Part shown: positions 1 to 64,000 of the stretch, in pieces
Layout of the letters: each line of letters starts with the position of its first letter
Position numbering within the stretch: the stretch's first letter is position 1
NCBI GenBank assembly: GCA_022826385.1
Contig: JAJDUZ010000066.1
Span: 1-64,000 of the forward strand
Length of the DNA: 64,000 nt
Source of the DNA: Silicimonas sp.
Lineage (GTDB): Bacteria > Pseudomonadota > Alphaproteobacteria > Rhodobacterales > Rhodobacteraceae
Direction: 5' to 3'
The notes under the pieces: generated by a model
What the model was told of the DNA's origin: nothing
What the model saw: the letters and a program-made list of their open reading frames with translations, nothing else
Databases searched by the model: none
Position numbers and translations under genes: made by a program

Positions 1-974
1 GGGACGATCGGGTGCTCGCCCGGCAGAAGCGTGAAGCCGGCATCCGACAGCGATTGCCGCCAATACTGCGTGTTGTCGAAAAGCTGCGTTCGCAAGTTGT
101 CGGCCTCTTGCACCAGCTTGATCGCCTCGCTCCCGGCGGCCGTAACCATCGGGGGCAGGGCGTTCGAGAAGAGGTAGGGGCGTGCGCGCTGCCGCAGAAG
201 ATCGATGATCTGTTGCGACGCCGCAGTGTAGCCGCCGATTGCGCCACCAAGCGCCTTGCCCAGCGTACCGGTCAGGATGTCGACCTTGACGCCGAAATGC
301 GCGGGCGTGCCAGCACCTTTTGGCCCCATGAAGCCGGTGGCGTGGCAGTCGTCGACCATGATGAGGGCATCATAGGTGTCGGCAAGCGCGCGGATCTCGG
401 GCAGTTTTGCCAGTGTGCCATCCATCGAAAACACGCCATCGGTCGCGATCATGATGAAGCGGGCACCGTCGGCGCGGGCGGCTTTCAACTGCGTCTCGAG
501 ATCATCCATGTCGGAGTTGGCATAGCGGTATCGCCTGGCCTTGCAGAGGCGGATGCCGTCGATGATCGACGCGTGGTTGAGGCTGTCAGACACGATGGCA
601 TCTTCGGGGCCGAGAAGGGGTTCGAAGAGCCCGCCATTCGCATCAAAGCAGGCGGCAAAGAGGATCGCGTCGTCCATGCCAAGGAAGGCGGCAAGATCGC
701 GCTCGAGGTCACGGTGCAGGTCCTGCGTGCCGCAGATGAAGCGCACTGAGGCCATGCCGTAGCCGTGGTCCTCCATCGCGTGCCGGGCCGCTTCCATCAG
801 GCGGGGGTGGTCGGCCAGCCCCAAGTAGTTGTTGGCGCAGAGGTTCAGCATCTGGCGCCCGCCGACCTCGATGCGCCCGCCTTGCGGCGAGGTGATCTGG
901 CGCTCGCGTTTCATCAACCCGTCGGCGTCGATCCCGGCAAGGGTTTCCGTCAGGTGGGCTGCGAAGTCGGGCAT
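1..974 (-). CDS. kbl: Glycine C-acetyltransferase (2-amino-3-ketobutyrate CoA ligase), 3' end outside the window
   Basis: Reverse-strand translation from ATG at 974: [33 protein letters not shown]...[12 protein letters not shown]...[45 protein letters not shown]-dependent alpha-oxoamine synthase signature. Not shown as one ORF in the track because it runs off the edge. Confidence 0.9.
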
Positions 975-983
975 GAGAGGTCC

Positions 984-2114
984 TCAGCGTGGCATCGGGT
1001 TGGTGGCGGTCTTGTAGGGCTGCCAGTCTTCGATCTCGGGATAGAAGGTCTTGCGCCACGCGCGGACACGCGGGTTCATCCGGCGGCGCCAAAGGGGTGG
1101 AACCATCGCAAGCGCGCCCATGACAGCGTAGCCATGGGGCAGTTGCGGGGCGTCCTCGGCGGTCCATGATTGCAGCAGGGGGAACCGGCGGTCTGGCTTA
1201 TAGTGGTGATCGGAATGGCGCTGCAGGTTGATCAGCAACCAGTTCGACGCCTTCAGGGACGTGTTCCAGCTGTGATGCGGTTTGGTGTGCTCGTATTTGC
1301 CATCGCCGAGGTGTTTTCGCGTCAGGCCATAGTGTTCGATGTAGTTCACCAGTTCCAACTGCCAGACGGCGAAGAAGGCGTGGATCAGGAACATGACAAG
1401 CCCCAGCCTGCCGCCGACCCAGAGCGCGAGTGCGATGAAGCCAAGCTGCAGCAGGCCATAGCGCCAAAACGGGTTGCTGTGATGCCAGACCGGTCGGTCC
1501 TTGCGGGCAAGTTTTGCCGCTTCGGCGTTCCAGGCCGAGACAAGGCACGCCTTCAGGACACGCGGGAAGAACCGGTGGAACCCTTCGTTGTAGCGTGCGG
1601 TCACCGGGTCACGCGGCGTGCCGACATAGCGGTGATGGATCAGCAGATGTTCGCTGCGGAAATGCCCGTAAAGCGCCATGCTCATCAGGATATCGCCCAG
1701 CCATCGTTCCAGGCGCGAGGACTGGTGCATCAACTCGTGGGCATAGACGATGCCGATTGCGCCCGAGAGGATGCCGAGGCCTGCCGAGAGCCCGAAGATT
1801 TCAAGCGCCGAGAGATGGCCTGACCAAGCCACGAAGGCGATGATGCCAAAGACGGTCACCGCTTGGACTGGGGCCCAGATCACGGTGATGGCGCGGTGCC
1901 AGAACAGGTTGCTGTCCGGTGTTTCGGGGTCCTTGTTGGCGGCGTTGATGCCGGTAACGAGGTCAAGGACCGAGACCAGCACCCACGAGCCGAGGAAGAC
2001 GAGGATCACCGTCCAGCCGCCGTTGACGGCGCCGATCCACGCAAGCGGGATCAGGCCAAGCGACATCCAAAAGGGCAGGGCGTTCAGAAGCGGGGCAACC
2101 ATGGTTCGATTCAA
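984..2114 (-). CDS. alkB: Alkane 1-monooxygenase (AlkB-type membrane di-iron hydroxylase)
   Basis: Histidine boxes HELMH, HHRYVGTPRDP, NYIEHYGL and LQRHSDHH in a multi-TM protein of 376 aa. Confidence 0.88.
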   Translation of the reverse strand: MNRTMVAPLLNALPFWMSLGLIPLAWIGAVNGGWTVILVFLGSWVLVSVLDLVTGINAANKDPETPDSNLFWHRAITVIWAPVQAVTVFGIIAFVAWSGHLSALEIFGLSAGLGILSGAIGIVYAHELMHQSSRLERWLGDILMSMALYGHFRSEHLLIHHRYVGTPRDPVTARYNEGFHRFFPRVLKACLVSAWNAEAAKLARKDRPVWHHSNPFWRYGLLQLGFIALALWVGGRLGLVMFLIHAFFAVWQLELVNYIEHYGLTRKHLGDGKYEHTKPHHSWNTSLKASNWLLINLQRHSDHHYKPDRRFPLLQSWTAEDAPQLPHGYAVMGALAMVPPLWRRRMNPRVRAWRKTFYPEIEDWQPYKTATNPMPR

Positions 2115-2126
2115 GTGGGAAATCGC

Positions 2127-3185
2127 TCAGGAATCAACAAGCAACGCTGCGGCAAGGTCATAGGCTTTCCGCATCACCGTCGGAAGCGAGTTGGGGCGAA
2201 ACTCGGCTGCTGGCACGAAAAGCCCTTGATTGGGCGCGGCCGTTGCAGGCAGTTCCGCGATTTTAACCGTCAGCCGCAGGTGGAAATGCGTGAACGTATG
2301 GCGCACTTCGATCCCCGGATCGCGCCAATCGGCGGCGAGAGGGGGCGCGTCAACCGGTTGATCTGACCAATCACTGCCGGGCCAGCCCAGCATACCGCCC
2401 AGCAGGCCTTTCTCGGGGCGGCGCTCGAGCAACCATGCGCCGTCGGTGCGTCGGCCCAGATAGGCAATGCCATAGCGGGTGGGTTTGGCTTTCTTCGGCT
2501 CTTTCGCGGGCAGGCGTGCCTGTATGCCCAAGTCACGTGCAGCGCAGGCGTTGATCCACGGGCAGATGCCGCAGGCAGGTGATCGTGGTGTGCAGATTGT
2601 GGCCCCAAGGTCCATGACTGCCTGAGCGTAGTCTCCGGGACGGTCTTTCGGGGTCAAGACTGCGGCATGTTCGGTCAATTCGGGTTTTGCACGCGGCAGC
2701 GGCGTTTCGACGGCGTGCAATCGGGCCATGACGCGCTCGACATTGCCGTCGACCACCGTTTCCGGCTGGTCGAACGCGATCGTGGCGATGGCCGAAGCGG
2801 TGTAAGGGCCGATTCCCGGCAGCGTCAGCAGATCTTCGCGGGTGGTCGGAAACACGCCGTCATGCTCGCGGGCCACGACCCTTGCGCATTTGAGGAGGTT
2901 GCGGGCACGGGCGTAGTACCCAAGGCCCGCCCATTCCGCCATCACGGCGTCGTCAGCGGCGTTTGCCAGGTCGGTCACGCTGGGCCAAAGATTTGTAAAC
3001 TTGAGGAAATACGCCTTCACGGCAGCGACGGTGGTCTGTTGCAGCATGATTTCCGACAGCCAGACGCGATAGGGATCGGGCACTTCCCCGGCTTGACGCG
3101 CTGCTGGGCTGACGCGCCACGGTAACTCGCGGGCGTGGGTGTCGTACCAGCTCAAAAGATCGGCAGCCGAGGCAGTCTCACGCAA
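2127..3185 (-). CDS. mutY: A/G-specific adenine glycosylase
   Basis: HhH-GPD fold (LPGIGPYTASAIATIAFDQPETVVDGNVERVMAR), C-terminal Fe-S cysteines (CTPRSPACGICPWINAC), NUDIX-like C-terminus. Confidence 0.95.
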   Translation of the reverse strand: MRETASAADLLSWYDTHARELPWRVSPAARQAGEVPDPYRVWLSEIMLQQTTVAAVKAYFLKFTNLWPSVTDLANAADDAVMAEWAGLGYYARARNLLKCARVVAREHDGVFPTTREDLLTLPGIGPYTASAIATIAFDQPETVVDGNVERVMARLHAVETPLPRAKPELTEHAAVLTPKDRPGDYAQAVMDLGATICTPRSPACGICPWINACAARDLGIQARLPAKEPKKAKPTRYGIAYLGRRTDGAWLLERRPEKGLLGGMLGWPGSDWSDQPVDAPPLAADWRDPGIEVRHTFTHFHLRLTVKIAELPATAAPNQGLFVPAAEFRPNSLPTVMRKAYDLAAALLVDS

Positions 3186-3266
3186 TGTTTATGGCTCCTT
3201 GCGGGTTTCGGCTGGCAGTGGCCGGGTGGTCCTCTAGAATGTAGCGTCAGTACAGGAAGGCAAGAG

Positions 3267-3782
3267 ATGCCTGAAAAAGCGCAGAACACGGGAATTAAGC
3301 GCCGAAAGCGCGGGTTTGAGCGCGCAAGCGCCCTTGCCGCGGGCCGAATCCGTTCGGCCAGCGAATCGCGAGGCTTTGCCGTGTCGCGCCTTTTGACCCA
3401 CTGGGGCGAGATCGTTGGGCCGGATATTGCCCGCATGGCGCGCCCGGTGGATGTGACCTATGGTCAGAAATTTGGTGCAACGCTGACGGTTCTGACGACC
3501 GGTGCCAATGCGCCGATGCTTGAGATGCAAAAGGAAATGATCCGCGAGCGGGTGAATGCCTGCTATGGGTATTCCGCCGTTCAGAAGGTTCGGATCACCC
3601 AGACCGCGGCAACAGGCTTTGCCGAAGGTCAGGCCGTTTTCGATCCGAAGCCTGAAGCTCACCCGACCCAAGCGCCGGTCACATCTGCCGCCCGCGAGGC
3701 GGCGGCCACGGTTGCCGACACAGGTTTGCGCGAAGCCCTTGAGCGGCTGGGTGCAAACGTTCTATCCCCCCCGAAAAGCTAA
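3267..3782 (+). CDS. DUF721 domain-containing protein (DciA-like)
   Basis: In-frame ATG at 3267; FAVSRLLTHWGEIVGPDIARMARPVDVTYGQ is DUF721-like. Confidence 0.8.
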   Translation: MPEKAQNTGIKRRKRGFERASALAAGRIRSASESRGFAVSRLLTHWGEIVGPDIARMARPVDVTYGQKFGATLTVLTTGANAPMLEMQKEMIRERVNACYGYSAVQKVRITQTAATGFAEGQAVFDPKPEAHPTQAPVTSAAREAAATVADTGLREALERLGANVLSPPKS

Positions 3783-3798
3783 CAGAGAGTTGTCCCTT

Positions 3799-4470
3799 AT
3801 GACCCGTTCCCTGACCCTTATCGCAGCCTTGGCCGCTCTGGCCGTTGGCGGCTGGTTCCTGACGAACCAGGGTGCCACCCCTGTTGACCCGATCGGCGCC
3901 GCTTTCGCGCAGGACGCCTCGGACGTCGACACATCGTCTGTTCAGGAAATGTCGATTGGCAACCCGGACGCGACCGTGACCGTGATCGAGTACGCCTCGT
4001 TTACCTGCCCGCATTGTGCGTCGTTCCATGCTGGGAGCTTTAAGCAGTTGAAGTCCGACTATATCGACACCGGCAAGATCAACTTCATCTATCGCGATGT
4101 CTATTTCGATCGCTATGGCCTGTGGGCCGCGATCGTGGCGCGTTGCGGTGAAGGCGCCGAGAACCGGTTCTTCGGAATTGCCGACCTGATCTATGAAAAG
4201 CAGCGCGAGTGGGCCAGCAGCTCGAACAGTCCGCAGCAGATCGTCGATCAGCTTCGGACCATCGGCAAGACGGCGGGCCTGACCGACGCTCAGCTTGATG
4301 CGTGTTTCTCGGACGGTGATAACGCGCAGACACTGTATGCGTGGTATCTGCAGAACGCCGAAGAGGACGATGTGACCGGAACCCCGTCTTTCGTCATCAA
4401 CGGGCGCAAGTACAGCAACATGGGCTATGCCGAGATGAAGGATATCATCGACGGCGAGCTGGGCAGCTAA
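3799..4470 (+). CDS. DsbA family thiol:disulfide oxidoreductase, secreted
   Basis: Signal peptide MTRSLTLIAALAALAVGGWFLT, CPHC active site in EYASFTCPHCASFH, VTGTPSFVINGRKY. Confidence 0.9.
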   Translation: MTRSLTLIAALAALAVGGWFLTNQGATPVDPIGAAFAQDASDVDTSSVQEMSIGNPDATVTVIEYASFTCPHCASFHAGSFKQLKSDYIDTGKINFIYRDVYFDRYGLWAAIVARCGEGAENRFFGIADLIYEKQREWASSSNSPQQIVDQLRTIGKTAGLTDAQLDACFSDGDNAQTLYAWYLQNAEEDDVTGTPSFVINGRKYSNMGYAEMKDIIDGELGS

Positions 4471-5453
4471 GCAGTTAATTGAGCGAGCCGGTCGGTCAGC
4501 ACCTCCGGCTCGTTCAGCTTCAGGCGCACCGGAAGCGCCAGAACCTTCTGACGAAAACTCGGTGGCAGGCGCACGGCATCCTTCTCGGTCGTGACCAGTT
4601 GCGCGCCCAAGGCCGCCGCTTCGATTTCGAGCCGTTTCATCAGGGCATCCGTCAGCGGTTGGTGGTCGTCCAGCGCCTCGGCCCGGAGAAGGTTGGCACC
4701 TGTCGCGCGCACCGTCTGAAAGAACTTTTCCGGATGACCGATCCCGGCAAAAGCCAGCACATCCTGACCGTTCCAGTCCATGCCTGTGGGCAACAGCTCT
4801 AGCGCGCCGGTCAGGCGAGGCACATGGATGGCACTGCCCCAAGCCTGCTCGAATGCGGATTGTGCAGCAGCGTCACCAATGGACAGCACCATGTCGGCGC
4901 GCGCCAAACCTGCAGCGACCGGTTCCCTCAACGGCCCTGCAGGCAAGACGCGACCGTTGCCGAAGCCGCGCTGGGCGTCGACCACTACAAGGCTCAGTGC
5001 TTTTGGGACAGCCGGGTTCTGATGTGCGTCATCCAGCAGGATGATCTTTGCGCCGGCATCTTCGGCCAGAGCCACGCCAGCGGCGCGGTCGGGTGACACC
5101 CAGGTTGGCGCGAACGCAGCCAGAAGCAGCGGCTCGTCGCCCACATCCTCGGCTGTGTGGCGGGCAAGATCGACCTTCAGCGGTCCGGGTGCCCTTCCGC
5201 CATAGCCGCGAGACACGATGTGCACATCGCGCCCGGCGAGCAGTTCCGTCAAAGCAATGACGGTGGGCGTTTTCCCGGTTCCGCCGACATTCAGGTTGCC
5301 GACCGAGACAACCGGCACTTTCGGGCTGAAGACCGGGGCGCGCTTGACCCGTCGGGCTGTGCCCGCCGCATAGAGCGCCGACAAGGGTGCCAATGCCAGT
5401 GCCTGCCAGCCGGGCGCTGCGGCCGGGTTTTGCCAAAAGGACGGGGGACGCAT
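4467..5453 (-). CDS. lpxK: Tetraacyldisaccharide 4'-kinase
   Basis: VVSVGNLNVGGTGKTPTVIAL P-loop, DDAHQNP, TTEKDAVRL. Confidence 0.95.
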   Translation of the reverse strand: MRPPSFWQNPAAAPGWQALALAPLSALYAAGTARRVKRAPVFSPKVPVVSVGNLNVGGTGKTPTVIALTELLAGRDVHIVSRGYGGRAPGPLKVDLARHTAEDVGDEPLLLAAFAPTWVSPDRAAGVALAEDAGAKIILLDDAHQNPAVPKALSLVVVDAQRGFGNGRVLPAGPLREPVAAGLARADMVLSIGDAAAQSAFEQAWGSAIHVPRLTGALELLPTGMDWNGQDVLAFAGIGHPEKFFQTVRATGANLLRAEALDDHQPLTDALMKRLEIEAAALGAQLVTTEKDAVRLPPSFRQKVLALPVRLKLNEPEVLTDRLAQLTA

Positions 5454-6652
5454 CAGCCTGCGTCTTCGCGTTCGAAGAAACGCTCGGCCATCACCTCCGC
5501 CAACCGTTCGACCACATGGGCGCTTTCGGTGGTGGCCGCCCAGCCAGCCTGCGCCAGCGAAGCTGCCTTGTCGGGGGCCAGAAGCGTGATGATCGCCTCG
5601 CCCAGATCGTCGGCGTTCGAGACGGGCATACTGGCCGCATGTTTTTCGAGGGCGTCGAACCGGGCCGGGTTCGATCCAAGGTTGGGGCCATGCAACACGG
5701 CCGATCCAAGCGCTGCTGCGAAATAGGGATCGGTTGGTTCCGTGTCTGTCTTCAGGCTTCCGCCGATAAAGCTGACCGGGGCCAGACGATACCAGAGCCC
5801 GAGTTCCTCGTCTTCGGTATCGGCGACGTAGACCTGCGTCTCAGGGTCTGGTTCTTCCAGATTGGTGCGTCGCGCCACGCGCCACCCGCGCTCTTCGTAC
5901 CGCGATACAATCTCGCCCGCGTCTTCGCCCGTGCGTGGAACAAGGATCAGTAGCAACCTGTGCGCCGACCGAAACGCTTTACGATGCGCCGCCTCGACAA
6001 TGTCGATCTCGGGCCCCCGCACCTCGGACGCGAGCCAAACGGGTCGCCCGCCAAGAAGCTTGGATAGATCATCACATTCGGCTTCATTGCACGGCAGGGC
6101 ATAGACCGTGTCGCTTAGGGGACCAGTGATTTCGACCTGCGTGCTGCCGTTCTTGAGATGGGCACGCAGCAGGTTTGCCTCGGACGCCGACGAGGCGAAA
6201 CACGTGTCAAAAGCTGCCAGATAGCCCGGCAGCTTTCTTGGACTTGTCGCCATACGCTGGGCGGCGACTTGATAAAGAGGTATGCCGCGTGCCTTGGCCG
6301 CGATCAGCAGATTGGGTCGGGCGGGCTGCCCGATGACGACACAGAAATCAGGGTGCCAATGATCGAGAAACCGTGTGATTGTGCCATCCGTGTCGCCGGG
6401 CGCGTATTGGTGAATGGTCCGTTCCGCAACCGACTGGACCAACGGGGTCTCATCGATCGGCGTCACCAGCGTTTCGACCGTTTGTTCAAGACGACCCGAC
6501 AGCGCCTGTGCCAAGGCCGGGGCAGGCCCGGCGGTTGCAGAAGTCTCTGTCAGAACCCAGACCAGGCACCCATCCGGGCGCTGGGCTTCGGTTTGCCCAA
6601 GCTGTTCGCTTCGTCGATCCGTCGCCTCTTCCGAGCTTTGTCCAAGCGCCAT
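5453..6652 (-). CDS. waaA: 3-deoxy-D-manno-octulosonic acid transferase-like glycosyltransferase
   Basis: ASEVRGPEIDIVEAAHRKAF...LILVPRTGEDAGEIVSRYEERGWRVARR...PVSFIGGSL; placed between lpxK and DUF4170. Start uncertain: the open frame reaches 6835, first good ATG is 6652, and homologous-looking sequence (LSESARPRLRSRVGHAVDRLRR) begins at a CTG at 6718. Confidence 0.8.
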   Translation of the reverse strand: MALGQSSEEATDRRSEQLGQTEAQRPDGCLVWVLTETSATAGPAPALAQALSGRLEQTVETLVTPIDETPLVQSVAERTIHQYAPGDTDGTITRFLDHWHPDFCVVIGQPARPNLLIAAKARGIPLYQVAAQRMATSPRKLPGYLAAFDTCFASSASEANLLRAHLKNGSTQVEITGPLSDTVYALPCNEAECDDLSKLLGGRPVWLASEVRGPEIDIVEAAHRKAFRSAHRLLLILVPRTGEDAGEIVSRYEERGWRVARRTNLEEPDPETQVYVADTEDEELGLWYRLAPVSFIGGSLKTDTEPTDPYFAAALGSAVLHGPNLGSNPARFDALEKHAASMPVSNADDLGEAIITLLAPDKAASLAQAGWAATTESAHVVERLAEVMAERFFEREDAG

Positions 6653-6714
6653 GCGCCGCAGACGGTCGACCGCGTGTCCAACGCGGGACCGCAGGCGGGG
6701 TCTGGCGCTCTCGC

Positions 6715-6960
6715 TCAGTTGCCCAGCTCCTCGGTCGAGGAGGCCGCCGCCTCCTCGTCGCGCAAGCGATGCAGGTGCGCGATGTAATACCGCATATGCG
6801 CGTTGTCGACGGTGCGCTGCGCTGCTGATTTCCAAGCGTCATAGGCGCTGTCGTAATCCGGGAAGATGCCGACGATGTCGATTTCGTCCACGTCGCGGAA
6901 CACGTTCTTCGAGGGATCGACAAGCTCGCCGCCGAAGACAAGATGAAGACGTTGGGCCAT
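6715..6960 (-). CDS. DUF4170 domain-containing protein
   Basis: 81 aa, MAQRLHLVFGGELVDPSKNVFRDVDEIDIVGIFPDYDSAYDAWK; directly upstream of the Kdo transferase gene. Confidence 0.8.
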   Translation of the reverse strand: MAQRLHLVFGGELVDPSKNVFRDVDEIDIVGIFPDYDSAYDAWKSAAQRTVDNAHMRYYIAHLHRLRDEEAAASSTEELGN

Positions 6961-7041
6961 GGTTCAGGTCCTTTTCGGTTGGGCTGGAAGCTACCGACCC
7001 GGCAGCCGCCGTCAAGTTTGATCGCGGATAGCGTGCGCGGC

Positions 7042-7815
7042 CTAACGCCGGATTACCGTCTTGGGCCGGTGACGGGGCACCGAAAGTTCGGTGCGTCCTT
7101 TCTCGGACAAGGCAAAGGTCTGCCCCTGGTCGAACACGACGGGGATCAAAGGATTGCCCCAACCGGCACCGGTGTCGATGTTGACCCGGTTGCCGTAATG
7201 CGTCGGCTCGTCCACGGGGGTGTGGCCGTGGACGACCAGCGCTTCGTGGTCTCCGAGATGCCAAAGGAAATCGTCCCGTATCCACAAGAGATCTTCTTCG
7301 TCCTGAGCCTCGATCGGGAAACCGGGGCGAATACCGGCATGGACGAAGATCATGCCGTCCACCCGAAGCCAGACCGGCAGGGATGACAGGAAATCCACAT
7401 GGTCCTGCGGCACGCCACCCCGGGCGCGGCGCAGGAAGGCATCCTTCGACTCCAGCATCGATTTCTTCTGACCATAGGATGCAAGCGTTGCGCGTCCGCC
7501 TATGACCGAATGCAGCCAGTTCGTCCCCGATTTCAGGCGCGGGTTGCTGCCGTCGCCGCCATCTACGAAGTCGAGCAGCATCTGGTCGTGGTTGCCCTTC
7601 AGAACCAGCCAATCCCGCCCGGCGGCGATACCATCGATGAGATACTGGATGACCTTCGCGGTGTCTGGGCCGCGGTCGCAGAGGTCTCCGATATGGACAA
7701 CGGTTGCCTTGTCGGCTTTGTGCGCGGCCATGTCATCCGCGATCAGCGCATGCGCGATCAGCAGCTTGTCATAATGCCCGTGTATGTCGCCAACCGCGTA
7801 GATCATGTGCGCCAC
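7042..7815 (-). CDS. Metallophosphoesterase / serine-threonine protein phosphatase family
   Basis: GDIHGHYDKL, GDLCDRGPDT, GNHD, VVHGHTP motifs. Confidence 0.88.
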   Translation of the reverse strand: MAHMIYAVGDIHGHYDKLLIAHALIADDMAAHKADKATVVHIGDLCDRGPDTAKVIQYLIDGIAAGRDWLVLKGNHDQMLLDFVDGGDGSNPRLKSGTNWLHSVIGGRATLASYGQKKSMLESKDAFLRRARGGVPQDHVDFLSSLPVWLRVDGMIFVHAGIRPGFPIEAQDEEDLLWIRDDFLWHLGDHEALVVHGHTPVDEPTHYGNRVNIDTGAGWGNPLIPVVFDQGQTFALSEKGRTELSVPRHRPKTVIRR

Positions 7816-7819
7816 ATAC

Positions 7820-8515
7820 TCAGCTTTCAGCGTCCGGGCCAGCCGTTCGGTACAGCCAACCGGCGAAAACGGTTGCCAAGACCGCTCCGATCAGCTCGGC
7901 AGTGATGAAACCGGGGAGGTCCAACGGCCGGATGCCGGAAAATGTGTCAGTGAACGCCCGGCCAATCGCGACGGCCGGATTGGCAAACGAGGTCGACGCC
8001 GTGAACCAGTAGGCCGCCGTGATATAGAGCCCGACGATCCACGGTATGGACTGCGGCCGAGTTTTCAGGCCGGCAAGGATGAAGAAGACCAGCCCGAATG
8101 TTGCCACGACTTCGGACAGCCATTGTGCGCCCCCGGTTCGAACCGTTTGAGACGCCTGCAGGATCGCTTCAGCAAACATTGCGTGAGCCAGCCATGCGCC
8201 TAGGACTGCACCCACGATCTGGGCGGCTGTATAGGCGAGCCCCAGCGACACGGCGATCTCGCGGCGGAGCCCGAACGCCAAGGTGACCGCGGGGTTGAAA
8301 TGGGCCCCGGACACTGGCCCAAGCGCGGTGATCAGCACCACAAGGATCGCACCTGTCGGCAAGGTGTTGGCCAGAAGCTGCAGGGCCACGTCATCCGTCA
8401 GACGCTGCGCCATGATGCCCGAGCCGACAACGGTTGCCACCAGAACCCCGGTGCCAAACATTTCGGCGGCGCATTTCCTCTGGCTGTCAACGATCATGCT
8501 GATGAACCGATCCAC
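7820..8515 (-). CDS. MIP/aquaporin family channel
   Basis: Two NPA motifs (SGAHFNPAVTLAFG and FANPAVAIGRAFTDTF) in a 231-aa multi-TM protein. Confidence 0.88.
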   Translation of the reverse strand: MDRFISMIVDSQRKCAAEMFGTGVLVATVVGSGIMAQRLTDDVALQLLANTLPTGAILVVLITALGPVSGAHFNPAVTLAFGLRREIAVSLGLAYTAAQIVGAVLGAWLAHAMFAEAILQASQTVRTGGAQWLSEVVATFGLVFFILAGLKTRPQSIPWIVGLYITAAYWFTASTSFANPAVAIGRAFTDTFSGIRPLDLPGFITAELIGAVLATVFAGWLYRTAGPDAES

Positions 8516-8574
8516 TACACACCTGCGGTGCTAGCGTGGATCGGGCAGAACCGGAACCCCTGGAAAAGGATCAG

Positions 8575-10548
8575 TCAGCTGGTGTCGCCGTCGCGCGCCT
8601 TCAAATCATCATCGGTGGTCCGGATCGCAGGGCGATCGCCCACGCGAAACGGCGAATTCTCCTGGTGGTACTGCGCGTTCACCCGGCAATTGTCGCACAT
8701 TTGGATCAACCGCGTGTTGTCGCTGCCCTTGTACATCCAGTGCTTGTCTTCCAGCTTCGCGACAATCGTTTCGATCGTGGAGCGGACACCGAAGGGAACG
8801 CCGCATTCGATGCATTCGAACGGCTCTTCCTCGTTCAGCATCCGATAGGTCAGCGCGTCCTTGCGCAAATCCAGTTGCGGCGTCAGCGTGATCGCGGTTT
8901 CCGGGCAGGTCGAGGCGCAAAGCCCGCATTGCAGACAGGCCGTTTCCTGAAACCGCACCGAGGGTTTCTCGGGGTTGTCGCCAAGCGCACCCGCCGGGCA
9001 AAGCGAGACACAGGCGAGGCAAAGGGTGCAGGCGTCGGTATCGATCTCGATCTTGCCGTAAGGTGCACCGGCGGGCAGCGGGATCACCGCCTCGTCACTG
9101 TTGAGAGCAGTTGCGGCAAGTCGGGTGACGTCGCGGCGCCCGCCAACGGGCAGGATGGTGTCGGCGACGGGATCGCGTGGGTTGGCGGCGTAAAGCGCGG
9201 TTTCCATCGCATCCGGTTCGGCCACGTCCAGCAGGGTTGCGGCATCAGCGCCACCGATCGCCTGCAGCAGGGCAAATTCCGTCTCGATCACCGCGCGGTC
9301 GCTTTTCGGACCGGGCATCACGTTGATCCCGGCAAATCCGACGCCAAGGGCGGCCAACATCTCGGCATGTCCGACGCCTTCAACGGAAGGAACCGCGACG
9401 GGGATTACATTGGCAGGCAGGCCGCGCCCGAACCGGGCCGACAGGCGGATCATCTCGCTGCCCCAGTCGGCATCGTGGAACAGGACGCGTGGTTTGGTGC
9501 CGCCTGCGTCGCGATAGGCCGAGGCCAGCGCACGGAGCCGTGCGAAAAGCGTTCCGACCGGCGGGTCGTCATAGGATGCCGCGCCGGAAGGGCAGACTGC
9601 GGCGCAAGCGCCGCAGCCCGCGCAGATGTCGGGATCAATGGCCACCGTGTCACCCGCCGAGGTGATGGCTCCGGTCGGGCAAACACTCAGGCATTTGCTG
9701 CACCCTTGCCGACTGGCGCGGGAATGAGCGCAAAGTGTTTCTTCGAACCGGATGTAGAGCGGCTTTTCGAAAACTCCCTGCAAGTCGCGTGCCTTTGCCA
9801 CGGCGCGTTCGACGGCGAGGGGATCGCCGGGGTCGGCCCGGACGTAACCTTCGCGCTTGTGATCGGCCGGGAAGAGCGGCCCGGCCCCTCGCAGATCCAG
9901 AATGATGTCGCAGGCGGACTTCACGCCATCCTTCGCCGGGCCGAAAACACCTGCCCCCCGGCCTCCGGGGCGCAGTTCGCGGAAGGCATCGACTTCGATT
10001 TCAAGACCGCCCAACGCCCCCATGGCCCGTTTCAATCCGCCCGAGGTTACGTCGAAACGCCCGTCGGGGGACAGATCATCGGGTGCATCGGTCAAAAGAC
10101 AGGTCACCGCCAGAGTGTCCGACAAACGTTCAGCCACGGGCAACACGACTTCGCCGCGCCCGAGGACAAGACAGGTGCCTTCTGACACCACGTCTTTCGT
10201 CGGCGTCTCGGGGTGTGGCAAGACTGCTTCGGCCAGAAGCGCGGCTTGCTTGGCATGGGCGTTGGTGTCGCTTGTCCAGCCGGCGCGGTCGCGAATGTCG
10301 ACGGTGGCCAGACGAGCGTCGGCGCCCAGTTCTTCGGCCAGTTCCTCGAACAGGTTGGTCATCTGTCCGCAGGCGATCATCGTTGTGCCGTCCGCTTCCA
10401 GCGCGGCACCTGCCACGTCCAGATCCGTGGTGCAAAGCGCGTTGACCGACTTTACGTCAACACCGCCCAGCGCCGCCGCGGCGCGTGCGTCGTCGACTGT
10501 CATCGTGCCCTCGCACGAGCATAAGAGAAGCCTCTCGATCCGTGCCAT
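8575..10548 (-). CDS. 4Fe-4S ferredoxin-type protein of the formate dehydrogenase locus
   Basis: Four-Cys ferredoxin motifs (CSKCLSVCPTGA; CAGCGACAAVCPSGA; CTLCLACVSLCPAGA; CLQCGLCASTCPETA); likely start MARIERLLLCSCEGTM at 10548. Divergent from DUF3305/DUF3306. Confidence 0.85.
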   Translation of the reverse strand: MARIERLLLCSCEGTMTVDDARAAAALGGVDVKSVNALCTTDLDVAGAALEADGTTMIACGQMTNLFEELAEELGADARLATVDIRDRAGWTSDTNAHAKQAALLAEAVLPHPETPTKDVVSEGTCLVLGRGEVVLPVAERLSDTLAVTCLLTDAPDDLSPDGRFDVTSGGLKRAMGALGGLEIEVDAFRELRPGGRGAGVFGPAKDGVKSACDIILDLRGAGPLFPADHKREGYVRADPGDPLAVERAVAKARDLQGVFEKPLYIRFEETLCAHSRASRQGCSKCLSVCPTGAITSAGDTVAIDPDICAGCGACAAVCPSGAASYDDPPVGTLFARLRALASAYRDAGGTKPRVLFHDADWGSEMIRLSARFGRGLPANVIPVAVPSVEGVGHAEMLAALGVGFAGINVMPGPKSDRAVIETEFALLQAIGGADAATLLDVAEPDAMETALYAANPRDPVADTILPVGGRRDVTRLAATALNSDEAVIPLPAGAPYGKIEIDTDACTLCLACVSLCPAGALGDNPEKPSVRFQETACLQCGLCASTCPETAITLTPQLDLRKDALTYRMLNEEEPFECIECGVPFGVRSTIETIVAKLEDKHWMYKGSDNTRLIQMCDNCRVNAQYHQENSPFRVGDRPAIRTTDDDLKARDGDTS

Positions 10549-10619
10549 GATGTCCTCCCGGCGGCCATCTTGCGAGGTTGCTTTGACAAAGTCCATCCGC
10601 CTGTGGTCTCGTCCGGGAT

Positions 10620-11192
10620 ATGGAGGAGACACCGCAAAACCTGACGATCCCCATGGGTGTCGTCTTGCGCCGTCGCCCCGGCGTCACGCGCTGGGCGAAA
10701 TGGGCGTGGACGGCGGTGGCCGTGCTGCCGAACGCCGGGCCGGGCGGCTTCAAAGTGCTGCGCGAGGATGGCGACGTCACCGACTATCACGCCGCCACCG
10801 TGCCGATGGACCTGCACCATACCGAATGCGAGGGCTATCGGACATCGCTGATGATGTCGCCGCCCAGCGTCTTTGTCGTGCTCGACAAGGGCGAGAATGC
10901 GGATAATGAACACGGGATCGCCGTGCATACCGTGACGGCCAGTTCAGATCTTGCGCTTGATTGGCAGGACAGCGCCGAGATGATCGTCGAACCTGTGGCG
11001 ATGCCGGATGCGCTGATCATCACGATCCGCGACTTCTGCGACGCGCATTTCGAGGATGTCCCATTCATCAAGCGCAAGCGCGACAAGAAGCGGGTCGATC
11101 TGGTCGAAGACGGGATCGGTGATGCCCGGATCCGGCAGGTGGCCGATGTCTATCGCAGCCCGTCCTCGATCAAGGGGCGTCGCGATGGGTGA
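10620..11192 (+). CDS. DUF3305 domain-containing protein
   Basis: MEETPQNLTIPMGVVLRRRPGVTRWAKWAWTAVAVLP; typically next to formate dehydrogenase genes. Confidence 0.85.
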   Translation: MEETPQNLTIPMGVVLRRRPGVTRWAKWAWTAVAVLPNAGPGGFKVLREDGDVTDYHAATVPMDLHHTECEGYRTSLMMSPPSVFVVLDKGENADNEHGIAVHTVTASSDLALDWQDSAEMIVEPVAMPDALIITIRDFCDAHFEDVPFIKRKRDKKRVDLVEDGIGDARIRQVADVYRSPSSIKGRRDG

Positions 11193-11733
11193 CGACGATT
11201 TCCTGTCGCGCTGGTCCCGCCGCAAGCGTGCGGTGGCCGAGGAAGAACCGGTTGTCGCGCCCGATCCGGACCCCGAACCAAGCGCCGAGCCCGAGACCGA
11301 GGAGGAAGAGAGCGCGCTTCTTGCCAAGCTGAACCTGCCGGTTCCCGAAAGCCTGCAGTCCGGCGATGACTTTTCGGCCTTCATGGCGGATCACGTCCCG
11401 CAGTTTCTGCGCAAGCGTGCGCTGCGTGTTCTTTGGCGCTCTAACCCGGTCTTGGCGAATCTTGATGGATTGAATGACTATGACGAAGACTTTACGTCAC
11501 CAGAGTTGACCCAAAAAGTGCTGGCGACGGCCTATCAGGTGGGGCGTGGGATTGTCGCAAAGGTGACTGAGACTGAGTCCGTATTGCCACAGGAAGACAG
11601 CGAAGAACCGCTGCCAAAGCCTGTGGAAGAAACGGTCATTCTTTCGGAAAATCAACCGTCTCCGCATACTGTGGCGTACGATGATGACGAACCAGCGCCG
11701 CCACGTCCGCGCCGAATGCGGTTCGAAACCTAA
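11185..11733 (+). CDS. DUF3306 domain-containing protein
   Basis: ATG at 11185 (MGDDDFLSRWSRRKRAVAEEE...FLRKRALRVLWRSNPVLANLDGLNDYDEDFT); overlaps the DUF3305 stop. Confidence 0.85.
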   Translation: MGDDDFLSRWSRRKRAVAEEEPVVAPDPDPEPSAEPETEEEESALLAKLNLPVPESLQSGDDFSAFMADHVPQFLRKRALRVLWRSNPVLANLDGLNDYDEDFTSPELTQKVLATAYQVGRGIVAKVTETESVLPQEDSEEPLPKPVEETVILSENQPSPHTVAYDDDEPAPPRPRRMRFET

Positions 11734-11783
11734 CACATCGCGAAATTGGCATTATTCATAAATTGGCGAATTTATTTGCCCAA

Positions 11784-11800
11784 AGGTCAATTTATGACCT
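11784..11800. promoter_or_regulatory. Palindromic operator-like site AGGTCA-N5-TGACCT
   Basis: AGGTCAATTTATGACCT: perfect 6-bp arms, 5-nt spacer, upstream of the TorD-like chaperone / fdh genes. Confidence 0.6.
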
Positions 11801-11824
11801 AGCGTAGCCTCATGGGAATACTAA

Positions 11825-11841
11825 CGGTCAAAAAATGACCG
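11825..11841. promoter_or_regulatory. Second palindromic operator-like site CGGTCA-N5-TGACCG overlapping the start codon
   Basis: CGGTCAAAAAATGACCG: perfect 6-bp arms, same GGTCA-N5-TGACC core, centre 41 bp from the first site. Confidence 0.6.
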
Positions 11842-12452
11842 GCGTGGGCGCAAAGCCCGAGCTTAGGGAGGATGTCGCGGAAGAAGATCTTCTGCGCGCG
11901 GACCTCTATCGTCTTCTCGCCACTTTGCTGGCCGCTCCGCCAACCTCGGACACGCTGAAAACAGCCGCCTCGTTGTCAGGCGACGGGTCCGAGTTGGGCG
12001 AGGGAATCTCGACATTGGCCAAGCTGGCCGCTGCGACCAGCGAGAAGGCCGCCGAGCGCGAATACAACGCGCTGTTCATCGGCCTCGGGCGCGGCGAGCT
12101 TCTGCCCTTTGCCAGCTATTACCTGACCGGGTTCCTGAACGAGAAACCTCTGGCGCGTCTGCGTGGTCACATGACCGAGCTTGGAATCGAGCGCGACGCG
12201 AAGAACAAGGAACCCGAAGATCATATTGCGACGCTTTGCGAGATCATGTCCGGTTTGATCACTGGCACGTTTGGCGCACCAATGTCGCTGGACGATCAGC
12301 ACGCGTTTTTCAACACCCATGTCGCGACATGGGCGTCACACTTTTTCAAGGATCTGGAGGCCGCCGAAGGCTCGGTCTTCTATGCGCCGGTCGGGAGGAT
12401 TGGCCGCGCATTCATGGAGATCGAGATAGAAGCCTTCCGAATGGAGGCCTGA
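11835..12452 (+). CDS. TorD/DmsD-family molybdoenzyme chaperone
   Basis: LLRADLYRLLATLLAAPP...EREYNALFIGLGRGELLPFASYYLTGFLNEKPLARLR, immediately upstream of fdhA. Confidence 0.85.
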   Translation: MTGVGAKPELREDVAEEDLLRADLYRLLATLLAAPPTSDTLKTAASLSGDGSELGEGISTLAKLAAATSEKAAEREYNALFIGLGRGELLPFASYYLTGFLNEKPLARLRGHMTELGIERDAKNKEPEDHIATLCEIMSGLITGTFGAPMSLDDQHAFFNTHVATWASHFFKDLEAAEGSVFYAPVGRIGRAFMEIEIEAFRMEA

Positions 12453-12500
12453 CTGCAGCAGGCTTCAAAGTAAACGTCCACAGCTAGAGGAGGACCAGCC

Positions 12501-12686
12501 ATGGACGATCAAAAGAAAGAGGGCGCAAGCCGCCGCGACTTTCTCAAACTCGCTGGAACATCGGCACCTGCCGCTGTCGCCGCTGCTGCGGTTGGCAGTC
12601 AGGCTGCCGCCGAAGAAGTTGATGCGGGTTCGGCTCTGAAGAAGACCGATCATGTGAAGAAATACCTGGCTTCGGCCCGGTTCTGA
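12501..12686 (+). CDS. Small formate dehydrogenase-associated Tat-signal protein
   Basis: 61 aa, SRRDFLKLAG Tat motif and Ala-rich h-region, upstream of fdhA; SD-like AGAGGAGG upstream. Confidence 0.8.
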   Translation: MDDQKKEGASRRDFLKLAGTSAPAAVAAAAVGSQAAAEEVDAGSALKKTDHVKKYLASARF

Positions 12687-12699
12687 GGAAGGATTAGCG

Positions 12700-15597
12700 A
12701 TGCTGAGAAAGAAGACAGCAAGCGTTGCCCGCTCGGGCCGCTCAACCTCGATCATGGCGCGGGCCGGTAAGGCCAAGCTGGATCGTCGGACATTCCTGCG
12801 CGGGTCGGGTCTGGCCGTTGGTGGCCTTGCCGCGCTGGGCACCGTCGGTCGCGTCACACCTGCTGCCGCGCAAAGCGCCAGCATGGGCAAGGTCGAGATC
12901 AAGAAATCCGTCTGCACCCACTGCTCGGTCGGCTGTACCGTTCTGGCCGAGGTCGAAAACGGCGTCTGGACCGGTCAGGAACCGGCATGGGACAGCCCGT
13001 TCAACCTTGGTGCACATTGCGCCAAAGGGGCTGCGGTTCGCGAACACAGCCATGGCGAGCGCCGGGTGAAGTACCCGATGAAGCTGGTCGACGGCGAGTG
13101 GACCCGCGTCAGCTGGGACGAAGCAATCAACGAGATCGGCGACAAGATGCTGGAGATCCGCGAGGAAAGCGGACCGGACAGTGTCTATTGGCTGGGCTCG
13201 GCGAAGCACAATAACGAACAGGCGTACCTCTATCGTAAGTTCGCGGCCTATTGGGGCACGAACAATATCGACCATCAGGCACGTATCTGTCACTCGACGA
13301 CGGTTGCGGGTGTGGCGAACACATGGGGCTACGGCGCCATGACCAACAGCTACAACGACATCCACAACAGCCGGGCGATCTTCATCATCGGTGGCAACCC
13401 CGCCGAAGCGCACCCTGTTTCTCTGCTGCATGTCCTCCGTGCAAAAGAGCAGAACAACGCGCCTCTGATCGTCTGCGATCCTCGCTTCACGCGGACGGCG
13501 GCACATGCCGACGAATATGTGCGGTTCCGCCCAGGTTCGGATGTGGGCCTCGTCTGGGGCATCCTCTGGCACATCTTCGAGAACGGTTGGGAAGACAAAG
13601 AGTTCATCCGCACCCGTGTCTGGGGCATGGACCAGATCAAGGAAGAAGTGGCCCGTTGGACGCCCGACGAGGTCGAGCGTGTGACCGGCGTGCCGGGCTC
13701 GCAGCTCGAGCGTGTCGCGCGCACCATGGCCAACAACCGCCCCGGCACCGTGATCTGGTGCATGGGCGGCACCCAGCACACCAACGGCAACAACAACACG
13801 CGCGCCTATTGCGTGTTGCAGCTTGCCCTGGGCAACATGGGAACAACGGGAGGTGGCACGAACATCTTCCGCGGCCATGACAACGTGCAGGGCGCAACCG
13901 ACCTTGGCGTTTTGGCGGATACGCTGCCGGGCTATTACGGCCTGTCGGCAGGAAGCTGGGCGCATTGGGCCCGGGTCTGGGACGAAGACCTGGATTGGCT
14001 CAAGGCACGCTTCAACGTTCTGCCCGGCAAGGGCAAGGACGGTGGCGATCTGCCGATGATGAACGAGCGCGGTATCCCGGTGTCGCGCTGGATCGACGGC
14101 GTTCTGGAAGACAAGGAAAACCTTGTTCAGCCGGACAACACCCGTGCCATGGTCCTTTGGGGCCACGCGCCGAACTCGCAGACCCGCCTGACCGAGATGA
14201 AGACGGCGATGGAAAAGCTCGACATGCTTGTCGTGGTCGATCCGTTCCCGACGGTCTCGGCGATCCTGCAGGACCGCAAGGACGGCGTGTATCTTCTGCC
14301 CGCGACGACCCAGTTCGAAACCCGTGGTTCTGTCACGGCGTCGAACCGCTCGCTGCAGTGGCGCGAGAAGGTGATGGAGCCGCTCTTCGAGAGCCTGCCG
14401 GATCACGTCATCATGGCGAAGTTCGCGAAGAAGTTCGGCTTTGACGACCGGCTCTTCCGCAACATCGCAATGGACGGCGAAGACGAGCCGAACATCGAGG
14501 ACATCCTGCGCGAAATCAACCGCGGCATGTGGACGATCGGCTATACCGGCCAGTCGCCCGAGCGCCTGAAACTGCACATGGCCAACCAGCATACGTTCGA
14601 CAAAACGACGCTGCAGGCCGTGGGTGGCCCGGCCGATGGCGACTTCTATGGTCTGCCATGGCCGTCGTGGGGCACCCCGGAAATGAACCATCCGGGCACG
14701 CCGAACCTTTACGATATGTCGAAGCCGGTCTCGAAGGGTGGTCTCACCTTCCGGGCGCGTTTCGGGGTCGAGAGGGATGGCGACAACCTTCTGGCCGAAG
14801 GCGTCTATTCCGAAGGTTCGGAAATTCAGGACGGCTATCCTGAGTTCACCATGCAGATGCTGATGGACCTTGGGTGGGACAGCGACCTGACGGACGAGGA
14901 GCGCGCTGCGATCGATGCGGTTGCGGGTCCGAAGACCAACTGGAAGACCGACCTGTCGGGCGGCATCCAGCGGGTGGCGATCAAGCACGAATGCGCGCCC
15001 TTCGGGAACGCGAAAGCCCGCGCGGTCGTCTGGACCTTCCCGGATCCGGTGCCGGTGCACCGCGAGCCGCTCTACTCGAACCGGCGTGATCTGGTTGCGG
15101 ATTATCCGACCTATGACGACAAGACCTTCTGGCGGGTGCCGACCCTTTATGCGTCGATCCAGCAGAACGACTTCTCGGCGGATTATCCGATCATCCTCAC
15201 CTCTGGCCGTCTGGTCGAATACGAGGGTGGTGGCGACGAGACTCGCTCGAACCCGTGGCTGGCTGAGCTTCAGCAGGACATGTTCGTCGAGATCAACCCG
15301 CGCACCGCGAACAATATCGGTGTCCGGGATGGCGAGCAGGTCTGGGTCGAAGGCCCCGAGGGTGGCAAGGTCAAGGTGATGGCCATGCTGACCAACCGGG
15401 TGGGCGAAGGCGTTGCCTTCATGCCCTTCCACTTCGGCGGCCATTTCCAGGGCGAGGATCGAAGACACAAGTACCCGAAAGGGGCCGATCCTTATGTACT
15501 TGGCGAAAGCTGCAACACCGCGCAGACCTATGGCTATGACTCCGTGACGCAAATGCAGGAGACCAAAGCCACACTCTGCAAGATCACTGCGGCCTGA
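12700..15597 (+). CDS. fdhA: Formate dehydrogenase subunit alpha (molybdopterin, Tat-exported, Cys-type)
   Basis: DRRTFLRGSGL Tat motif, CTHCSVGC 4Fe-4S motif, QARICHSTTVAG with Cys at the Mo-ligand/Sec position, 965 aa. Confidence 0.95.
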   Translation: MLRKKTASVARSGRSTSIMARAGKAKLDRRTFLRGSGLAVGGLAALGTVGRVTPAAAQSASMGKVEIKKSVCTHCSVGCTVLAEVENGVWTGQEPAWDSPFNLGAHCAKGAAVREHSHGERRVKYPMKLVDGEWTRVSWDEAINEIGDKMLEIREESGPDSVYWLGSAKHNNEQAYLYRKFAAYWGTNNIDHQARICHSTTVAGVANTWGYGAMTNSYNDIHNSRAIFIIGGNPAEAHPVSLLHVLRAKEQNNAPLIVCDPRFTRTAAHADEYVRFRPGSDVGLVWGILWHIFENGWEDKEFIRTRVWGMDQIKEEVARWTPDEVERVTGVPGSQLERVARTMANNRPGTVIWCMGGTQHTNGNNNTRAYCVLQLALGNMGTTGGGTNIFRGHDNVQGATDLGVLADTLPGYYGLSAGSWAHWARVWDEDLDWLKARFNVLPGKGKDGGDLPMMNERGIPVSRWIDGVLEDKENLVQPDNTRAMVLWGHAPNSQTRLTEMKTAMEKLDMLVVVDPFPTVSAILQDRKDGVYLLPATTQFETRGSVTASNRSLQWREKVMEPLFESLPDHVIMAKFAKKFGFDDRLFRNIAMDGEDEPNIEDILREINRGMWTIGYTGQSPERLKLHMANQHTFDKTTLQAVGGPADGDFYGLPWPSWGTPEMNHPGTPNLYDMSKPVSKGGLTFRARFGVERDGDNLLAEGVYSEGSEIQDGYPEFTMQMLMDLGWDSDLTDEERAAIDAVAGPKTNWKTDLSGGIQRVAIKHECAPFGNAKARAVVWTFPDPVPVHREPLYSNRRDLVADYPTYDDKTFWRVPTLYASIQQNDFSADYPIILTSGRLVEYEGGGDETRSNPWLAELQQDMFVEINPRTANNIGVRDGEQVWVEGPEGGKVKVMAMLTNRVGEGVAFMPFHFGGHFQGEDRRHKYPKGADPYVLGESCNTAQTYGYDSVTQMQETKATLCKITAA

Positions 15598-15611
15598 GGA
15601 GGAGAAGAGAG

Positions 15612-16205
15612 ATGGCAAGAGTTAAGTTTCTCGTCGACGCCGAACGCTGCATCGAGTGCAACGCCTGCGTCACCGCCTGTAAGAACGAGCACGAGATTCC
15701 GTGGGGCATCAACCGCCGCCGGGTCGTGACGATCAATGACGGTGACCCGGGCGAACGCTCGATCTCGGTCGCTTGTATGCATTGCTCGGACGCGCCCTGC
15801 ATGGCGGTGTGTCCGGTCGACTGCTTCTATCAGACCAATGACGGTGTGGTGCTGCACTCGAAGGACCTCTGCATTGGCTGCGGCTACTGTTTCTATGCGT
15901 GCCCCTTCGGCGCGCCGCAGTTCCCGCAGGCGGGCAATTTCGGATCTCGCGGCAAAATGGACAAATGTACGTTCTGCGCCGGTGGCCCGGAAGACGACAT
16001 GTCGACGGTCGAGTTCCAGAAATACGGGCGCAACCGCGTCGCGGAAGGCAAACTGCCGATCTGTGCCGAGATGTGCGCAACCAAGGCGCTTCTCGGTGGG
16101 GATGGCGATGACGTCGCCGACATCTATCGCGAACGCGTCGTGGCCCGTGGCTTTGGCTCAGGCGCTTGGGGTTGGGGCACGGCCTACGACCAGAAGGGCG
16201 GCTGA
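15612..16205 (+). CDS. fdhB: Formate dehydrogenase iron-sulfur subunit beta
   Basis: CIECNACVTACKNEHEIPWGINRRRVV, CMHCSDAPCMAVCPVDCF, CIGCGYCFYACPFGAPQFP. Confidence 0.95.
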   Translation: MARVKFLVDAERCIECNACVTACKNEHEIPWGINRRRVVTINDGDPGERSISVACMHCSDAPCMAVCPVDCFYQTNDGVVLHSKDLCIGCGYCFYACPFGAPQFPQAGNFGSRGKMDKCTFCAGGPEDDMSTVEFQKYGRNRVAEGKLPICAEMCATKALLGGDGDDVADIYRERVVARGFGSGAWGWGTAYDQKGG

Positions 16206-16230
16206 TCCAGCCGTCTGAAAACGAAGAATA

Positions 16231-16263
16231 AAGCGCCCCGGCCCTTGCCCGGGGCGCTTGTTT
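16231..16263 (+). terminator. Strong hairpin with short T-run between fdhB and the TPR gene
   Basis: AAGCGCCCCGG-CCCTTG-CCCGGGGCGCTTGTTT: about 10-11 bp GC-rich stem followed by TTGTTT. Confidence 0.75.
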
Positions 16264-16286
16264 GACTGCAATATGACCAACGAGTC

Positions 16287-17291
16287 ATGGAATCTGAGAC
16301 GCGACGCATAAGATCCGAGTTGCCAAGCGGCGACCCGACCCTGCTGAATCGGTTGGCATGGTCACGGCGTTATTCGGACAGTGCTGCCAGCATCGACTTC
16401 GCCAAAACCGCACGCGGTACGGCCACACAGGGAAGCGGCCGACGAAGCCGGGTCCAGCATGGGTTGGCGCTGTGCACCCTGGCATGGCATGCGAAGTGGC
16501 GCGGTGATCTTGATGCGGCGATGGGTTATTGCCTGTCGGCCGAGACCTATTTGCCGGAACGCGAAAACACCGAAGCGCGCGCACGGGTCTATGCCATTCT
16601 GGGCAGCGTTCATTTTGCGCGGAACCGCTTCGACCTGGCGAATTGTGCCCTTGATCGCGGTTTCTGGCTTCTACGTGACATGCCCGACGAAGACGTTGTC
16701 GAGGCGATGGTGGATCTGCTTCTGACCCGGGCGATCGTGCAACGCCACACCGGCGAGCGAGCGCGGGCCGGGATCACGCTGTCGCGTGCTCAGGAACTGA
16801 GCAATGCCGAAATGCAGTCTGGCGTCGAATATTGCACGGCCACATGGCTGCTGACCGACGGCGATGCCGAGGCGGCCCGCATTCGCGGGGTCACGGCGCT
16901 GGAGAATGCGCGCGAGCAGAACAATCATCTGTTGATGCCCTATCTGATGGGGCTTCTTGGTGCGTGCGACGTCAAGTTAGGCCGTCTCGACGAAGCCGGG
17001 CTCAACCTGGACGAAGCAATGGCGCTTGCCGAGGCAAGCGGCGATGACCGTGTGACATGTTTCATCCATCGCCATTTTGCCCAACTCGAAACCGAGCGTG
17101 GCGAACTGGGCGCTGCGAAAGGGCATCTCGAAAAGGCGGCACGTCTGGCCAAGGCACTGAACCATGCGTTTGAACGCAAGCGCATCGCGCTTCAACTTGC
17201 CGATCTCTTCGAGCAGCTGAAGGAATATAAGAAAGCTGTTCATCAGCACAAACTCGCGTGGCGTCTGCAGAACGAAACGCGCATGAGTTGA
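16287..17291 (+). CDS. Tetratricopeptide-repeat-like protein within the fdh locus
   Basis: 334 aa with repeated helical pairs (ARVYAILGSVHFARNRFDLANCALDRGFWLL; LGACDVKLGRLDEAGLNLDEAMALAEASGDD; RGELGAAKGHLEKAARLAKAL); no signal peptide. Confidence 0.7.
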   Translation: MESETRRIRSELPSGDPTLLNRLAWSRRYSDSAASIDFAKTARGTATQGSGRRSRVQHGLALCTLAWHAKWRGDLDAAMGYCLSAETYLPERENTEARARVYAILGSVHFARNRFDLANCALDRGFWLLRDMPDEDVVEAMVDLLLTRAIVQRHTGERARAGITLSRAQELSNAEMQSGVEYCTATWLLTDGDAEAARIRGVTALENAREQNNHLLMPYLMGLLGACDVKLGRLDEAGLNLDEAMALAEASGDDRVTCFIHRHFAQLETERGELGAAKGHLEKAARLAKALNHAFERKRIALQLADLFEQLKEYKKAVHQHKLAWRLQNETRMS

Positions 17292-17342
17292 CGCCGCTGT
17301 TCCGCGCTTTGGCGCAAAGCGGTCATTGGGGAGGAAACCACG

Positions 17343-18557
17343 ATGTTTCGCTGGATTTGCCTTGTGCTTTGTTTGTGTGTTCTCGCAGTTCCGACGGCAG
17401 CCGTCGCGCAAGAGGCTGAAGCACCGGCTGATCCCCGGGCCGAGACCGGGGGGGCGACAACGCTGGAAGACATCCTGCGCCGGCAACGAGGCGAGGATGT
17501 CGATCTGGAGTTCCGCCGCGAGAGAACCGGCGATCCGGAAGGCGCTGCAGCCACGACCGATCCGCTGGGCACACTTGGCGGCGCGTCTGACCCGGAACTC
17601 TGGCGGGCCCTTCGTTTCGGCGAGGCGGATATCACCAGCCAGGTGCGCGCACCCGGTGCGACGCTTCTGGTGCAAGACAGTGGCATGGCGTGGCTTGAAT
17701 TCCGCGAAGGCCCGTTGCGGGTCTGGGGCGGGTACTTCCTGCTGGGTGTTCTGGGTTTTCTTGCCGTTTTCTTCCTTCTTCGAGGGCGTATCAAAATTGG
17801 CGAGGGCCGCGCGGGGATTACGATCCTGCGATTCAACTTCATCGAACGGTTCTCGCACTGGCTGCTGGCCGGATCGTTCATCCTGCTGGGGATCACGGGG
17901 CTTATCACGTTGTTCGGACGCAAGGGCCTGATCCCGTTCATCGGGCACGAGGCCTATGCAACGATCGCATTGGCCTCCAAATGGGTACACAACAATGTCT
18001 CGTGGGCCTTCATGCTGGCCTTGGTCATGGTGTTCGTCCTGTGGGTGATCCACAACATTCCCAGCCGTCTTGACCTTGTCTGGTTCGCCAAAGGCGGTGG
18101 CATCATCGGCAGCGGCCACCCACCGGCCAAGAAGTTCAACGCGGGTCAGAAGATTATCTTCTGGTCGGTTATCATCCTGGGCGGGTCGATCTCGGCTTCG
18201 GGCCTTGCGCTTCTGTTCCCCTTCGAACTGAACATGTTTGCGGCCACCTTCGACAAGATGCGCGGTCTCGGAATCACTGAACTGCCGCTTTATGGTCCGC
18301 TGCCCGAAACGCTGACGCCGCATGGTGAAATGCAGCACGCACAGATCTGGCATGCGGTGGTGTCCTTCGTTCTGATGGGGATCATCGTTGCCCACATCTA
18401 TATCGGCTCGCTTGGGATGGAGGGCGCTTACGACGCCATGGGCTCGGGCGAGGTCGATCTCAACTGGGCCCGAGAGCATCACAGCCTTTGGGTGGAAGAG
18501 GTCGAGGCCGCCAAGACATCTGCCAATCCGGGCAGCGATGCGACACCGGCTGAGTAG
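17343..18557 (+). CDS. fdhI: Formate dehydrogenase subunit gamma (cytochrome b556)
   Basis: RFNFIERFSHWLLAGSFILLGITGLITLFG; IPFIGHEAYATIALASKWVHNN; HAQIWHAVVSFVLMGIIVAHIYIGSLGMEGAYDAMGSGEVD. Confidence 0.92.
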   Translation: MFRWICLVLCLCVLAVPTAAVAQEAEAPADPRAETGGATTLEDILRRQRGEDVDLEFRRERTGDPEGAAATTDPLGTLGGASDPELWRALRFGEADITSQVRAPGATLLVQDSGMAWLEFREGPLRVWGGYFLLGVLGFLAVFFLLRGRIKIGEGRAGITILRFNFIERFSHWLLAGSFILLGITGLITLFGRKGLIPFIGHEAYATIALASKWVHNNVSWAFMLALVMVFVLWVIHNIPSRLDLVWFAKGGGIIGSGHPPAKKFNAGQKIIFWSVIILGGSISASGLALLFPFELNMFAATFDKMRGLGITELPLYGPLPETLTPHGEMQHAQIWHAVVSFVLMGIIVAHIYIGSLGMEGAYDAMGSGEVDLNWAREHHSLWVEEVEAAKTSANPGSDATPAE

Positions 18558-19848
18558 AACTCTGGCGTCTGCTGCGACGCTGCTTGCCGTATCTTTGCCA
18601 GCGGCAGTCGCGGCGGACTTTCGGCTGCTTGTCGGGCATGGCGGGCCGGTGATGGACGCGGCCGTGTCGGCGGATGGGCGCCACGCCCTGACGGCAAGTT
18701 TCGATAACTCGGTGGGTTACTGGTCGCTGGAAGGCGAGGATGTGCGCTGGCTCGATGGTCACCGCGCGGCCGTGAAGACGGCGATCTTCCTGACCGAAGG
18801 GTTCGCAGCGTCAGGGGGCGATGACTTTACGATCACGCTTTGGAACCTGAAAGACGGGACCGCGCAGGCCCGGCTTGAGGGGCATAAAGGGCAAGTGGCG
18901 GGATTGGCCGTGTCGCCGGATGGGTCGCTGTTGGCCTCGGCGTCATGGGACGGCTCGGTTGGGCTTTGGGCGCTGCCGGATGGGGCGAATGTTGCGATGA
19001 TGACCGGCCATGGCGGTGTCGTGAACGATGTCGGCTTTTCCCAAGATGGAGCGCAGGTCTATACCGCCTCGGCCGATGGGACGATCCGTGTCTGGCGTGT
19101 GGCCGAGGCGTCGGAAACACGGCAACTGGTGCAGCACGGGTTCGGCGTGAACAAGCTGGTCGTGCAGGACGATTGGCTCGCCTATGGCGCGGTCGATGGT
19201 GGCACCCGTATCATCGATATCGAAAGCGGTGACGTCATTGCCGACCTGACGCTGGACCGGCGCCCGATCCTGTCGATGGCCTTGTCGCCAGATGGGTCCG
19301 AACTGGCGGTGGGCGACGGCGAGGGCTTCGTGATGACCGTTTCGACGGACAGTTGGTCGATCACGGGCGACTACAAGGCTGCCGGTAAGGGACCCGTTTG
19401 GGCGTTGGACTATACAAGTGACAGCACAAGCCTGCTGGCGGGGGGCATCGATGATGCCGCTTACATTTGGCCGGCCCACAACGATCTGAGCGCACCGATC
19501 ATGGCCACGGAAGAGCGCGGCTTCCTCCGCGATCCCGACGCCATGTCAAATGGCGAGCGCCAGTTCCGGCGCAAATGCTCGATCTGTCACAGCCTGACCG
19601 ATGACGGCGCCCGCCGCGCGGGGCCGCATTTGGGCGGTTTGTTCGGACGCCCGGCTGGTAGTGTCGACGGTTACATCTATTCGGACACGGTGGCAGGCTT
19701 GCCGTTTGCATGGAGTGATGAGACCATCGACCAGCTTTTCGATCTTGGTCCGGACCACTTCATTCCGGGCTCGAAAATGCCTATGCAACGCATCGTGAAG
19801 CCCGAGGACCGGGCCGACTTGATCGCGTTCCTGAAGGACAACACGTAA
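18538..19848 (+). CDS. Secreted WD40-repeat protein with C-terminal c-type cytochrome domain
   Basis: ATG at 18538 overlaps the fdhI end; signal peptide; WD-type repeats (GHGGPVMDAAVSADGRHALTASFDNSVGYW; GHKGQVAGLAVSPDGSLLASASWDGSVGLW; GHGGVVNDVGFSQDGAQVYTASADGTIRVW); C-terminal CSICH heme motif and KMPMQ. Confidence 0.9.
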   Translation: MRHRLSRTLASAATLLAVSLPAAVAADFRLLVGHGGPVMDAAVSADGRHALTASFDNSVGYWSLEGEDVRWLDGHRAAVKTAIFLTEGFAASGGDDFTITLWNLKDGTAQARLEGHKGQVAGLAVSPDGSLLASASWDGSVGLWALPDGANVAMMTGHGGVVNDVGFSQDGAQVYTASADGTIRVWRVAEASETRQLVQHGFGVNKLVVQDDWLAYGAVDGGTRIIDIESGDVIADLTLDRRPILSMALSPDGSELAVGDGEGFVMTVSTDSWSITGDYKAAGKGPVWALDYTSDSTSLLAGGIDDAAYIWPAHNDLSAPIMATEERGFLRDPDAMSNGERQFRRKCSICHSLTDDGARRAGPHLGGLFGRPAGSVDGYIYSDTVAGLPFAWSDETIDQLFDLGPDHFIPGSKMPMQRIVKPEDRADLIAFLKDNT

Positions 19849-19858
19849 GGAGGACACC

Positions 19859-19984
19859 ATGAAAGCGATGCTAAGCGCCTTTGCGGTGATGGGTGTGATC
19901 TCGGTTGTGGCCTATTACGGTCTGCACGCGGCCGGATTTGGAACTGGCGAGCGGCAATCCTCGGCAAGTGTGAGGATCGACTAA
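19859..19984 (+). CDS. 41-aa single-TM small protein (below the ORF-track cutoff)
   Basis: MKAMLSAFAVMGVISVVAYYGLHAAGFGTGERQSSASVRID; SD-like AAGGAGG ahead of the ATG; 10 nt after the WD40-cytochrome stop. Confidence 0.6.
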   Translation: MKAMLSAFAVMGVISVVAYYGLHAAGFGTGERQSSASVRID

Positions 19985-19985
19985 G

Positions 19986-20171
19986 GTGATCGAGTATCTG
20001 GGCCTTTGGATTCTGGCCGCGATGACACTGAACATGTGGGCGTTGCTTTCGGTTCTGGCGGCGAAGACCGGCTGGACCCGAAAGCTTGGCTGGGCCGTTC
20101 CGTTGGTTTGCCTGCCGGGTCTTGGCTTTCTGGCGTGGTACCTGTTGGGACCAAGGCGGGAACACGCTTGA
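19986..20171 (+). CDS. 61-aa membrane protein resembling the PLDc_N (phospholipase D nuclease N-terminal) family
   Basis: GTG start; MIEYLGLWILAAMTLNMWALLSVLAAKTGWTRKLGWAVPLVCLPGLGFLAWYLLGPRREHA, two TM segments ending in LGPR. Confidence 0.6.
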   Translation: MIEYLGLWILAAMTLNMWALLSVLAAKTGWTRKLGWAVPLVCLPGLGFLAWYLLGPRREHA

Positions 20172-20315
20172 TCTTGCGCAGGCAAATGCAATGGCAGTCT
20201 GCCGAGCGCTTTGTCAAATTCGTCACCTCCCACGGCACTTTTTCCAAAAACCTTGCGATCTCCTTCTTTCCTCCCAAGTGTTGGGGTAGAACCCGCCGAA
20301 ACACTCAGGTGACAC

Positions 20316-20996
20316 ATGAAAATCGGCATCCTGCAATGCGGCCACTTTCCAACGGCTGACGGATTTCCCGAACAGACCTATGGCGATCTCTACCCCGCGC
20401 TTCTGGCTGGGCGCGGGCTGATGTTTCAAACGTGGTCCGTCGTCGATATGGAGTTCCCGGACAGCCCGAACGACGCTGACGGTTGGTTGATCAGCGGCTC
20501 GAAATACGGCGCATATGAAGATGTGCCCTTCATTCCACCGCTGGAAGCGTTTGTCCGTCAGGCCTATGCCGCGGACATTCCGGTTGTCGGCATCTGTTTC
20601 GGCCACCAGATCGTTGCGCAGGCGCTGGGGGGCAAGGTCGAGAAATTTGAAGGGGGTTGGGCGCTGGGGCGTCAGACCTATTCGCTTGAGGGCGACGAGG
20701 TCGCGCTGAACGCGTGGCACCAAGACCAGGTGGTCGAGCCGCCTGCAGACGCCATCACCATCGGCTCAAACGCGTTCTGCAAGCACGCGGCGTTGACCTA
20801 TAAGGGTCGGGCCTTCTCGGTTCAGGCGCATCCCGAGTTCGAACATTCCCATGTCGAGCTTCTTTTGCAGGTGCGACGCGCTGGCCTCAGCCCCGCTCAG
20901 GAACAAGATGTGCGCCGGAACCTTGGGCAGCCGCTTGCGAATGACGCGCTGGCCGAGCGGATCACGGCCTTTTTCAAGGAACCCGCCCATGTCTGA
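20316..20996 (+). CDS. Class I glutamine amidotransferase-like protein (PuuD-like role possible)
   Basis: PVVGICFGHQIVAQALGGKVEK nucleophile elbow; VQAHPEFEHS; next to GS- and PuuB-like genes. Confidence 0.85.
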   Translation: MKIGILQCGHFPTADGFPEQTYGDLYPALLAGRGLMFQTWSVVDMEFPDSPNDADGWLISGSKYGAYEDVPFIPPLEAFVRQAYAADIPVVGICFGHQIVAQALGGKVEKFEGGWALGRQTYSLEGDEVALNAWHQDQVVEPPADAITIGSNAFCKHAALTYKGRAFSVQAHPEFEHSHVELLLQVRRAGLSPAQEQDVRRNLGQPLANDALAERITAFFKEPAHV

Positions 20997-22347
20997 TTGG
21001 TTGTCCGAAGCCCCCGAGGCCGCGCGCGCCTATCTGGAAGGGCACAAACTGGACGAGATCGAATGCCTGATCTCGGATCTGTCGGGCATTGCACGCGGCA
21101 AAGCGATGCCCGCATCGAAATTCGCCAAACAGACGCAATTCTATCTGCCCAACTCGATCTATTACCAGACAATCACTGGCGGCTGGTCAGATGACGCGGC
21201 GATCGACGGTTTCACCGAACCGGACATGGTTCTTAAGCCCGACTATTCCACGACCAGTGCCGCGCCCTGGACCGCGGACTGGACCATGCAGGTGATCCAC
21301 GACGCCTATGCCAAGGATGGCACGCCAGTGCCCTATGCCCCGCGCAACGTTCTGAAACGGGTGGTCTCGCTTTACGAAGCGAAGGGCTGGAAGCCGGTCG
21401 TCGCGCCCGAGATGGAGTTCTATCTTGTCGCCCGTAACGTCGACCCGGCGCAGGAAATTCGCGCCATGACCGGACGGTCGGGTCGCCCTGCCGCCGCGCG
21501 TCAGGCCTATTCGGTGTCTGCCGTCGACGAGTTCGGCCCGGTGATCGACGACATCTATGATTTTGCCGAAGCGCAGGGGTTTGAGATCGACGGCATCACG
21601 CAGGAAGGCGGCGCTGGTCAGTTGGAAATCAACCTGCGTCACGGGGATCCGGTGAAACTGGCGGACGAGATCTTCTATTTCAAACGGCTGATCCGCGAGG
21701 CAGCGCTGCGCCACGACTGTTTTGCCACCTTCATGGCGAAACCGATCGAAGGTGAGCCGGGCTCGTCAATGCATGTCCACCATTCTGTCCTTTCGACCGA
21801 AACCGGCCAGAACATCTTCACGGGCGACGGGGATGCTGAAACGCCCGCGTTCATGCACTTCATAGGTGGCTTGCAGCACTATATGCCTGCCGCCACCATC
21901 CTGTTTGCGCCCTACGTCAATTCCTTCCGCCGATACGTCAAGGATCACGCAGCCCCCATCAACACTGAATGGGGGCGCGACAACCGCACGACCGCCATTC
22001 GCGTGCCGGTGGCCGACCCGCAAGCGCGCCGGGCCGAGAACCGGATCGCCGGTATGGACTGCAACCCGTATCTGGGCATCGCCGCGTCGCTGGCTTGCGG
22101 GTATCTGGGCATGGTCGAGAAGATCGAGCCCCGGCCCGAGTTCAACGGCGACGCCTATGATGCCGAGGAGGAACTGCCGCGCGGCATCTTCGCGGCTCTT
22201 GATGAATTCGCTGCGTCTGCCTCGCTCCGCGAGGTCTTGGGCGAAGACTTCTGCACGGTTTACGGCGGTGTGAAGGCTTCGGAATATGACGAGTTCCTGC
22301 AGGTCATTTCCCCGTGGGAACGCGAACACCTGCTGCTCAGCGTCTGA
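20989..22347 (+). CDS. Glutamine synthetase family protein (gamma-glutamyl-polyamine synthetase-like)
   Basis: ATG at 20989; EMEFYLVARN, GAGQLEINLRHGDPVKLADEI, FMAKPIEGEPGSSMHVHHSV, NPYLGIAASLACGYLGM. Confidence 0.88.
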   Translation: MSDWLSEAPEAARAYLEGHKLDEIECLISDLSGIARGKAMPASKFAKQTQFYLPNSIYYQTITGGWSDDAAIDGFTEPDMVLKPDYSTTSAAPWTADWTMQVIHDAYAKDGTPVPYAPRNVLKRVVSLYEAKGWKPVVAPEMEFYLVARNVDPAQEIRAMTGRSGRPAAARQAYSVSAVDEFGPVIDDIYDFAEAQGFEIDGITQEGGAGQLEINLRHGDPVKLADEIFYFKRLIREAALRHDCFATFMAKPIEGEPGSSMHVHHSVLSTETGQNIFTGDGDAETPAFMHFIGGLQHYMPAATILFAPYVNSFRRYVKDHAAPINTEWGRDNRTTAIRVPVADPQARRAENRIAGMDCNPYLGIAASLACGYLGMVEKIEPRPEFNGDAYDAEEELPRGIFAALDEFAASASLREVLGEDFCTVYGGVKASEYDEFLQVISPWEREHLLLSV

Positions 22348-22348
22348 C

Positions 22349-23644
22349 ATGGTCTCGCCACTCTATCGCAACGATGCACCGGGCACGTATCCGCCCAGCT
22401 ATTACGCGGCCAGCGCTGATCTGCCGCCGGAACGGCCGGCGCTGACACAGGATGTCCGGGCCGACGTTGCGGTGATCGGGGCAGGTTATACCGGGCTTTC
22501 GACCGCTCTGCATTTGGCCCGGAAGGGTTTCGATGTCGTCGTGATCGATGCGCATCGCGTGGGGTTCGGCGCCTCGGGGCGCAATGGCGGGCAGGTTGGT
22601 ACGGGCTGGAACTGGGATCAGCGCGATCTTGAAAAAAGCTTTGGTCGCGAGGACGCCCGCAAGCTTTGGGACCTCACGATGGAGGCCAAGACCCTGACCC
22701 GCGAGTTGGTGGCGACCCATGCGCCCGAGGCGGCGTTCAAGCCCGGCGTGCTCGAGGGGCACTGGACCAAAGCGGGTGCGGCAGAGGCCAAGGAATACGG
22801 GACGTGGTTGCAGGACAATTACGACTATCCGTCCGAGTACCACGACCGCGACGCGTTTCAGGCTGTCTGTTGCAGCCCGGTCTACGAAGGCGGGCTTCTG
22901 TTTGAAGACGCAGGCCACCTCCACCCGCTTCGCTATGTCCTTGGGCTGGCGCGTGCAGCCGAAGCCGCAGGGGCGCGCCTTTTCGAACGGACGGAAGCGT
23001 TGTCCATCACCGACAATTCAGTCACCACGCCGAAAGGCAAAATCACGGCAACCCATATCGTCGTCGCGGGCAATGGCTACCTTTCGGACATTGCCGATGA
23101 CGTGGCGGCTCGGGTCATGCCGATCAACAGCTTCATCGCCGCAACCGAACCTCTGGGCGATCTCGCGGAACAGGTTCTTGCACGCGATGTCGCCGTCGCC
23201 GACGACAAGTTCGTCGTGAACTATTTCCGTCTCAGCGAGGACAAACGCCTGTTGTTCGGCGGGCGTGAAAGCTATGGCATCGGCTTCCCGACAGACATCA
23301 ACACGGCGCTGCGGAAACGCATGCTGCATCTCTTCCCGCAACTGGCCAACACCCGGATCGACTACAGCTGGGGTGGGACGTTGGGCATCACGCTGACACG
23401 CCTGCCGATGATCCGGCGGATCGGTCCAACGACGCTGGCGGCTGGCGGCTTTTCGGGGCAGGGCGTTGCGATCACCGGGCTCGTCGGCAAGATCATGGCC
23501 GAGGCCATCGCCGGGCAGGAAGAACGGTTCGATCTGCTGGGGAAACTCCCGGTATCGCGGTTCCCGGGCGGCAAACATGCCCGGGCACCACTTCTGACGC
23601 TGGCGATGACGTGGTATGCCCTTCGCGACCGTCTGGGCATCTGA
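22349..23644 (+). CDS. FAD-dependent oxidoreductase (gamma-glutamylputrescine oxidoreductase-like)
   Basis: DVAVIGAGYTGLSTALHLARKGFDVVVIDAHRVGFGASGRNGGQVGTG; DAO fold; SGQGVAITGLVGKIMAEAIAG. Confidence 0.88.
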   Translation: MVSPLYRNDAPGTYPPSYYAASADLPPERPALTQDVRADVAVIGAGYTGLSTALHLARKGFDVVVIDAHRVGFGASGRNGGQVGTGWNWDQRDLEKSFGREDARKLWDLTMEAKTLTRELVATHAPEAAFKPGVLEGHWTKAGAAEAKEYGTWLQDNYDYPSEYHDRDAFQAVCCSPVYEGGLLFEDAGHLHPLRYVLGLARAAEAAGARLFERTEALSITDNSVTTPKGKITATHIVVAGNGYLSDIADDVAARVMPINSFIAATEPLGDLAEQVLARDVAVADDKFVVNYFRLSEDKRLLFGGRESYGIGFPTDINTALRKRMLHLFPQLANTRIDYSWGGTLGITLTRLPMIRRIGPTTLAAGGFSGQGVAITGLVGKIMAEAIAGQEERFDLLGKLPVSRFPGGKHARAPLLTLAMTWYALRDRLGI

Positions 23645-23734
23645 GGCAATTGGAGCAGAGTAAACCGCCGTTAAGGTTAACGCGCGACCCTGTTCTTCAT
23701 CTCTTCAAAAATACGCAATGGTGCGGCGCTGCAA

Positions 23735-24466
23735 TCAGCTGAACAGCCGATAATAGAGCCAATCCGGCAAAAACTGGCTCAACCGGAACAGAGCCCCGAA
23801 ATGGCGCGGGAAGTTCCGGGCAAAGTCATCGCCCTGCATGTGATCGACGAACAGTTTTGCGGCTTCGTCGGGTTCCATGATGAACGGCATCGAAAAGCTG
23901 TTCTTGTCGGTCAGCCGGGTCTTGATGAAACCGGGATTGATCAATTGTACATCAACGCCACTGGTCCGAAGATCGGCGTAAAGCGTCTCGGCCATCGACA
24001 TGATGCCGGCTTTTGAAGCGCCATACCCATTGGCCCCCGGCAACCCGCGGAAGCCCGAAAGCGATCCGGTCAGGACAATGTGACCTGCATCACGCTCGAC
24101 CATCGGCGGCAGAACATGACCCAGCACCCGCGCGCATCCGGTTAGGTTGATGTCCAGCATGGTCGCGACCTGTTCGCCATCGAACTCGCTGGCCTTCAGC
24201 GGCCAATAGACCCCGGCCAGAAAGACCATCCCGTCAATCTGCCCGACTGCCTCCGCTGCGGCTGCAACGCTGGCGCTATCGGCCACGTCGATCGGCACCA
24301 CACTGGCCTTGCCCGGCACTTCATCTGCAAGGGATTGCAGCGCGTCGGCATCCCGCGCGCTAAGGATCAATTCGGCACCTGTCTTTGACAGTTCATGTGC
24401 CACGGCCCGTCCAAGACCCTGGCTCGCACCAACAAGCCAATACCGTTTACTGGGCCAGTCACGCAT
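23735..24466 (-). CDS. SDR family NAD(P)-dependent oxidoreductase
   Basis: YWLVGASQGLGRAVAHELSKTGAELILSARD; YGASKAGIMSMAETL. Confidence 0.9.
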   Translation of the reverse strand: MRDWPSKRYWLVGASQGLGRAVAHELSKTGAELILSARDADALQSLADEVPGKASVVPIDVADSASVAAAAEAVGQIDGMVFLAGVYWPLKASEFDGEQVATMLDINLTGCARVLGHVLPPMVERDAGHIVLTGSLSGFRGLPGANGYGASKAGIMSMAETLYADLRTSGVDVQLINPGFIKTRLTDKNSFSMPFIMEPDEAAKLFVDHMQGDDFARNFPRHFGALFRLSQFLPDWLYYRLFS

Positions 24467-24469
24467 GGA

Positions 24470-25051
24470 TTACGCCGCCTCTTGCTGTTTTGCCGACCCC
24501 TGATCTGGTCGCATCGTAGCAACAAGCTCGCCCACCTTGAAGCCAAACTTCCGGAATTGGCTGCGATTCATGATCGTGCCGTTTTCCAAGAGGTACATCC
24601 AGTCGACCACGTCCAGCTCGTGTCCGCCACCGCCTTCTGGCAGCTTGATCCGATAGGCCAGCTTCACGCCCGAGCCGGTCTGCTGGCCGGTGCCGGTGCC
24701 GACAAGATCATCGGCGTCGGCCGTGATCTGTCCATTCGCATCGACCGAAAGCTTCCATTCGCGGTGCTGTTCGGTGCCACTGTCATAGTGGAAATGCTCG
24801 CGCATGATCCCGCTGTCACCGTCCCATTCGGCCTCGAACTTGGCTGTAAAGCGCGACGCGACCCGGCCGGTGGGGCCGTAGATGATACCGTCGCACAGAA
24901 GCGGGCCGTTCAGAACGGTCCGGATGTCGAACTCGGGTCCGGTCGCATAGTCCTCTGGCGTCTGGGCCAGAAAGTCGAACCGGCGGCTGACAAGCCAGAC
25001 AAGGCCGGCCATCACGGCAGCGCCGATCAAGAAGGATAGAAAGTCCATCAC
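24470..25051 (-). CDS. DUF3833 domain-containing protein
   Basis: FKAEWDGDSGIMREHFHYDSGTEQHREWKL-type lipoprotein-like DUF3833 sequence in the same operon. Confidence 0.8.
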   Translation of the reverse strand: MMDFLSFLIGAAVMAGLVWLVSRRFDFLAQTPEDYATGPEFDIRTVLNGPLLCDGIIYGPTGRVASRFTAKFEAEWDGDSGIMREHFHYDSGTEQHREWKLSVDANGQITADADDLVGTGTGQQTGSGVKLAYRIKLPEGGGGHELDVVDWMYLLENGTIMNRSQFRKFGFKVGELVATMRPDQGSAKQQEAA

Positions 25052-26301
25052 TGTAGTCCTCGTGTAAGGGCGGTCCCTCCGGGTGCTTCAATGGGCGTTG
25101 CCATCAAAAGCAGGAGAGCGGCCACTTTCAGGCCGCAGGGCAAAACCGCGTAGGAGAGCGTGAGTGCGTTGAGTGCCTCTTCGGGTTGGGTACTCACCCC
25201 GGCTTGGAAACCGGCCGCATCGAGCAGAGGCAGAAGCACGATGGCGGCAAAGGCGAGGGAAAACTTCGACACGAAGGACCAAAGGCCAAAGCCTTCGGCG
25301 GCCTCGGGCGCGATCTCGGACATGCGGGTCGCAAAGAGCGCTGGCAGCAGCGTCATGTCGGCGCCAAGCGCGGCGCCCGAGAAGATGCAGATGACCGTGA
25401 ACGCGGCGATGTCGCCCGCGCCCAGCGTTGCAGCCCAGCTGAACGACGCGATGGCAAGGATCATGCCAAAGACCAGCGTTGGTTTGGCGCCATAGCGTTG
25501 TGCGACCCGGCTCCAGATGGGGGCGGCACCGGCCGCGGCCAGGAAGAAGAGCAACAGCAGCGCGCCTTCCCATCCCGGCGCGTCCAACCGGCTTTCGACG
25601 AAGAACAGGAACAGTGTCGAGGTCACAGCGACGGGTGTGGCGTTCAGAAGCGCGATCAGAAGCAGGCGCCGCGCCATCGGGTCGGACAGGATCGGTTTCA
25701 GGCCAATGGATGTTTCGGCCTCGGCGCCTTTCCATTCCCGGCGCATCGCAAACCCTGCGACGACGCAAAGCGCGGCGAAGGCGACGGCAAAGATCAGGAA
25801 CGGGTGATCCGTGACGCTCAGCAGAACAACCGGCGCGACCGCAGCGATCGAGACGCCAAGCAGCGAGCCGGTCTCGCGCCATCCGGCCAGCCGGACATGG
25901 CCGTCGCCGTCCAGCCGTTTCGCCTTCGAAACGCCTTCCGCATAGAAGCTGATCGTGAGGAAGCTGAACGCCGAGAAGAGCAGTGCCAGCGTGATGGCGA
26001 ACCATGCGACCGGCGCGATGGGCGGGGTCACACCAAAGAGGCCAAACATCGCAAGCGCCATGATCAGAACCGCAATCGCCACGGCGGTGCCGCGAGAGGC
26101 CGACAAACGCCGCGACAGCCAGCCAAGTGCCGGGTCCTGTACCACGTCGATCAGGCGCAGGACGAACAGAACCGTGCCAAGTGCCGCAAGGCTGACGCCG
26201 AACTCGTCGACATAGAACTTGGGCGCATGAATATAGATCGGCAGCCCCGCCATCGCGAGCATGCCGGCAAACAGGGCAAAGGGCAGAAGCGTGGCGTTCA
26301 T
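25048..26301 (-). CDS. MFS transporter
   Basis: 12-TM-like; PIYIHAPKFYVDEFGVSLAALGTVLFVLRLIDVVQDPALGWLSRRL. Confidence 0.88.
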   Translation of the reverse strand: MNATLLPFALFAGMLAMAGLPIYIHAPKFYVDEFGVSLAALGTVLFVLRLIDVVQDPALGWLSRRLSASRGTAVAIAVLIMALAMFGLFGVTPPIAPVAWFAITLALLFSAFSFLTISFYAEGVSKAKRLDGDGHVRLAGWRETGSLLGVSIAAVAPVVLLSVTDHPFLIFAVAFAALCVVAGFAMRREWKGAEAETSIGLKPILSDPMARRLLLIALLNATPVAVTSTLFLFFVESRLDAPGWEGALLLLFFLAAAGAAPIWSRVAQRYGAKPTLVFGMILAIASFSWAATLGAGDIAAFTVICIFSGAALGADMTLLPALFATRMSEIAPEAAEGFGLWSFVSKFSLAFAAIVLLPLLDAAGFQAGVSTQPEEALNALTLSYAVLPCGLKVAALLLLMATPIEAPGGTALTRGLQ

Positions 26302-27053
26302 CGCGACACCTCCTGCGCCGGGGGTTCAGGGCGCGACCGGAACAGGGCACCCTTCCACCAGAGTTTCAGAGCCTGCCAGTGGATCAGTCCCAGCACGCGA
26401 CGGCTGCCGAACGGGCGGCGCAGCATCGCGCCAAGGATGCTTTTGTTGGTCAGTGGCGCACGGCGACCGGTCAGGGTCGCCAGCAACCCGCCATTGCCGG
26501 CGGTGTAGTCGATCCAGATGCCAATCTTCTCGGCATCGATGTCGAAACGGAACTGGTAACCGCCTTCAACGGGTTGAAACGGCGACACATGGAACACCTT
26601 GCGCGCGGTCAGCGTATCGCTGCGCGTGATCGGCTCGAAATCGTCGTGGTGGCACAGATACGAATGCCGGTCGCCATAGGTGTTGGTCACCTCGGCAATG
26701 ACGGTGCGCAGGTCGTCAGCGGCATCCCGGATCAGCCAGAACGACACGGGATTGAAGACATGCCCAAAGACGCGGGGTTGTGCCAGAAGCTCGATCCGGG
26801 CAATCTCGAAGGGCACATCCTTCAGGACTTCGCGCACCCATCCTGTGCCGCGCCCGGCCCCCGGGTCGCCGCCGTGGTCGGCATTGTGCAGAGAGAAGAG
26901 GCCCCGCCGGTTGCGCTTGAACAGCGATGGCCCGCTGGGGGCGGCATCGGCATCTACCAGAACATAGTCGACCGAATAGCGAAACGCGTTCTGCGTCTCG
27001 CCTTTGCGGCCATGGAACGTCACGCCCCGGATATGTTCCGGCGTTTGCGTCAT
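26298..27053 (-). CDS. DUF1365 domain-containing protein
   Basis: Start MTQTPEHIRGVTFHGRKGETQNAFRYSVDYVLVD; LLAQPRVFGHVFNPVSFWL; VTNTYGDRHSYL. Confidence 0.88.
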   Translation of the reverse strand: MTQTPEHIRGVTFHGRKGETQNAFRYSVDYVLVDADAAPSGPSLFKRNRRGLFSLHNADHGGDPGAGRGTGWVREVLKDVPFEIARIELLAQPRVFGHVFNPVSFWLIRDAADDLRTVIAEVTNTYGDRHSYLCHHDDFEPITRSDTLTARKVFHVSPFQPVEGGYQFRFDIDAEKIGIWIDYTAGNGGLLATLTGRRAPLTNKSILGAMLRRPFGSRRVLGLIHWQALKLWWKGALFRSRPEPPAQEVSR

Positions 27054-28345
27054 TCGGCGGCCAGACCCATTTGCGCTTCGGCGTTGATCAGCCCAGCGAC
27101 TTCGACAGCACTTGCCAACCCGTCTTCGTGGAAGCCATGGCGCATCCAAGCGCCGCAGAACCAAGTCCGGTTTTGTCCGTTGATGGCGCGCACGGTTTCC
27201 TGAGCGGTTACGGCAGCGCGGTCAAACACCGGATGGCGGAAAACGGTTTCATCATGGATCAGCTCTTCGCGGATCGTGCCGGGGTTGTTCAGCGTCACGA
27301 ACAAAGGATCATCGTGCGGGATCGGTTGCAGCGAGTTCATCCAATAGGTCAGCTCGATCGGGGCGTCCTCGCCCGTGCCGTTTTCAACATGGCACCACGA
27401 GGACCAGACCTTGCGCCGTTTCGGCATGGCGTTCGTGTCGGCGTGCAGGATGGCGCTGTTGGGTTGATAGCGGATCGATGCCAGGGCCGTTTGCTCGACC
27501 CCGGTTGCATCGCTCAAGAGCTGCAGCGTGTCATCCGCGTGAGTTGCAAAAACCACATCGTCGAAGGGCTCCCATTCACCGCCAGCACATTTCACTTCCA
27601 CCCCGAACGCGGTCCGTCGCACCGCCTGTGTCTCGGCGCCAAGGCGCACGTCAACACCACGAGCTTCGATATTGGCGGCAAGCCGCTTCACATATTCAAC
27701 CGAGCCACCGTCGACCGTGTACCACTGGTGGTTGTCGTTCCAGTCAAGGATCCCATGGTTGCGGAAGAACTGCACCATCGTGTCGGCCGGAAAATCAAGA
27801 ATATGCAGTTTCGGCGTCGACCAGATCGCGCCCGAGAACGGTGTCAGGTAATGCTCTACGAACCAGCGACCGAGGCCCAGTTGCTTAATCAGGTCGCCGA
27901 TCGTCATGCCGGGCTTCGTCGTCGCTTCGGCCTCTTTCCCGAATTTCAGGATGTCACGGATCATCCGCAGAAAGCGCGGGTTCGCGACGTTGCGGCGCTG
28001 GGCGAAAATCGAGTCGAGGCTGTTGAGTGCGTATTCAAAACGCCCGCCGCGTGAGGATACACCAAAGCTCATGTTGCTGGGGGCGATCGGCACCTCGAGC
28101 TTTTCGAAGAGATCGATCAGGTGCGGATAGGTGTGATAGTTGAAAACGATAAAGCCCGTGTCCACTGGCTGGTCGCCGCGCTTGCCCGCGATCTTGGTGC
28201 GGGCATGGCCGCCAAGGCGTTTCTCGGCCTCGAACAGGACAACTTGGTGATCGTCGGCCAGATGATAGGCCGCGCCCATGCCGGAGATCCCCGCGCCGAT
28301 AACCGCAATGCGTCTTGCGGTCGTCCCGCGCTCTTCAAATGGCAT
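27050..28345 (-). CDS. FAD-dependent amine-oxidase-like protein (CFA/furan fatty acid-associated family)
   Basis: IAVIGAGISGMGAAYHLADDHQVVLFEAEKRLGGHARTK...VDTGFIVFNYHTYPHLIDLFEKLEV. Confidence 0.88.
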   Translation of the reverse strand: MPFEERGTTARRIAVIGAGISGMGAAYHLADDHQVVLFEAEKRLGGHARTKIAGKRGDQPVDTGFIVFNYHTYPHLIDLFEKLEVPIAPSNMSFGVSSRGGRFEYALNSLDSIFAQRRNVANPRFLRMIRDILKFGKEAEATTKPGMTIGDLIKQLGLGRWFVEHYLTPFSGAIWSTPKLHILDFPADTMVQFFRNHGILDWNDNHQWYTVDGGSVEYVKRLAANIEARGVDVRLGAETQAVRRTAFGVEVKCAGGEWEPFDDVVFATHADDTLQLLSDATGVEQTALASIRYQPNSAILHADTNAMPKRRKVWSSWCHVENGTGEDAPIELTYWMNSLQPIPHDDPLFVTLNNPGTIREELIHDETVFRHPVFDRAAVTAQETVRAINGQNRTWFCGAWMRHGFHEDGLASAVEVAGLINAEAQMGLAAE

Positions 28346-28378
28346 GATGGTGTCCTTGTCCTCGTCCCGGTCTTGTAT

Positions 28379-28408
28379 TTGTTACGCCGTCTATCTGAAT
28401 TCGGATCA
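28379..28408 (-). promoter_or_regulatory. Sigma-E (RpoE)-type promoter for the FAD-protein operon
   Basis: Minus strand reads TGATCC-N18-TAACAA, ending 34 bp before the ATG at 28345. Confidence 0.65.
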
Positions 28409-28454
28409 CTTCGTTAGCGCGCGGAAACTTTTTTTGGCAGTTTGAGAAAAAAGT

Positions 28455-28484
28455 TAATCCAATAGGTGGGCTCGGTCGTAGAGA
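28455..28484 (+). promoter_or_regulatory. Sigma-E-like promoter for rpoE
   Basis: TAATCC-N18-TAGAGA just upstream of the rpoE ORF; one mismatch from TGATCC, same 18-bp spacing. Confidence 0.45.
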
Positions 28485-28490
28485 TCACAA

Positions 28491-29123
28491 ATGCCGACGG
28501 ATATCGCGATCGACGAAGGACCTGTACGGGCGGCGCCAGCAAGTTATGCTGCGCGTGAGATGTCTGACCCTTTGCCGAAAAACACGTCGCCAGAGAACCG
28601 GGAGTACGTTGCTCTCGTCGAGCGGATCCGCGACGCGAAGGACCGCGAGGCGTTTGCACAACTGTTTCGCCATTTCGCCCCACGCGTGAAGGCGTTTTTG
28701 ATGAAAGGCGGCGCAAACGAAGGTTTGGCCGAGGAATGCACGCAGGAGGTCATGGCAACCCTCTGGACGAAGGCGCATATGTTCGATCCCTCGCGGGCAA
28801 GCGTTTCGACCTGGGTGTTCACGATTGCGCGGAACCGGAAGATCGACGCGTTGCGTCGGATGAAACGCCCCGAGCCCGAGGACCTTCCTTGGGGGCCAGA
28901 GGCGGAACCGGATCAGGCGGATGTCATGACGCTTCGGCAAGAGAGCGAGAAATTGGCAGCGGCGATTGCCGAACTGCCCGAGAAACAAAGGGATTTGATC
29001 CAGAGAGCCTACTTTGGCGACCTGAGCCATGCGCAAATTGCCGAGGAAACAGGACTGCCGCTTGGAACGATCAAGTCAAGGATACGACTGGCGCTGGAAC
29101 GCTTGCGCCATGCAATGGGATAA
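28491..29123 (+). CDS. rpoE: ECF sigma factor of the RpoE/ChrR type
   Basis: FAQLFRHFAPRVKAFLMKGGANEGLAEECTQEVMATLWTKAHMFDPSRASVSTWVFTIARNRKIDALRRMKRPEPED; alternative ATG at 28560 (MSDPLPKN) is plausible. Confidence 0.92.
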   Translation: MPTDIAIDEGPVRAAPASYAAREMSDPLPKNTSPENREYVALVERIRDAKDREAFAQLFRHFAPRVKAFLMKGGANEGLAEECTQEVMATLWTKAHMFDPSRASVSTWVFTIARNRKIDALRRMKRPEPEDLPWGPEAEPDQADVMTLRQESEKLAAAIAELPEKQRDLIQRAYFGDLSHAQIAEETGLPLGTIKSRIRLALERLRHAMG

Positions 29124-29128
29124 CGTGA

Positions 29129-29779
29129 ATGAGTGACATCAAGCATCATCTCACCGACGCGCTGCTGATGAGTTACGCCGCCGGTACGCTGGACGAAGGG
29201 TTCAGTCTTGTGGTCGCGACGCATGTGTCGCTCTGCGATGAGTGTCGCGCGCGTCTTGAGGCGTTCGAGGCCGTTGGCGGTGTCATGGTCGATGAATGCG
29301 ATGAAGTTGCGCTGGCTGATGACGCCCTGGATGCGACCTTTGCCCTGATCGACACGCTGCCTGCAGAACAGGCTGCACCGCGCGTGGCTGCGAAGAACAA
29401 CGTCTTCCCGCTGCCGCTGCAAGACTATGTCGGCGGCGACCTCGACAACGTGCGGTGGCGCGCGGTTGGCGGCGGCGTCATGCAGGCGGTTCTGAAGACC
29501 AAAGGGCCAGGCAAGGTGCGACTCTTGTCGATCCCCGGCGGTACCGCCATGCCGGACCATGGGCACCGTGGCCTGGAACTGACGATGGTGCTGAAGGGCG
29601 CTTTCGAAGACGAAGACGGCTATTTCGGTCGCGGTGATGTCGAGGTCGCGAACGAAGACCTGCACCACACGCCGGTGGCGGTCGCTGGCGAAGACTGCAT
29701 CTGTCTTGCGGCCACCGACGCGCCGTTGCGGTTCAAAGGACTTGTGCCGCGCATCGCGCAGCCGTTCCTTGGCATCTGA
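29129..29779 (+). CDS. chrR: ChrR family anti-sigma factor
   Basis: MSYAAGTLDEGFSLVVATHVSLCDECRARLE (zinc-binding ASD: H-x3-C-x2-C) and C-terminal cupin. Confidence 0.92.
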   Translation: MSDIKHHLTDALLMSYAAGTLDEGFSLVVATHVSLCDECRARLEAFEAVGGVMVDECDEVALADDALDATFALIDTLPAEQAAPRVAAKNNVFPLPLQDYVGGDLDNVRWRAVGGGVMQAVLKTKGPGKVRLLSIPGGTAMPDHGHRGLELTMVLKGAFEDEDGYFGRGDVEVANEDLHHTPVAVAGEDCICLAATDAPLRFKGLVPRIAQPFLGI

Positions 29780-29782
29780 CAC

Positions 29783-30211
29783 CTACACAGTCTGAGCCGC
29801 GCTGTTGCGTTCAGGGCGGCTTGCCAGAAGTGCGAGTGCCAGAAATCCGACATTCAGCAACACGTTGACCGGCGCTCCGACCAGCGCTGACCCCGTGCTG
29901 TCGATCACAAACCATGTCCACACAGTGACACTTGTAACTTTGGCCGCGGCTGCGCCGGACAGCGGCACGACATGCGTGCCAAGCGCCCAGATCGCCGCGC
30001 CGAGGCCTGCCGTCAGACCGCCAGTGATCACCAGCAAAAGTGGGCTAGGCACCGCGAGGCCCGTCGGCACAGAGTGAAGCGGCCAATAGGCGACGGACAA
30101 AAACAGATGCGCAATCGCGTGCAGCGGCGGCAAAGCGGACGCTGCGAAGAAGGCACCAATCGTGGCAATGGCCAGACCGGCTTTGCGCATCGAACTTGAT
30201 TGATTTGTCAT
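29783..30211 (-). CDS. Small membrane protein of unknown function
   Basis: MTNQSSSMRKAGLAIATIGAFFAAS..., about four TM segments; divergent from the XRE regulator; open frame extends to 30265. Confidence 0.6.
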   Translation of the reverse strand: MTNQSSSMRKAGLAIATIGAFFAASALPPLHAIAHLFLSVAYWPLHSVPTGLAVPSPLLLVITGGLTAGLGAAIWALGTHVVPLSGAAAAKVTSVTVWTWFVIDSTGSALVGAPVNVLLNVGFLALALLASRPERNSAAQTV

Positions 30212-30270
30212 TGGGTCTCTCCAAACAATGTGATGGGTGGGTTCTGAAGACACCAAGGTCATCAAATCAA

Positions 30271-30285
30271 TTACCTCGGAGGTAA
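30271..30285. promoter_or_regulatory. Palindromic operator TTACCTC-G-GAGGTAA
   Basis: Perfect 7-bp arms, in the divergent promoter region of the XRE/MmyB regulator and the small membrane protein. Confidence 0.65.
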
Positions 30286-30319
30286 GTGATTTCTCCCGTT
30301 TTGCGGTCTAGTGTCAGGC

Positions 30320-31078
30320 ATGACCACCTATCCGACATTGCTCAAGGAGTGGCGCAAGAAACGCCGGCTCAGCCAACTTGACCTTGCTGTCGAAGCCGGG
30401 GTCAGTGCGCGTCACATCTCGTTTTTGGAAACCGGGCGGTCGCGACCCAGCGCCGATATGATTGTTCACTTGTCCGAGGTGATGGACGTGCCTGTATCCG
30501 CCAGAAACCGGATGATGCGCGCCGTCGGCTTTGCGCCCCGCTATCAGGCGACGGCGCTGGACGAAGACGCGATGGAACCGATCCGCAACGCGATCCATTG
30601 GACGCTGACGCGACATGCGCCCTATCCCGGCCTTGCCATGGATCGTTTGTGGACCCTTCGCATTCTGAACGAACCGGCCAAGCGGTTGTTTGCCCCGCTT
30701 GGTGTCAGCGAAGGGGCAAGTATGCTGGCGCTCCTCACGAATCCAGCGATGCCGCAGGTTGTCGAGAACTGGCCCGAGGTGGCGCATTACACCGCTTTGC
30801 GACTGCGGGCGGAAAGCGAGGCCGCGGGTGGACTGGCCGAGCTTGATGCGGCCGTCGCGCATTTGGTACCGCAGGCAAGTGTGGTGCAGGCGTCGCAGGA
30901 ACGGCCAAGCATTCCAACCGTCTACAGGTTTGGTGACCAGCGCCTGTCGCTCTTTGCCACGATCGCGCAATTTAGCACCGTGAACGACGAGACGCTGGAC
31001 GACTTCAAGGTCGAGTTGTTCTTTCCGGCAGACGCGGAAAGCGGTGCCATCCTCGAAGCTCTGGCATCTAGTGATTAG
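30320..31078 (+). CDS. XRE family regulator with MmyB-like C-terminal ligand-binding domain
   Basis: LLKEWRKKRRLSQLDLAVEAGVSARHISFLETGRSRPSADMIVHLSEVMDVPVSARNRMMRAVGFAPRY. Confidence 0.9.
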   Translation: MTTYPTLLKEWRKKRRLSQLDLAVEAGVSARHISFLETGRSRPSADMIVHLSEVMDVPVSARNRMMRAVGFAPRYQATALDEDAMEPIRNAIHWTLTRHAPYPGLAMDRLWTLRILNEPAKRLFAPLGVSEGASMLALLTNPAMPQVVENWPEVAHYTALRLRAESEAAGGLAELDAAVAHLVPQASVVQASQERPSIPTVYRFGDQRLSLFATIAQFSTVNDETLDDFKVELFFPADAESGAILEALASSD

Positions 31079-31949
31079 CGAAGCTTGCCCGCAAGTGATC
31101 TGCGGCGGCCGACACCGCGCAGTTCGCGTCCTCGGCAACCATCAGGCCCAAGGCGTATTTGGGCAGTTTCGGCAGCCCGAAATGCGTTGGCGCCTCGATG
31201 ATGCAGCCGCCCAGTGACGATACCGGGATGGGGGCAACGGCAAGGTCTGCAAGAACCGCGGCGCGCTGACCTGAGATATGGGCGCTTTGGAAGGCGACAC
31301 GCCACGGGATGCCAAGTGTGTCCAACTCTCCCAAAGCCGCCTTTCTCCAGGCGCAGCCTTCTTCCCAGACACTCACCGGCAGCGGTGTCTGCTCGGCGGC
31401 CACACCGCCCTTGCAGGCGGCCCAGACGAGTTGTTCGCGAAAGACAACCTCGGCCGCCTCTTCCTTGAAGCCCGCTTCGCAGGTGATCAGCGTCAGGTCC
31501 AGCCGGTCTTCTTTCAACATGTCGATCATCCGGCCCGTGCCATCGACCGTGACGTTGATCGTCACTTGCGGGTGCGTCTCGTTGAACCGACGCAGCATGT
31601 CGACAAGGAACCGCTCGGCCACATCGTCGGGTGCGCCCAAACGCACGACACCTTGCACATCCGGTTGCACGAAGCGCGCCACCGCATCGCGGTTCAGGGC
31701 CAGCATCCGCCGACCATGTTCCAGCAGGAAGGCCCCGTCACTGGTCAATTCGACCGAGCGGCTGTCCCTTATGAAGATCGGGCGACCAAGAATGTCTTCC
31801 ATCTTCTTGACCTGCATCGAGACCGCGGACGGTGTGCGGTGGACCGCTGCGGCCGCGGCCGAGAAATTGCCGTTCTCGGCAATCGCGACCAGTGTCTTCA
31901 ACAGATCAAGGTCCAGAAGAGGGATGCGGGGTGTCGTTGGAGCGTTCAT
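31068..31949 (-). CDS. LysR family transcriptional regulator
   Basis: LDLDLLKTLVAIAENGNFSAAAAAVHRTPSAVSMQVKKMEDILGRPIFIRDSRSVELTSDG. Confidence 0.92.
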   Translation of the reverse strand: MNAPTTPRIPLLDLDLLKTLVAIAENGNFSAAAAAVHRTPSAVSMQVKKMEDILGRPIFIRDSRSVELTSDGAFLLEHGRRMLALNRDAVARFVQPDVQGVVRLGAPDDVAERFLVDMLRRFNETHPQVTINVTVDGTGRMIDMLKEDRLDLTLITCEAGFKEEAAEVVFREQLVWAACKGGVAAEQTPLPVSVWEEGCAWRKAALGELDTLGIPWRVAFQSAHISGQRAAVLADLAVAPIPVSSLGGCIIEAPTHFGLPKLPKYALGLMVAEDANCAVSAAADHLRASFANH

Positions 31950-31955
31950 GGCGAG

Positions 31956-31974
31956 CTTTCAGTAAAATTGAAAG
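31956..31974. promoter_or_regulatory. LysR-type box CTTTCA-N7-TGAAAG
   Basis: CTTTCAGTAAAATTGAAAG, contains T-N11-A, directly upstream of the LysR gene. Confidence 0.6.
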
Positions 31975-32076
31975 ATGCCGTCAAATCTATTCGTTTGATT
32001 GAGGCATGTCAATTCCGCATATTCATTTCCAGAGGCCGTCGCGACGTCTCCGAAACTTGAAACCAGGAGAAATGAC

Positions 32077-32331
32077 ATGACCCATACTGATTTTGGACGC
32101 ACCCATCACGGGCACCCTATCCAGACGCTGACCGGCCAGCTTTTCGATCGGATCAAGCGGATCCGCCGCCGCCGCCACTTCAACCGGCTTCTCGATCTTG
32201 ACGACCACATGCTGAAGGATGTCGGCGTGACCCGCGGCGAGATCGAGATCGCATCGAAACTGCCGCTGTCCATGGACGCAGCAACAGAGTTGCGCCGGAT
32301 GTCGATGGAGCGGAGACGCCGTTTCATGTGA
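32077..32331 (+). CDS. DUF1127 domain-containing protein
   Basis: RRRRHFNRLLDLDDHMLKDVGVTRGEIEIASKLPLS; SD-like AGGAGA upstream of ATG 32077. Confidence 0.85.
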   Translation: MTHTDFGRTHHGHPIQTLTGQLFDRIKRIRRRRHFNRLLDLDDHMLKDVGVTRGEIEIASKLPLSMDAATELRRMSMERRRRFM

Positions 32332-32423
32332 CGGACGCTGCCAATGTGCTATCTTTGGCCCATGCGCCTGACCAAGCCACCCGGAACACCCGCCTGTCTG
32401 ACAACTGGCGGGTGTTTTCCGTC

Positions 32424-34022
32424 ATGAAGCGCTTTGCCGCGCTGTTTCAGGCGCTGGACCAGACCACCAAGACCAATGCCAAGGTGGCCGCGCTGGCCGA
32501 TTACTTCGGCACGGCGCCAGATGCTGACAAGCTTTGGACGATTGCCCTGTTCTCGGGCCGCCGCCCGAAGCGCGCGATCACCGTGACGCGTCTCAGGGAA
32601 TGGGCGGCCGAACGTGCCGGTATTCCGCTTTGGCTTTTCGAGGAAAGCTATCCGATTGTCGGAGATCTGGCCGAGACCATCGCGCTTGTCTTGCCCGCAC
32701 CAACCAGAGACAGCGACATGGCCCTTGCCGACCAAATTGCCGAGATCAAATCGCTGGCCGCGGTCGAGGATGAAGATCGAAAGACCGCGATCCTTGCAGC
32801 ATGGGAGCGTTACGGGACGGCCGAGCGTTTCGTGTTCAACAAGCTGATCACCGGCGGTTTTCGGATGGGTGTCAGTCAAAAGCTGATGACGCGCGCTTTG
32901 TCGAAGGCGACCGGGATCGAGGAACCCGAACTTGCCCATCGGTTGATGGGCGATTGGACGCCTGAGACCACAGATTTCGAGAGGTTGATCCTTGCGCCAG
33001 ACCCGGCGGCCGACCTCTCGAAACCCTATCCCTTTTACCTGGCATATCAGTTGGACGAGGCCGTCGAGGCCCTTGGTCCGCCCGAAGACTGGGCGGCCGA
33101 GTTCAAGTGGGATGGCATTCGGGGACAGGTGATTGTGCGCGGTGGGGCTCATTTCACATGGTCGCGCGGCGAAGAACTGATGACAGATCGCTTCCCCGAA
33201 TTGGCTGTTCTGCCGGACTTCCTGCCGAACGGCACAGTCCTTGATGGCGAGTTGTTGGCCTGGGACTACAAAGCGGATGCCCCGCAAAGCTTCAACGCGC
33301 TGCAAAAACGGATCGGGCGCAAGACGGTCCCGAAGAAACTCTTGGCAGACGCGCCGGTCGTTCTGCGGGCCTATGACCTTCTGGAGCATGACGGCCACGA
33401 CATTCGAACTTGTTCATTTGCCGAACGCCGCAAGAAACTGGATGCGCTGTTCGCAGGTCTGCCAACCACATTGCCGCTTCGCCTTTCGCCGTTGTTGAAA
33501 GCTCCAACGTGGGATGATCTGGCCAAGCAACGCACCACTGCTCGCGAAATTGGGGCCGAAGGCGTGATGCTCAAGCGCAAGGACAGCCCGTATCGCGATG
33601 GGCGCAAGAAGGGGGATTGGTGGAAGTGGAAGCTGGACCCTTTGGTGATCGACGCGGTGATGATCTATGCGCAGGCCGGGCACGGACGCCGCGCCACGCT
33701 GTTCACCGATTTCACCTTCGCTGTCTGGTCCGGCAATGATCTTGTCCCCTTTACCAAGGCTTATTCAGGGCTGACCGACGCCGAGTTTCGCGAAATCACC
33801 GCTTGGGTGAAAAAGAACACGCTGGAACGGTTCGGGCCGGTGCGTTCGGTCAAAGCCGAGCATGTGTTCGAGATCGCGTTCGAGGGTATCCAGCAAAGCA
33901 CCCGTCACAAATCGGGCGTGGCGCTGCGGTTTCCACGGATGAGCCGCTGGCGCAAGGACAAGCCTGTCTCGGAAGCGAATACGCTCGATGATCTGAAAGC
34001 GATGCTTGAAACATATGGCTAG
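32424..34022 (+). CDS. ATP-dependent DNA ligase (cisplatin-damage-response type)
   Basis: AEFKWDGIRGQVIVRGG adenylation motif, DGELLAWD, EGVMLKRKDSPYRDGRKKGDWWKWK. Start taken at ATG 32424 (MKRFAALFQALDQTTKTNAK); frame opens at GTG 32328. Confidence 0.9.
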   Translation: MKRFAALFQALDQTTKTNAKVAALADYFGTAPDADKLWTIALFSGRRPKRAITVTRLREWAAERAGIPLWLFEESYPIVGDLAETIALVLPAPTRDSDMALADQIAEIKSLAAVEDEDRKTAILAAWERYGTAERFVFNKLITGGFRMGVSQKLMTRALSKATGIEEPELAHRLMGDWTPETTDFERLILAPDPAADLSKPYPFYLAYQLDEAVEALGPPEDWAAEFKWDGIRGQVIVRGGAHFTWSRGEELMTDRFPELAVLPDFLPNGTVLDGELLAWDYKADAPQSFNALQKRIGRKTVPKKLLADAPVVLRAYDLLEHDGHDIRTCSFAERRKKLDALFAGLPTTLPLRLSPLLKAPTWDDLAKQRTTAREIGAEGVMLKRKDSPYRDGRKKGDWWKWKLDPLVIDAVMIYAQAGHGRRATLFTDFTFAVWSGNDLVPFTKAYSGLTDAEFREITAWVKKNTLERFGPVRSVKAEHVFEIAFEGIQQSTRHKSGVALRFPRMSRWRKDKPVSEANTLDDLKAMLETYG

Positions 34023-34092
34023 CGCGGCCTCGCGTCCCTTGAACGAAACCGGGTGCGCCGCTAGGTGACAGAGAGAGATTCAAGGAGCCCTC

Positions 34093-35910
34093 ATGCGTTT
34101 CATCCCCCAGCCTGTCTTCGATGCCAATACCTCTGCCGGTGAGTTCGGCGATCTGCCCGAATGGGATCTGAGCGATCTTTACACCTCGCCCGATGCGCCG
34201 GAATTGAAGCGTGACATGGATTGGCTGGAAAAAGCTTGTGCCGACTTCGCGGCCGACTTCGAGGGCAAGCTTGCCGGGCTGTCTGCTGTTGAAATGCTGG
34301 ACTGCGTTCTGCGCTATGAGAAAATCGATCTGATCGCGGGGCGGATCATGTCGTTCACCGGCCTGCGCTATTACCAGAACACCACGGATGCCGAGCGCGG
34401 CAAGGCGATCTCGGACGCGCAGGACAAGATCACCACCTATACGACGCCGCTGGTCTTCTTCTCGCTGGAAGTGAACCGAATCGAGGATGCCGTTTTGGAA
34501 GGCTGGTTTGGCGAGAATGCCGATCTGACCCGCTATAAACCGATCTTCGACAGAATGCGCCTGATGCGCCCTTATCAATTGTCAGATGAGCTGGAGAAGT
34601 TCCTGCACGACCAGTCAACGGTTGGCGCGGCGGCATGGAACCGGCTCTTTGACGAAACCGTTGCCGGGCTGACCTTTACGGTCGATGGCGAGGAAAAGAA
34701 CCTTGAGGCCACGCTGGATGGCCTGTCCGACCAAAACCGCGACAAGCGCGAAGCCTCGGCCCGCGAAGTGGCCCGTGTCTTTGGCGAGAACATCAAGCTG
34801 TTTGCCCGCGTGCACAACACGCTGGCCAAGGAAAAGGAAATCGAGGACCGCTGGCGCGGAATGCCGACGCCGCAGACCGGCCGCCATCTCTCGAATCAGG
34901 TCGAGCCGGAAGTGGTCGAAGCGCTGCGCAACGCGGTGGTCGATGCCTATCCAAAGCTCTCGCACCGCTATTACGAGTTGAAGCGCGGCTGGATGGGTCT
35001 TGAGACCATGGAGGTCTGGGACCGGAACGCGCCCTTGCCGATGGAAAGTGACCGCAAGGTCGGTTGGGACGAAGCGCGCGAGACCGTGCTTTCGGCCTAT
35101 TCGGCGTTCGATCCTGAAATGGCCAAACTGGCCGAGCCGTTCTTCGACAAGGGCTGGATCGACGCCGCCGTGAAGCCGGGCAAGGCACCGGGTGCCTTTG
35201 CGCACCCGACCGTGGCGGACGTGCATCCTTACGTGATGCTCAACTATCTCGGCAAACCGCGCGACGTGATGACGCTGGCACATGAACTGGGCCACGGCGT
35301 GCACCAGCGCTTGGCGGCTGGGCAGGGCGAGCTTTTGTCGTCAACGCCCTTGACTCTGGCGGAAACGGCGTCGGTCTTCGGTGAAATGCTGACCTTCCGT
35401 CGCCTGCTGGACGGTGCGCCGAATGCGGCCGAAAAGAAGGTGCTTCTGGCCAACAAGGTCGAGGACATGATCAACACGGTCGTGCGCCAGATTGCGTTCT
35501 ATGACTTCGAATGCAAACTGCACGACGCCCGTCGCGTCGGCGAACTGACACCCGACGATATAGGGGCGCTCTGGATGAGCGTGCAGGGCGAAAGCCTTGG
35601 CCCCGCGTTCACCTTCATGGAAGGGTATGAAACCTTCTGGGCCTATATCCCGCACTTCGTCCACTCGCCCTTCTATGTCTATGCCTATGCGTTCGGCGAC
35701 GGTTTGGTGAACGCGCTTTATGCCGTTTACGAAGAAGGCGATCCTGACTTTCAGTCGAAGTATTTCGACCTGTTGAAAGCAGGCGGTTCGAAGCACCACA
35801 AGGAATTGCTGGCGCCCTTCGGTCTCGACGCCTCGGATCCGGCGTTCTGGGACAAGGGGTTGAGCATGATTTCGGGCTTCATTGACGAACTGGAGGCGAT
35901 GGAGAGCTAA
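34093..35910 (+). CDS. pepF: M3 family oligoendopeptidase
   Basis: LAHELGHGVHQRLAAGQ zinc motif, ETASVFGEMLTFR, 605 aa. Confidence 0.92.
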   Translation: MRFIPQPVFDANTSAGEFGDLPEWDLSDLYTSPDAPELKRDMDWLEKACADFAADFEGKLAGLSAVEMLDCVLRYEKIDLIAGRIMSFTGLRYYQNTTDAERGKAISDAQDKITTYTTPLVFFSLEVNRIEDAVLEGWFGENADLTRYKPIFDRMRLMRPYQLSDELEKFLHDQSTVGAAAWNRLFDETVAGLTFTVDGEEKNLEATLDGLSDQNRDKREASAREVARVFGENIKLFARVHNTLAKEKEIEDRWRGMPTPQTGRHLSNQVEPEVVEALRNAVVDAYPKLSHRYYELKRGWMGLETMEVWDRNAPLPMESDRKVGWDEARETVLSAYSAFDPEMAKLAEPFFDKGWIDAAVKPGKAPGAFAHPTVADVHPYVMLNYLGKPRDVMTLAHELGHGVHQRLAAGQGELLSSTPLTLAETASVFGEMLTFRRLLDGAPNAAEKKVLLANKVEDMINTVVRQIAFYDFECKLHDARRVGELTPDDIGALWMSVQGESLGPAFTFMEGYETFWAYIPHFVHSPFYVYAYAFGDGLVNALYAVYEEGDPDFQSKYFDLLKAGGSKHHKELLAPFGLDASDPAFWDKGLSMISGFIDELEAMES

Positions 35911-35913
35911 CGC

Positions 35914-36225
35914 GTGTACGCGTTGCTCCAACTGACCCTTCTCGCTTGTGTCTTCGGGGTATTCGGTTTGCCAGTTGCGGGCTACTTCGCAGGTCTGTTC
36001 GAGCGCATGGTGATCTTTTTCGCAGTGACCGTTTTCACCGTCGTTGCTTTGGCCGGGTACTGGTTCCTGCTTGAATATGTGCTGACGAATGGTCTCTATC
36101 CCGGCTCGACGGGGATGGAAGGCCTAGGCGCGGTGATTGTCACGGCTGCCAGCGCGGTGTCTTTCTTTGTGAGCCTGTTTTTCATTCCACTCGGGCGCGC
36201 AATCAGAAAGCGCCGCACGACATAG
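35914..36225 (+). CDS. Small membrane protein of unknown function
   Basis: 103 aa, about three TM segments, GTG start 3 nt after the pepF stop. Confidence 0.55.
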   Translation: MYALLQLTLLACVFGVFGLPVAGYFAGLFERMVIFFAVTVFTVVALAGYWFLLEYVLTNGLYPGSTGMEGLGAVIVTAASAVSFFVSLFFIPLGRAIRKRRTT

Positions 36226-36235
36226 GAGCCATTGA

Positions 36236-36796
36236 ATGCCCGCTGCCACGCCCCCCATCTGCGACTTTGATTGGCCAGCACCGGATTTCCGACTGCCTGC
36301 AACGGACGGCAAGATCTATGCCTATGATGACATTGCTGGTCCGAATGGAACGCTGGTCATGTTCATTTGCAATCACTGCCCCTTCGTACTGGCGATTTTG
36401 GACAAGATTGAACGTGATGCGCGCGACCTGTCAGCGCTCGGGATCGGCGTTGCGGCGATATGCTCGAACGACGCGGCCAGCTATCCGGCCGACAGTTTCG
36501 AGAACATGGTGCGCATGGCAGAGAGTCGGGGGTTTCCGTTCCCGTACCTCCATGACGAGGATCAGTCCGTCGCCCGCGCCTATGATGCCGTCTGCACGCC
36601 GGACTTCTTCGGGTTCAACGCGCAGGGTGGTTTGCAATACCGTGGTCGCCTTGACGCCTCGCGCGCTGCGCCGGTGTCCGAACCTTTGCCACGCGATCTT
36701 TACGCGGCGATGGAAAGCGTTGCCAAAACGGGCCGTGGACCCGCGGATCAGATTCCGTCGATGGGATGTTCGATCAAATGGAAAGCCGCTGTGTGA
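36236..36796 (+). CDS. Thioredoxin/peroxiredoxin-like family protein
   Basis: APDFRLPATDGKIYAYDDIAGPNGTLVMFICNHCPFVLAILDKI. Confidence 0.85.
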   Translation: MPAATPPICDFDWPAPDFRLPATDGKIYAYDDIAGPNGTLVMFICNHCPFVLAILDKIERDARDLSALGIGVAAICSNDAASYPADSFENMVRMAESRGFPFPYLHDEDQSVARAYDAVCTPDFFGFNAQGGLQYRGRLDASRAAPVSEPLPRDLYAAMESVAKTGRGPADQIPSMGCSIKWKAAV

Positions 36797-37149
36797 CGGG
36801 ATCGCCCCATCCCAGCGAATCGCGGTTTTGCGCGCTTTGGGCAAACAATGAGCCGCTCAACGCATTTTTGTTGAACGACAGGCAATAAAGAGGGGTGTCA
36901 CCGAGGTCGTTGGCGACTTCGAAGTCACAGTCGGAATGCCGGCCAAAACGGCGGCTCCGGACCCCCTTGGAGCCAAGCAATATTGGCAATCTTGCCATAA
37001 TTGGACATTGGCCGTAGCGCGATGCGTTACTGCCTAAACCCGTTCCAACACAAGGAAATTTACCCTGACTGCCCCTGCGAGATTGACTCTTGTCAAGCGA
37101 TTTTGCCACAATTTTGACACAAACTACCTGGGGTGTAGGGGTACCAGTG

Positions 37150-38031
37150 ATGACATTGCCGCGTTTAACGCTTCTTCCGCAGCCGATGCGGCGGGATGCG
37201 TCGGCTTCCAACCAAGTGCTGCCTGAACCGGAGACACCTCCGGTTGACATTTCGTCCATTGCGCGCATGGTGCAGGGCGGTCGTTGGCGCACGGAAGCCA
37301 TGCGCAGTTACGACCGACCTGTTCTGATCTGGTTCACGCGCGGGCAAGGGCGGCTGACGGTGGCCGGACGAAGCAGTGGCTACGGTCCGCACAATCTCGT
37401 CTTCCTGCCAAAGCAGACGATGCATGGTTTCACGACGATGGGCCCTGTTCTTGGCTCGGTGGTGTTCCTGCCGGACGAACCCGCGCTCGACTGGCCGGTC
37501 GAGCCGATGCATTTGCGCATTCACGAGACACAGCAACAGCGCGAGCTGACCGGCATGATCGAGGTCATGCAGCGCGAGGCGGCCAGTTCCGAAGATCACG
37601 CAAACCGGGCACTGGCGTATCACTGTGGTCTGCTGTCGATCTGGCTCTCTCGCATTGGCGAAGCTTATGCTCATGTGCCGAACCCGTCTTCGGCCACCCG
37701 GCTTGATACGGCCGCGCATCGTTTGGCGGAAGCCTTCACCGCCCTTGTGGAACGGGATTTTCGCGATCCGGCCGGGGTGCAGCATTACGCTGGCCTTCTA
37801 GGCGTGACGCCCACGCATCTCAGCCGTGTTTGCCGCAAGGTGGCTGGCCGCCCGGCGCTGGATATCCTGACGGATCGCCGGCATTTCGAAGCGCGCCGCC
37901 TATTGCGCGACACCAACATCCAGATTGCCGAGGTTGCGCGCAAATGCGGCTTCACTTCAGCGGCCTACTTCACCCGCGCTTTCCGTGCGCGGTCCGGGCA
38001 GAGTCCGTCCGAGTTCCGGAACGGAAACTGA
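37150..38031 (+). CDS. AraC family transcriptional regulator
   Basis: C-terminal double HTH: DILTDRRHFEARRLLRDTNIQIAEVARKCGFTSAAYFTRAFRARSGQSPSEFR. Confidence 0.92.
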   Translation: MTLPRLTLLPQPMRRDASASNQVLPEPETPPVDISSIARMVQGGRWRTEAMRSYDRPVLIWFTRGQGRLTVAGRSSGYGPHNLVFLPKQTMHGFTTMGPVLGSVVFLPDEPALDWPVEPMHLRIHETQQQRELTGMIEVMQREAASSEDHANRALAYHCGLLSIWLSRIGEAYAHVPNPSSATRLDTAAHRLAEAFTALVERDFRDPAGVQHYAGLLGVTPTHLSRVCRKVAGRPALDILTDRRHFEARRLLRDTNIQIAEVARKCGFTSAAYFTRAFRARSGQSPSEFRNGN

Positions 38032-38210
38032 TCCTAAACGGCACGTGTCGTTTTTGGATGAAGTCCTTGTCGCTTTTGTTATACCATTTGCCGGAAGCGA
38101 CCGTTGACCTTGCACGCACAGCGTGAAGAAATGGCGGTGGGACAAGGGCGCGTTGACGCAGAGCAACAAGAACAAGCGCCGGAACATACGTGTCACAGGG
38201 AGTTGAGGAC

Positions 38211-39866
38211 ATGACCATCACGAATCCGTCGCGGATCCATCCAGCGGCAAAAATGCATGCCGAGGAGCTTGCGGAAGGCAAGATCAGCCGCCGCGAGTTT
38301 CTGACCCGCGCAACCGCGCTGGGTGTCACCACGGCGGCAGCCTATAACATGATCGGCGCGACCCCGGCAGAAGCCGGCGGCCATGCCAAGATGGGCGGAA
38401 CCATCCGCTATCAGATGGAAGTACGCGGCCTGAAAGAACCCCGCGTTTACGACTGGCCGCAGATCGCCAACCTGATGCGCGGCAACTTCGAGTACCTCGT
38501 TGAATACAACAACGACGGCTCGGTGCGCGGCATGCTGCTGGAAAGCTGGGATGTCAGCGACGACGCCAAAACGGTTGTTCTGAACGTCCGCACGGGCGTG
38601 ATGTGGGATGACGGCACCGAACTGACCGCCGAAGACGTTGCGCGCAACATTGCAGGCTGGTGTGAGAAGGACGTCGAGGGCAACTCGATGGCCGGCCGCA
38701 TGAACACGCTGATCGACCCCGACACGAATGTTGCCATCGAAGGCGCCATCGAAGTTGTCGACAGCCACACGGTTCGCCTGAACCTGCCCAAGCCCGACAT
38801 CACCATCATGGTGGGCATGGCCGACTATCCGGCCGCGATCATCCCGGCAGATTTCGATGCCGATGACATCATCAACTCGCAGGGCACCGGCCCGTTCAAG
38901 CTGATGGAGCTTGAGGTTGGTGTGAAGGCCCGCCTCGAGCGTAAGCCGGACCACACCTGGTGGGGCACCGAGATCTATGGCGGCCCGTTCCTCGACGCGA
39001 TCGAGTATATCGACTACGGCACCGACCCGTCGGCGTTCCTTGCCGCATTTGACGCCGAAGAGATCGACTCGCTGTACGAATCCGTTGGTGAATTCATCGA
39101 CGTGATGGACAGCCTTGAGCTTGAGCGCAGCGAAGTTGTCACCGGCGCCACGATGGTCATCCGCACCAACCAGGCGACCGAGGTCGACGGCAAGGCGATC
39201 TATGCCGACAAGCGCGTGCGCCAGGCCTTCGCACTTTCGGTGAACAACGACGTCGTTCTCGAGCTTGGCTATGGCAACCGCGGTGTCCCGGCCGAGAACC
39301 ACCATGTTGCACCTGTGCATCCAGAATATGCCGAACTGCCGAAGCCGGAATACAACCCCGAGAAGGCGCTGGCGCTGATGGAAGAGGCCGGCATGGCCGA
39401 CTTCGAGCACGAGTTGATCTCGATCGACGACGACTGGCGCAAGAACTCGACCGATGCCGCCGCCGCGATGATGCGCGACGCGGGCCTCAACATCAAACGC
39501 ACGATCCTGCCGGGCTCGACCTTTTGGAACGACTGGGCGAAGTATCCGTTCAGCTCGACCAGCTGGAACCACCGTCCGTTGGGCGTGCAGGTGCTGGCGC
39601 TGGCCTATCGTTCGGGCGAAGCCTGGAACGAAAGCGCGTTCTCAAACGCCGAGTTCGACTCGCTTCTGGGCGAAGGGCTGTCGATCGCGGATGCCGATGC
39701 ACGCCGCGAGGTGATGGCCAAGATCCAGATGGTCATGCAGGAAGAGGGTGTGATCGTGCAGCCGTACTGGCGCTCGCTCTACAACCACTCCCGCCCGGGC
39801 TGGGTGGGCACGGGCATCCACATTTCCTATGAGCACCACCACTACAAGTGGGCCATGGCTGCCTAA
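38211..39866 (+). CDS. Peptide/nickel-type ABC transporter substrate-binding protein with Tat-like signal
   Basis: ISRREFLTRATALGVTTAAAYNMIGATPAEA signal; SBP family 5 fold (LLESWDVSDDAKTVVLNVRTGVMWDDGTELTAEDV). Confidence 0.92.
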   Translation: MTITNPSRIHPAAKMHAEELAEGKISRREFLTRATALGVTTAAAYNMIGATPAEAGGHAKMGGTIRYQMEVRGLKEPRVYDWPQIANLMRGNFEYLVEYNNDGSVRGMLLESWDVSDDAKTVVLNVRTGVMWDDGTELTAEDVARNIAGWCEKDVEGNSMAGRMNTLIDPDTNVAIEGAIEVVDSHTVRLNLPKPDITIMVGMADYPAAIIPADFDADDIINSQGTGPFKLMELEVGVKARLERKPDHTWWGTEIYGGPFLDAIEYIDYGTDPSAFLAAFDAEEIDSLYESVGEFIDVMDSLELERSEVVTGATMVIRTNQATEVDGKAIYADKRVRQAFALSVNNDVVLELGYGNRGVPAENHHVAPVHPEYAELPKPEYNPEKALALMEEAGMADFEHELISIDDDWRKNSTDAAAAMMRDAGLNIKRTILPGSTFWNDWAKYPFSSTSWNHRPLGVQVLALAYRSGEAWNESAFSNAEFDSLLGEGLSIADADARREVMAKIQMVMQEEGVIVQPYWRSLYNHSRPGWVGTGIHISYEHHHYKWAMAA

Positions 39867-39879
39867 ACCAGAAAACTCG

Positions 39880-39910
39880 AAAGGGCCGCGCCGAAAGGTG
39901 TGGCCCTTTT
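39880..39910 (+). terminator. Hairpin between substrate-binding protein and permease genes
   Basis: AAAGGGCCGCGCC-GAAA-GGTGTGGCCCTTTT; stem with wobble pairs followed by a T-run. Confidence 0.7.
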
Positions 39911-39963
39911 CGCAAGAGGGAACAGACGCCGCCCGCGTATGCGTCTGACAACAGGGGAAAACC

Positions 39964-41010
39964 ATGGGTCTCTTTATTCTCAGGCGCGTCGGCGTGATGC
40001 TTCTCACCGCGCTCTGCCTGACATTCATCGTCTTCTTCCTGACCAACCTCTATCCCAACCTCGAGAAGCTCGCCAAAACGCAGGGCAACATGCGGATGAC
40101 CGACGAGCAGGTCGACAGCTGGCTCTCGGAACGCGGGTATCTTGACCCGCTGCCGGTGAAGTACGGTCGATGGCTGGGCGTCGTTCCCGGCTGGACCTTC
40201 GAAGACCCCGACGACGGTAAGGTGCGCGGGCGCTGTATCGAGCCCGGCATGGACCCGGCCGAGGCCCCCCGCTATTGCGGTATCCTGCAGGGCGATTGGG
40301 GCTTTTCGACCGTTTTCAAGGATGAAGTCGGCACCGTCACCGCAAACCGTCTGGCGCTGACCGGCAAGCTGATGTTCTGGGTGATGGTGCTGATGGTGCC
40401 CTCGGCCCTTTTGATCGGTGTGCTCGCTGGCATGCGCGAAGGCTCGAAGCTGGATCGATCGCTATCGACATTCTCGATCGCCTCGACCGCGACACCGGAA
40501 TACGTCTCGGGCGTGATCTTTATCACCCTTCTCGCCTCGTCCTCGGGCGTCAAATGGTTCAAGGGCACGGCAACAAGTGCCGCGGACAATGCAACGTTCG
40601 AGAACTTCTTCCTGCCCGTCCTTACCATCGCGCTTTACGGCGTCGGCTATATCGCCCGCATGACACGGGCTTCGATGACCGAGGTGATGACGGCCCAATA
40701 TATTCGCACCGCCCGCCTGAAGGGGGTGAGCTTCCGCAACATCGTCCTGAAACACGCGCTGAGAAACGCGCTGATCGCGCCCTTCACGGTGATCATGCTG
40801 CAGTTCCCGTGGCTGCTGAATGGCGTGGTGATCGTCGAGACGCTCTTCAACTACAAGGGCTTCGGCTGGACGCTGGTGCAGGCGGCAGGCAACAACGATA
40901 TCGAGCTTCTGCTCGCGTGCTCGGTCGCCGCTGTCTTCGTCGTGCTGGTGACGCAGCTCATATCCGACATCGGATATGTCTTCTTGAACCCCCGGATCCG
41001 GATCGCGTGA
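39964..41010 (+). CDS. ABC transporter permease (DppB-like)
   Basis: MGLFILRRVGVMLLTALCLTFIVFFLTNL; YIARMTRASMTEVMTAQYIRTARLKGVSFRNIVLKHALRNALI. Confidence 0.9.
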   Translation: MGLFILRRVGVMLLTALCLTFIVFFLTNLYPNLEKLAKTQGNMRMTDEQVDSWLSERGYLDPLPVKYGRWLGVVPGWTFEDPDDGKVRGRCIEPGMDPAEAPRYCGILQGDWGFSTVFKDEVGTVTANRLALTGKLMFWVMVLMVPSALLIGVLAGMREGSKLDRSLSTFSIASTATPEYVSGVIFITLLASSSGVKWFKGTATSAADNATFENFFLPVLTIALYGVGYIARMTRASMTEVMTAQYIRTARLKGVSFRNIVLKHALRNALIAPFTVIMLQFPWLLNGVVIVETLFNYKGFGWTLVQAAGNNDIELLLACSVAAVFVVLVTQLISDIGYVFLNPRIRIA

Positions 41011-41021
41011 GGAGATAAGAC

Positions 41022-42434
41022 ATGGAACCCCTTACCTGGACCGGCAGCCTTTCCGTACTCAACCCGATCTTCCTCGGCCTCTGGGCGCTTCTCGGCGTCT
41101 CGGTCCTCGCGCAGATCGTAACCAGTTTCTTCGGCACCGAAGTCGACGTGGTGGGCGACCAGCTGGTCGTGAAGAAAACGCCAAACGCGCTGGCCGGCAT
41201 GGCGGTGAAGTACAGCTTCATCGGTGCTGTGCTGATCACGCTCGCCTATCTGGTCGGCGGCATTCTGATCCCGGGGCTCGAGGCCAAGGGCATTATCGGC
41301 ATTATGGCCACGCGCTTCCTGCCAGTCTGGATCGCTCTCGCCGTCACCTTCGCGCTATCGATCACGTTCAAACGCAAGCTTGGCCTTTATGGCAAGCTCT
41401 TCGACAGCGTTGTCGGCATGATCGGGTTTGCCATCGTCATGTTCTGGGTCTTCACTGCCATCTTCGGCGCGATGGACTTCATCGTCACGCATGACCCGCT
41501 CAGCCAGATCTCGGGCCTGAAGAACAAGGTGCCGGGAACGGCTGTGCCTGACGGCAACGACGTCTATCCGTACTACCTTTTGGGCGGCGACAACCTGGCC
41601 CGCGATGTCTTCAGCCGCATGGTCAAAGGTTCGTGGGAGGTGATCAAGATCGCACCTTTCGCCACACTCTTCGCCTTCATGGTGGGGATCACGCTGGGTC
41701 TGCCCGCGGCCTATTACGGCGGCAAGCTGGACACGATCCTGACTTTCCTCGCGAACCTGATCCTCGCCTTCCCGGTGATCCTGCTCTTCTATCTGCTGGT
41801 AACCCCGGAAATCGTGGCGACCGGCATCCCGGTCTACATGGCGGCGGTGCTGTTCATCTTCCCGATCATCTTCATGGTGATCCTGATCAACTCGCGCTTC
41901 TACGTTCAGCCTGCCAAGCGCAACATCTATCTGGCGTTCGTACTGGTGATTGGCCTTTGGCTCTATGCCGGGATCGCGTGGAATGCCGACCCGTTCGGCA
42001 TCATCGAGTTCCCGCCGAACCTGCTGGTCGTCTTCGTCAGCGTGGTCTTCGTGAACTCGCCCACCGTTTTCCGGATCGTCCGCGGCATCGCGCTTGATAT
42101 CAAAACGCGCGACTACGTCGCCGCGGGCCAGACAAGGGGCGAAGGCCCTTGGTACATCATGCTTTGGGAAATCCTGCCCAACGCGCGTGGACCGCTGATC
42201 GTCGATTTCTGCCTGCGGATCGGCTACACCACGATCCTGCTGGGCACCCTCGGCTTCTTCGGCCTGGGCCTCAGCCCCGAAAGCCCGGATTGGGGATCGA
42301 CCATCAACGATGGGCGCAAGCTTCTCTCGATCTTCCCGCACCCGGCACTGGCGCCGGCGCTCAGCCTGATGAGCCTCGTTCTGGGTCTCAACCTGCTGGC
42401 CGACGGGCTCCGCGAAGAGTCATTGCGCGACTGA
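41022..42434 (+). CDS. ABC transporter permease (DppC-like)
   Basis: LGGDNLARDVFSRMVKGSWEVIKIAPFATLFAFMVGITLG; TRDYVAAGQTRGEGPWYIMLWEILPNARGPLIVDF. Confidence 0.9.
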   Translation: MEPLTWTGSLSVLNPIFLGLWALLGVSVLAQIVTSFFGTEVDVVGDQLVVKKTPNALAGMAVKYSFIGAVLITLAYLVGGILIPGLEAKGIIGIMATRFLPVWIALAVTFALSITFKRKLGLYGKLFDSVVGMIGFAIVMFWVFTAIFGAMDFIVTHDPLSQISGLKNKVPGTAVPDGNDVYPYYLLGGDNLARDVFSRMVKGSWEVIKIAPFATLFAFMVGITLGLPAAYYGGKLDTILTFLANLILAFPVILLFYLLVTPEIVATGIPVYMAAVLFIFPIIFMVILINSRFYVQPAKRNIYLAFVLVIGLWLYAGIAWNADPFGIIEFPPNLLVVFVSVVFVNSPTVFRIVRGIALDIKTRDYVAAGQTRGEGPWYIMLWEILPNARGPLIVDFCLRIGYTTILLGTLGFFGLGLSPESPDWGSTINDGRKLLSIFPHPALAPALSLMSLVLGLNLLADGLREESLRD

Positions 42435-42457
42435 TGTCTCTTCGCCTGTTCAAAAAT

Positions 42458-42510
42458 ATCCCGGGGGTCCGGGGGCAGAGCCCCTGGCGGATCGACGTGC
42501 CGCAGGCACG
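42458..42510. repeat. Two adjacent hairpins between permease and ATPase genes
   Basis: ATCCCGGGGGTCCGGGGGCAGAGCCCCTGG followed by CGTGCC-GCA-GGCACG (42496-42510, perfect 6-bp arms). Confidence 0.5.
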
Positions 42511-42531
42511 GCGAAACAAAGGAAATGCACC

Positions 42532-44616
42532 ATGACCAAAGCTGACTATGACGGCCCGATCCTTGAGATCGAAAATCTCTCGATCAGCTTCTTCACCCGG
42601 CTCCGGGAAATCCCCGCCGTGATGGACTTCTCGTGCACGGTGCAACCGGGCGAGGCGATGGGTCTGGTCGGCGAATCCGGTTGCGGCAAATCCACCGTTG
42701 CCCTCGGCGTCATGCAGGACCTTGGCGTCAACGGCCGCATTGTCGGGGGAACCATCAAGTTCAAGGGCCGCGATCTGAACCAGATGACGCCGGAAGAGTT
42801 GCGCGACATTCGCGGCTCGGAAATCGCGATGATCTATCAGGAGCCGATGGCATCGCTGAACCCCGCCATGCGGATCGGCAAGCAGTTGATGGAAGTGCCG
42901 ATGATCCACGAAGGCGTGGACGAGAAAGAGGCTTATGCCCGCGCCCTTGAAGTCGTGACCGATGTGCGCCTGCCGGACCCCGAACGGATGCTCAACAGCT
43001 ATCCGCACCAGCTTTCGGGCGGTCAACAACAGCGCATCGTCATTGCCATGGCGCTGATGTCGAAACCGTCGCTGCTGATCCTCGACGAACCCACCACCGC
43101 GCTGGACGTGACAGTCGAAGCCGCGGTCGTGGAACTGGTCAAGGACCTCGGCAAGAAATACGGCACCTCGATGCTCTTCATCAGCCACAACCTTGGGCTG
43201 GTGCTGGAAACCTGCGATCGGCTCTGCGTGATGTATTCGGGCGAGGCGGTGGAAACCGGTTCTATCGAGGACGTCTTCGACCACATGCAGCACCCCTATA
43301 CGCAGGCGCTCTTCCGCTCGATCCCGCTGCCGGGGGCAGACAAGAACGCGCGGCCGCTGGTGGCGATCCCCGGCAACTTCCCGTTGCCGCATGAACGCCC
43401 GCCCGGCTGCAATTTCGGACCCCGCTGCGACTATTTCGAAAGCGGGCGCTGTGACGCCAGCGATATCAAGATGGCGCAAGTCCCCGGTAACGACCGGCAC
43501 AGCACACGGTGCCTGAAGTTCGAGGAAATCGACTGGAACGCCCCGATCGTTGCGGCCAGCACGACCGAGAAGACCGAACCGGGCGACGTCGTGCTCAAGA
43601 TGGACGGCCTCAAGAAGTATTACGAGGTCGCGGCCAACGCGCTCTTCGGTGGCGGCAACAAGAAGGTCGTGAAGGCCAACGAAAGCCTGTCTTTCGAGGC
43701 GCGTGAAAGTGAAACCCTTGCGATCGTGGGCGAATCCGGCTGCGGCAAGTCCACCTTTGCCAAGGTGTTGATGGGGCTCGAGACCGCGACCGAAGGGCAA
43801 ATCCTGCTCGACAACCAGTCGATCGAAGATGTGCCGATTGAAGCGCGCGACACCAAGACGGTGTCGAATGTGCAGATGGTGTTCCAGAACCCGTTCGACA
43901 CGCTGAACCCGTCGATGACGGTGGGCAGGCAGATCATCCGGGCGCTGGAGATCTTCGGGATCGGCAATAACGAGGCGGAACGCGAGCAGAAGATGCTTGA
44001 ACTTCTCGACCTTGTGAAACTGCCTCGCGAGTTCGCGACCCGCATGCCGCGACAGCTGTCCGGCGGTCAGAAACAACGTGTCGGGATCGCCCGTGCCTTT
44101 GCGGGCGGTGCCCGAATCGTTGTGGCCGACGAGCCAGTTTCGGCGCTGGATGTGTCCGTGCAGGCGGCGGTGACCGATCTGCTGATGGAGATTCAGCGAA
44201 ACGAGAAGACAACGCTTCTCTTCATCAGCCACGACCTGTCCATCGTGCGCTATCTCAGTGACCGGGTCATGGTCATGTATCTGGGCCACGTGGTCGAGAT
44301 TGGGGATACCGAACAGGTCTTCGCACCGCCCTATCACCCCTATACCGAAGCGCTGCTTTCGGCGGTGCCGATTGCCGATACCAGTATCGAGAAGCAGCAC
44401 ATTGTCCTTGAAGGTGACATTCCTTCGGCGATGAACCCGCCGCCGGGTTGCCCGTTCCAGACACGGTGTCGCTGGAAGGATAAGGTCCCTGGGGGTCTCT
44501 GCGAAAAAGACGTGCCGCCCATGCGCACGATCGAAGGTGGTCACCAGATCAAGTGCCACCTCTCGGAAGAGACGCTGGCCGCGATGGAACCGGTCATCAA
44601 GATCGCTGCCGAATAA
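42532..44616 (+). CDS. ABC transporter ATP-binding protein, two fused ATPase domains (DppD-DppF-like)
   Basis: Two Walker A motifs (GESGCGKSTVALGV; GESGCGKSTFAKVL) and two signature motifs (LSGGQQQR; LSGGQKQR), 694 aa. Confidence 0.93.
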   Translation: MTKADYDGPILEIENLSISFFTRLREIPAVMDFSCTVQPGEAMGLVGESGCGKSTVALGVMQDLGVNGRIVGGTIKFKGRDLNQMTPEELRDIRGSEIAMIYQEPMASLNPAMRIGKQLMEVPMIHEGVDEKEAYARALEVVTDVRLPDPERMLNSYPHQLSGGQQQRIVIAMALMSKPSLLILDEPTTALDVTVEAAVVELVKDLGKKYGTSMLFISHNLGLVLETCDRLCVMYSGEAVETGSIEDVFDHMQHPYTQALFRSIPLPGADKNARPLVAIPGNFPLPHERPPGCNFGPRCDYFESGRCDASDIKMAQVPGNDRHSTRCLKFEEIDWNAPIVAASTTEKTEPGDVVLKMDGLKKYYEVAANALFGGGNKKVVKANESLSFEARESETLAIVGESGCGKSTFAKVLMGLETATEGQILLDNQSIEDVPIEARDTKTVSNVQMVFQNPFDTLNPSMTVGRQIIRALEIFGIGNNEAEREQKMLELLDLVKLPREFATRMPRQLSGGQKQRVGIARAFAGGARIVVADEPVSALDVSVQAAVTDLLMEIQRNEKTTLLFISHDLSIVRYLSDRVMVMYLGHVVEIGDTEQVFAPPYHPYTEALLSAVPIADTSIEKQHIVLEGDIPSAMNPPPGCPFQTRCRWKDKVPGGLCEKDVPPMRTIEGGHQIKCHLSEETLAAMEPVIKIAAE

Positions 44617-44628
44617 CACCGGCGCGGG

Positions 44629-44674
44629 CGATTTCTTGGAAAGAAATCGGTCCAAATTCTTGCTAAGAATTTGG
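44629..44674. repeat. Composite double-hairpin repeat, copy A
   Basis: CGATTTCTT-GGA-AAGAAATCG then GT then CCAAATTCTT-GCT-AAGAATTTGG; perfect 9- and 10-bp arms. Shared first hairpin with 56734-56756 and 59572-59592. Confidence 0.75.
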
Positions 44675-44679
44675 CTTCG

Positions 44680-44856
44680 TCAGAAATCGACCGCGATGCC
44701 CTTGTTTTCCCAGTCGCCGTATCGGACGGGTTCCGGCCCTTCGCGCCCACCCAACTCGGTCGGCATCTCCAGCGCTTTCGCCTTGGCTCGCCGTTCTTCG
44801 GCTTCCGCCAACGCGCGTTTTGCTTCCGGGGTCAGGTCTGGTTTCTTGTCGCTCAT
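44680..44856 (-). CDS. DUF1674 domain-containing protein (SDHAF4-like)
   Basis: MSDKKPDLTPEAKRALAEAEERRAKAKALEMPTELGGREGPEPVRYGDWENKGIAVDF; C-terminal EPxRYGDWExKGxxxDF. Confidence 0.88.
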   Translation of the reverse strand: MSDKKPDLTPEAKRALAEAEERRAKAKALEMPTELGGREGPEPVRYGDWENKGIAVDF

Positions 44857-44901
44857 AAGGCTTTGGTATAACGCCTTGCGGACCTCTTTCAAGGCAGGCA
44901 G

Positions 44902-46146
44902 ATGAGCGACAACGGACGACAGACACGCGCCGCGGCGATCCGCGCGATGACAGCAGTCACCGAAAAGGGCGTTACGCTGGGGGATGTATTGCCGCGGGAG
45001 ACCAAGGATTTGCCCCCAAGCGAGGCTGCCCGGGCAGGCCGGTTGGCGACCGAAGCGCTACGCTGGGCCAACCGCTCGGACCGGCTGTTGGGGCCGCATC
45101 TGCGATTGAAGCCGGAAGACCCGGTGATGAACGCGCTCCGGCTCGCGCTCTACGAGATATTCGAAGAGGGAAGTGCCCCACACGGCGTGGTGGATGCTGC
45201 CGTTGCGAACGTGACGCGGTCGAAATCCGGTCTGGTCAACGGGGTGCTTCGAAACGTGCTGCGGAAGGATGTCGACTGGTCGGCGCTGCCGGTGCCACAG
45301 ACGCCCAAATGGTTGAGGAAAAAACTGATTTCCGCTTGGGGCAAACAAGCTGTCGAGGCGATGGAACGTGTGCAGACGTCGCGTCCTCCGCTGGATCTCA
45401 CGTGCCGATCAGATGCCGCGACATGGGCAAAAACCCTCGGCGCAACAGAGTTGCCTGGCGGATCGCTTCGACTGGCGCCGGGTGTGCAGGTCTCTGCCTT
45501 GCCGGGATACGACGAAGGCGCGTGGTGGGTGCAGGACGCGGGTGCCAGCGTTGCAGCGCGGGTGCTGAACTCCCAACCCGGAGAGCGCATTCTGGACCTT
45601 TGCGCGGCGCCGGGTGGCAAAACCATGCAACTGGCGGCAGCCGGTGCGCGCGTCACCGCGCTGGACGTGTCGGAAGCGCGCATGAAGCGGGTCAGCGAAA
45701 ACCTGACCCGCACCGGCCTTGCCGCCGAGATCGTCGTGGCGGACGCGCTGAAGTGGAGCCCTGAAGCACCCTTCGACGCCATTCTGCTCGATGCGCCCTG
45801 TTCGGCCACTGGCACGCTCAGACGGCACCCGGATCTGGGGTATGCGCGGGACGGTTCGGGGATTGAAGAACTGATCGGATTGCAGGCGCAACTTCTTGAT
45901 AGGGCAGCAAAAATGCTGACCCGAAATGGCCGGTTGGTTTACTGCACCTGCTCGCTGCTACCGGAAGAAGGCGAGGCTCAGATCGATGCCTTTCTGGCAC
46001 GACATTCCGATTTTCAACTGGCTGAGATCACTCCGGACGATCCGCAATGGTGTGTGCCGCAAGGCTTGCGGCTAAGACCCGACCATTGGGAAGATCGCGG
46101 TGGCATTGACGGGTTTTTTGTCGCTTGCCTTGAAAATCGCCCATGA
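44902..46146 (+). CDS. RsmB/NOP family class I SAM-dependent RNA methyltransferase
   Basis: NusB-like N-terminus; VLNSQPGERILDLCAAPGGKTMQLA; DAILLDAPCSATGTLRRHPD; YCTCSLLPEEGE. Confidence 0.92.
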   Translation: MSDNGRQTRAAAIRAMTAVTEKGVTLGDVLPRETKDLPPSEAARAGRLATEALRWANRSDRLLGPHLRLKPEDPVMNALRLALYEIFEEGSAPHGVVDAAVANVTRSKSGLVNGVLRNVLRKDVDWSALPVPQTPKWLRKKLISAWGKQAVEAMERVQTSRPPLDLTCRSDAATWAKTLGATELPGGSLRLAPGVQVSALPGYDEGAWWVQDAGASVAARVLNSQPGERILDLCAAPGGKTMQLAAAGARVTALDVSEARMKRVSENLTRTGLAAEIVVADALKWSPEAPFDAILLDAPCSATGTLRRHPDLGYARDGSGIEELIGLQAQLLDRAAKMLTRNGRLVYCTCSLLPEEGEAQIDAFLARHSDFQLAEITPDDPQWCVPQGLRLRPDHWEDRGGIDGFFVACLENRP

Positions 46147-46217
46147 CAGGGCTTTGCAACCGCAGTATCTTGCGGGACAAGACCTGAAAACGGGCAATAG
46201 CAGAGGCAGGGCGGACG

Positions 46218-47972
46218 TTGGCAGACAACGAAAGCTGGTCCCAGAAGAGATCGCGTTTCCTGAACCGCATGCATGCGCGTGCGGCCCGTTTTGCTGCGGG
46301 TGCGACCGCATTCACGACCACGCCCGAGCCGCGGACGATCGGCGCTTATGCCCGCGGTCGTCAGATCAACGGCGGAAACTTCCTGTTCGCCGGCTTTCTT
46401 GTGCAAGCACCGCGCACAGCAATCTGGGACCTGCCGATGCCGGACGAAGGCTTCGAGATCGAGTTGCACGGCTTCACGTGGCTGGACGATCTGGCCGCCG
46501 TTGGGGATCTGCATGCGGCCCGAAACGCGCAAGAGTGGACGCATGAGTGGGTGCGCCGTTTTTCGGGCGGGCAGGGGCCGGGATGGACGCCTGACCTGAC
46601 GGGGCGCCGCCTGATCCGTTGGATCAACCACGCGATCATGTTGCTCAACGGTCAGGACAGCGCGACAAGCAGCGCCTATTTCAAAGCTTTGTCACAACAA
46701 ACCGTGTTCCTGTCGCGCCGTTGGAAGGCGGCGTCTCCTGGCTTGCCGCGGTTCGAAGCGCTGACCGGTTTGATTTATGCCGGATTGGCGCTTGAGGGGA
46801 TGGACAAGCATGTGGGCTCTGCCTCGCGCGCCTTGGCGCGGGAATGCGTTTCCGAGATTGACGCGGATGGCGGGCTGACCACGCGCAACCCGGAAGAGCT
46901 GCTCGAGGTTTTCACGCTGCTCAACTGGGCCGCAGATGCCGTGCGCGACGCTGGCCGGGTTCCACCCGAAGAGGTCAGCCGGGCCATCAAGTCGATCGCC
47001 CCGGTGTTGCGCGCGCTGCGCCATTCAGACGGCTCGCTGGCCCGGTTCCACGGCGGCGGCCGTGGCATGGACGGGCGTCTGGACCGGGCGCTGGCCACGG
47101 CGGCCGTGCGTGGCATGACTAACAACGATCGCTCGATGGGGTTCGCGCGGATCTCGCACGGGCGGACAAGTGTCATCGTCGATGCCGCGCCGCCTCCGTT
47201 GCGCGAAGCATCTGCAAATGCCCATGCCTCGACCCTGGCCATGGAAGTCACGTCGGGCCGGCGTCCCCTGATCGTCAATTGCGGGTCGGGTGCCACCTTC
47301 GGGCGCAGCTGGCGGCGCGCCGGGCGCGCGACCCCAAGCCATTCCACATTGGGCATCGAAGGGTTCTCGTCCTCCCGTCTCGGCACGGCGGGCAAGGTGG
47401 CCGAGAACGAAGCCGAGCTGCTGATCGAAATCCCGCAGGAAGTGGGTTTCGAACGGGCCGAGGTCGAGGGCGGAACGCGTTTGGTTGTCGGTCATGATGG
47501 ATATGTTCCGACCCATGGGCTGACCCATGTGCGGACGCTGCATATCGGCTTCGACGGACGCGAGCTTCGGGGCGAGGACGTGCTTATGGCCCGCAGCGAT
47601 CCCGACAAGCGACGGTTCGATCTGATGTTCGACAAGTCGCGGCTGAAGGGGATCCCCTTCACGGTTCGCTTCCACCTGCACCCTGACGTCGATGCGACCC
47701 TCGATATGAATGGTCATGCGGTGTCGATGGTGCTGAAAAGTTCCGAGATTTGGGTCTTCCGGTTCGAAGGTCCTGTCCAGCTGGACCTTGATTCCAGCGT
47801 CTATCTGGAAAAATCCCGCCTAAGTCCGCGTGCGACCAAACAGGTGGTTCTATCTGGCGTCGCAGTAGAGTATGCCACGCGCGTCAGCTGGTCGTTGGCG
47901 AAGACGCAGGACACCCCCAACGCGGTGCGCGACTTCGACTTGGAAGAGACCTCGGAGCTGATTGTAGAGTAA
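46218..47972 (+). CDS. Heparinase II/III family protein
   Basis: HGFTWLDDLAAVGD...ARNAQEWTHEWVRRFSGG; GGGRGMDGRLDRALATA; 584 aa. Confidence 0.88.
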   Translation: MADNESWSQKRSRFLNRMHARAARFAAGATAFTTTPEPRTIGAYARGRQINGGNFLFAGFLVQAPRTAIWDLPMPDEGFEIELHGFTWLDDLAAVGDLHAARNAQEWTHEWVRRFSGGQGPGWTPDLTGRRLIRWINHAIMLLNGQDSATSSAYFKALSQQTVFLSRRWKAASPGLPRFEALTGLIYAGLALEGMDKHVGSASRALARECVSEIDADGGLTTRNPEELLEVFTLLNWAADAVRDAGRVPPEEVSRAIKSIAPVLRALRHSDGSLARFHGGGRGMDGRLDRALATAAVRGMTNNDRSMGFARISHGRTSVIVDAAPPPLREASANAHASTLAMEVTSGRRPLIVNCGSGATFGRSWRRAGRATPSHSTLGIEGFSSSRLGTAGKVAENEAELLIEIPQEVGFERAEVEGGTRLVVGHDGYVPTHGLTHVRTLHIGFDGRELRGEDVLMARSDPDKRRFDLMFDKSRLKGIPFTVRFHLHPDVDATLDMNGHAVSMVLKSSEIWVFRFEGPVQLDLDSSVYLEKSRLSPRATKQVVLSGVAVEYATRVSWSLAKTQDTPNAVRDFDLEETSELIVE

Positions 47973-48049
47973 TGCGGGCAGCGGGACTGATGACATTCCA
48001 TGTTTCGGCTTATTTCGCCCCGGCCCCGCGCTGAGAGGACCAAACATAC

Positions 48050-49639
48050 ATGACTGATCTGCAGCCGGTGCGCCGCGCGCTTCTTTCCGTTTCCGACAAG
48101 ACCGGGTTGGTGGAGTTTGCCACGTCCCTTGCGGCGCGGGGGATCGACCTGATCTCGACCGGTGGCACGGCGAAGACGCTGCGCGAGGCCGGTTTGAAGG
48201 TTGCCGATGTCGCTGATCTGACGGGCTTCCCCGAGATGATGGATGGTCGTGTCAAAACGCTGCATCCAGTGGTGCATGGCGGTTTGCTGGCGCTGCGCGA
48301 CGACGCAGATCATGTCGCCTCGATGGAGGCGCACGGCATCGGGCCGATCGATCTGCTGGTCGTCAATCTTTACCCGTTCGAGGCCACCGTGGCCGCAGGC
48401 GCCGATTATGCGACGGCGATCGAGAACATAGACATTGGCGGGCCCGCAATGATCCGCGCGGCGGCCAAGAACCACGCCTTTGTCAACGTCGTGGTCGATG
48501 TCGAGGATTACACCGCGGTTTTGGCCGAACTTGATGCGCATGACGGTCAGACCACCTATGCCTATCGTCAGAAACTGGCGTTGACGGCCTATGCCCGCAC
48601 AGGCGCTTACGACGCCGCTGTCTCCAGTTGGATGTCAGGGGCATTGGGCGAGACCACACCGCGCCGCCGGGCCTTTGCCGGGACGCTGGCGCAGACGCTG
48701 CGCTATGGCGAGAACCCGCATCAGGCGGCGGCGTTTTATACTGACGGAGCTGATACGCCCGGTGTTGCAACGGCGGTTCAGCATCAGGGCAAGGAGCTGT
48801 CCTATAACAACATCAACGACACCGATGCCGCGTTCCGTCTGGTCGCCGAGTTCGCGCCCGAGGACGGGCCTGCGGTTGCCATCATCAAGCACGCGAACCC
48901 GTGCGGCGTGGCGCGCGGCGCGACATTTGCAGAAGCGTTCGGGCGGGCCTTCTACTGTGACAGGACAAGCGCCTTTGGCGGGATCGTCGCCCTGAACGGC
49001 ACGCTGGATGAGGACACGGCCACCGCCATCTCGGAGATCTTCACCGAGGTTGTCATTGCCCCCGACGCAACCGACGGCGCCAAGGCTGTGTTCGCGGCCA
49101 AGAAGAACCTGCGCCTTCTGACGACCGCCGGTCTGCCGGACCCGTTGGCGCCACGCCTTGCCGTGCGTCAGGTTTCTGGTGGCTGGCTGGTGCAGGACGA
49201 CGACGTGGGCCACATCACATTGGACGATCTGAAGGTCGTCACCGACAAGGCCCCGACCGACGACCAGATGGCCGATCTTCTGTTTGCATGGCGGGTTGCC
49301 AAGCACGTGAAGTCGAACGCGATTATCTATGCCAAAGGCGGCGCAACGGTCGGGATCGGGGCAGGCCAGATGAGCCGCGTCGACAGCTCGACCATTGCGG
49401 CGCTCAAGGCCAAGCGCATGGAGGAGGAATTGGGTCTGGCTGAAAGCACGGCCATCGGCTCGGTGGTGGCATCCGACGCGTTCTTCCCGTTCCCCGACGG
49501 TTTGCTTGCAGCGGCTGAAGCCGGTGCAACCGCGGTCATCCAGCCGGGCGGATCGATGCGCGATGACAGCGTGATCGAGGCGGCGAACGAAGCGGGGCTT
49601 GCCATGGTCTTCACTGGCATGAGACATTTCCGGCACTGA
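48050..49639 (+). CDS. purH: Bifunctional AICAR formyltransferase / IMP cyclohydrolase
   Basis: [72 protein letters not shown]. Confidence 0.97.
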
Positions 49640-50130
49640 TGCGTGTTCTTCTTCCCCTCTGGATCACGACGCTTGTCGTCCTGATCATCGACCAGTTCAC
49701 GAAACTGATCGTCGTGCACGCGCTCGATCTGAAGACGCGTGGGGGGATGATGGTGCTGGACCCGTACCTGAATTTCAGGATGGCGTGGAACACTGGCATC
49801 AATTTCGGCATCCAGATCGGCGACCGCTGGGTTTTGATCATGTTGGCAGCAGTGATCTGTGCGTGGGTCTATTGGTGGATGAACCGCGACCGTCCGCGCG
49901 CCATCGTGCAAGTGACGGCTGGCATGGTCATTGGCGGTGCAATCGGCAACGTGATCGACCGGATCGTCTATGGCGCGGTGGCCGATTTTCTGAACATGTC
50001 CTGCTGTGGATGGGAGAACCCGTATTCCTTCAACGTGGCAGATATTTCGATCTTCATAGGGGCGATTGGTCTGATCCTTCTTACCAATGATGTCGAGCCA
50101 ACACGCGACTCGCCAGAGCGTTCGGACTGA
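49639..50130 (+). CDS. lspA: Signal peptidase II
   Basis: [40 protein letters not shown]. Confidence 0.95.
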
Positions 50131-50158
50131 CGTAAAAGAGGTCAAACGAGGAGTGGCG

Positions 50159-50680
50159 ATGCGACGGTCATTATTGGTCATGAGTGTTCTGGTCGGTCTG
50201 TCTGCCTGTGGCACGGCAGACGAGCCTAACCTGCTGAACATCTCGCGGCCACGGAACCAAGGGCCGGACGAGTTCGCCATTCTTCCGACGAAACCGCTTG
50301 AATTGCCCGAAGATCTGGCGGCTTTGCCGTCACCGACGCCCGGTGGCGCAAACCGCACCGACCAGACGCCGCAAGCCGATGCCTATGCCGCCCTTGGGGG
50401 CAATGCCGCCGCTTTGTCGAGGGCGTCCAGTGACGGTGCCCTCTTGGCCCATTCGCGCCGCTTCGGGGTCGACCCGGATATCCGTGCCGAGCTTGCTGCC
50501 GCCGACCTTGAATTCCGGCGCGAGAACGACGGAAGACTGCTTGAGCGCTTGTTCAACGTGAACGTGTATTTCCGCGCTTACGAGGAAATGTCACTGGATC
50601 AGTACCGCGAATTGGAGCGTTTGCGCCGCGCCGGCATCCGGACCTCGGCCGTGCCACCTGACCCCGCACTTGACGAATAG
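50159..50680 (+). CDS. DUF3035 domain-containing lipoprotein-like protein
   Basis: [57 protein letters not shown]; lipobox LSAC. Confidence 0.85.
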
Positions 50681-50761
50681 ACGGTCACGTCCCCGCGAGG
50701 CCCGTCTTGAAGCCCGGGCAATAAGCGCCATCTGTTCGGAAACCCGATGAAAGGAATGCGC

Positions 50762-52102
50762 ATGCGTTTTGCCCCGCTGGCCTTGATCACGTCACTCATT
50801 GTGGCCCCTGTGTCCGCATTGGCCACGGAAGTGACCAGCTTCGAACTGGACAACGGGATGGAGGTCGTGGTGGTCGAGAACCGCCGTGCCCCGGTCGTTG
50901 TCCACATGGTCTGGTACAAGGTCGGCGCTGCCGATGAGCCGAAGGGGCGCTCGGGGATTGCGCATTTCCTTGAACACCTGCTTTTCAAGGCCACCGACGA
51001 GCTCGAAGCGGGCGAGTTGTCGGAAACGGTGAACCGGAACGGCGGCAGCGACAACGCCTTCACGGCGCAGGATTATACCGGGTATTTCCAGCGGATCGCT
51101 TCGGATCGGCTTGAGCTGGTGATGTCGATGGAAGCCAGCCGGATGGACGGGTTGCGGCTTGTGCCGGAAGATATCGGAACCGAGCGCGACGTGGTCATCG
51201 AAGAGCGCAACCAGCGGGTCGAGAACACGCCGAACGCGCTCTTTGGCGAGCAGATGCGCGCGGCACAGTATCTGAACCACCCTTACGGCACGCCGGTGAT
51301 CGGCTGGAAGCACGAAGCCCATTCGCTGACCATGGAAGACGCGCTGGACTTCTATGCCCAGCACTATGGCCCGAATAATGCGATCCTGGTGGTGGCCGGG
51401 GACGCGGACCCGGACGAGGTGAAACGCCTTGCCGAGAAGCATTATGGTGTCATCCCACCCAACCCGAGCGTGGTTGAGCGCGACCGGGTGAAAGAACCGC
51501 CGCAACTTTCCGAACGCCGACTGGTCTTTGTCGACCCGCGTGTTGGCAACAATTTCGTCAACCGCACCTATCTGGCGCCCGAACGGGACCCCGGCGCGCA
51601 AGAGGAAGCCGCGGCGTTGACGCTGCTGGCAGAGGTTCTGGGTGGCTCGTCCACGACCTCGGTTCTGGCGCAGAAGCTGCAGTTCGAGGCCCAGAACTCG
51701 ATCTATGCGTCGGCCTGGTATTCCGGCCAATCGCTGGATGACACGACGTTCAACGTGGTCAATGTCCCGGTTCCCGGCGTTTCCTTGGAAGAGGCAGAGG
51801 CGGCGCTGGATCAGGCGATTGCAGAGTTCATCGAAGAGGGTGTCGATCCCGAGAAGCTTGACCGGATCAAGCGGCAGATCCGCGCGTCCGAGATCTATGC
51901 GCTGGATAACGTGCGAGGGCTGGCCAACCGCTATGGCTCGGGCCTGACCAGCGGCCTGACGATCGAAGATATCGAAGCGTGGCCGGATATTCTTCAAGCG
52001 GTCACCGGCGAGGATATCATCGCCGCGGCCAAGATGGTCTTCGACCGCCGCAAGGCCGTCACTGGCTACATGATGCAATCCGAGGAAGAGGTGACCCAAT
52101 GA
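50762..52102 (+). CDS. M16 family zinc peptidase (catalytic motif intact)
   Basis: HFLEHLLFKAT (HxxEH) and downstream E; signal peptide. Start could be 50747, 50756 or 50762. Confidence 0.92.
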   Translation: MRFAPLALITSLIVAPVSALATEVTSFELDNGMEVVVVENRRAPVVVHMVWYKVGAADEPKGRSGIAHFLEHLLFKATDELEAGELSETVNRNGGSDNAFTAQDYTGYFQRIASDRLELVMSMEASRMDGLRLVPEDIGTERDVVIEERNQRVENTPNALFGEQMRAAQYLNHPYGTPVIGWKHEAHSLTMEDALDFYAQHYGPNNAILVVAGDADPDEVKRLAEKHYGVIPPNPSVVERDRVKEPPQLSERRLVFVDPRVGNNFVNRTYLAPERDPGAQEEAAALTLLAEVLGGSSTTSVLAQKLQFEAQNSIYASAWYSGQSLDDTTFNVVNVPVPGVSLEEAEAALDQAIAEFIEEGVDPEKLDRIKRQIRASEIYALDNVRGLANRYGSGLTSGLTIEDIEAWPDILQAVTGEDIIAAAKMVFDRRKAVTGYMMQSEEEVTQ

Positions 52103-53412
52103 TCCGCTTTGCTCTGACCGTGGGGATGTTCTTCGGGCTGACAGTGCCTGTTCAGGCGGCCGTCGACATTCAGGAGATCGAAACGCCCGGCGGTATCGCC
52201 GCGTGGTTGGTCGAGGAAGACTCGATCCCCTTCACCGCACTGGAACTGCGCTTTGCCGGTGGCGCATCGCTGGACCGCGACGGCAAGCGGGGCGCCATCA
52301 ACCTGATGACGGCCACCATCGAGGAAGGTGCGGGCGATCTGGACGCTCAGGGATTTGCGGTCGCGCGGGACGATCTGGCCGCCTCGTTCAGCTTCGATGT
52401 CGGGCGCGACGGGCTCTCGGTCTCGGCGCGGTTCCTGACCGAAAACCGGGACGAGGCCATTGCTCTGCTTAAGCTGGCACTGACCCAGCCCCGCTTCGAT
52501 CAAGAGGCCATCGACCGGGTGCGCGAACAGGTGCTGTCGAACATCCGCAGCGATGCCAACGACCCCAACAGCATTGCCGGGCGGCGGCTGAATGCGCTGG
52601 CCTATGGCGATCACCCTTATGCGACGAACTATGAAGGCACGCTGGAAAGCGTCGGCGCCCTGACCCGCGAGGATATCTTGAATGCTTACGGTGACGTTTT
52701 GGTCAAGGATCGCGTCTTCGTGGGGGCCGCGGGCGACATCTCGGCTGAAGACCTCTCGGCACTGCTGGACGACCTTCTGGGCGATTTGCCGACGGACGGC
52801 GCGCCGTTGCCAGAACCGGTGGAACTGCAACTGACCGGCGGTGTCACGGTCGAGCCATTGAACGTACCGCAATCGGTTGCGCTGTTCGGGCATATCGGCA
52901 TTCCGCGAGATGACCCCGACTTCTTTCCGGCCTTTGTGGCAAACGAGGTCTTCGGGGGCTCGGGCTTGCAATCACGTCTCAGCCTGGAAGTGCGCGAGGA
53001 ACGCGGGCTGACCTATGGCATTGGCTCGTATCTGGTGAACTACGATTATTCCCACGTGCTGCTGGGCCAGTTTGCCTCGGCCAATGACCGGGTGAGCGAA
53101 GCGATTGACGTGGTTCTGGCCGAATGGGCCAAGATCGCCGAAGAAGGTGTCACGGAAGACGAACTGGATACGGCCAAGACCTATCTGACCGGGGCTTATC
53201 CGCTGCGGTTTGACAGCAATGCATCGATTGCACGTATCCTTGTCGGGATGCAGCAGGACGGGTTGCCGATCGACTATATCGAGACGCGAAACGGCAAAGT
53301 CGACGCGGTGACGCAGGAAGATGTGCAGCGCGTGGCCAAGCGGCTCTACCAGCCCGAAGCGCTGCGTTTCGTGGTCGTCGGGCAGCCCGAGGGGCTGGAA
53401 AGCGTCAATTGA
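52099..53412 (+). CDS. M16 family peptidase-like protein (no HxxEH seen)
   Basis: ATGA overlap with the preceding gene; M16 fold (IAAWLVEEDSIPFTALELRFAGGASLD; NPNSIAGRRLNALAYGDHPYATNYEGTLESVGALTREDI) but the zinc motif is replaced by KRGAINLMTATIEEG. Confidence 0.9.
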   Translation: MIRFALTVGMFFGLTVPVQAAVDIQEIETPGGIAAWLVEEDSIPFTALELRFAGGASLDRDGKRGAINLMTATIEEGAGDLDAQGFAVARDDLAASFSFDVGRDGLSVSARFLTENRDEAIALLKLALTQPRFDQEAIDRVREQVLSNIRSDANDPNSIAGRRLNALAYGDHPYATNYEGTLESVGALTREDILNAYGDVLVKDRVFVGAAGDISAEDLSALLDDLLGDLPTDGAPLPEPVELQLTGGVTVEPLNVPQSVALFGHIGIPRDDPDFFPAFVANEVFGGSGLQSRLSLEVREERGLTYGIGSYLVNYDYSHVLLGQFASANDRVSEAIDVVLAEWAKIAEEGVTEDELDTAKTYLTGAYPLRFDSNASIARILVGMQQDGLPIDYIETRNGKVDAVTQEDVQRVAKRLYQPEALRFVVVGQPEGLESVN

Positions 53413-53502
53413 AGTCAAGAGACGACTGACGCACCGTGCGTCTCGAAGCCGCCGGCCCTATGATAAGGGGCGGTCGCAGATTGTTCTGTAAATTTCCCAA
53501 GC

Positions 53503-53530
53503 TTCAGTCAGCCCTCGGGCGATGACTGAA
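53503..53530. promoter_or_regulatory. Nested inverted repeat TTCAGTCA-GCCCTCGGGCGA-TGACTGAA
   Basis: Perfect 8-bp outer arms with an inner GCCC-TC-GGGC stem, upstream of the epimerase gene. Confidence 0.5.
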
Positions 53531-53560
53531 CTTGGCGCGAAGCGAAGGAGGAGGGTCCAC

Positions 53561-54463
53561 ATGCGCGTGCTTTTCACTGGGGGTGCCGGCAAGGCTGGTC
53601 GCCATGCTGTTGCCTATCTTCTGGCGCAGGGCCATCGGGTTCTGAACGTCGACAAAGTGCCGCTGGACATGCCGGGCGTCGACAACCGCATCGCTGACAT
53701 CACCGACCCCGGTCACATGCATGACGTCATGCAATCCTATGCGAATTTTGACGAGCTTCGACCGGGCACCGGCGTGCCCGCATTCGATGCCGTCGTTCAC
53801 TTTGCCGCTGTGCCGCGCATCCTCGTGACCGGTGACAACGAATGCTATCGAACCAATGTCATGGGCACCTACAACATTATTGATGCAGCCCTGAAAGCCG
53901 GTGTCCGCAAGATCATCTTCGCCTCCTCTGAAACCACCTATGGCGTGTGCTTCTGGGATGGTGAGAAAAAGCCAGACTACCTGCCGATCGACGAAGCGCA
54001 TCCAACCGTGCCTATGGACAGCTATGCCATGTCCAAGGTCGTGAACGAGGCGACGGCGCGCAGCTTTCAAGCGCGCAGCGGGGCCGACATCTATGGGCTG
54101 CGCATCAACAACGTGATCGAGCCGCACGAGTACAAGTCCGATTTCCCGGGCTATATCGCCAACCCCGAGACCCGGTTGCGGAACATCTTCGCCTATATCG
54201 ACGCGCGGGACCTGGGCCAGATGGTGGACCGGTGCCTGAAAACAGACGGGCTTGGGTTCGAGGTGTTCAACGTCTCGAACGACGATCATTCCGTGGCGGA
54301 TTCCACGCCGGAATTGCTGGCCAGATTCTATGAGGGTGTACCGGTCACCAGGGAGATGGGCTCGACCGAGACATTCTATTCCAATGAAAAAGCCAAGCGG
54401 CTGCTTGGCTTCGCGCCCCAGCATCACTGGCGCATGTATCTGGACGACCCGACCCGGGCCTGA
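53561..54463 (+). CDS. NAD(P)-dependent epimerase/dehydratase-like oxidoreductase
   Basis: MRVLFTGGAGKAGRHAVAYLLAQGHRVLNVDK; YAMSKVVNE; SD AAGGAGGAGG upstream. Confidence 0.9.
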   Translation: MRVLFTGGAGKAGRHAVAYLLAQGHRVLNVDKVPLDMPGVDNRIADITDPGHMHDVMQSYANFDELRPGTGVPAFDAVVHFAAVPRILVTGDNECYRTNVMGTYNIIDAALKAGVRKIIFASSETTYGVCFWDGEKKPDYLPIDEAHPTVPMDSYAMSKVVNEATARSFQARSGADIYGLRINNVIEPHEYKSDFPGYIANPETRLRNIFAYIDARDLGQMVDRCLKTDGLGFEVFNVSNDDHSVADSTPELLARFYEGVPVTREMGSTETFYSNEKAKRLLGFAPQHHWRMYLDDPTRA

Positions 54464-54499
54464 GGCGTGGCCCGGCCTGACGCCGGGCCAACCAGCCCA

Positions 54500-55042
54500 T
54501 TAGTAGGTGCTGCCGGGCTTGCCGTTGATGGCAGCCTTCAGCGACACGTAAGCCCATGTTTCGCGGCCACCGCGCTGGATGATTTCACGCAGTTGCTGCT
54601 TGGCCCCATCGACATCGCCCATCGAGACAAGGCCCTGACCCATATAGGAGCGCGCCAGGATGTAGTCCGGGTCCTGTTCAAGCGCAGCGCCATAATAGGC
54701 CATGGCATCGGCCATCTTGCCCTGCTTGCGGCTGATGAAGCCACGATAGTTCAGGAAGCGCGCGTCGTTCGGTTCGTCGGCGCTGGCCATCACGAGATAA
54801 GCGCGGTCATAGGCGCCGGCATAGGCCAGCTCGCGGACGGCGTCATAACGCTGGTCGTCGTTGAACGACTGCTGGTCGGCGTCGACGCAGACCTTCGCGT
54901 CCTCGTCATAGATCTGACCGTCGGTGCATTCGGTCGTCGTGCTGGTGGTCTTCGGCGGGGTGCTGTCCTCGCTGCCTGCGGCATGGGCGTTGATGGTCAT
55001 CGCAAGGAAAAGGGGTAGGGCGGTGTAAAATGTGCGGCGCAT
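54500..55042 (-). CDS. Secreted tetratricopeptide-repeat protein
   Basis: Signal MRRTFYTALPLFLAMTINAHA; GFISRKQGKMADAMAYYGAALEQDPDYILARSYMGQGLVSMGDVDGAKQQL. Confidence 0.82.
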   Translation of the reverse strand: MRRTFYTALPLFLAMTINAHAAGSEDSTPPKTTSTTTECTDGQIYDEDAKVCVDADQQSFNDDQRYDAVRELAYAGAYDRAYLVMASADEPNDARFLNYRGFISRKQGKMADAMAYYGAALEQDPDYILARSYMGQGLVSMGDVDGAKQQLREIIQRGGRETWAYVSLKAAINGKPGSTY

Positions 55043-55111
55043 GGCGGCCTCCAATCTGTGGTTCATGCCTGTCTTACGCGCCAAGCTAGGGCTTTATTCA
55101 CGCCGGACCGC

Positions 55112-55150
55112 AAAAAAGAAACGGCCGCACCTAAAGGCACGGCCGGTTTC
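55112..55150 (-). terminator. Rho-independent terminator downstream of carD
   Basis: Minus strand GAAACCGGCCGTGCC-TTTA-GGTGCGGCCGTTTCTTTTTTG: GC-rich stem plus T-run. Confidence 0.8.
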
Positions 55151-55168
55151 ATGTGTTTTGCTAGGAAA

Positions 55169-55678
55169 TCAGGCAGCGCGGCTCAGAAGAACCTCGCCCA
55201 CTTCACGCTGTGCGTCCAACTCGTCGGCACCGTTTACGGCAGCAACCTCGCGCGTCAGACGCTCCAAAGCGGCTTCGTAAAGCTGACGCTCGGAATAGCT
55301 CTGCTCGCGCTGGTCGTCGGCGCGGTGCAGGTCGCGGACCACTTCGGCAATGGCGATCAGATCGCCCGAGTTGATCTTCTGTTCATATTCCTGCGCCCGG
55401 CGCGACCACATGGCCTTCTTGACCCGCGCCTTGCCCTTGAGCGTCGTCATCGCTTTCGACACCACGTCTGGCGACGACAGCGTGCGCATGCCGACATCGG
55501 CGGCCTTGTTTGTCGGCACGCGAAGCGTCATCTTGTCTTTCTCGAACGAGATCACGAAGAGTTCCAGCGTCAGACCGGCGATCTCCTGTTCCTCGATCGA
55601 AATGATTTGTCCGACACCATGGGCCGGATAGACCACATAGTCGTTCGGACGAAATTCCATCTTCTTGGGTTTGCTCAT
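55169..55678 (-). CDS. carD: CarD family transcriptional regulator
   Basis: FRPNDYVVYPAHGVGQIISIEEQEIAGLTLELFVISFEKDKMTLRVP. Confidence 0.93.
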   Translation of the reverse strand: MSKPKKMEFRPNDYVVYPAHGVGQIISIEEQEIAGLTLELFVISFEKDKMTLRVPTNKAADVGMRTLSSPDVVSKAMTTLKGKARVKKAMWSRRAQEYEQKINSGDLIAIAEVVRDLHRADDQREQSYSERQLYEAALERLTREVAAVNGADELDAQREVGEVLLSRAA

Positions 55679-55938
55679 TCAGCGTTGTCCCTTTTTGGCC
55701 ATGAGCCCGGTTTGCGACACAAAAAGACCCGCGGGAGTCGGATTGTTTCCTCCCGTCGAAGCAGCCCTGTCGTTTTGAAACCGAGCCTTCACGACCCTGT
55801 TCAGCCCTATGTAACGGAAATATAGCTGAAAATTAGGGCATTTCCAAGGCGTGGGCATGATAGCTGGCACTAGCCCCATAAAAACAAGGGCATTTTGGTG
55901 CAAATTACCGCGCGTCAACTTTGGCTTGCGCGGCGAAT

Positions 55939-56274
55939 CTAGCCGCCTTCGCCCGCGGTTTCCGAGAAGAGTTCCATCTTGCCTTCCTTGCCGTCCATTT
56001 CGTCAGCAGTTGGCAAAGGATCCTTCTTGGTGATGATCACCGGCCACTCTTCCGAGTACTTCCGGTTGAACTCGACCCACTTCTCCATATCCGGTTCGGT
56101 ATCGGGCCGAATGGCATCTGCCGGGCATTCCGGTTCGCAGACACCGCAATCGATGCATTCGTCGGGGTGGATCACCAGCATGTTCTCACCCTCATAGAAA
56201 CAATCCACGGGGCAAACCTCGACACAGTCGGTGTATTTGCAGGCGATACAATTGTCGGTGACGACATAGGTCAT
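55939..56274 (-). CDS. fdxA: Ferredoxin FdxA (7Fe type)
   Basis: [55 protein letters not shown]. Confidence 0.95.
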
Positions 56275-56324
56275 GCGGGTCTCTCACGAAGCTCAACGGC
56301 GGAGAGGTAACCCGCCCGCCCCGG

Positions 56325-56693
56325 TCATTCAAGCGGGCCGTGCTTGGAAAGACGCGCGTTGCGACGATCTTTCTTGCTGGGGCGGCCTGTTCTCTCGATC
56401 GAGGCTTGGGCGGGACGCTCTTCTTCGGGGGGCGTCAGATCGGTGTAAAGCGTTTGGGCTTCGGGGGCTGGACCGCGCCGTGTTGCCAGAGCTTCGACCC
56501 GGATCACGCGGATGCGGCGGGCTTGCGGGAAGGTCAACGTGACGCCCGTGCGCAGCGCATGCGCGGGTTTCGAAACGCGGGTGCCATCCACGCGAACGTT
56601 GCCACCCGAGACCAGCTTGGTTGCAAGGCTGCGTGTCTTGAAAAACCGCGCATGCCAAAGCCACTGGTCCAGACGTTGGGTTTCGTCGCTCAT
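56325..56693 (-). CDS. RNA-binding S4 domain-containing protein
   Basis: QRLDQWLWHARFFKTRSLATKLVSGGNVRVDGTRVSKPAHALRTGVTLTF. Confidence 0.92.
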   Translation of the reverse strand: MSDETQRLDQWLWHARFFKTRSLATKLVSGGNVRVDGTRVSKPAHALRTGVTLTFPQARRIRVIRVEALATRRGPAPEAQTLYTDLTPPEEERPAQASIERTGRPSKKDRRNARLSKHGPLE

Positions 56694-56710
56694 GTGGTCA
56701 CACGAGCGGG

Positions 56711-56756
56711 CGGAAACTTTGAAAGTTTCCGGTCCGATTTCTTGCCAAGAAATCGG
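56711..56756. repeat. Composite double-hairpin repeat, copy B
   Basis: CGGAAACTTT-G-AAAGTTTCCG then GT then CCGATTTCTT-GCC-AAGAAATCGG; perfect 10-bp arms. Confidence 0.75.
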
Positions 56757-56765
56757 CGCCCCGCA

Positions 56766-59507
56766 TCAATCCGAGTTCGTCTTCAAACCCATCAGCGCCT
56801 GAGCGAACGGGTTGTCGGGATCGATCTTGTCCTTCTTCTGCGGTCTGGCTTCGAAGCTGCGAGGCTTGTTGCCCCCGTCGCGGCGTGGTTTGCCCTTGCC
56901 CTTCGGCTTGCCGTCGCGTTTGCCCTGCGGCTTGCCTTTGCGCTGCTGGTTTGCACCGCGATTGCCCGCCCATGTAAACGTATAGAACACCTCGATACGA
57001 TCTTCTGGCTCGGCATCGCCTGTTTCGGCTTCGGGTGTCGCAGAGACATCTTCCGGGATCGGGTTCGCGGGTGCGTCCTCTGATTGCGGCTCGGTTTCGG
57101 CAGGCGGCGTTGCCGCTTCGGTAGAGACCGGCTTTTCACGCTCGCCGCGCTCGGCCTTGTAGCCCAGTCCTTCCATCAGGTTGGCGAACTGCTCCAGGGT
57201 CATGCCCGTGATCGAGAGCATGTCCGGGTTGGCTTCGAACCCGCCCCGGCTGTCTTCCGACCGCACGAGATCGGCCAGACGTTCCAGCATATCGATCCGA
57301 ATGGCGCGGTCTCCGGCAGGCTTGTAGCCCGACATCAGGTAAATCTGCGCTTCGATCCCGTTGATATGCGGGATGGTCACCAAGCCGGGCGGCGGGCTTT
57401 CGGGAAACTCGTCGGCGCCATTGGCCAGCGACCAAAGCACCAGACGCAGCCGGGTCGGCGCGGGCTTCAACAGGGCCTGCATGAAAATGGTGAATTGGCC
57501 AAAGCGAATGCCGTGCTTCCGCAGCAGGCCACGCGCATCCTGATCCAGGTTCTTCACGTCTTGCGCCACGTCGCGGCGGTCGATGATCCCCATCGCCTCG
57601 ACCATCCGGAAGCCAAAGCCACGCGCCATGCCGGTCAGGGCCTCGTCCTTCTGGATGTCCAAAAGCGGCTCGAACAGCGAAGCGATCTTGCGGTCAATGA
57701 AGTGCTGCAAGCGGCGTTGCACCTTGTCCGCCACTTCTGTGCCGGCTTCTTCGTCGACAAAAGCAACAGCGCGCGGCTTCATCGGGTCATCGCCCGCGAC
57801 CAGCTTGCCGATGGCATGCTCGCCCCACATGAGGCCGCCCTGTTCGGTAAAGTCCATCTCCGTGTCCGGCGCGTTATAGAACCGGTCGGCGCGCAGGTGG
57901 AATTCCGGTTGCAGTGCCGCCGTTGCGGCCGCTTTCAGCGTCTTGGCTTCATCGCCGGTGGCGCTGGCATCCTGATGGAACCGGAACCCCTCCAGACGGC
58001 CGACGAATTGTCCTTCGACCGTAACTTCACCATTCTCGTTCACTTCGGCCACAAGAGCCTCCTTTTGCTTCAACCGCCGAAGCAGAACACTGGTCCGCCG
58101 GTCGACAAATCTTTGGGTCAGAGCCTCGTGGAGCGCATCTGACAGGCGGTCTTCTACCGCGCGCGTCTCGTCCCGCCAATGGTCTTCGTCACGCGTCCAC
58201 CCTTTCCGTTGTGCCACATAGGTCCATGTGCGCACAAAGGCGAGCCGTTTCGACAGCGTATCGATATCGCCATCGGTGCGGTCGATGCGCTTGATCTGAC
58301 GGGCCAGCCAGTCTTCCGGGACTTCACTGTGCTCGTGCAGGAAGCCGAAAATCGCGGTCAGCAAGCTGGCGTGTTCCTGGTGGCTGATGCCGCGAAAGTC
58401 GGGAATGCGGCACACATCCCATAACAAACGCACCGACGCACCATCACTGGCGCGGGCGCGTGTTTCGGCGTCCTCGCCCAGCGTTTTCAGCGCAATCAGG
58501 TCGTCCGCCTCGCGGGCACGCACCACCTGTTCCAGTGTTGGTGTGGCTTCAAGCGAGTGGATCAGGCGATCGATGCTGCCGAATTCCAGATCGGAGTTGC
58601 GCCATTGCAGCTTTTTCAGGGGCGTGAAGCTGTGCGAGGTGATCGCCTCGACCACGCGGTCATCCAGCGGCGGGGCTTCGCCGGTGACACCGAAGGTCCC
58701 ATCGCGCTGAAACCGCCCCGCACGCCCGGCGATCTGGGCCAGTTCATTCGGCTGAAGATCGCGCATGCGGCGGCCGTCGAACTTCCGGAGCCCGGAAAAC
58801 GCGACATGGTTGATTTCAAGGTTCAGCCCCATCCCGATCGCGTCCGTTGCGACCAGATAGTCGACATCGCCGTTCTGATACATGTCGACCTGCGCATTGC
58901 GGGTGCGTGGGCTGAGCGCGCCCATCACCACCGCGGCTCCGCCCTTCTGGCGGCGAAGAAGCTCGGCCACGGCATAGACGTTGTCGACCGAGAAGCCGAC
59001 GATTGCGGCGCGTGGGGTCATCCGACTGATCTTCTTCGAGCCGGAGTAGCTGAGGGTCGAGAACCTCTCTCGGCGCTGGAATTGCGCACCGGGGACAAGT
59101 GCGTTGATAACACCACGCATGGTGTCAGAGCCCATGAAGATGGTTTCGTGCAATCCGCGCGCGTGCAGCAGGCGTTCGGTAAAGACATGCCCGCGCTCGG
59201 GGTCGGCACAAAGCTGGATCTCGTCAACGGCGAGGAAGTCCACACCCATGCCTTCGGGCATCGCCTCGGTCGTGCAGACCCAGTATTGCGTTCGGGGTGG
59301 GACAATACGCTCTTCCCCGGTCACAAGGGCCACGACAGAAGGGCCGCGTACGGCGACGATGCGGTCATAGACCTCGCGCGCCAGCAATCGCAGCGGCAGG
59401 CCGATGATCCCGGTCCGGTGCCCCAGCATCCGTTCGATGGCGTAATGTGTCTTGCCGGTATTGGTCGGTCCGAGGACCGCCGTCACACGGCCTTGTGTCT
59501 GGGACAT
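56766..59507 (-). CDS. Helicase-related protein (Suv3-like DExH RNA helicase)
   Basis: VTAVLGPTNTGKTHYAIERMLGHRTGIIGLPLRLLAREVYD; VDEIQLCADPERGHVFTERLL; DAIGMGLNLEINHVAFSGLRKFDG; IAGRAGR. Confidence 0.92.
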   Translation of the reverse strand: MSQTQGRVTAVLGPTNTGKTHYAIERMLGHRTGIIGLPLRLLAREVYDRIVAVRGPSVVALVTGEERIVPPRTQYWVCTTEAMPEGMGVDFLAVDEIQLCADPERGHVFTERLLHARGLHETIFMGSDTMRGVINALVPGAQFQRRERFSTLSYSGSKKISRMTPRAAIVGFSVDNVYAVAELLRRQKGGAAVVMGALSPRTRNAQVDMYQNGDVDYLVATDAIGMGLNLEINHVAFSGLRKFDGRRMRDLQPNELAQIAGRAGRFQRDGTFGVTGEAPPLDDRVVEAITSHSFTPLKKLQWRNSDLEFGSIDRLIHSLEATPTLEQVVRAREADDLIALKTLGEDAETRARASDGASVRLLWDVCRIPDFRGISHQEHASLLTAIFGFLHEHSEVPEDWLARQIKRIDRTDGDIDTLSKRLAFVRTWTYVAQRKGWTRDEDHWRDETRAVEDRLSDALHEALTQRFVDRRTSVLLRRLKQKEALVAEVNENGEVTVEGQFVGRLEGFRFHQDASATGDEAKTLKAAATAALQPEFHLRADRFYNAPDTEMDFTEQGGLMWGEHAIGKLVAGDDPMKPRAVAFVDEEAGTEVADKVQRRLQHFIDRKIASLFEPLLDIQKDEALTGMARGFGFRMVEAMGIIDRRDVAQDVKNLDQDARGLLRKHGIRFGQFTIFMQALLKPAPTRLRLVLWSLANGADEFPESPPPGLVTIPHINGIEAQIYLMSGYKPAGDRAIRIDMLERLADLVRSEDSRGGFEANPDMLSITGMTLEQFANLMEGLGYKAERGEREKPVSTEAATPPAETEPQSEDAPANPIPEDVSATPEAETGDAEPEDRIEVFYTFTWAGNRGANQQRKGKPQGKRDGKPKGKGKPRRDGGNKPRSFEARPQKKDKIDPDNPFAQALMGLKTNSD

Positions 59508-59571
59508 GAGAGGGAAACGAGATGTTGCAAAGCTGCCCCGGGTTAAAGCGGCTTGGCTTCGGTGCAGCAAG

Positions 59572-59616
59572 CGATTTCTTGCAAAGAAATCGGAACGGAA
59601 AATGGTCATTTTCCGT
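59572..59616. repeat. Composite double-hairpin repeat, copy C
   Basis: CGATTTCTT-GCA-AAGAAATCG then GA then ACGGAAAATG-GT-CATTTTCCGT; perfect arms. Confidence 0.75.
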
Positions 59617-59643
59617 CCCCCTCCAGATCGCTAGGGTCGCAGC

Positions 59644-60570
59644 ATGACCCAAGACCGTCCTGTCCTTGGCATCCTTCTGATGCTTGGCTTCTGCATTGCC
59701 GCGCCAATGGGCGATGCATTGGCCAAGCTTTTGGGCGAGACGATGGACGTGGCCCAGCTTGTGGCGATCCGAATGGGGTTGCAGGTGCTGCTTCTGGCGC
59801 CAATCGTGGTGTTCGCCGCCATCCCGTTGGCCATGTCGCGCCGAGACATCGGTCTGTCAGCCGTCCGGGCGTTTCTTCACATATTGGGGATCGGCATGAT
59901 GTTCCTGTCGCTGCGGTACTTGCCGCTGGCGGATGCCGTGGCAATCGCCTTCGTGATGCCGTTTATCATGCTGATCCTTGGTCACTATGTGCTGGGGGAG
60001 GAGGTTGGACGCCGCCGCATCCTGGCCTGTTGCGTGGGCTTCATCGGCACCTGTCTGGTCATGCAGCCCAGCTTTGCCGAGGTGGGCTGGCCAGCCTTGC
60101 TGCCCCTAGGTGTTGCCCTCGATTTCGCGCTCTTCATGCTGGTGACACGCCAATTGGCGCGCTCGGTTGATCCGATAGCCCTGCAAATGGTCTCGGGCTT
60201 GTTCGCCTGCTTGATCGTGCTGCCTTTGCTGCCCCTGCTGGCAGGCGTGCCCGGCTTTGGTGTGATCTGGCCAGACACTATCGGTTGGGGGCTGGCGATC
60301 CTGATGGGAGCGCTGGGAACGATCGCGCATCTCTTGATGACATGGGCGCTGCGGTTCGCGCCTTCGGCGACTTTGGCGCCGATGCAATACCTGGAAATCC
60401 CGATGGCCGCCTTGCTGGGATGGTTGATTTTCAAGGAATTTCCCAATGGGCTTGCATTCGTCGGGATCTGTGTGACGATTGCCGCCGGACTTTACATCAT
60501 CCTGCGCGAACGACAGGTCAGCCGGTCAGCGCCTGCAGCACCGTCGGAAGTGCCTCCGCCGGCAGTATGA
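59644..60570 (+). CDS. DMT (EamA) family transporter
   Basis: About 10 TM; APMGDALAKLLGETMDVAQLVAIRMGLQVLLLAP; APMQYLEIPMAALLGWLIFKEFPNGLAFVGICVTIAAGLYII. Confidence 0.9.
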   Translation: MTQDRPVLGILLMLGFCIAAPMGDALAKLLGETMDVAQLVAIRMGLQVLLLAPIVVFAAIPLAMSRRDIGLSAVRAFLHILGIGMMFLSLRYLPLADAVAIAFVMPFIMLILGHYVLGEEVGRRRILACCVGFIGTCLVMQPSFAEVGWPALLPLGVALDFALFMLVTRQLARSVDPIALQMVSGLFACLIVLPLLPLLAGVPGFGVIWPDTIGWGLAILMGALGTIAHLLMTWALRFAPSATLAPMQYLEIPMAALLGWLIFKEFPNGLAFVGICVTIAAGLYIILRERQVSRSAPAAPSEVPPPAV

Positions 60571-61177
60571 CAAGACAGCCCCGCGTCTTGAACGAAAGCG
60601 TCACTGGCCCTGTCACCCGGTTCGAGGTTCCGATGCGCCCGTCAGGCTCAAGGACAAGGCCGTCAATCGGCCATTCAAGGCCGCTGGATGTGCCTTCGAC
60701 GGCGCACATCGGGAAGAGAGACAGGCGCAACCCCATCGCGAGATCAAGCGAGAGGTGTGTCGGCGCGGCGAAAATCACGTCTTCCTCGCCAAGAATTATG
60801 ACCGGAGCGCCGTCGTGCTGCACCAATTCAGACAAGACCGCCAAAGTGTGATCGACCCGGGCCGCGGTGAAGCCGGTTGCCAGAATGAACGGAGCCTCAA
60901 TGTTCGTTAAGCATTTGTTGAAATCTGTGCTGTCTTGCTCGGCGACATGAACAAAGCGCGTTTCTGGCAAGGCGCTCCGGGTCTCGGATGTCAGCGAATC
61001 GAAGTCGCCAACAACGGCAATCGGCGAAAACCCGAAGCTGACACACTCATTTGCACCGCCATCCGCCGCCACCAGATCGGGTGCATGTTCCATCAATTTT
61101 TGCACGGCCGCCTTGCTGGGCGCCCCGCCACCAACCAGAGTAACCCCCCGAGAGGATTGAACATTGCCGTCCGTCAT
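60518..61177 (-). CDS. Thiamine diphosphokinase
   Basis: VGGGAPSKAAVQKLMEHAPDLVAADGGANECVSFGFSPIAVVGDFDSLTSETRS; DSTDFNKCL; overlaps the DMT gene end by 53 bp. Confidence 0.9.
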   Translation of the reverse strand: MTDGNVQSSRGVTLVGGGAPSKAAVQKLMEHAPDLVAADGGANECVSFGFSPIAVVGDFDSLTSETRSALPETRFVHVAEQDSTDFNKCLTNIEAPFILATGFTAARVDHTLAVLSELVQHDGAPVIILGEEDVIFAAPTHLSLDLAMGLRLSLFPMCAVEGTSSGLEWPIDGLVLEPDGRIGTSNRVTGPVTLSFKTRGCLVILPAEALPTVLQALTG

Positions 61178-61317
61178 ACTGGACTGTCCCCGAATCTCTT
61201 GCCAAACGCCACAATTCTGACCCGAAAAAATCTTGCGATTTCCCCATATCCGTTCCTATTTTCGGTCGCCCGTTTGGTAAACACATTGTTGAAGAATGGG
61301 AGAAAGCGATCTCGCCG

Positions 61318-62922
61318 ATGACGAACGGTTCGACGAAAATCCTTACGGTGTCCTATGGAACCTTCAGCTGCACGCTGGAGGGCTTTGACGATCCTTTGGG
61401 GTCGATGCGTGAAATGGCGGAGTATTTCCGCGACCTTGCAGCCGATGATCGCTATTTCGGAGCCGAGCCTCCGACGCCCGATGTCGAAATGCTCCAGCGG
61501 ATTGCCGAGAAGGAAGTTCAGCGCCGCGTCGAGGCCCGTGTGACGGATACAGGGGTTGCCCTTGTTGCCGCCGATCCCGGACCGACGCCTCCCCCTGCAT
61601 CCGAAGCGCCGACTGCGCCCAAGCCGGATGCACAGCAAGACACGGCAGCTGCCGCCAAAGACCCAGGCACGTCCGGGCCGCTCACCTATGATGATGACTT
61701 TCTGATGGCCGACGAGCCTGAGGATGTCTTGCCGGTCGATCCCGACGCCCAGCTTGCCGTTGACGGCCCGGCCGAGAGCGTGGCCGAGAAGCTGCGCCGC
61801 ATTCGCGCCGTGGTCTCGCGCAACATGGAACTCGAGCACGAAGCGGCACGGCAGGAGCAGTCTCCGAATGCAGGCAACCCGGATTTGCGGGATCGCGCGC
61901 TCAGCGAGACCATCCAGCAGATTCAGGCCGACATTTCCGGGGACGAAGCCGATGCGGCTGCCGAGGTCATTTCTGCTGCGTCCACGCTTGCCGGCGATGA
62001 TGATACGGAAGACGAACCTGCGGATGTGGCGATAATCAGTTCCGACTGGGATTTCGAACCCGAGCTTTTGAACACGTCTGCCGAGGATGACACTGCTGAA
62101 GATGCGTCTCAGGCTGGTGTGAGCGAGGATGCGAAGAACGACGCAACCGCAGCAGAGAAGGCGTGGGACGACGCCGAAGACACTCCGAAGAAGGCGCGCA
62201 CCGTCTCCGAGATGCTTGGCAATGTAAGCGAGCGTGTTGCCGACGTGTCTGACGATGACGACACGTCCGAGTTTCCGTCTGCCACGTCGCGCACTCTGTC
62301 GCCCGAACCCGAAGCCGATGTCGGCCGCTTGCTGAGCGAGACCGACACCAAGCTGAACGACAATGAAACCGTGCGCCGCCGTCGCGTGATCTCGCAGATG
62401 CGCGCAGCGGTCGCGGCTACCAAGGCCGACCGGCTCGTCTCGCGGCAGGTTACACGCGAAGAACAGGAAGAGGCCGAGAAGAACCCGTACAGGGAAGATC
62501 TTTCGGAAGCTGTTGAAGAGGGTCCGCAGCCTGACACACCAGCCGAGGCCGACGCGGCTGCCGTTTCGTCACCGCCTTTAGTCTTGGTGTCATCGCAACG
62601 GATCGATTCCGAACCTGTGGCCCCCGAGAGCGCGGACGCTGCAGAGTTCGCGGCACAGGTTGGGGCAAAAGAACTGCCCGAGCTGATGGAAGCAGCGGCG
62701 GCCTATGCGATTTTCTCGGAAGGCCAGCCATCGTTCACGCGGCCCGAAATCATGCAAATGGTGACCCGCATGGACCCGTCGCTGGAAATGTCGCGCGAGG
62801 ACAGCCTGCGCTCGTTCGGTCAGTTGCTGCGGGAAGGCAAGTTCAAGAAGCTGGAACGTGGTCAATTCACCATCGATCAGGCCACGAAGTATCACCCGGA
62901 TCAGCGGGCCGCCGGAACCTGA
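61318..62922 (+). CDS. Large acidic protein of unknown function
   Basis: 534 aa; ordered-looking N-terminus (KILTVSYGTFSCTLEGFDDPLGSMREMAEYFRDLAADDRYFGAEPP), long Asp/Glu/Ala-rich middle, ordered-looking C-terminus (LPELMEAAAAYAIFSEGQPSFTRPEIMQMVTRMDP). Confidence 0.8.
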   Translation: MTNGSTKILTVSYGTFSCTLEGFDDPLGSMREMAEYFRDLAADDRYFGAEPPTPDVEMLQRIAEKEVQRRVEARVTDTGVALVAADPGPTPPPASEAPTAPKPDAQQDTAAAAKDPGTSGPLTYDDDFLMADEPEDVLPVDPDAQLAVDGPAESVAEKLRRIRAVVSRNMELEHEAARQEQSPNAGNPDLRDRALSETIQQIQADISGDEADAAAEVISAASTLAGDDDTEDEPADVAIISSDWDFEPELLNTSAEDDTAEDASQAGVSEDAKNDATAAEKAWDDAEDTPKKARTVSEMLGNVSERVADVSDDDDTSEFPSATSRTLSPEPEADVGRLLSETDTKLNDNETVRRRRVISQMRAAVAATKADRLVSRQVTREEQEEAEKNPYREDLSEAVEEGPQPDTPAEADAAAVSSPPLVLVSSQRIDSEPVAPESADAAEFAAQVGAKELPELMEAAAAYAIFSEGQPSFTRPEIMQMVTRMDPSLEMSREDSLRSFGQLLREGKFKKLERGQFTIDQATKYHPDQRAAGT

Positions 62923-62935
62923 CTTGTGAATCAAA

Positions 62936-62958
62936 CTGGACCTAGGGTATAGGTCCAG
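62936..62958. promoter_or_regulatory. Perfect palindrome CTGGACCTA-GGGTA-TAGGTCCAG upstream of the MocR-type regulator
   Basis: 9-bp perfect arms, 4 nt before the ATG at 62963. Confidence 0.65.
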
Positions 62959-62962
62959 TTTT

Positions 62963-64000
62963 ATGGCGGTATCAGAAGAAACCTTCTTTCTCGACCCTTC
63001 CTTCGAAGGCACGTTGCAACAGCAAATCCAATCGCTGGTGGCCGAGGGCATTTTGTCCGGGCGCTTGCGATCGGGCGAGAAACTGCCCTCAACGCGGCGC
63101 TTGGCGCGCCATTTGGGGATCAGCCGGATCACTGTAACACTGGCCTATACCGAGCTTCAGGCGGATGATTACATCATCTCGAAGGGGCGCTCGGGTTACT
63201 ACGTGTCTCCGAATGCGCCGCAACCCCGTCTGACAGGGCAACCCATTGAGGATACCGGGAATGTCGACTGGGATGCGTTCCTTGGCACCCGCTTTTCCGA
63301 TGCCGAGTTGTTCCGGAAGCCGGCTGATTGGCAAAGCTATCGCTATCCGTTCATCTATGGGCAGGCCGACGCCTCGCTGTTCGATCACGCAAACTGGCGG
63401 CTTTGCGCGCTGCAAGCCTTGGGTCTGCGGGATTTCGAAGCGATGACCACGGACTATTTCGAGCGCGACGACCCGCGTCTGGTCGAGTTCATCGCGCGCC
63501 ACTCATTGCCGCGCCGGGGCATTCTTGCCGCACCGGACGAAATCCTTGTGACGCTGGGGGCGCAGAATGCGCTTTGGCTGGCCGCCGAAGTGCTGCTGGG
63601 GCCGGGCCGGACGGCGGTGATCGAAAGCCCATGCTATCCCGGTCTCAGCACGATCCTCGGCCGCCGCGGCGGTACCGTGCTGCCGGTGCCCGTTGATGCC
63701 GGTGGACTGCCTGTCGAGGCCATTCCGAAAGAAACGGATGTCGTCTTCACGACACCAAGCCACCACTGCCCAACATCCGTAACCATGCCGCTTGAACGGC
63801 GTCGGGCCTTGCTGGCGCAGGCCGAAGCCGACAACTTTCTGGTTGTCGAGGATGACTATGAATTCGAGATGTCGTTCCTGACACCGCCTTCGCCCGCCCT
63901 GAAATCGCTCGACAAGGAAGGCCGGGTCATTCACATCGGCTCGTTCTCGAAGTCGCTCTTCCCGGGCCTGCGTCTTGGCTACATCGTGGGCTCGCGCGCT
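62963..64000 (+). CDS. MocR-type GntR/aminotransferase fusion regulator (PdxR/TauR-like), 3' end outside the window
   Basis: MAVSEETFFLDPSFEGTLQQQIQSLVAEGILSGRLRSGEKLPSTRRLARHLGISRITVTLAYTELQADDYIISKGRSGYYVS (wHTH) followed by an aminotransferase fold (LVTLGAQNALWLAAEVLLGPGRTAVIESPCYPG...VVEDDYEFEMSF...IGSFSKSLFPGLRLGYIVG). Confidence 0.92.
   Translation, partial: MAVSEETFFLDPSFEGTLQQQIQSLVAEGILSGRLRSGEKLPSTRRLARHLGISRITVTLAYTELQADDYIISKGRSGYYVSPNAPQPRLTGQPIEDTGNVDWDAFLGTRFSDAELFRKPADWQSYRYPFIYGQADASLFDHANWRLCALQALGLRDFEAMTTDYFERDDPRLVEFIARHSLPRRGILAAPDEILVTLGAQNALWLAAEVLLGPGRTAVIESPCYPGLSTILGRRGGTVLPVPVDAGGLPVEAIPKETDVVFTTPSHHCPTSVTMPLERRRALLAQAEADNFLVVEDDYEFEMSFLTPPSPALKSLDKEGRVIHIGSFSKSLFPGLRLGYIVGSRA

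Follow-up and report, generated by a model that had tools for sequence, protein, structure and literature searches.

Paired palindromic repeats of marine Rhodobacteraceae and their linkage to a gene for a small orphan protein

The double hairpins described here are, in our assessment, somewhat probably miniature mobile DNA repeats of marine Rhodobacteraceae with a cognate partner, an orphan protein of about 80 aa. We conclude that the system is REPIN-like but has a cognate protein of unrelated kind, which may drive the spread of the repeats. The stretch of DNA analysed (the window) comprised positions 1–64,000 of contig C41, in a 3.38 Mb assembly that was 84% complete. The most informative part of the system, the cognate gene, is invisible from the window, whose edge is 38 kb short of it.

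Structure and variation of the double-hairpin repeat

The window contained three perfect copies with 2 nt between the hairpins, as the initial annotation had described. Copy 1 (44629–44674, + strand) lay between convergent genes, with a stop codon 12 nt before it, and was flanked by genes for an ABC transporter of 694 aa with two ATP-binding domains of the oligopeptide/dipeptide type (42532–44616, + strand) and a DUF1674 protein of 58 aa (44680–44856, - strand). Its conserved hairpin, CGATTTCTT-GGA-AAGAAATCG (44629–44649), was followed by the linker GT and the variable hairpin CCAAATTCTT-GCT-AAGAATTTGG (44652–44674). Copy 2 (56711–56756, - strand) was inserted between the stop codon of the gene for a Suv3-like helicase of 913 aa (56766–59507, - strand), which separates copies 2 and 3, and the start of the downstream gene for an S4-domain protein of 122 aa (56325–56693, - strand). 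Here the variable hairpin, CGGAAACTT-TGA-AAGTTTCCG (56711–56731), came first, followed by the linker GT and the conserved hairpin CCGATTTCTT-GCC-AAGAAATCGG (56734–56756). Copy 3 (59572–59619, + strand) lay between divergent genes, the helicase gene and the adjoining gene for an EamA-type transporter of 308 aa (59644–60570, + strand), and consisted of CGATTTCTT-GCA-AAGAAATCG (59572–59592), the linker GA and ACGGAAAATG-GT-CATTTTCCGT (59595–59616), with pairing that reached 59619.

A search of the window for GATTTCTTN3AAGAAATC with up to three mismatches returned three sites, all of them exact, against a mean of 0.09 in shuffled sequences. When folded as ssDNA, each copy formed exactly the two hairpins (z = -5.4 to -6.4). 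No Rfam family matched the window copies at gathering scores, and copy 2 had no match up to E = 1. Elsewhere in the window, Rfam gave a strong match (134.9 bits) to the Ruegeria cis52 sRNA at 40584–40765 on the - strand, antisense to a gene of 348 aa at 39964–41010. This match and the relatives identified by name assign the genome to the Rhodobacteraceae/Roseobacter group. In most copies of the repeat the hairpin junction often read CGGWCCG (e.g., window 56729–56735 and 44649–44653), the sequence recognised by RsrII, a Rhodobacter restriction enzyme; the agreement may be a coincidence.

Genome-wide, the conserved hairpin occurred in 17 exact copies, compared to none for the reversed control pattern, and a second hairpin abutted it in all 17. 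These copies aligned without gaps in one fixed geometry (stem of 9–10, loop of 3, stem, one base, stem of 9–10, loop of 3, stem), with the hairpin centres spaced 24 bp apart and a unit of about 46 bp. The commonest frame was CCG-N4-CTT-N3-AAG-N'4-CGG, one base, and the same frame again, which gave palindromes of 21–23 bp. With these 17 copies as its basis, a covariance model identified 58 distinct candidate sites, a lower bound with 150 of 1131 first-look candidates scored; 55 of them had at least 14 of 18 pairs and 38 were perfect. Because the model was trained on GATTTCTT copies, other repeat types were under-counted. The expectation of many copies beyond the window therefore held, with about 55 sites as a minimum, and the partner hairpins (CGGAAACTT, CGAAATCTT, CGGAAAATG and others) likewise recurred elsewhere in the genome. 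The first hairpin varied too, with the forms CGATTTCTT, CGCTTTCTT, CGTTTTCTT, CGAATTCTT and CGATTTCCG among others. Unbiased scans with the fixed geometry, run on a 505-kb sample of genome stretches, gave a bimodal result in which six sites scored 17–18 and the rest fell at background; copies in this genome are therefore either kept perfect or young, despite their differing sequences.

The density of elements was uneven between contigs, with one model match (304352) on C13 (347 kb) and eight AT-rich elements on C41 (205 kb). A second, GC-rich double-hairpin family was also observed, with members such as TCGCCGGCTGACGCCGGCGA-tcca-CCGGGGGGCGCTGCCCCCCGG and frequently with ACCCCC(G)GGATATTT after the hairpins, at C41:88936, 92402 and 167399 and at C13:23379, 212122, 264587 and 299609. 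In congeners (L215, L236, L221 and L249) it occupied the same spot behind a gene as the AT-rich element does here. The GGCGC and GCGCC flanks were considered as the two sides of an enclosing third stem, an idea that was rejected, since their complementarity (3.2) did not exceed that of shuffled partners (3.5).

In a public genome scan, the exact first hairpin was found, among the matches listed, almost only in Rhodobacteraceae-type genomes, including the genera Roseovarius, Sulfitobacter, Primorskyibacter, Cognatishimia, Frigidibacter, Shimia, Ruegeria and others. A partner hairpin of at least 7 bp was present at 67 of 81 foreign sites, compared to 0.75% of random positions. The congener G003 held several copies with mismatches, and genome G133 held BIME-like tandem arrays of the unit with a 67-bp period (about four array copies in L408 at 1502–1814, and further double-double sites in L392 and L396). 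Plasmids yielded one repeat match. A macrodomain-type position code was set aside, because in G007 and G133, which are complete genomes, the repeats looked dispersed save for a 1-Mb gap in G007. Typical Rhodobacteraceae double hairpins were also present in a record that carries an actinobacterial name, Enemella evansiae TN21-6 (L328 and L356), so that either the record was probably mislabelled or the culture was probably not what it was taken for.

Both stems covary. In the second helix of the 17 exact copies, seven pairs were changed on both sides, and 26 cells were double changes compared to 7.9 after shuffling. Among 30 distinct sequences picked for variety and for at least six of nine second-hairpin pairs, 99.3% of cells paired, a value inflated because the rows were so picked; the double changes, 46 against 10.7 when shuffled, stay informative. 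The covariation that the initial annotation had attributed to the second hairpin was thus present, although not restricted to it. It took the covariation to imply selection on structure; for an RNA-type structure this does not follow, because the changes were almost purely Watson-Crick and G-T was not commoner than A-C among the non-Watson-Crick cells (10 vs. 9 in the foreign set, 5 vs. 5 in the set from this genome, and 1 vs. 4 in gene-linked copies). Such covariation does not imply selection on an RNA fold, which should favour wobble; symmetry at the DNA level is the better reading, and copying from arm to arm fits as well. From these small counts, the stem symmetry seems to be maintained in DNA, through a cruciform, dyad recognition or arm-to-arm copying.

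Insertion into gene junctions

The double-hairpin elements are insertions. When 18 flanking genes were traced in four congeners, the genes often abutted where this genome has 45–80 bp. At L082, convergent stop codons were 0–2 nt apart in congeners and 47 nt apart here, the result of a clean insertion of 45–46 bp that duplicated no more than 1 bp. The gap at L028 was -4 to 13 nt in congeners and 82 nt here, that at L038 was -4 in congeners and 51 here, and the site of copy 1 measured 13 or 38 nt in congeners, devoid of a double hairpin, and 63 nt here. No target duplication could be defined. In 28 other genera the helicase stop codon was not followed by a double hairpin, and the helicase and S4 genes mostly abutted. 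Decayed hairpin remnants were found in congeners at L092, L048 and L070 and, in two congeners, at the site of copy 2, and the model matched 0, 1, 15 and 1 times in the four congeners.

Some sites were old and common to several genera, rather than recent insertions. The element behind the orphan gene was common to about 20 genera and had acquired compensated changes, with CGATTTCTT...AAGAAATCG here and CGCTTTCTT...AAGAAAGCG in G108. Among intergenic sites, 47 of 54 touched the 3' end of a gene, the median distance to the stop codon being 4 nt, and at about ten sites the stop codon fell inside the first hairpin. The share of convergent sites among these 3'-end sites was 36%, compared to 31% expected if any stop codon were a target, and the elements had no orientation bias between tandem genes.

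An orphan gene with a linked repeat

As the initial annotation had remarked of its three copies, no transposase was adjacent, and none was evident more widely. Clustering of 956 proteins neighbouring 225 element loci revealed no recurrent transposase-like gene; the same clustering exposed a small orphan gene at whose end many genera carry a double hairpin. The Y1 transposase domain (PF01797) of a RAYT/TnpA-REP-like gene, for which the initial annotation had suggested a search, was found neither in this genome nor in 14 of 15 genomes searched, including complete genomes with many copies, while the search gave matches in five control genomes. On these searches, RAYT/IS200-type mobilisation was rejected.

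With genes called by a simple codon model, the orphan gene lies at C41:102097–102333 (+ strand) and encodes 79 aa, and a second paralog (b), about 50% identical, is at C21:16771–16971. The protein was unmatched in Pfam, NCBIfam, PHROGs and PADLOC, and the family alignment yielded weak, scattered matches only. Invariant residues of the family were F18, G26, R30, R31, D35, G41, E48, R52, G53, N59 and C67. The AlphaFold model (pLDDT 84.5, pTM 0.72) predicted the order helix-(helix)-strand-helix-helix-strand-strand, which is compatible with a winged helix; Foldseek returned nothing significant for this model, the best E being 0.23 in the PDB and 0.036 among viral models. Three plasmid homologs were found, a phage search gave no match, and distant homologs on actinobacterial plasmids (34–36% identity) were without the repeat. 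The homolog at NZ_CP124617.1 9654–9863 (L461) is annotated as an aspartate aminotransferase and one of those actinobacterial plasmid homologs, at NZ_CP083440.1 43455–43658 (L463), as an N-(5'-phosphoribosyl)anthranilate isomerase, both implausible because the proteins are of about 70 aa.

Linkage of gene and repeat is near-obligate, and the pairing is well supported. A double hairpin of 17–18 out of 18 pairs lay close downstream of the gene in 27 of 30 homologs from different genera, and upstream in none of the 30; two of the three remaining homologs held remnants. Control genes reached 16 of 18 pairs downstream in 26 of 849 cases (3%). Hairpin pairs were also present downstream of all five homologs from the same genus, more weakly in G004. 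Loci outside these unbiased 30 and five homologs were often chosen for holding the repeat. Paralog b had two double hairpins, with the tip CCG-N3-CGG instead of CTT-N3-AAG.

The gene also co-occurs with the dispersed repeats, being present in 24 of 26 element-bearing genomes compared to 35 of 95 others (Fisher P = 2.7e-7, in a test that ignores kinship). Sampling took a single genome from each genus. The two element-bearing exceptions, G088 and G104, had one repeat match each, and the congener G002, in which no homolog was detected, held one decaying repeat. Genome by genome, dispersed copies resembled the gene-linked repeat of their own genome, with a similarity of 0.289 compared to 0.111 ± 0.024 (0 of 20,000 permutations), as exemplified by CTGTTTTCTT in G007 and the TG-ACG-CA tip in G133. 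When the dispersed copies of the present genome were compared with the repeats of both paralogs, they split 41:12 between them, with four ties. Distances between proteins and between their linked repeats were correlated (r = 0.46; Mantel test, 0 of 5000), a correlation that shared descent alone could produce. Two genomes with both gene and linked repeat (G062 and G134) were searched over 200 kb each, and neither held matching copies away from the gene, indicating that the linked repeat does not always spread.

Spread of the repeats and comparison with known systems

Under the mobile-repeat explanation, the protein would recognise the paired hairpins in DNA, as a cruciform or as single-stranded hairpins, and its activity, or that of host replication and repair enzymes, would copy the unit of about 46 bp to new sites through a putative mode of strand cutting and joining. 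New copies would be perfect palindromes, retained mostly just behind stop codons, and old ones would decay where the activity was lost. At 79 aa the protein is small for a complete transposase, which counts against it as the mover. More tentatively, the repeats may represent a new class of prokaryotic mobile palindrome, in which the unit is copied by or with a non-HUH protein and the arms are copied from each other in each round.

Several other explanations were weighed. If the protein served as a regulator that binds DNA, or as a nucleoid factor, the double palindromes would be its sites, kept by selection for symmetric binding and spread by rare recombination or replication errors, not by the protein. 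Dyad symmetry with Watson-Crick-only covariation agrees with this, as does the winged-helix-like order predicted for the protein, and the linked copy could be autoregulatory; however, the sites lie behind stop codons and not at promoters, several arose as clean insertions of the bare unit, their number shifts strongly within the genus, and the orphan protein did not significantly match the structure of any DNA-binding protein, which makes such a role unlikely. It is more improbable still that another transposase moves the repeats, the small gene being either a passenger or one of the host's own, with an ancestral copy attached by chance. The linkage in 27 of 30 homologs, despite very different hairpin sequences, and the cognate match within genomes are unexpected for a passive host gene, and the surroundings of the 225 element loci held no recurrent candidate. 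Such a transposase would be compatible with an assembly 84% complete and a genome-wide transposase search that covered Y1 only, and with a mobility that is plain while catalysis by the protein remains putative.

Two further proposals concern what the hairpins do and how they stay perfect. Tandem-hairpin terminators or 3' mRNA stabilisers, working in RNA at gene ends, would suit the short distance behind stop codons, and clusters of two hairpins near stop codons have been reported to work as intrinsic terminators even where a U-tract is lacking (PMC8355165). Against this, most copies had no U-tract after the hairpins in either orientation, and the terminator scan of the window copies gave one weak match, on the - strand of copy 3, which used the T-rich arm of the other hairpin. 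Copies lay inside operons (gcvH-gcvP and helicase-S4), seven were between divergent genes, a conventional terminator followed further downstream of the element behind dksA, congeners mostly lacked the element at the same genes, and G-T wobble was not favoured over A-C. Given the missing U-tracts and the location inside operons, most elements are not terminators; termination may occur at some copies, without explaining the family, for which this is the least probable of the explanations weighed. Template switching in replication (quasi-palindrome correction), which would keep the arms identical without selection, concerns maintenance only and is compatible with the mobile-repeat explanation. 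It would explain perfect but varied stems; the unbiased sample, whose scores were bimodal and which held no half-decayed copies, points the same way, as do the paired changes with few intermediates. Copies in congeners nevertheless gathered uncorrected mismatches, so that correction of the arms is not automatic, and we regard this contribution as rather doubtful, if less so than the binding-site role.

Understood as mobile repeats with a cognate protein, the double hairpins invite comparison with REP-type palindromes, which are among the commonest bacterial repeats and are linked to RAYT transposases. No description of this double-palindrome family was found in the open-access literature, and an earlier one elsewhere is possible. 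Tandem-hairpin terminators share with the unit a pair of neighbouring hairpins a short way behind a stop codon (PMC8355165), but the unit is an inserted repeat, also present in operons and divergent regions, with complementarity of the DNA type. It resembles MITEs as a short non-coding unit with inverted symmetry and many insertion sites, yet at 46 bp it is very short, and no parental insertion sequence with matching ends was found nearby. CGTC-tagged palindromic repeats of Alphaproteobacteria likewise have stems of 8–9 bp and often occur as dimers (PMC3733652). They differ in their loop of 4–5 nt, compared to 3 here, and in the terminal CGTC/TGTC/CCTC motif and the CCA tail at the hairpin foot, both absent from the present repeats, whose flank consensus is GGCGC...GCGCC.

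The REP/BIME-type mosaic proposed in the initial annotation was apt in so far as this is a dispersed family with BIME-like arrays in one relative. As with REPINs and REP-BIMEs, the units are short paired palindromes, extragenic and near stop codons, with very different copy numbers between close relatives and tandem arrays in one of them. REP doublets (REPINs) have been described as the replicative unit (PMC3116915), and here too the paired palindromes move together, with both present in 17/17 copies in this genome and 67/81 elsewhere and with clean insertion of the double unit. The assignment failed at membership, since a family without a Y1 transposase and without a GTAG or CGTC head is not part of REP/RAYT: a GT(A/G)G head was absent from the foot of the palindromes, where the flanks carry GGCGC/GCGCC at most, and the palindromes are perfect instead of imperfect, with a fixed 24-bp spacing of centres. 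RAYT genes have been described as always flanked by two inverted REPs with which they coevolve, and their presence as correlated with REP abundance (PMC2817692). The orphan gene carries its repeat on the 3' side only, and its protein of about 80 aa is unrelated to Y1/HUH transposases and unmatched in the family libraries searched. In kind, if only in part, this recalls the REPIN/RAYT system, with a gene to which a co-occurring and seemingly coevolving repeat is attached. If the mobile-repeat explanation is true, a REP-like way of life evolved more than once, here with an unrelated tiny protein; a protein family misnamed in public annotation would gain a role, and the pair would make a minimal model in which to test how palindromes are recognised and copied and what keeps them perfect.
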